From a virus, in IMG/VR virus record IMGVR_UViG_3300013099_000107, positions 1-20,832 of that record: a DNA stretch of 20,832 bases, one strand, 5' to 3'. The position numbers and the translations under genes were made by a program. The notes beneath the pieces were generated by a model. It saw nothing but the letters and a program-made list of their open reading frames with translations, was not told the origin of the DNA and did not search any database. Of this stretch, positions 1 to 20,832 are shown in pieces (positions within the stretch are counted from its first letter, which is position 1; each line of letters starts with the position of its first letter).

Positions 1-974
1 CCTGATGCTGGCGTGGCTGGGATAGCCTGCGATGGATAAACAGCTCCCTTCGGCATCAAGGCGGCGTCGCTAGTTGTGTCGCCATAGTAGCCGTCATCGC
101 AGAGCATAAAAGTTCCTGCGTCAATCCGTCCAGTGGCTTTAAGGTTAACTCCTGCGGTTATGTTAGAACTAAAAAAATGACCTTGTTCAAAATCGTCCCA
201 TGTAATTGTCCCCGAATTAGTCCCGCCCGTGAATTCCAAAGCAACGTCTATATCTGCTCCAGAGCCTGATTGTGATGTGCGGAGTCTGTCGGCTCCTGCT
301 GAGTCTTCCATTAGGACGATTCCGTAGGTGTTGGCTGCCCTAAGAGATAGCTCTAATCCTTGAGATTCAAACCTGTGTGCCTTTATAGTAAGGGATGCGT
401 TAATTTCTTCTCCGTAGATTGTCTTAAACCGCTTTACACTACTCCCATCATACCCAATATAGTGAGTTCCCGAACCATTATTTGTCAAATGCCCCGCTGT
501 CTCAAATGTACCTGCTGAGTCGATGGAGGCTACCTTTGCTGTGGTGTTCCAGAAGGCGTGTTGTTTGGTGTTGCCACGGAGTTGGAACATATTGTCAGAC
601 GTGGATGAGAACGGCCTAAATACCTTACCATACACTTCATTTTTAATCGACAGGTTTCCTGCTGCCGTCAGATTCATTCGCAACAGACCCGCTTCGTTCT
701 TCCACTCCTGAATATTCCCCGCCGTACTCCCACTCGGCAACCCCACAACTACAGGCTCATTGCCACATGACGAGTATTTCAAAGCGTTTACTGTACCTGA
801 TGTTGGTGTTGTGGATGAGCATCCTACTGTTAGTGAGTTGGATTTTACGTAGAGAAGAACGTCCAGAGAGTTAAGGGTGGCATCGTCTCCTGGGAGGATA
901 CCCTTACCTGCCCATCCCATACACAACGATGGAACAAGGAGCATGAGTACAATTAACCACTTTATATTTTTCAC
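1..974 (-). CDS. Exported fibre-like protein, 3' end beyond window
   Basis: The frame is open from a GTG at 974 to the window edge (324 codons plus two bases), so the C terminus is missing. The GTG is chosen because a clear Shine-Dalgarno (AAGGCGG, 980-986) lies five bases upstream and because it gives a full Sec signal peptide: MKNIKW, then a hydrophobic run to about residue 19, with a possible signal peptidase I site after GWA (residue 22). An ATG at 944 would cut the signal in half. The mature part is rich in Gly, Ser, Thr and Asn and has fibre-like phrases such as EWKNEAGLLRMNLTAAGNLS, which resemble phage tail-fibre or baseplate beta-structure. Cys52 and Cys70 lie close together and could form a disulfide in the periplasm. 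It is the last gene seen in the late operon. A Sec signal on a fibre-like protein is odd. Function unknown: a surface-displayed decoy or adhesin, or an unusual virion protein. Confidence 0.75.
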   Translation of the reverse strand, partial: MKNIKWLIVLMLLVPSLCMGWAGKGILPGDDATLNSLDVLLYVKSNSLTVGCSSTTPTSGTVNALKYSSCGNEPVVVGLPSGSTAGNIQEWKNEAGLLRMNLTAAGNLSIKNEVYGKVFRPFSSTSDNMFQLRGNTKQHAFWNTTAKVASIDSAGTFETAGHLTNNGSGTHYIGYDGSSVKRFKTIYGEEINASLTIKAHRFESQGLELSLRAANTYGIVLMEDSAGADRLRTSQSGSGADIDVALEFTGGTNSGTITWDDFEQGHFFSSNITAGVNLKATGRIDAGTFMLCDDGYYGDTTSDAALMPKGAVYPSQAIPATPAS

Positions 975-1016
975 TATTACCGCCTTAAAATAAACAAATA
1001 CCTATCAACACATTCA

Positions 1017-1406
1017 TTACATATCTTCATTCAGAAAACTCTTCCAACCATCAAGTCTTTTGGCTTTTTCTTTAGCCGTCTCTTGTTTCCACCTACTACC
1101 ATGCTCTTTTTCATGACATGCCCTACAGAGAGTATCCAGGTTATTTATATCCCAGAACTCCCCACCCTCCTTAACAGGTATAATATGGTGAACCGTATTG
1201 GCCGGCTTTTTACAATCTGAACAAAGCGGTGATTGTCTGAGCTTTTCAGCCCTTAGCTTCTTCCATCTGGAAGTACCGTAATTCTTGTCCCTCGTCTTCT
1301 TGGTGTCTTTCTTAATCTTGCGCTCAACGAAATGCTCTTCACACTTGGACTTACCTTGCAAAGCAATATGGTTACATCCTGGGTGGCAGCACACTGAGCG
1401 AATCAT
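1017..1406 (-). CDS. HNH endonuclease, HK97 gp74-like
   Basis: This 129-aa protein is a metal-dependent HNH nuclease. An N-terminal C7-x3-C11...C22-x2-H25 cluster looks like a small zinc knuckle. It is followed by a basic stretch with YGTSRWKKLR (43-52), the CxxC pair C62/C65, the HNH core with HH at 73-74, PVKEGG, NNL at 88-90 and LCRACH at 93-98. This layout matches the phage HNH family of HK97 gp74, which assists terminase in cutting packaging ends. Those genes usually sit beside the terminase genes; this one follows the fibre genes. The ATG overlaps the TAA of the upstream gene by one base (TAATG), and AAGGTG lies just upstream, so translation is probably coupled. A role as a homing nuclease is the alternative. 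Confidence 0.85.
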   Translation of the reverse strand: MIRSVCCHPGCNHIALQGKSKCEEHFVERKIKKDTKKTRDKNYGTSRWKKLRAEKLRQSPLCSDCKKPANTVHHIIPVKEGGEFWDINNLDTLCRACHEKEHGSRWKQETAKEKAKRLDGWKSFLNEDM

Positions 1407-1777
1407 TATGACACCTTTGGAAATCGAGTCTTAATCTCAAGGACCTTAGCTCTCCACTCGGTATAGTCTGGCTCAACACCATCATATGCCGCCTCATTGT
1501 CAGCAATCAGCTTAAGATAATCAGACTCTCCTGAGTATGCCCGCTTCCGCAAAGCCGAATACGATGGCAACACAGGGTTCTTCTTTCCAATGACAAGCTT
1601 TTCATCCTGGATAGTGGCGCATCTGTTTGCGATTAACTCATTAAAGCTCATGCCATTGAGCATCTCTTTATCCCATTCGATATTAACCCATTCGTCCTTG
1701 TTCACATCTTCGTGATCGCGCGGGCGATGATCGATTATAACACCATCATTATTTAATTTTACAGCCCTGGTCCTCAT
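1406..1777 (-). CDS. Putative tail fibre assembly chaperone-like protein
   Basis: Protein of 123 aa, soluble and acidic. The ATG at 1777 is preferred to an in-frame TTG at 1792, because the Shine-Dalgarno AAGGA lies between the two and is spaced six bases from the ATG. The C-terminal half carries a pattern seen in small phage proteins encoded next to fibre genes: SYSALRKRAY, a short linker, then EWRAKVLEIKTRFPK. Such proteins are often annotated as tail fibre assembly or XkdW-like proteins. It sits directly behind two fibre-like genes and overlaps the HNH gene by one base. Its position supports a role in folding or attaching the fibres, but this is inference and no catalytic motif is visible. 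Confidence 0.6.
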   Translation of the reverse strand: MRTRAVKLNNDGVIIDHRPRDHEDVNKDEWVNIEWDKEMLNGMSFNELIANRCATIQDEKLVIGKKNPVLPSYSALRKRAYSGESDYLKLIADNEAAYDGVEPDYTEWRAKVLEIKTRFPKVS

Positions 1778-1792
1778 AATATTTCCTTCCAA

Positions 1793-2719
1793 TTAAATGT
1801 AATAGCCATTAACATATCCATACGAGGTATCAATAACGTAATAGTGCTTAACTATAACAATACAGTCATTTGACAGCACGCCAGTTAGGGTGGCTCGCAA
1901 GAGGGCGATAGCAGCACCGCCATCTGCAAGCATCCCTTCTTGTCCGACATAAACCCCTAATATAGAGAGGGAGCTGTAAGAAGAAAGATAAACCTGAATC
2001 TTGGCAGCAGAAGCACCCTTCCTGACACCATCATCACTTACATCGACATTAGTGTTGGATGTACTGGAAGCAGAAGGCCAGTCTCCTATACTGTTTTTTG
2101 CAACCTTCACATACCGACCCATGCCAACACTTCCACCAACCTGTTGCCAGTCTGTTCCATCGTGCATGAACTCCAATGTGTCACCAGCTATCAATGGTAT
2201 GGTCATCCCAGTCTTGGTTAACCCACCATCAACGGTAGTATATGCTTCGGTAGCCATAATATTAATTACTTGCCCCTCCACACCATCATCAAAATCTGTG
2301 ACCGTGGTGGCGGAGGTATTTACAAACTTAAAGGAGTTCCCATCTTTCACCGATGGCGTAGTGTCGTTCAACGATAGCGATTGGATATCTGTAACATCAA
2401 TGGCACTATCGTTAGTACCATCATACAGGAACATTGTTTTCGTGGTAGTGTTGTACCATATTTCTCCAGCAGCTACTCCAGCGGGCCTTGACGTTCCCGA
2501 AGGAATGTTTGCAACTATTTGAGTATCAGTAACGCCATTCCACTTATACCAGATACCAGTAGACGAATTATACCAGATACCACCAGGCTCTAAGTAAGAA
2601 GGCCTGGCAGTACCAGCGTGACTATTCATGGATGAACGATGAGCATTCTTGCTATTGTCCATAGTGGTTCCACCAGGAGCAACTCCACCAGTATATATTT
2701 CCCACGATCTATGTGTCAT
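1793..2719 (-). CDS. Tail fibre-like protein, copy B of a tandem pair
   Basis: Protein of 308 aa beginning MTHRSWEIYTGG. The ATG at 2719 follows AAGGGAT by a normal spacing; that Shine-Dalgarno overlaps the stop of the neighbouring copy. Residues about 35-110 hold two copies of a short motif, GT-x-RP...G-x-IWY...(W/F)-x-Y/W-(D/N)G-x-(T/N)D, also found in copy A. The middle part (LNDTTPSV...VNTSATTVTDFDDGV...TIPLIAGDTLEF) resembles beta-structured phage fibre domains. The last 100 residues differ most from copy A, although both end in GYYI. It probably forms part of the adsorption apparatus with the tip protein encoded just upstream. Receptor and oligomeric state cannot be told from the sequence. 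Confidence 0.75.
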   Translation of the reverse strand: MTHRSWEIYTGGVAPGGTTMDNSKNAHRSSMNSHAGTARPSYLEPGGIWYNSSTGIWYKWNGVTDTQIVANIPSGTSRPAGVAAGEIWYNTTTKTMFLYDGTNDSAIDVTDIQSLSLNDTTPSVKDGNSFKFVNTSATTVTDFDDGVEGQVINIMATEAYTTVDGGLTKTGMTIPLIAGDTLEFMHDGTDWQQVGGSVGMGRYVKVAKNSIGDWPSASSTSNTNVDVSDDGVRKGASAAKIQVYLSSYSSLSILGVYVGQEGMLADGGAAIALLRATLTGVLSNDCIVIVKHYYVIDTSYGYVNGYYI

Positions 2720-2730
2720 AATTTAATCCC

Positions 2731-3633
2731 TTAAATGTAATATCCTAGAATACGACCAATGGAAGTTGATACAGCCACCCAGTGTTTCACATATATTACT
2801 GCCGAGCTATTAAGAGGTGCGAGTGCATCGCTTATAACTGACGAAGATGCAGTATCCCTAAAAGCATCTCGACCGTCAGCACCAGCTGCAGACGTTGCGA
2901 AGGCGACTAATTTATCTCCCCCCCCGGATTTGTCCATTCTAACACTTATTAATGCGTTCGTTGCGCCTTTTCTGACACTTTCACCAGTTAAATCTACTGC
3001 AGTATATGAAGTAGTGGATGCTGTAATCCAAGTAGCTATGGAGGACACGGCTAGTCTGACAAATTGCCCCATGCCAACATTACCTGCTATCTGCTTCCAA
3101 GCTGTTCCATTGTGAACAAACTCAAGCCTGTCACCAGCTATTAGCGGTATAGTCTTTCCGGTCTTGGTTAGCCCACTGCCAATAGTAGTATACGAAGTAG
3201 TTATTAGTAGTATAAGCTTATCGCCCTTCACTCCATCGTCAAATGTGGTAACGGTAGTTGCTGAAGTATTAACTTCTTCAAAACTTCCTCCACCTTCTAC
3301 AGAGGGAGTAGTATCGTTTAATGGAAGACTTTTACTGCCGTATCTCGCAATAACAATATCATTGGTTCCATCATAAAAGTAAAGTATCTTATCAGTAGAT
3401 TGATACCAGAGACTATCGGAGTCAAGCCCACTCGGTCTTGTTGCTCCTGATGGGAGTGCTCCAGCGAGCTCTTTGTCGGTAGACCCATCATATTTATACC
3501 ACTTGCCATCGCTGGTTTTAAACCAAATACCACCAGCCTCCAGGTAGGAAGGCCTGCTTGTACCAGCATGCATGTTCATAGCAGCTCTATGTGCGTCTCT
3601 TGAATTAGGTATCGTTGTCCCACCAGGGGCCAC
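2731..3633 (-). CDS. Tail fibre-like protein, copy A; start uncertain
   Basis: Paralogue of copy B with the same order: N-terminal APGGTT segment, two IWY-type repeats, the LNDTTPSV and VNTSATTVTTFDDGV region, and a divergent C-terminal domain ending GYYI. The first canonical start is the GTG at 3633 (300 aa), which has no well-spaced ribosome binding site. The open frame continues upstream to a TGA at 3676-3678 and encodes QSWEIYTGVV, the counterpart of RSWEIYTGGV in copy B, so the true protein probably starts earlier. The codon aligned with the ATG of copy B is ATC at 3667-3669, four bases after GAGG. The gene therefore uses a non-canonical start, a shortened start, or is slightly damaged. 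It also contains eight consecutive G on its coding strand (2918-2925), encoding the GG of KSGGGDK. Confidence 0.7.
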   Translation of the reverse strand: MAPGGTTIPNSRDAHRAAMNMHAGTSRPSYLEAGGIWFKTSDGKWYKYDGSTDKELAGALPSGATRPSGLDSDSLWYQSTDKILYFYDGTNDIVIARYGSKSLPLNDTTPSVEGGGSFEEVNTSATTVTTFDDGVKGDKLILLITTSYTTIGSGLTKTGKTIPLIAGDRLEFVHNGTAWKQIAGNVGMGQFVRLAVSSIATWITASTTSYTAVDLTGESVRKGATNALISVRMDKSGGGDKLVAFATSAAGADGRDAFRDTASSSVISDALAPLNSSAVIYVKHWVAVSTSIGRILGYYI

Positions 3634-3708
3634 AACACCTGTATATATTTCCCAACTCTGATTAGAGATAAGTCCTCACCCATTCTTTCTTATATTTCAT
3701 ATTACCAT

Positions 3709-3717
3709 ATCATAGCA
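3709..3717 (-). promoter_or_regulatory. Possible extended -10 promoter before fibre genes
   Basis: On the minus strand the gap between the tip gene and fibre copy A contains TGCTATGAT, an extended -10 form (TGn plus TATGAT). No good -35 hexamer is seen 16-18 bases upstream. Transcription would start near 3702 and could serve the fibre, chaperone and HNH genes. This rests on a short motif in an AT-rich gap. Confidence 0.3.
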
Positions 3718-3742
3718 TTACAGTACAGCTTATAACTGTTTA

Positions 3743-6700
3743 TTAATAACCTTTAACCAGCCAACTAATTACTCCCGACTTACCGGTTCCAGTAGAGTCA
3801 AGAATCTGAACGGTAAACCCAGTTTCAGAAGATGACGAAACAACAACCGTATCGCCCGACAAAGCATTTACCTGTGTAACCTGTGGCGACTGTGATTCTT
3901 GGAATGCTGTGTCGAACACGATAGCAGTTCCACTAGATGAAATAGACACAGTATTGGCAGAAGCCACTCTGTCTTCCATATCAAGTGACCATACGAAGGT
4001 TGCGATGTATCCTGTGATACCTTCATTGCAATCCATTTGTAGTCTAACCTCAAAATATCTGCCATGGTACGATGCATTTATGAGGTTCTGCCAGCTACCC
4101 CAGGCCGATGCTCCATCTGCTTTGGTTCTTATCTGGGGTTGTACTCTGACCTTGGCTGTTGCTCCTGAGAACAAATCATCCATAAGCAGTAGATCGTCTT
4201 CCAGCAACAAGTTTGTTAGTCCATCAGACCCAAAGAATTCAAGATCTGTAACAGTTCCAATTACCCAATCGTCGTGACCAAGATCAAGGATATTACTTGG
4301 GTGCGTTGTATATGTTCCGGTAAGCATTCCAGAAGGATATGTATCCTCCGGATCAGATATCCCACTCCACACTTTAGCTATATAGGTACTATCGACACCA
4401 GCCCCACGACCAATCTGCATGTTGTGGATATAAGCATTCGACTGCTGTGGGTCGCATGACAAGTGAAGCATCTGGTCAGATCCTGATGTTGATGTGTATG
4501 CTGTTCCTGTACCTTTAAGAACACCATCCACATATAGTTCACTTTCGCCAGTCTCTATTTTGAGTATCCACATTATTTCAACATCACCAGTATTGGCTAT
4601 GTCAACAGATAGATCCCCAGTAGAGAGCTTGAACACTATTTCATAATTACTATTCCTTGAGTTTATATCAACATCCATAAGGTGGAGTCCAGGATATTTT
4701 CCATATCCCTTCATAGACATTTTGTTTGTTGTTGTGGCTCCTGAATAAACATCCATATTGAACTTGCCGGACATTACAAGATAGTCGCCATCTTCATCAT
4801 TGAAGTTGTACCCAACCTTAGCGTCGAAACCTTCAGCCGGTGTAACTGGAATCTTTATCTTATCAGTGTCAAGAGAATGCGTACCGGACAATTCCCATGT
4901 CCCTGCTTCTGGCAATTGCTCAGTATCGCCAAACCAGTTCCTTGCCAGGATGTCAAGGTTGTGATAGCAACTACCAGCATATTGTCCAGTGCCATCTTCG
5001 GTAACTTCATGGACTATGTTAATAATGGAATTGATTCCATCTACAGCTACTGAAGCTGCGTTGATAGACTCTGCTCCACCAATTATGGTCCTTGCCTTAA
5101 CGAGAAAGGTTCCGTCCTGAGCAGGGAAATATTCATACCCAGTTTGAATAGATATAATACTGCCACCCTCCCAGGCTGTTTTTCTTATCTCATATTCCAC
5201 TCCTCGAGTATCTGTTACTGGGCTCCACGTAAGCACTACCTTCCCGTTTTTATATGATGACTGTAGGTTGGTGACATCTGCAGGAGGAGATTCTGTGAAT
5301 GATAATTCTTCATTAACTAGTGTGGCCCATTCGGAAACAAAAGCTCCAACCATAGTTCGAACTCTGAATGAGTACATCCCTGCAGGCGTGTTCTCGATAT
5401 TGAAAACAGTCCTGGAAGTATTCGCAACAAATTCCCACACGCTGGAGTCGGGCCTCAACATCTGAACGGTAAAAGAGTCTGGGACAGTATCGATGGGATA
5501 CATCCATGCTAAAGACAAGCCTAGTTTAAGTGTTCCTGAATCATCCTTGTAGAGATACTCTCCTGCAGTGAGATTCCTTGGCGGGTTAATTGATTGAGTA
5601 GTTTCGCCAGGTGGGACGTATGGTGGTATCGTACCCTGGTCTGCTTGGTATATCAGACTGGAATACGGTATACATGTTATCTCGGCTTCCTTACCTGCCA
5701 TTGGATGAATCTTCGTGACGATTGCATCTATATGCCCTAACGATTCCTCAAAAACGGCACAGAGGTCATCCTTGTTAATATCAGCAGGCATAGAAGACAC
5801 ATTAAATGTACTGGTCAATCCAACTTGCCCAGGCACAACGTCAACATCAACAACCACTCCTTGCTCGCTTCGGTGGGTGAGAATATAATCTGTTCCAGAT
5901 TCGAGCTCTACTTCTTCATATAACTGAATCCAATCGACACCAAATGATTTCACTCTTGAACTCGCCAATCCAAGATTCGCTGTGTCGTGCTGAATGACTA
6001 TCCTATCGCCTCTGGTACATGCTATATATTCAATATCAGCCAGGAATTTCCATGACTCAACTTGGTATTCGCCTGCTGCCAGATAATATCTCCCAAGCTT
6101 CCATACGTGATCCCGGTCAGTAACACCAAAGAATTGCATTTTCTCAAAGATAGATGCAGCAGTATTTCCACCAAAGCCATTCTTATCGTAGCCATCAGCA
6201 TACACAATACGTTCTCTTTGTTGCCAGTTGTCACCTCTATCGAAGAAGTTACACTTCAATGCATGTGGATGCTCAACGAAGTATACTTCACCCTGGAATG
6301 ATCTTACGTTTTCAGAAGCAAAGAATTGCCACTCACCAGCCTGTGGCTCATCAATAACAACACTATGCAATCCATCTGGGATAGCATATGTAGCCCTGCC
6401 TGATGTTGTGATGGCTTGCATTCTTCTGGATAATATATCGAAACTATCCAGGACCGCATTGAACTCGAAACCGCTATTGCCACAAAACGTATGCCAAGAT
6501 GCAAGCTTTACGAGATCTATCTTACTGTCAGGGACGGGACTCGCGTTGAATTCTCCCTGGAGTAAATACCTATAAGCATCAGCGGGATTTTCATGTCCCG
6601 ATGCAGCTATGCAATTAAACGTATTAATATCCCCGTTGAGCTGGTCTGTTGCCTTGATCCGCAATTCAACTCTTGTAAGTGTGTATGGGACTTGTATCGG

Positions 6701-8530
6701 GGAATCTGATGTTGAGATATCTCTGAATGCAGTCCACGATACCTCATCCATAGTAAAGCCGTTGCCCTGGATAGCAAGTGGTGGATACAGTTGTCTTACC
6801 CTGACATCCCACTGGTCACTAGATGCAAGGGATACTCTCATTGATTTTCTGATAGCAGAAGAATCCCTTTCGGAAATTCTCCATCCGTCTTGCATTACAG
6901 GCTGGATATTTGCGCCAGTACTTCCCATTGATGCTGGCGGTGTTATGGTCGGTGCGGATGTATATCCATTACCATAAGTTGAAGGCGTATACCCAACTTT
7001 AAGTTTCATGTATGCTGATATTATAGTTCCGCCATAGGCGTATAAGTATCCAAGCCCTACCTCTTGCGGATTACCACCAGAGATAACAGCACTATAAACC
7101 CCATCAGGGCAAGTGCATGTTCCACCGGCTACTAAATTAAGTTCAACAAGGGCCTGTATTGGTGAGTGCCAGCCTACTGTAGATGACTTTGCTTCAATTT
7201 CTATATGAGCTTCAGAGGGTGCAAGGTGTCCTGAGTCCCACCTGAAGTAAAGCCCGCCAGGAAACAGTACATCGATATTGAATTCGTCTACCCCTGTGGA
7301 CGTTGTTCTCTGGCTCCAATCGCCAGCTGGTACTGGATTTCCTGAGCTATCAGTCCACCAGTCATTAATGCCAAGCGTGGACTGGGAGGAATCCCTGTCA
7401 GGAGTAAGCCTTAATGCCAGAGCTGTCTCACTTACGGTTTCAGCAAATAAACCCTGAGATACTATCCCCCACTTCAACTCATAATCGCTGAAGTTTGTTA
7501 TGGGATCATCGCCAAGTCTAAAGTCTGATAGTGCTACATCACCTATGCTTGCTGCGAAAATGCAGTTTAAATATTGGTCGTTTCCATCTGTCTCAGTATA
7601 TGACTTAGAAGCAAATGGTGGATAGATTCTGTGAGTACCTATAACAGAAGGCACAGCTCCATACTGTAATTGTCTATTGTTGGCTCCGGTTATTGCATAA
7701 GCGTAGCTTTCGTCGGTCTTATCTTGGAACGGTTCTGATGGAGGAGGCACAAGGGCGTTGACTGCAAGCATTCCTACAGCAGTCGCGACTGCTCTACCTA
7801 TTGCAAGTGTAACTCCAGTTATAGCTTTCCCGCCTAAGAGATGCGCGAAGAAAGTTCCCCCGGCCCCACCTGACCACACTGTAGCCATGATTCCAAGCAC
7901 TGCGCCAAGAACTTTTTTGTTGCCACCTTTAGGTATTACTTCCAGGGTTAATATTGCACCAGCCTTTATGGTCGATGTTTCCCATACTTCCCTGGGAATC
8001 TTATTACCCATAACATGTATTGTCAGGTAGTCGTGTAATTCTTTATCAACATTATCATTTACGATATCAATAAGCTTTGTCCCAGCAGTAGCATGAGTAA
8101 AGAACCTGTCGCTTCTCACCGGCGATGGTATTACTGCTACCTTGATGGTATCAATATCTCTATGCCTGTGAGCTGAAACTATTCGTCTCTTCCATTTGGA
8201 ATCTGTTAGCTTCTCCCGAACTACCCCATTGACCTCATCGCAATGGATGAATGAAGTCTCACTATCGACAACACCGATGTGAGCTGCAACTCTTAGTTGC
8301 CTGAGCACCAGTACATCGCCTATCTTGATGTCCTTGATGTCTATCTCTGTCCACATAACATCCTGCTTTTGGATTGAAATAAGATCTTGTATTGACTCTG
8401 GATAGCGGTCTAGGTTTTGTAGCTCGATGGCAAAATTTTCCTGGAGGAAAAGTCTAACCAAGCCATAGCAATCCAAGCCATCTTCTGTTCTTCCACCATT
8501 GACATATTTAATTCCAACATACTTATTCAT
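3743..8530 (-). CDS. Fused tail-tip protein: NlpC/P60 + I-like + J-like
   Basis: Protein of 1595 aa that should sit at the tail tip, opening the cell wall and contacting the receptor. Residues 1-120 form an NlpC/P60 cysteine peptidase: DC at 20-21 (Cys21), AAHIGVV with His84, and FIHCD with His96 as a probable third residue. Residues about 125-262 look like lambda gpI: a basic linker, LEVIPKGG, then a Gly/Ala-rich hydrophobic region (206-262) ending VPPPSEP. From about 275 the J/TipJ-like core follows. Fibronectin III-like segments lie near 980-1165, then a laminin-G/concanavalin-like region (about 1200-1380), and a typical tail C terminus ending in GVISWLVKGY. The ATG at 8530 is chosen because it lies one base after the upstream stop and opens the peptidase domain. 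A start at 8686 would overlap the upstream gene by 155 bases and add an unrelated extension. Lambda encodes K, I and J as separate proteins. Confidence 0.88.
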   Translation of the reverse strand: MNKYVGIKYVNGGRTEDGLDCYGLVRLFLQENFAIELQNLDRYPESIQDLISIQKQDVMWTEIDIKDIKIGDVLVLRQLRVAAHIGVVDSETSFIHCDEVNGVVREKLTDSKWKRRIVSAHRHRDIDTIKVAVIPSPVRSDRFFTHATAGTKLIDIVNDNVDKELHDYLTIHVMGNKIPREVWETSTIKAGAILTLEVIPKGGNKKVLGAVLGIMATVWSGGAGGTFFAHLLGGKAITGVTLAIGRAVATAVGMLAVNALVPPPSEPFQDKTDESYAYAITGANNRQLQYGAVPSVIGTHRIYPPFASKSYTETDGNDQYLNCIFAASIGDVALSDFRLGDDPITNFSDYELKWGIVSQGLFAETVSETALALRLTPDRDSSQSTLGINDWWTDSSGNPVPAGDWSQRTTSTGVDEFNIDVLFPGGLYFRWDSGHLAPSEAHIEIEAKSSTVGWHSPIQALVELNLVAGGTCTCPDGVYSAVISGGNPQEVGLGYLYAYGGTIISAYMKLKVGYTPSTYGNGYTSAPTITPPASMGSTGANIQPVMQDGWRISERDSSAIRKSMRVSLASSDQWDVRVRQLYPPLAIQGNGFTMDEVSWTAFRDISTSDSPIQVPYTLTRVELRIKATDQLNGDINTFNCIAASGHENPADAYRYLLQGEFNASPVPDSKIDLVKLASWHTFCGNSGFEFNAVLDSFDILSRRMQAITTSGRATYAIPDGLHSVVIDEPQAGEWQFFASENVRSFQGEVYFVEHPHALKCNFFDRGDNWQQRERIVYADGYDKNGFGGNTAASIFEKMQFFGVTDRDHVWKLGRYYLAAGEYQVESWKFLADIEYIACTRGDRIVIQHDTANLGLASSRVKSFGVDWIQLYEEVELESGTDYILTHRSEQGVVVDVDVVPGQVGLTSTFNVSSMPADINKDDLCAVFEESLGHIDAIVTKIHPMAGKEAEITCIPYSSLIYQADQGTIPPYVPPGETTQSINPPRNLTAGEYLYKDDSGTLKLGLSLAWMYPIDTVPDSFTVQMLRPDSSVWEFVANTSRTVFNIENTPAGMYSFRVRTMVGAFVSEWATLVNEELSFTESPPADVTNLQSSYKNGKVVLTWSPVTDTRGVEYEIRKTAWEGGSIISIQTGYEYFPAQDGTFLVKARTIIGGAESINAASVAVDGINSIINIVHEVTEDGTGQYAGSCYHNLDILARNWFGDTEQLPEAGTWELSGTHSLDTDKIKIPVTPAEGFDAKVGYNFNDEDGDYLVMSGKFNMDVYSGATTTNKMSMKGYGKYPGLHLMDVDINSRNSNYEIVFKLSTGDLSVDIANTGDVEIMWILKIETGESELYVDGVLKGTGTAYTSTSGSDQMLHLSCDPQQSNAYIHNMQIGRGAGVDSTYIAKVWSGISDPEDTYPSGMLTGTYTTHPSNILDLGHDDWVIGTVTDLEFFGSDGLTNLLLEDDLLLMDDLFSGATAKVRVQPQIRTKADGASAWGSWQNLINASYHGRYFEVRLQMDCNEGITGYIATFVWSLDMEDRVASANTVSISSSGTAIVFDTAFQESQSPQVTQVNALSGDTVVVSSSSETGFTVQILDSTGTGKSGVISWLVKGY

Positions 8531-8531
8531 T

Positions 8532-9011
8532 TTAACCAAACAATCCTGGATAATGAGCTGGCGTAAATGACCACTGTGGTATCTGCTCTTCGCCAACATT
8601 ATTAAATGTGAGAAACCCTTCAATATTATTGACGTTATAAGTGCATCCAGTAAGAATGAATTCAGCTGGACCATATATTCCGTCATCAGGTTCAGAAGCT
8701 ATGACAAGTGTTACCTCGACATCTATTGGAGAAGTATTGCTTCTCATTATATTTATCACGGTTCTATCTACATTAGATATTCTTAGCTTACACCTTGGGG
8801 ATGGTGCGTCTGTATCCTCTTTAGGCAGACTTACATCTATATCAGCAGGCTTGTACACATCACCGCCAGATACTATGGACTCAAGATTGTTAACAAAAAA
8901 CAAGTCACCACCCCAGTTATCATTATGCAACTTAATCAGAAACAGGAAAACCTCGCCTGTCTCGAGTGCAAGGATAGACTGCATAGCTTTTATGGTCATA
9001 CTTCGTGGCAT
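8532..9011 (-). CDS. Minor tail protein, DUF1833-type
   Basis: Protein of 159 aa. Recognisable features are the early ETGEVFLFLIKL strand, a DVSLPKED segment, CKLRISNVDRTVINIMR, a VTLVIASEPDD segment, and the C terminus ending in PGLF, which together match the DUF1833 family of phage tail proteins. In related phages this gene lies between the tape-measure region and the NlpC/P60 gene, as here, and occupies the place of lambda gpL. The ATG at 9011 has AGAGGA about eleven bases upstream, a longer spacing than its neighbours. The stop is one base from the tip gene's start, so the two are probably translationally coupled. It follows the only sizeable gap in the tail region, which contains promoter-like and hairpin sequences. 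Confidence 0.75.
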   Translation of the reverse strand: MPRSMTIKAMQSILALETGEVFLFLIKLHNDNWGGDLFFVNNLESIVSGGDVYKPADIDVSLPKEDTDAPSPRCKLRISNVDRTVINIMRSNTSPIDVEVTLVIASEPDDGIYGPAEFILTGCTYNVNNIEGFLTFNNVGEEQIPQWSFTPAHYPGLFG

Positions 9012-9043
9012 AATATCATTGTCCTCTTTTCTGTTTAGGGGTT

Positions 9044-9071
9044 ATTATACCATAGCTATTGGTGCAGGCAA
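9044..9071 (-). promoter_or_regulatory. Sigma70-like promoter before tail-tip genes
   Basis: Minus-strand TTGCCT (9066-9071) and a perfect TATAAT (9044-9049) are separated by 16 bases. The start would be near 9037, leaving about 25 bases to the ATG at 9011 and including AGAGGA. The -10 is consensus; the -35 matches four of six bases. It would let the tip genes be expressed apart from the tape measure. Confidence 0.45.
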
Positions 9072-9093
9072 AGATGTCGCCTGCAGACTATGG
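9050..9093 (-). terminator. Two-part hairpin at minor tail gene stop
   Basis: A perfect 7-bp stem (9063-9069 with 9079-9085, loop of 9) sits inside an outer 6-bp stem (9050-9055 with 9088-9093). The outer stem includes the TAG stop of the upstream gene. No run of U follows, so it is a weak terminator at best, or an mRNA-stability or processing element. It overlaps the promoter-like sequence. Confidence 0.4.
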
Positions 9094-9438
9094 CAGTACC
9101 TCAAGCGTAAAGCCTACAGGGTACTTCATCCCCATGGGCTCACCCTCTTTCGGGACATCTGTAATTCTGCAAGTAGCTGGAGATTGTGTTATGGGATCTA
9201 CCCAGGTAAAACTTAATGCCCCATCTAAAATCGTATCAGTCATGAAGCTCCAGAATACTTCCAACTCTTCAATCGTGAACGAGAACTGCATATTATACTT
9301 TTTAGGAACAGCTGTGTATCTTCTTCTGGATTTAGAGAACCCAGTGTCCATTTCTGACCTTACAACATTATTGAAGCGCTCCCCAGAGAAGCCCCTACGA
9401 AGCGGACACTGAGGTAGTCCTAGCGGCCAATTAGCCAT
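9088..9438 (-). CDS. Minor tail protein
   Basis: Protein of 116 aa starting at ATG 9438 with AGGAG seven bases upstream. It has the shape of small phage proteins encoded directly after the tape measure: WPLGLPQCPLRRGFS at the start, VVRSEMDTGFSKSRRRYT, a central hydrophobic/aromatic segment (FWSFMTDTILDGALSFTWVDP) and a C terminus ending FTLEVLP. Position and length correspond to lambda gpM-type tail-tip proteins, although assignment to a named family is by pattern only. It probably contributes to the ring between tape measure and tip. Its stop lies within the hairpin at 9050-9093. Confidence 0.65.
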   Translation of the reverse strand: MANWPLGLPQCPLRRGFSGERFNNVVRSEMDTGFSKSRRRYTAVPKKYNMQFSFTIEELEVFWSFMTDTILDGALSFTWVDPITQSPATCRITDVPKEGEPMGMKYPVGFTLEVLP

Positions 9439-9447
9439 GTTAATCTC

Positions 9448-11241
9448 CTATCTGCTTACGCCCTTGTTCAGAACACCATATCTACTTTTCATTATCGAAT
9501 CTGCATTGCCTGAATTGAGGGCCTGCAAAAGCATATCCTCTATCACTATATCTAATCTGGAACCGTCCGATGAAGGAGTTGCAGTAACACTATTGTTTCC
9601 GTTGTTGTGTATATATACGGTCATGCCACCGCCACCGCCACCGCCTGCTGCTCGCACACCAAGTTTACCGTTAACGCGAGCTAAGGGCAAGACCGCTTCT
9701 GGATCTGCGCCTTCTCCAATTTCAGCAAATGTAGCAGCCATTGCAACTCCACCAGAGGCTAGTTTAGGCATGGCTAACGGAGCTGACGGAGCAGTAATTC
9801 CAAATGCCCCAGCAAATATGTTTGTGAATAATCTTGTAGCCTTTAGCTTTACCATATCCTTCAGGATACTTACAACCATATCTCCAAAATCTTGCTTTGT
9901 GTCGTCTGTCAAGTTGGAAACATAATTGCCAAAGCCATCAGCAAATCTTCCAACATTGCTCATCGACTGTTTGAATGCCGCATCTGCTGTGTTGTAATTC
10001 GCAAGTGCCACATCATAAATTGATTCGGTCATGCTTTTTGACATAGCTACAAATCCTTCGATGGCTTCCATATCAAGAAGACTGTCTATATCTATTCCTT
10101 TAACTGTACTGTTTAATTTTTTAGCCTGGACTTCCCACTCTTTAAGAGCATCAATGTCCATTATTTTGGAGATAGTATCTTCATCTAAAGCATCGTCAAA
10201 ACCCTTAGTCAGAATGTCTGTTAGGGCCTCGGTGCCGTCCTGAGCTATATTCTTTCCATCTTCAAAATCAGCACGAAGCTTATTGGTAAGGCCCCAGGAG
10301 AAATCATCATGCGCCTCGGATTCTTTGACTTCCTCCTTATACTTACGCATAGCATTCATAAGCACGACTAATGGATTAGTATTACCTTGAATAAAGTCGT
10401 TGAGCCGTTTGCCTTCTTCGATAAAGGATATAAATCCACTACCAAATTCCGAGTCTGAAAATTCTTTATATGATTTAATCATGTCGGTTATAGCGGTCGC
10501 ACCGTCAGTCAGGCCTTCGATCAATGGTGGCAAAGCATCCCTGGCCACACCTTCGAATGCTTTTTTCATCGTATCTATTTCGTCATTAAGTATTCCTGCT
10601 TTTTCGGCAAACCCAGTCGATATAGTTGTGCCAAGTTCATCGGCTTTATCTTTTAGCTCCTGGATACCCTCGGAGCCCTTTTTGAGTATTGGGATTAATT
10701 GTGCTCCCGATTTCCCAAAGAGTTTTTGAGCTACAGCAGCTTGTTCGGTGGTGCTGTTGAGGGTATTAATATTTGAGGCGATTTCCATAAAGAGATCATC
10801 AATATCTTTAAGTTCCCCATTGGAATCTCGAACATCGATGTTAAGTCTTTTAAAGGCAGTCTGAGCTTGTCCTATATTCATGGCTGTATCATCAACATTC
10901 TTACCAAGGATACGAAGCCCATTGGCAAGAGTGTTTATATCTGTCTTGGACTGGGAAGCAACATACCCCAGTCGCGAAAGATTTTCTACAGTAACGCCGG
11001 TTGTTATGGAAAGCTCTTCCATCTTGTCTGCTTCATTAACAAGCGCAGCCCCAAAATCAATAACTTGTTTTAGTACTACGCCGGTAAAGATCCCAGCGAA
11101 AGCTGTCTTAACCAGATTGGCAGATTTGACCATTGACTTGGAGGATTTATTGACACCTTTTTCAATCTTACCCATGTCGCTTTTTAGCTTGGCGATATTC
11201 GCCCCGATATCAAGTTGTAGACTTCCTAGTTTTGCGGTCAT
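9448..11241 (-). CDS. Tail tape measure protein
   Basis: Protein of 597 aa that sets tail length and is ejected during infection. The ATG at 11241 is preferred to one at 11274 because GAAAGG lies nine bases upstream and the product begins with the usual KLGSLQLDIGANIAKLKSDM helix. A hydrophobic segment follows (FAGIFTGVVLKQVIDFGAAL, near 45-65). The segment NSTTEQAAVAQKLFGKSG near residue 170 is a hallmark of tape-measure families. The C-terminal part has the lambda H-like pattern LASGGVAMA...IGEGADPEAVLPLARVNGKLGV, then seven glycines encoded by GGC/GGT repeats. At roughly 0.15 nm per residue the tail would be about 90 nm, an inference from known phages. Its start overlaps the end of the GT reading frame by 32 bases, as in other siphoviruses. 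Confidence 0.92.
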   Translation of the reverse strand: MTAKLGSLQLDIGANIAKLKSDMGKIEKGVNKSSKSMVKSANLVKTAFAGIFTGVVLKQVIDFGAALVNEADKMEELSITTGVTVENLSRLGYVASQSKTDINTLANGLRILGKNVDDTAMNIGQAQTAFKRLNIDVRDSNGELKDIDDLFMEIASNINTLNSTTEQAAVAQKLFGKSGAQLIPILKKGSEGIQELKDKADELGTTISTGFAEKAGILNDEIDTMKKAFEGVARDALPPLIEGLTDGATAITDMIKSYKEFSDSEFGSGFISFIEEGKRLNDFIQGNTNPLVVLMNAMRKYKEEVKESEAHDDFSWGLTNKLRADFEDGKNIAQDGTEALTDILTKGFDDALDEDTISKIMDIDALKEWEVQAKKLNSTVKGIDIDSLLDMEAIEGFVAMSKSMTESIYDVALANYNTADAAFKQSMSNVGRFADGFGNYVSNLTDDTKQDFGDMVVSILKDMVKLKATRLFTNIFAGAFGITAPSAPLAMPKLASGGVAMAATFAEIGEGADPEAVLPLARVNGKLGVRAAGGGGGGGMTVYIHNNGNNSVTATPSSDGSRLDIVIEDMLLQALNSGNADSIMKSRYGVLNKGVSR

Positions 11242-11488
11242 TGCTTCTGGCCTTTCTTGCTCTTTCATTTGCATTATGCATCATGAATTGATTTCGTATC
11301 TTTGCGTTGAGAGCGATACTCTCACTGACATCAGATTCCTCTCTGGGTGTTCCTGCCTGAAGCTTATAAAATGTCAACCATTCAAGTATTTCGTGCGGGC
11401 TGCTGATTGTAGCATACAACTCTGGTAGGGTTTTGTTCATCCTGTCTGCAACCACCATTGCTCGAAACTTTAGCGGCTGCTTTAACAG
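11210..11488 (-). CDS. Tail assembly chaperone GT extension, reached by -1 frameshift
   Basis: This frame encodes the T-like part of a G-GT chaperone pair. It has no stop between the slippery site at 11488-11494 and 11210. A ribosome that slips back one base in G would read CTG TTA AAG and continue for 92 residues, giving a 200-aa fusion from the G start at 11811. The extension is rich in Lys, Arg and Asn and ends in RKARSNDRKTRKSTT. It contains an internal ATG at 11458, but no good ribosome binding site precedes it, which favours the frameshift. Position between G and the tape measure, and overlap with the latter, fit lambda gpGT, which binds the tape measure and recruits tube subunits. Confidence 0.8.
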   Translation of the reverse strand: MLKQPLKFRAMVVADRMNKTLPELYATISSPHEILEWLTFYKLQAGTPREESDVSESIALNAKIRNQFMMHNANERARKARSNDRKTRKSTT

Positions 11489-11811
11489 TTTCCCTCTGCT
11501 TCCTTACTGCCCTCTTCAGAGCGAAGACCACAGAATTCAGATGCCTTGGTTGCTGCTTCTCGCAGATCCCTATGTTCAATCATAGTAATTTCTGCCATAT
11601 CTTTAGTAGTAAAAACTCTACGTCCATCTTCTACAATACTGTAGATAAGAATTAATGCTGCCTTTTCGATATCGTTTTTAGCCGAGTCGAAGTCGTCAAC
11701 AAATTTCGAGAAATCACTACCGGACATCGCCTGGATAGTAACAGCCTCTCCACAGAATGATATTTCCTTCGTACGTTTTTTGTAATTTATTAAAGCTTCT
11801 TTGATAGACAT
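11482..11811 (-). CDS. Tail assembly chaperone, G-like
   Basis: Protein of 109 aa in the unshifted frame. The ATG at 11811 has AAGGTG immediately upstream and is preferred to a GTG at 11835. Sequence: MSIKEALINYKKRTKEISF, then a small alpha/beta body (FSKFVDDFDSAKNDIEKAALILIYSIVEDG) and an acidic tail ending EEGSKEAEGNC. The family is too variable to name by motif. The assignment rests on size, place directly upstream of the tape measure, and the slippery heptamer four codons before its stop. Only a fraction of ribosomes would shift, so G should exceed GT. A terminator-like hairpin upstream would keep its mRNA below that of the tube gene. Confidence 0.8.
   Translation of the reverse strand: MSIKEALINYKKRTKEISFCGEAVTIQAMSGSDFSKFVDDFDSAKNDIEKAALILIYSIVEDGRRVFTTKDMAEITMIEHRDLREAATKASEFCGLRSEEGSKEAEGNC
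11488..11494 (-). promoter_or_regulatory. -1 ribosomal frameshift slippery site
   Basis: The coding strand reads G_GGA_AAC in the G frame (codons GGA 11491-11493 and AAC 11488-11490). It fits the X_XXY_YYZ rule, and lambda gpG uses G_GGA_AAG. The site lies just before the zero-frame stop at 11482-11484, and the -1 frame is open to 11210. Confidence 0.82.
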
Positions 11812-11847
11812 AATACACCTTGGTTTCTGCACCACATTAAATAAAGC

Positions 11848-11881
11848 AGCCCAGGGAGAGAGGTGCAGCTCTCCCCAGGCT
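11848..11881 (-). terminator. Terminator-like hairpin after tube gene
   Basis: On the minus strand a 13-bp stem (two G-U pairs; arms 11869-11881 and 11848-11860) encloses an 8-base loop and is followed by GCTTTATTTAAT, a moderately U-rich tail. It begins seven bases after the tube-gene stop. It probably causes partial termination or protects the abundant tube mRNA. Confidence 0.65.
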
Positions 11882-11887
11882 TAATAA

Positions 11888-12292
11888 CTATGTACGTGTA
11901 ATTAACCCTGTAATTTCAACAGCATATGTCATTGTAACAAGACTATCGACAGACAGACCTTCAAGCGGTGCTGCTGTTACAAAGCCTGTAAAATCCCATA
12001 CTTCGTTACCTGGATCTGACAGCGTTACTTTGAAATGACCGGCTTCCTGGGATGCTCTAAGATCAAGCATTCGTTGATGAGCTGGATCGGCAGGATCGTA
12101 GAATACCGTAATGGAGACACTGCCTTCATCTGGTAGTCCCATTTCTTTCTCTTTAGATGTTGAACATAGTGTAGATGCATCAAGCACAGCCGCTTGTCCC
12201 CCACCAAGACCACTAAGGTCATTAACACATGCAGCCAGATACGTAACATCGTCCGAATCTCTTACTTCAAAAACAGTACCAGCACTCTTCAT
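11888..12292 (-). CDS. Major tail tube protein
   Basis: Protein of 134 aa. The ATG at 12292 is preceded by AGGAG at seven bases, one of the better ribosome binding sites here, as expected for an abundant structural protein. The sequence alternates short beta strands: GTVFEVRDSDDVTYLAACVNDL, a GLGGGQAAVLDASTL loop, EGSVSITVFYDPADPAHQRML, HFKVTLSDPGNEVWDFTGFV and a closing TYAVEITGLI. The ITVFYDPADPAHQ segment and the final strand resemble lambda gpV-type tube proteins that polymerise as hexameric rings around the tape measure. Neighbours are the tail terminator upstream and the G/GT chaperones downstream, the standard order. A hairpin follows the stop. Confidence 0.85.
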   Translation of the reverse strand: MKSAGTVFEVRDSDDVTYLAACVNDLSGLGGGQAAVLDASTLCSTSKEKEMGLPDEGSVSITVFYDPADPAHQRMLDLRASQEAGHFKVTLSDPGNEVWDFTGFVTAAPLEGLSVDSLVTMTYAVEITGLITRT

Positions 12293-12301
12293 TTTATTCT
12301 C

Positions 12302-12637
12302 CTAATCATCCCACACAGATAATTCTATTATCCGTGTTGTTTTCTCAAGCTCTAAATTAATATCATTGTAAACATTAATAATAACACAAGTATCTTTACA
12401 CAGGTCCATAACATCAAAGCCGATAGCCTTTGCTTCAGCCAATGTGTCGCTCAATATCTCAACCCTAAAATAGCCTTTTCCACCCTGCCTGGTTCCGCAC
12501 ATTGTACTAAATGTCTCGGAGCCAGTTCTGGAATATACAATCCCAGGATATGCCTCTCCTTGATTATACTTTTCAGGATAAACACGGCCAGCACATAAGT
12601 CCTTTATGACTGAATACAGTCTTTCTTCAGCATCCAA
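12302..12637 (-). CDS. Tail terminator, DUF3168-type
   Basis: Protein of 111 aa that caps the growing tube at the head-proximal end. The start is a TTG at 12637, supported by AAGAGGTG just upstream and by direct contact with the stop of the previous gene (TAA then TTG). The sequence ERLYSVIKDLCAGRVYPEKY...YPGIVYSRTGSETFSTMCGTRQGGKGYFRVEI...AEAKAIGFDVMDLC follows the DUF3168/tail-completion pattern: N-terminal helix, YPGIVY strand, and a strand-helix with E-A-x-x-L/I-G. It sits between the gp10-like gene and the tube gene, where this protein is expected. A relaxed start codon with a strong ribosome binding site would give moderate translation. Confidence 0.8.
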   Translation of the reverse strand: MDAEERLYSVIKDLCAGRVYPEKYNQGEAYPGIVYSRTGSETFSTMCGTRQGGKGYFRVEILSDTLAEAKAIGFDVMDLCKDTCVIINVYNDINLELEKTTRIIELSVWDD

Positions 12638-13138
12638 TTATACACCTCTTAACTTTAATTTAGCCAGCTTCGCTCTGGCTGTTTTAGCAAACTGATCCCT
12701 TGCCCTCATCCAACTAGCTTCGAATGCTCTGCTCATGAACGGATTTCGAGCTGACCCAGGATGTCTTACAGATCTCGAGTAAGACCCATTGAACTTCAGT
12801 CTTCCAGCTATCCTATGAGCCTTAGTCCCAAAGTGAACCAAATGAGCGTACCTGATACCCTTGCCAGCATGGACAGTAAATTTAACGAATGGGCCACGTA
12901 TCTTTCTTCCCTTTATTTTGACGGTCTGATAAAGATGAAGCCTTTTTATTTTTCCCTTTTTCGTTCGCTTCCCAGTGTCTTTACCCTTACCTCTCGGTGC
13001 AGCTTTTTTGACAGCTTTTTGAATGACTGCTGCCATGGATCTTACTGAGGCTCTTACGACACTGTTCTGATACTTGACAGGGAATTGCCGAAGATTTCTC
13101 CGCAGCTCTTCCATACCCATTAACCTGGAGACAGTCAT
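12638..13138 (-). CDS. HK97 gp10-like tail completion protein
   Basis: Basic protein of 166 aa from ATG 13138, chosen over a TTG at 13177 because it lies one base after the previous stop with GGAGAG upstream. It opens with a helix (MEELRRNLRQFP) and a long alpha stretch (VVRASVRSMAAVIQKAVKKAAP), then a very basic loop (PRGKGKDTGKRTKKGKIKR). The signature YAHLVHFGTKAHRI followed by HPGSARNPFMSRAFE is typical of the HK97 gp10 family. Such proteins sit at the head-tail interface and are needed to complete or attach the tail. The order head closure, gp10, terminator, tube is the usual one. Confidence 0.88.
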   Translation of the reverse strand: MTVSRLMGMEELRRNLRQFPVKYQNSVVRASVRSMAAVIQKAVKKAAPRGKGKDTGKRTKKGKIKRLHLYQTVKIKGRKIRGPFVKFTVHAGKGIRYAHLVHFGTKAHRIAGRLKFNGSYSRSVRHPGSARNPFMSRAFEASWMRARDQFAKTARAKLAKLKLRGV

Positions 13139-13139
13139 A

Positions 13140-13484
13140 TTACTCTCCCCGGCCTGGGCCAAAAACCACACATGCAATTATAGTCCCCTGTTTTCTTCCG
13201 AGCTTTAGCAATGGCATCACCTTCATTATGTGATAAGTAATGCCATCAAGTGTCAGTCTCATCTTCGTGTCGATATCATCTCGATATCTTATGGTGATAA
13301 ATAATGACTCTTCATTGATAACTTCGACACCGGTGACTTTCTCACCGAAAGCATTGTCAGCTACGCTGCATGGCAGAGTTTTATATACTGTCCATTCATT
13401 CGTAATCTCTCCAGTAGCTGGATTTTTTACATCCACCTCTTCAAGAATATTTATGCGTCTGTCTAATTTACCAATTAAAAGCAT
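13140..13484 (-). CDS. Head closure / head-tail joining protein
   Basis: Protein of 114 aa. The ATG at 13484, one base after the preceding TAG, is preferred to a TTG at 13508 inside the upstream gene; AGGCG gives it a usable ribosome binding site. The sequence matches the SPP1 gp16-like joining family: GKLDRRINILEE at the start, GEITNEWTVYKTLPCSVAD, ESLFITIRYRDDI with the typical R-x-R pattern, then MRLTLDGITYHIMKV and a C-terminal strand. The protein plugs the connector after packaging and offers the surface to which the tail docks. It is flanked by a putative head protein and the gp10-like gene with one-base spacings, suggesting coupled translation. Confidence 0.82.
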   Translation of the reverse strand: MLLIGKLDRRINILEEVDVKNPATGEITNEWTVYKTLPCSVADNAFGEKVTGVEVINEESLFITIRYRDDIDTKMRLTLDGITYHIMKVMPLLKLGRKQGTIIACVVFGPGRGE

Positions 13485-13485
13485 A

Positions 13486-13983
13486 CTATGCGCCTGTACC
13501 TTCTCCAACGATAATCAACTTGTAAGTTCCGCCACTTCCTCCAGCAAGGAAATTAAGAAGATCGGCAGTTCCTGCAGTAACAGTCCATCCTGAATTTGGG
13601 GCAACAAGCATTGCAGTTCCACCAGGCTGAACATTAAGTCTGTCTGAAGCATCGCCAAAAGGAGCCACAAAGCCATTAGCGGCTGAAGGACCAAATACTA
13701 TATCTTCAGCATTGTCAACATCCGCCAATACGAAGATAGCCTTTACCTTAGTGAAGGACAATACCTGTCCGACATTATCTTCAATGGTTCCAGAAAGATC
13801 TACATCCTCATTAGCAGAAGCGCCAAGTGTGCTCTCGTTACCGAAAGATATTTGAGCTTTAGCATCTCCAGTACCATCAAGGAGTGTCTGAAGAAATGAT
13901 TCGCTAAACGCACCGTCTGCTGGGTAATCCCCAGGGCCTGGTTTGTCAGTAACTTGTAATTTTACAACGATTTTGGTTTTCAT
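13486..13983 (-). CDS. Putative head structural protein
   Basis: Acidic, cysteine-free protein of 165 aa. It has no signal peptide and reads as a beta-sandwich. Notable segments are FSESFLQTLLDGTGDAKAQISFG, ASANEDVDLSGTIEDNVGQVLSFTKVKAIFVLAD, a loop with DRLNVQPGGTAMLVAPNSGW, and TVTAGTADLLNFLAGGSGGTYKLIIVGEG. The pattern recurs in uncharacterised proteins of siphovirus head modules, often between adaptor and closure genes. A decoration or minor head role is an inference from location. The ribosome binding site is weak (GAAAG), unlike most neighbours. Confidence 0.65.
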   Translation of the reverse strand: MKTKIVVKLQVTDKPGPGDYPADGAFSESFLQTLLDGTGDAKAQISFGNESTLGASANEDVDLSGTIEDNVGQVLSFTKVKAIFVLADVDNAEDIVFGPSAANGFVAPFGDASDRLNVQPGGTAMLVAPNSGWTVTAGTADLLNFLAGGSGGTYKLIIVGEGTGA

Positions 13984-13987
13984 TTTT

Positions 13988-14446
13988 CTACTTTCTATTT
14001 ATGCTGCAGATATGTAGCACGTAATCATAACTCGGATCTGACATAAATTTAATTCTAAAGACACCATTCACAGGAAGGCTCAATACGATAAGTTCATCTT
14101 TACTTATCTGAAAAGCCCCAGAGCTACCACAGTCTTGCCAATATTCATTACCGTCAGCATCGACTCCACTTGCTTGTATACTCCACCTGGAGGCAGTGTC
14201 TAACGTTCCAGTAGGAACATCAGTCTTAAGGCTGAAGGATTGGAATTCTGAGTGGGTAACATTGAACCCCGTTGTATATGTATCCGATGAACCAGCAACT
14301 ATAGTGTAAGTATTGAGGGGAGATATTGGACTAGCTTCACCAGATATCGACAAGTACTGGGACATCACCCTGGCTTCCGCCTGGGCAAATGATGGTGCCA
14401 TCGACATGGCTATAAACATTAACATTATAATTATAATTATTTTCAT
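13988..14446 (-). CDS. Exported protein of unknown function in head module
   Basis: Protein of 152 aa with a textbook Sec signal peptide: Lys2, a hydrophobic run rich in Ile and Met (residues 3-16), and an AQA site at 21-23, so cleavage is expected before Glu24. There is no lipobox. The mature 129 residues appear as beta strands: STYTIV-like and TYTTGFNV segments, SRWSIQASGVDADGNEYWQ and ELIVLSLPVNGVFRIKFM. They contain exactly two cysteines, Cys106 and Cys147, which could pair in an oxidising periplasm. The ATG overlaps the adaptor stop (ATGA), and a strong GGAGGAG lies 8-10 bases upstream, so it is probably well expressed with the head genes. Most head-module genes have no export signal. 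No homologue is recognised; surface or exclusion functions are possible. Confidence 0.8.
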   Translation of the reverse strand: MKIIIIIMLMFIAMSMAPSFAQAEARVMSQYLSISGEASPISPLNTYTIVAGSSDTYTTGFNVTHSEFQSFSLKTDVPTGTLDTASRWSIQASGVDADGNEYWQDCGSSGAFQISKDELIVLSLPVNGVFRIKFMSDPSYDYVLHICSINRK

Positions 14447-15021
14447 GAATAAAACTCCTCCGGTACTATTAGTGAATCAAGCATATGATCCACAAACCCC
14501 ATCTTCGAGGTAATCGTTCCGATAATCTCTGACTGTCTGTTCTCAAACATATCAGCCAAACGAACCAGCATCCATTCCTTCGCCTCTGCTGGAATATCAT
14601 CGGCAGTCAGATACCCAGCAACATAAGTAATCTTTACAGAGTCACCTCTTGGCATTACGCCAGTTGGCCAGGTAGTACCGTAATTAACTTCAATGTAACA
14701 TTGTTTGTCTCCAAGAAACGTTTCATAGTCTGAAGTAGATACGGTATTCCAGTTGCCATCAGTATCCATATACTCAACACTGGTAACTGAAGCAACCTGC
14801 GGTTTCTCAAGAAATATCTTCTTGCAGAATCCATCAAGATAGGCTTCGTATGTTATTGGCATACAAGACCTTTTTGTTATCTGCTTAAACCTGTTTGCCA
14901 CCACACTAATGAGCATGTTGATGTACGCATCGTCGTCGCTTTCAACAACTCTTAAGAAGTCTTTGACTTCCTGAAGTGTGAGTGGTTTTAAGGTTTCAGC
15001 TACCAGCACATTAAGATTCAT
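14443..15021 (-). CDS. Head-tail connector (adaptor), gp6-like
   Basis: Protein of 192 aa of the HK97 gp6/SPP1 gp15 adaptor group, which forms a ring beneath the portal. The N terminus has the diagnostic LKPLTLQEVKDFLRVVESDDDAYINMLISVVANRFKQITKRS, a helix pair followed by the ITYEAYLDGF strand. Later come SVEYMDTDGNWNTVSTSDYE and VKITYVAGY before a run of C-terminal helices (ADDIPAEAKEWMLVRLADMFENRQ). All are standard for this family. The start overlaps the upstream stop (TAATG) and its stop overlaps the next start (ATGA), so three genes are coupled. Confidence 0.9.
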   Translation of the reverse strand: MNLNVLVAETLKPLTLQEVKDFLRVVESDDDAYINMLISVVANRFKQITKRSCMPITYEAYLDGFCKKIFLEKPQVASVTSVEYMDTDGNWNTVSTSDYETFLGDKQCYIEVNYGTTWPTGVMPRGDSVKITYVAGYLTADDIPAEAKEWMLVRLADMFENRQSEIIGTITSKMGFVDHMLDSLIVPEEFYS

Positions 15022-15203
15022 TATTTATTCTTTCCGTTTTTCTTGGTGGCTTTCTCAGCAGCTTCTTTAGCAGCCTTAGCATTCTTGAGTCTCTGCTCTG
15101 GAGTAATTGCTCTTCCGTCTGCAAGCAAACGTCTGGCCATCTTGTCACTATATTCTACTTCTTCGCCGGCTCGTCTACCAACAGTACAAATTAATTTTTT
15201 CAC
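15021..15203 (-). CDS. Small basic head-module protein
   Basis: Protein of 60 aa from GTG 15203, with AAGGAAG six bases upstream. The first half, including VGRRAGEEVEYSDKMARRLLADGRA, resembles short proteins found between capsid and adaptor genes in HK97-like phages. The second half is a Lys/Ala-rich helix. It overlaps the adaptor start by one base. Its function is unknown; capsid or connector association is suggested by place only. A homing endonuclease gene has come to lie between it and the capsid gene. Confidence 0.65.
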   Translation of the reverse strand: MKKLICTVGRRAGEEVEYSDKMARRLLADGRAITPEQRLKNAKAAKEAAEKATKKNGKNK

Positions 15204-15228
15204 AATGTCTTCCTTCTTCCTTTACTTG

Positions 15229-16641
15229 TTAAATGTTAAACTTTATATTACCACAGTCATACAGCCTGTGCCAGCCATTGACTGCATTTATCTCTTCTTC
15301 GGTCAAGTCCATATCACAATTACCAAAAACAGTAGGCAGCTTATGTTTCATTCTTCTCTGCCTGCTAACACAGACACCATTCTTGGTATAACAATAATTT
15401 GGGCTAGTCCTGTATTCTTCAGTGAACCCAGACTTCCTATAGCCATTGCCGTTAAAGTGACTCAGATCGCAAAATGAGAACTTTACAGGCATATGAGCAA
15501 TGAGCCTCTTAAGTCCTGCCCCAACGTTCCAATCTCCTCTGACCACGTACCTAACTAACTCTCCGGTCTTGCTGGAAACATTGGCTGCACATACCAATAG
15601 GCCATCATAATAAAGCCCCTTCATTATAGCCCCACCTCGATATCCCTGAAGATGGTTCTCCTCGCAGAATAATCTAAAGTCAGGGGTACACATATCCTTT
15701 ATTTCGCACTGCCTTGCCCATACCTTGTTTGAGTTTGCATCAACTCTGTTCTTTAGAATATTTTTATATATTGCTTTCTTTGATTTCCATAGATCTTCTC
15801 TGATGTGAACCAAATCAATACCTTTAGCCCATGCCATTTTAGACTTATCGAGAACATTAAAACGTTCTTTGCATTTTGAACTATGCCAATACGTTCCATC
15901 AAACTCTATAGCCAAGTTGTGTGAAGGTATCCATATATCAACTTCATATCGTTTGTCGGCGAACAGTCCCCTGACCGATGCCTCAACACTCACGCCAATG
16001 CTCTTAAGATATTCCATTACTTCCAGTTCCCCAGAAGATCTGAACCTTGTGCATAACGGACAGCCATTACCCCTTACAAAATTGTAGGGAAGAATGGTAA
16101 AGTCCCCATGCTCCTTGCAGGTTACAGTTATTCTGTCCTGAGAAGAAGTATATACGGATTTCGAAAGGTCATATGTTCCTTTTCCATGTGTTGCTACTAC
16201 CTTGGACTCGAACGTTTCCTGAGAGTCGGTACGTCCAGTAGAACGTTTCTCAAGGGCGCATTTAGTGCAAGAGCGTCTAAGGAGGTTGTTGGGAGTAGAC
16301 TCAAATGGGCCATGCTTCCTACAAATAAAATTAGACTTTACCTGCATTCCACTGTATATGAAGTCATCAAATATAACCATATCACCATGAATCTTGCTGA
16401 GTCGCTCTACTACCAATTCCCTTGGTAATATATGTGACCTCTCAAGATAACATGCTTTACATCCAGAGCCTCGTTTGTGTACCGAAGCCGACTGAATAAA
16501 TGCCCCATGTATAGGGCATATGATTTCGACTTTTGAATCATACTTATCAATAGAAGTAACGTTACTGTAGTCATATATACCATCATTAATTTCGGTGCAT
16601 ATACGTTTCCATTCATCTAAAGTAATAGATTTTCTTGGCAT
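15229..16641 (-). CDS. Free-standing homing endonuclease, Vsr-like fold with three zinc repeats
   Basis: Protein of 470 aa. The ATG at 16641 has a perfect AAGGAGGTG seven bases upstream; an upstream start at 16686 is less likely. Three DUF723-like DNA-binding repeats come first, each with CxxH...CxxC: C42/H45/C61/C64, C107/H110/C125/C128 and C175/H178/C194/C197. A nuclease follows with SGELEV (E205), YEVDIWIPS (D235), AIEFDGTYWHS (H253) and HIREDLW (D283), the arrangement of the Vsr-fold EDxHD homing enzymes typified by I-Bth0305I. Residues 325-470 hold a third domain (ENHLQGYRGG, FSFCDLSHFNGNGY, PNYCY, YDCGNIKF) common in phage homing enzymes. It sits between intact capsid and head genes, so it is a free-standing insertion. 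A second copy lies at the right edge. Confidence 0.85.
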   Translation of the reverse strand: MPRKSITLDEWKRICTEINDGIYDYSNVTSIDKYDSKVEIICPIHGAFIQSASVHKRGSGCKACYLERSHILPRELVVERLSKIHGDMVIFDDFIYSGMQVKSNFICRKHGPFESTPNNLLRRSCTKCALEKRSTGRTDSQETFESKVVATHGKGTYDLSKSVYTSSQDRITVTCKEHGDFTILPYNFVRGNGCPLCTRFRSSGELEVMEYLKSIGVSVEASVRGLFADKRYEVDIWIPSHNLAIEFDGTYWHSSKCKERFNVLDKSKMAWAKGIDLVHIREDLWKSKKAIYKNILKNRVDANSNKVWARQCEIKDMCTPDFRLFCEENHLQGYRGGAIMKGLYYDGLLVCAANVSSKTGELVRYVVRGDWNVGAGLKRLIAHMPVKFSFCDLSHFNGNGYRKSGFTEEYRTSPNYCYTKNGVCVSRQRRMKHKLPTVFGNCDMDLTEEEINAVNGWHRLYDCGNIKFNI

Positions 16642-16661
16642 TTCGGCACCTCCTTTTTTGT

Positions 16662-16691
16662 AGTATATAACACAGTAATGTTGCATTGCAA
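16662..16691 (-). promoter_or_regulatory. Possible promoter of homing endonuclease gene
   Basis: Minus-strand TTGCAA (16686-16691) and TATACT (16662-16667) are 18 bases apart, directly after the capsid hairpin and before the endonuclease ribosome binding site. The -35 matches four and the -10 five of six consensus bases. The leader would be very short. Confidence 0.35.
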
Positions 16692-16705
16692 GATATATTA
16701 TTACA

Positions 16706-16729
16706 AGGGGCCAGATTTCTCTGACCCCT
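16706..16729 (-). terminator. Hairpin after capsid gene
   Basis: A 10-bp stem (16720-16729 with 16706-16715, one G-U pair) closes a GAAA tetraloop on the transcript, starting six bases after the capsid stop. The stem is GC-rich and the loop very stable, but only a TGTAATAATAT tail follows, so it may terminate weakly or mainly stabilise the capsid mRNA. Confidence 0.55.
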
Positions 16730-16735
16730 GGTTAT

Positions 16736-18037
16736 CTATGCTCTTGTTGCCAGAGCGATTGCGGAACTGATAGTTGGCCCACCATTGGCAGGAGTAATAT
16801 CAGAAGCCATCTTGTGTTTTCCGTCGAACCTGTAGGTATAACGGAAAGCAGTCTGGTCAGTAAGGAATTCTACGTGGACACTTACAGCAGCCTTGATTCC
16901 ACCTTTGTCGATTGCAGCATAGTCGCTGAGGTCAGCAAATACGATGTCACCAACAGTTCCAAGAGTAGCACAATACTCGATTGGGAGAATAGGTCTGCCG
17001 AGAAGCATACCGAATGGAGCATTAGCCACAACGCCACCAGGAATAAACACAGGCTGGTCGCCAACAGTCATTCCGAAGAGCTGTGGAAGGATGTCCTGAG
17101 AGATGAACCATACAGCATTAAGAATGCTTGAAGGTTTCATTCTTGAATACATCTTGAAGATATTCTCAACAACAACAGTTGCAGCAACCTGGGAAGTTTC
17201 TTTAGCCACAGTGATAAGTCCACCTGAGTTAAGAAGGCCCTCTGGTTCGCCAGTTCCACTACCATTGATGATAGCATCTTCAACTTTCCAGTTGATTGCC
17301 TGTGGAGCTTTCTTGCTGATGAAGGATTCGAGAGCACCTGCATCTTCAAGGATTTCGTCAGTAGCATAAACAAGCGCATGCACTTTATTCAAGCTAAGGT
17401 CAAGCTCACCGAATACTGGCTGACTCTTAGTGAGAGCAGCAGCTTCAGCACCCCAGTAACCAAGAACGCCACCAGCGATAACGCCATTAGCATAAGTGGT
17501 TTCAGCAACAGTAGGAATCTTCAGACCGTTACCAGCAACAGAGATAAGGTCTACTCTACTAAGGACATGAGAATTAATTTCTCTTGCAGACTCATAGATT
17601 TCTTTAGCCTGGTCCTGCTGTACTAGGTATCCACCGGCTGAGTTAACAGCTTCGTTAGCACCCTGAGCAGCACGAATCTCTTTGAGGCGTGGGTCAACTT
17701 CATGAGTCTTAGCAGCTCTCATAACTGCTCTCAGGAAATCTGCCTTTGTTTCAAATGGATTAGCTCGGTCTTCCTGTGTTACAGAGATATTCGCGTTGCT
17801 TGAGTCGGCAGGTTTAGATGCTGGCTTGTTAAGGCGAGCTTCAGTTTCCCTGGCAACAGTTGCCATAGTAGCAAGTTTTGCAGAACGTGCTTCCTTATTG
17901 TCAATAAGCTCTTTTACTTTGTCTGCTTCTTCAACAGCACCGTTGAATCGAACTTCCTCTTCGGCAGTCAGTTCTTCTTTTTCACCAAGTTCTTTAGCAC
18001 TACGAAGTGCAATTTCAAGTCTTTCTTTGAGAGTCAT
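16736..18037 (-). CDS. Major capsid protein, HK97 fold
   Basis: Protein of 433 aa with AAGGAAG just upstream of its ATG. Residues 1 to about 70 form a charged coiled coil (LKERLEIALRSAKELGEK...EADKVKELIDNKEARSAKLA), the scaffolding delta domain removed in HK97-type phages. A linker with PASKPADSSN and a helical segment (ETKADFLRAVMRAAK) lead to the mature shell domain. That begins around SAGGYLVQQDQAKEIYESA and continues with INSHVLSRVDLISV, GLKIPTV, ALVYATDEILEDA, AINWKVEDAIINGSGTGEPEGLL and RYTYRFDG, all usual capsid-family elements. The protease gene lies directly upstream. The exact cleavage site cannot be read. Hairpins lie at both ends of the gene. Confidence 0.95.
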   Translation of the reverse strand: MTLKERLEIALRSAKELGEKEELTAEEEVRFNGAVEEADKVKELIDNKEARSAKLATMATVARETEARLNKPASKPADSSNANISVTQEDRANPFETKADFLRAVMRAAKTHEVDPRLKEIRAAQGANEAVNSAGGYLVQQDQAKEIYESAREINSHVLSRVDLISVAGNGLKIPTVAETTYANGVIAGGVLGYWGAEAAALTKSQPVFGELDLSLNKVHALVYATDEILEDAGALESFISKKAPQAINWKVEDAIINGSGTGEPEGLLNSGGLITVAKETSQVAATVVVENIFKMYSRMKPSSILNAVWFISQDILPQLFGMTVGDQPVFIPGGVVANAPFGMLLGRPILPIEYCATLGTVGDIVFADLSDYAAIDKGGIKAAVSVHVEFLTDQTAFRYTYRFDGKHKMASDITPANGGPTISSAIALATRA

Positions 18038-18062
18038 TATGACTTCCTTTCATTAATGGCTT

Positions 18063-18092
18063 TTCGCCTCTGTGCCTCAACCTAGAGGCGAA
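18063..18092 (-). promoter_or_regulatory. Hairpin between protease and capsid genes
   Basis: A perfect 9-bp stem (18084-18092 with 18063-18071) and a 12-base loop cover the TAG stop of the protease gene and end about 16 bases before the capsid ribosome binding site. No U-run follows on the minus strand, so termination is unlikely. An RNA-processing site or 5' stabiliser of capsid mRNA is more plausible. Confidence 0.45.
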
Positions 18093-18714
18093 TAATTTTT
18101 AACATTCTATTAGCCCTCTTAGCCCTCTGGACTGCAAGGTGTTTTTCTTTTTCTTTCTCATACTTGTCTGTTGCTTCCCTTAAAGAAACGTCTGTATCAA
18201 TATATGCCGGGTAAGTTACTACTGAAACATCTACGAGCTTGAGGTCTTTGATAATACGAAGATCAAGTTTACCTTCCCTATCGAATATCCATTCCTCATC
18301 AATGGCGATAAAGCCAAAGCTCATCTGGTCAACGTCCTGTCTTCGCATTGACTCTTTCAGGTCATTTGCAAAAGTGGTAGCAGGAGGCTTGATTGTAACA
18401 AGTAACCCTCTTGCGTCTATAGATATCGAAAGAGTACCAGACTTGGTTCTACCAAGTACCAGACTAATATCATGGTTATAAAGCGCCCTTACATCGTGAG
18501 CTTCCTTTATGGCCCTATCAAATGCTCCCTCTGCTATCATCTCTGAGAACACCCCGCCGATGTCAGTCTCTACATTAAAGACAGCAGCATGTCCGACCAT
18601 AAGGCCCTGTGAAGGTATTAGCTCGTTTGCAGTAGGAGCGTCTACCTCGATAGTCTCAGAATCTTTCCCTGCAATTATAGGGATTATTTGAAAGTTCCTA
18701 TACTCCTGTTTCAT
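18082..18714 (-). CDS. Prohead protease, HK97 family
   Basis: Protein of 210 aa, a serine protease that cleaves the delta domain of the capsid protein during head maturation. Visible landmarks are GHAAVFN and EMIAEGAFDRAI near the start, the catalytic His in YNHD (His81), LGRTKSGTLSI, the catalytic Ser in MSFGF (Ser132), and LVDVSVVTYPAY near 160-171. These follow the U35 family in order and spacing. The last 30 residues are very basic and helical, and may bind DNA or scaffold. The ATG at 18714 has AAGGA upstream and lies within the end of the portal gene, overlapping by 17 bases, so the two are likely coupled. Confidence 0.93.
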   Translation of the reverse strand: MKQEYRNFQIIPIIAGKDSETIEVDAPTANELIPSQGLMVGHAAVFNVETDIGGVFSEMIAEGAFDRAIKEAHDVRALYNHDISLVLGRTKSGTLSISIDARGLLVTIKPPATTFANDLKESMRRQDVDQMSFGFIAIDEEWIFDREGKLDLRIIKDLKLVDVSVVTYPAYIDTDVSLREATDKYEKEKEKHLAVQRAKRANRMLKIIRL

Positions 18715-19930
18715 TGCTTCCTTCTCTCTTCAAGCCTATACCCATATTAAGTGGAACAAGGAGTTGATCTCCGCCCTCCATAGGAGGAAGATTCTCTGTA
18801 GCCCTGACTTCATTTGGGGTATTAACTGTATTCATTATAGCTGTTTTGTTAGCTTCCATTCGTTCTTTCCTGGAGGCCCTCATAAGCTCGTCAACAAAGA
18901 ACTGTACCTCAACTTTACCAAAGTCGCTTCGTGGTATAATACTCCTTTGAAAAGCCTGTTCGAATCTTTTTATATGAGGCAGCATTGTGAAACGAATAAA
19001 TGATGTAGCCTTCATCTGAACGCTATCATATTTTCCTTCGGCCTCTTTCCCCACCATAGATTGAGGAACTCTAAAGATACCACAGATGTCTTCCTTGGAT
19101 AACTTGCGACCCTCGATATAAGCTATATCTTCAGCAGCCACATTCATGCTCTGGAATTTCATACCGTCTTCAAGCAATATAGTCTTACCAGCATTTGTGG
19201 CTCCAGCATAAGCTTTCTTCCATGATGCAATAAAGTTCTTTCTATCGCCCTTGTCAGCCCATGCTCTATCCCTGGTGATTATGCCAGATGGCTTTACACC
19301 ATTCTTGAGAGCTTTTGTCCCGAACTCCATTTCAGCAGCAGCCATCTCAAACGTTTGCTTCGAAAGGGAAACTGGTGACATGTTCATAAACCCGTGGACG
19401 ACCATAATATCTTCGTCCTCAAACGGAATCACCTCATGAGTCTTCCCGTCTGCTTGAAGATTACTTGTAGTATATAAATAAGCAGGCTTACCTTCTTCGT
19501 TAATACCTTCATCCATTCTATCTGGATCAAGATTAACCATTTGAATTACATCGCCGTTATGATTACGAATAAGCTGTGAATAATTTTTACCCTTAATGAG
19601 CATGAATATTGCGGCTTCTTCAAGCCACTCTTGCGGAGTCTGTCGCGGGTTAGGCGCAAGACCTAAGAGGTAATTGAAATCACTGTCTTCATCCTTAATG
19701 AAAGTAAGCCCATTCTTCTTCATTAGGTGCATAGGGAATACTGATAGTGTTTCGGAAATTACTTTGATACAAGAATGAACTACGGCAATCTTCAGTGCAC
19801 CACCAGTCATGCCTGGAACACCACCAGACGATGCATCGATAGCCTTGTCTGCTTCTCGCGCAAAAGCATCGTAATCGCCAATGGGAGAGGTTATCTTAAA
19901 ATAATCTGTAATACTTTTAAAGAAGCCCAA
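18698..19930 (-). CDS. Portal protein, HK97 family
   Basis: Protein of 410 aa that forms the dodecameric DNA channel at the capsid vertex. The start is a TTG at 19930, supported by AAAGGA eight bases upstream and no nearby ATG. Family marks include AVVHSCIKVISETLSVFPMHLM, LGLAPNPRQTPQEWLE, GKNYSQLIRNHNGDVIQMVNLDPDRM, the FMNMSPVSLSK segment, EDICGIFRVPQSMVG and FIRFTMLPHIKRFEQAF. The C-terminal NTPNEVRATENLPPMEGGDQLLVPLN is the standard clip/crown ending. It is the first gene after a promoter-like sequence, with a homing endonuclease gene where terminase would normally be adjacent. Confidence 0.95.
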   Translation of the reverse strand: MGFFKSITDYFKITSPIGDYDAFAREADKAIDASSGGVPGMTGGALKIAVVHSCIKVISETLSVFPMHLMKKNGLTFIKDEDSDFNYLLGLAPNPRQTPQEWLEEAAIFMLIKGKNYSQLIRNHNGDVIQMVNLDPDRMDEGINEEGKPAYLYTTSNLQADGKTHEVIPFEDEDIMVVHGFMNMSPVSLSKQTFEMAAAEMEFGTKALKNGVKPSGIITRDRAWADKGDRKNFIASWKKAYAGATNAGKTILLEDGMKFQSMNVAAEDIAYIEGRKLSKEDICGIFRVPQSMVGKEAEGKYDSVQMKATSFIRFTMLPHIKRFEQAFQRSIIPRSDFGKVEVQFFVDELMRASRKERMEANKTAIMNTVNTPNEVRATENLPPMEGGDQLLVPLNMGIGLKREGSNETGV

Positions 19931-19958
19931 TTTGACAGTCCTTTCTTGTTGGTGTTAG

Positions 19959-19987
19959 ATCATAACATGACAACTGGACTATCTCAA
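19959..19987 (-). promoter_or_regulatory. Sigma70-type promoter of head operon
   Basis: Minus-strand TTGAGA (19982-19987) and TATGAT (19959-19964) are separated by exactly 17 bases; each hexamer matches five of six consensus bases. Transcription would start near 19952, about 20 bases before the portal TTG and just before its AAAGGA. This is the strongest promoter candidate in the window and would restart transcription after the inserted endonuclease gene. Confidence 0.6.
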
Positions 19988-20010
19988 GATATTGCCTGCA
20001 CAATGCTTTC

Positions 20011-20832
20011 TTATTTGTCCTTCATTGTAAATTTAATATTTCCACAGTCAAAAATTCTGTACCACCCATTGGCGTTACATATCTGCACTTCGGTTTGGCT
20101 CTTTGCAAACGTCTGCCCAAAAGCTTTCTCCAGCTTATGCCTCATGTGAGTTTGTCTTGATACCGTAACTTCACCTTTCTCATATCTGTAATTAGGCCTA
20201 CAGCGAGCCTCTTCTTCGAACCCTGCAATAACATACCCTCTTCCGTTGAAGTGGCTCAGGTCGCAGAATGAGAATCTTATATCGACTCCTTTGATAAGCC
20301 TCTTGAGCCCAGCACCTACGCTCCAGTCTTTCTTCACTACGTATCTTACTAGTTCTCCAACCTTATTGGAATTCATGGCAGCGACAAGCTCGCCCTTGAA
20401 GAACAAACCCCTCATGGTTTTTCCTCCGCGATATCCCTGAAGATGATTCTCTTCACAGAAGGCCTTAAACTCAGACCTGCCAAGACTCCTGAGCTTGCAC
20501 TTCCTTGCCCACGTCTTGTTTGAATTGAGGCCCAGCCTATTGCGGATAACAGACTTATAGATATCCTTCTTGTCGTTCCATAGGTCTTCTCTAACGTGAA
20601 TCAGATCAATGCCTTCAGCCCATGCTTCTTCTGACTTATGCAGGATGTTGTAGATGTCCTTGGCATGGCGTTCAGAATGCCAGTGAATCCCATTGAACTC
20701 TATTGCAAGATTATGGGAGGGGACGAATATATCAAGCTCTTTCCCTGACGGAAGAACGTCTCTACGGCTGTTGTCGTTTGCTACTCCCAGGGACCATATA
20801 TAATCCGAGATTTCAAGCTCTGGTTTAGAAGG
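20011..20832 (-). CDS. Homing endonuclease, second copy, 5' end beyond window
   Basis: The frame is open from the window edge to a TAA at 20011, giving the last 273 residues. The first visible residues, PSKPELEISDYIWSLGV, correspond to the start of the nuclease domain in the copy at 15229-16641. They are followed by KELDIFVPSHNLAIEFNGIH, WHSE and LIHVREDLW, which hold the same E, D, H and D positions. The C-terminal domain has CEENHLQGYRGG, GAGLKRLI, FSFCDLSHFNGRGY, GF, RPNYRYEKG and FDCGNIKF. The two proteins are clearly paralogous but diverged. Zinc repeats like those of the other copy would lie outside the window. An internal ATG at 20415 is not the start. The gene stands just upstream of the portal operon. 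Confidence 0.8.
   Translation of the reverse strand, partial: PSKPELEISDYIWSLGVANDNSRRDVLPSGKELDIFVPSHNLAIEFNGIHWHSERHAKDIYNILHKSEEAWAEGIDLIHVREDLWNDKKDIYKSVIRNRLGLNSNKTWARKCKLRSLGRSEFKAFCEENHLQGYRGGKTMRGLFFKGELVAAMNSNKVGELVRYVVKKDWSVGAGLKRLIKGVDIRFSFCDLSHFNGRGYVIAGFEEEARCRPNYRYEKGEVTVSRQTHMRHKLEKAFGQTFAKSQTEVQICNANGWYRIFDCGNIKFTMKDK

Follow-up and report, generated by a model that had tools for sequence, protein, structure and literature searches.

The query gene lies in the head operon of an IMG/VR virus record (IMGVR_UViG_3300013099_000107), of which 20,832 nucleotides are termed here the window. Along the coding strand, the window encodes a portal, protease and major capsid protein, a homing-endonuclease-like protein, a 60-aa protein, the head-tail adaptor, the query and a phrog_22694 protein, followed by head closure, gp10-like, terminator, tail tube, chaperone, tape measure and tail tip genes (Table 1). 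Apart from one added gene, this is a standard siphophage module of the HK97/lambda type, and the lambda J type tail tip suggests a Gram-negative host. Downstream of the tail tip gene, two adjacent and similar proteins of about 300 aa (1793-3633) apparently represent a fibre-like protein duplicated in tandem, and close to the right end a 134-aa ORF (20011-20415) resembles, by eye, the C-terminal part of the window's homing-endonuclease-like protein.

Table 1. Coordinates of the query gene, its features and neighbours in the window, and of signal-like capsid proteins in related phages.
Feature	Coordinates	Strand	Basis
Gene for 152-aa predicted exported protein (query)	13988..14446	-	ORF and homologue in L014
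ATGA overlap of adaptor stop and query start (translational coupling)	14443..14446	-	Sequence; equivalent overlap in L014
Shine-Dalgarno GGAGGAG	14455..14461	-	8 nt ahead of query ATG
Predicted signal peptide coding part, residues 1-23	14378..14446 (to 14384 for residues 1-21 if cut at conserved A↓Q)	-	Sequence
Mature part, probably beta-rich, with C106 and C147	13991..14377	-	Low-confidence AF2 models
gp6-like head-tail adaptor, upstream gene	14443..15021	-	PF05135 1.9e-5 (above cut-off); phrog_442 4e-22
phrog_22694 protein, downstream gene, no signal	13486..13983	-	phrog_22694 match and relatives
Head completion/closure protein	13140..13508	-	PF05521, phrog_25
Major capsid protein, no signal	16736..18037	-	PF05065
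Signal-like capsid proteins	L004 1068-2555; L043 393-1775; L089 922-2343; L166 5614-7203		PF05065

By each sequence criterion (size, overlap, ribosome-binding site and G+C content), the query ORF is a real gene. It begins with an ATG, its G+C content is 0.41 against 0.41-0.45 in its neighbours, and both the overlap with the adaptor gene and the strong ribosome-binding site described in an earlier note on this DNA are present. No minus-strand promoter-like site was seen within or just ahead of the gene, the one seen being at 15181, and no promoter or terminator of its own rose above chance level. The coupling and the lack of an own promoter above chance support the predicted late co-expression with the head genes. 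Such tight coupling to the adaptor suggests that the amount of product is matched to that of the head-neck proteins, and we infer from a matched amount that a virion-related role is favoured over an exclusion role expressed in lysogens. A lysogenic-conversion moron is likewise disfavoured, given no own promoter above chance and a G+C content like that of the neighbours.

The query protein begins with MKIIIIIMLMFIAMSMAPSFAQAEAR, in which a single lysine (K2) precedes an uninterrupted hydrophobic core of 11-12 residues, P18 and alanines at positions -3 and -1. The N terminus thus shows the tripartite organization of a type I signal peptide, in agreement with the clean signal peptide previously described, and the positive n-region, hydrophobic core and small -3/-1 residues typical of Sec and signal peptidase I substrates are found both here and in the only homologue (see below). 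The core is short for a membrane anchor and no lipobox is present; a spanin or lipoprotein role was rejected on the lack of a lipobox and of any transmembrane helix besides the signal. Scored with a crude, home-made matrix derived from 16 E. coli signal peptides, the query ranked first among 72 window ORFs, its score of 6.1 lying at the low end of those of the training peptides (5.9-21.2, leave-one-out). With the same crude matrix, at least as high a score was reached by 89 of 4427 antisense ORFs (~2%) and by 735 of 20000 shuffled versions of the query N terminus (3.7%). The matrix alone is weak evidence; the strong and independent evidence is the conservation of the signal in the homologue.

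Using the downstream phrog_22694 neighbour as bait, we retrieved 80 IMG/VR loci, which yielded the single relative of the query (E 6e-19; 36% identity over the full length), at positions 3564-4001 of locus L014 (IMGVR_UViG_3300035698_000852). The L014 head-tail module is wholly collinear with that of the window, at 32-57% identity, and the relative occupies the same slot, preceded by the adaptor and followed by the phrog_22694 gene, so that in both phages the gene stands between the adaptor and head closure genes. The L014 gene also overlaps the adaptor stop codon in an ATGA, and a second ATGA joins it to the start of the next gene, whereas in the window a 4-nt gap follows the query. L014 carries a post-capsid accessory gene at the site taken in the window by the homing-endonuclease-like gene (15229-16686; phrog_559, phrog_3339). 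The place of the phrog_22694 gene itself varies among the phages compared (the window and L014-L093), where it follows the adaptor, the tail terminator or the tail tube gene. Over 144 codons, the query and its relative differ at 70 first, 65 second and 99 third positions, a third-position excess expected for a gene under selection.

The L014 protein starts with MKIIIFLLAMVMATCCYAQPN, a signal peptide of its own. In this one homologue both the signal and the genomic position are kept, and no relative lacking the hydrophobic N terminus was seen (n = 1); the gene, its coupling, its signal peptide and its conserved position are all apparent in the sequence itself. Retention of the signal in spite of only 36% overall identity supports export, and a tripartite signal peptide at the same position in the only detectable homologue makes it probable that the query protein is exported, as had been proposed. 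The query contains in-frame internal starts, GTG27 and ATG28, neither conserved in L014, and ATG28 could give rise to a signal-less form. If one of these were the true start, or if the hydrophobic N terminus were accidental, as the 2% of antisense ORFs with equally high scores on the crude matrix might suggest, the query would be a neck or head protein of the usual cytoplasmic kind. This reading is very unlikely: GGAGGAG serves the upstream ATG, and the L014 gene keeps its signal yet lacks in-frame starts between codons 12 and 80, which means that its product must carry the signal.

Comparison of the pair modified other details of the original description. The alanine-rich cleavage region predicted for the query was recovered, but the site shared by the two proteins is [FY]A↓Q (SFA↓QAE in the query and CYA↓QPN in L014) rather than AQA↓E, so that the query may be cut after A21 and not after A23. 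Likewise, the whole query protein does have exactly two cysteines (C106 and C147), but these are not a conserved pair, those of the L014 mature part being C28 and C43, and a conserved disulfide was accordingly rejected.

Searches of Pfam, PHROGs, PDB sequences, plasmids, isolated phages and GTDB (84,980 genomes) returned no relatives of the query, and IMG/VR none besides L014; the scans of these collections used short peptide patterns, with which diverged relatives can be missed. No Pfam or PHROG family, known exclusion families included, matched at E ≤ 1, and there was no match to a known decoration family. PDB matches to LpxC-like proteins (E about 0.6) were attributed to chance, and a weak HMM likeness to post-capsid proteins of related phages (L133, L149 and L116) was judged compositional. 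Two AlphaFold2 (AF2) models of the query were of low confidence (pLDDT 46 and 51), and a Foldseek search with a low-confidence model retrieved small domains of phage virion proteins without reaching significance (best E 0.005). Given that confidence, matches to antibody/FN3 and virion domains were used only to describe the mature protein as probably beta-rich.

An exported query might act in superinfection exclusion or receptor masking, covering or blocking the receptor or the DNA entry path late in infection so that progeny are not lost to dying cells. We regard this as unlikely, even though a small secreted two-cysteine protein would fit. Known exclusion proteins are mostly encoded by separately promoted genes and expressed in lysogens, unlike the query, for which no promoter of its own rose above chance and whose translation is tied to the head operon. 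Phage proteins that are exported or membrane-located and act in this way do exist, namely SieA of P22, Ltp and gp15 of HK97 (PMC10883804, PMC3952083, PMC11436027), and like the query as predicted here they are placed in the envelope, but neither Pfam nor PHROG links the query to any of them by homology, and gene context and likely expression differ.

The earlier note had also held that head-module proteins normally carry no signal. We surveyed 226 related loci, counting by family, for signal-like segments behind starts led by a Shine-Dalgarno sequence. Among portal, adaptor, phrog_22694, head closure, gp10, terminator, tail tube and tape measure proteins, 0 of 574 carried a signal, and a single, doubtful case was found among 63 proteases. 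Signals preceded 3 of 141 major capsid proteins (L043, L089 and L166), a somewhat generous count because a longer region was searched for starts in this family, and a further one, with a weaker ribosome-binding site, was found in L004, the isolated Bradyrhizobium phage ppBeUSDA76-1; in these PF05065 proteins the extension precedes the usual N terminus. In F1, a family of small proteins encoded near the adaptor, one of 11 members has a signal (L141, 5290-5721), which replaces the ancestral start methionine, and ten do not, including that of L161 (3218-3586). In F2, whose members are accessory proteins encoded close to the capsid gene, one of 17 bears a signal (L097, 7905-8744). Three members of phrog_1731, a virion structural protein, have signals: in L032 and L066 the family profile starts at residue 41-54, and in Sinorhizobium phage phi3LM21 (p34; L232 490-1038, MF614628.1) an in-frame ATG that lies 41 codons ahead of the annotated start and has its own ribosome-binding site adds the signal- or lipobox-like MKTVFFAVGFALLAVGCIALL, which the annotated start misses. 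The phrog_1731 member of phage KT1 (L235) has no signal. The survey also recorded a second exported-looking small protein in L097 (11182-11598), a 128-aa putative lipoprotein encoded between head closure-like and gp10-like genes in L002 (4860-5246; the same in L003), and, in Halomonas phage H4907 (L010, 6099-6437), a 112-aa protein that opens with a signal-like segment and whose gene is flanked by the tail chaperone region and the tape measure gene.

The generalization thus holds for the core connectors and fails for head proteins at large, given the capsid proteins, phrog_1731 and the two accessory families. With signals occurring on some head proteins of relatives, it is unsafe to argue from the signal that the query is not a virion part; the signal by itself does not exclude a virion role. 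Moreover, since similar N termini are found on other head-module proteins, even the cytoplasm-assembled capsid protein, the query segment may not mean export.

These observations bear on the main rival to a free periplasmic protein, in which the N terminus would, while heads assemble, dock the query at the inner membrane as a head-associated protein and would then be taken off either at that membrane or by the head protease of the phage, leaving a virion part. Signal-like starts on unrelated head proteins of relatives (capsid, phrog_1731, F1 and F2) agree with this, as do connector families devoid of any signal and a pattern, judged by eye, in which most such phages show just one signal-bearing head protein, although L097 has two candidates. 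Precedents are provided by T4 heads, whose assembly begins at the inner membrane (PMC4493910, PMC3185693), and by Porphyromonas phages, for which capsid signal peptides have been reported, with removal by the prohead protease suggested, along with exported proteins of unknown function (PMC10367356). Good signal-peptidase sites, however, would free the query protein rather than anchor it, and we consider docking possible but improbable. Equally tentative is the wider proposal that some tailed phages routinely give one head-module protein (capsid, decoration or small accessory) a Sec presequence, the product being a virion component that docks at the inner membrane or crosses it, and the trait being under-annotated because gene callers sometimes choose a downstream start.

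Known systems resemble the query only in part. The phrog_1731 proteins (L066, L032 and phi3LM21 p34) are also head-module proteins with a Sec-like N terminus, but they are unrelated to the query in sequence and their gene lies between the protease and capsid genes. The Porphyromonas 'Nixviridae' phages, compared by published description, likewise encode signal-peptide proteins without known function and with Gln at +1 after the cut. The A↓Q cleavage site would hint at a Bacteroidota host for the window as well; this is doubted because 10 of the 15 window genes checked are preceded by a Shine-Dalgarno sequence.

Taken together, our preferred reading, to which we assign a probability of roughly 0.5, is that the query is expressed late, is exported through Sec, is probably rich in beta structure and acts outside the cytoplasm in an accessory binding role. 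The gene would be a constant element of the late head-neck operon in a narrow siphophage lineage, translated along with the adaptor through the ATGA coupling and strong ribosome-binding site, so that its product would appear with the structural proteins. We infer export, cleavage and fold as follows: the signal peptide would feed the protein to Sec, signal peptidase I would cut after A21 or A23, and the mature protein of ~130 residues, probably a beta-sandwich, would sit in the periplasm. Freed at lysis, it would most likely serve as an accessory binder of the cell surface or of progeny virions, a binding role that is speculative.

If the query is exported, a late product acts outside the cytoplasm even though its gene belongs to the head-neck operon and is translationally coupled there, an unusual setting for a gene that acts on the envelope. 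Should the query instead be a virion part, it would join the scattered head proteins with Sec presequences, capsid proteins among them, and would raise the questions of why head components are directed to the membrane in some HK97-type phages and whether virions gain parts from the periplasm at lysis.
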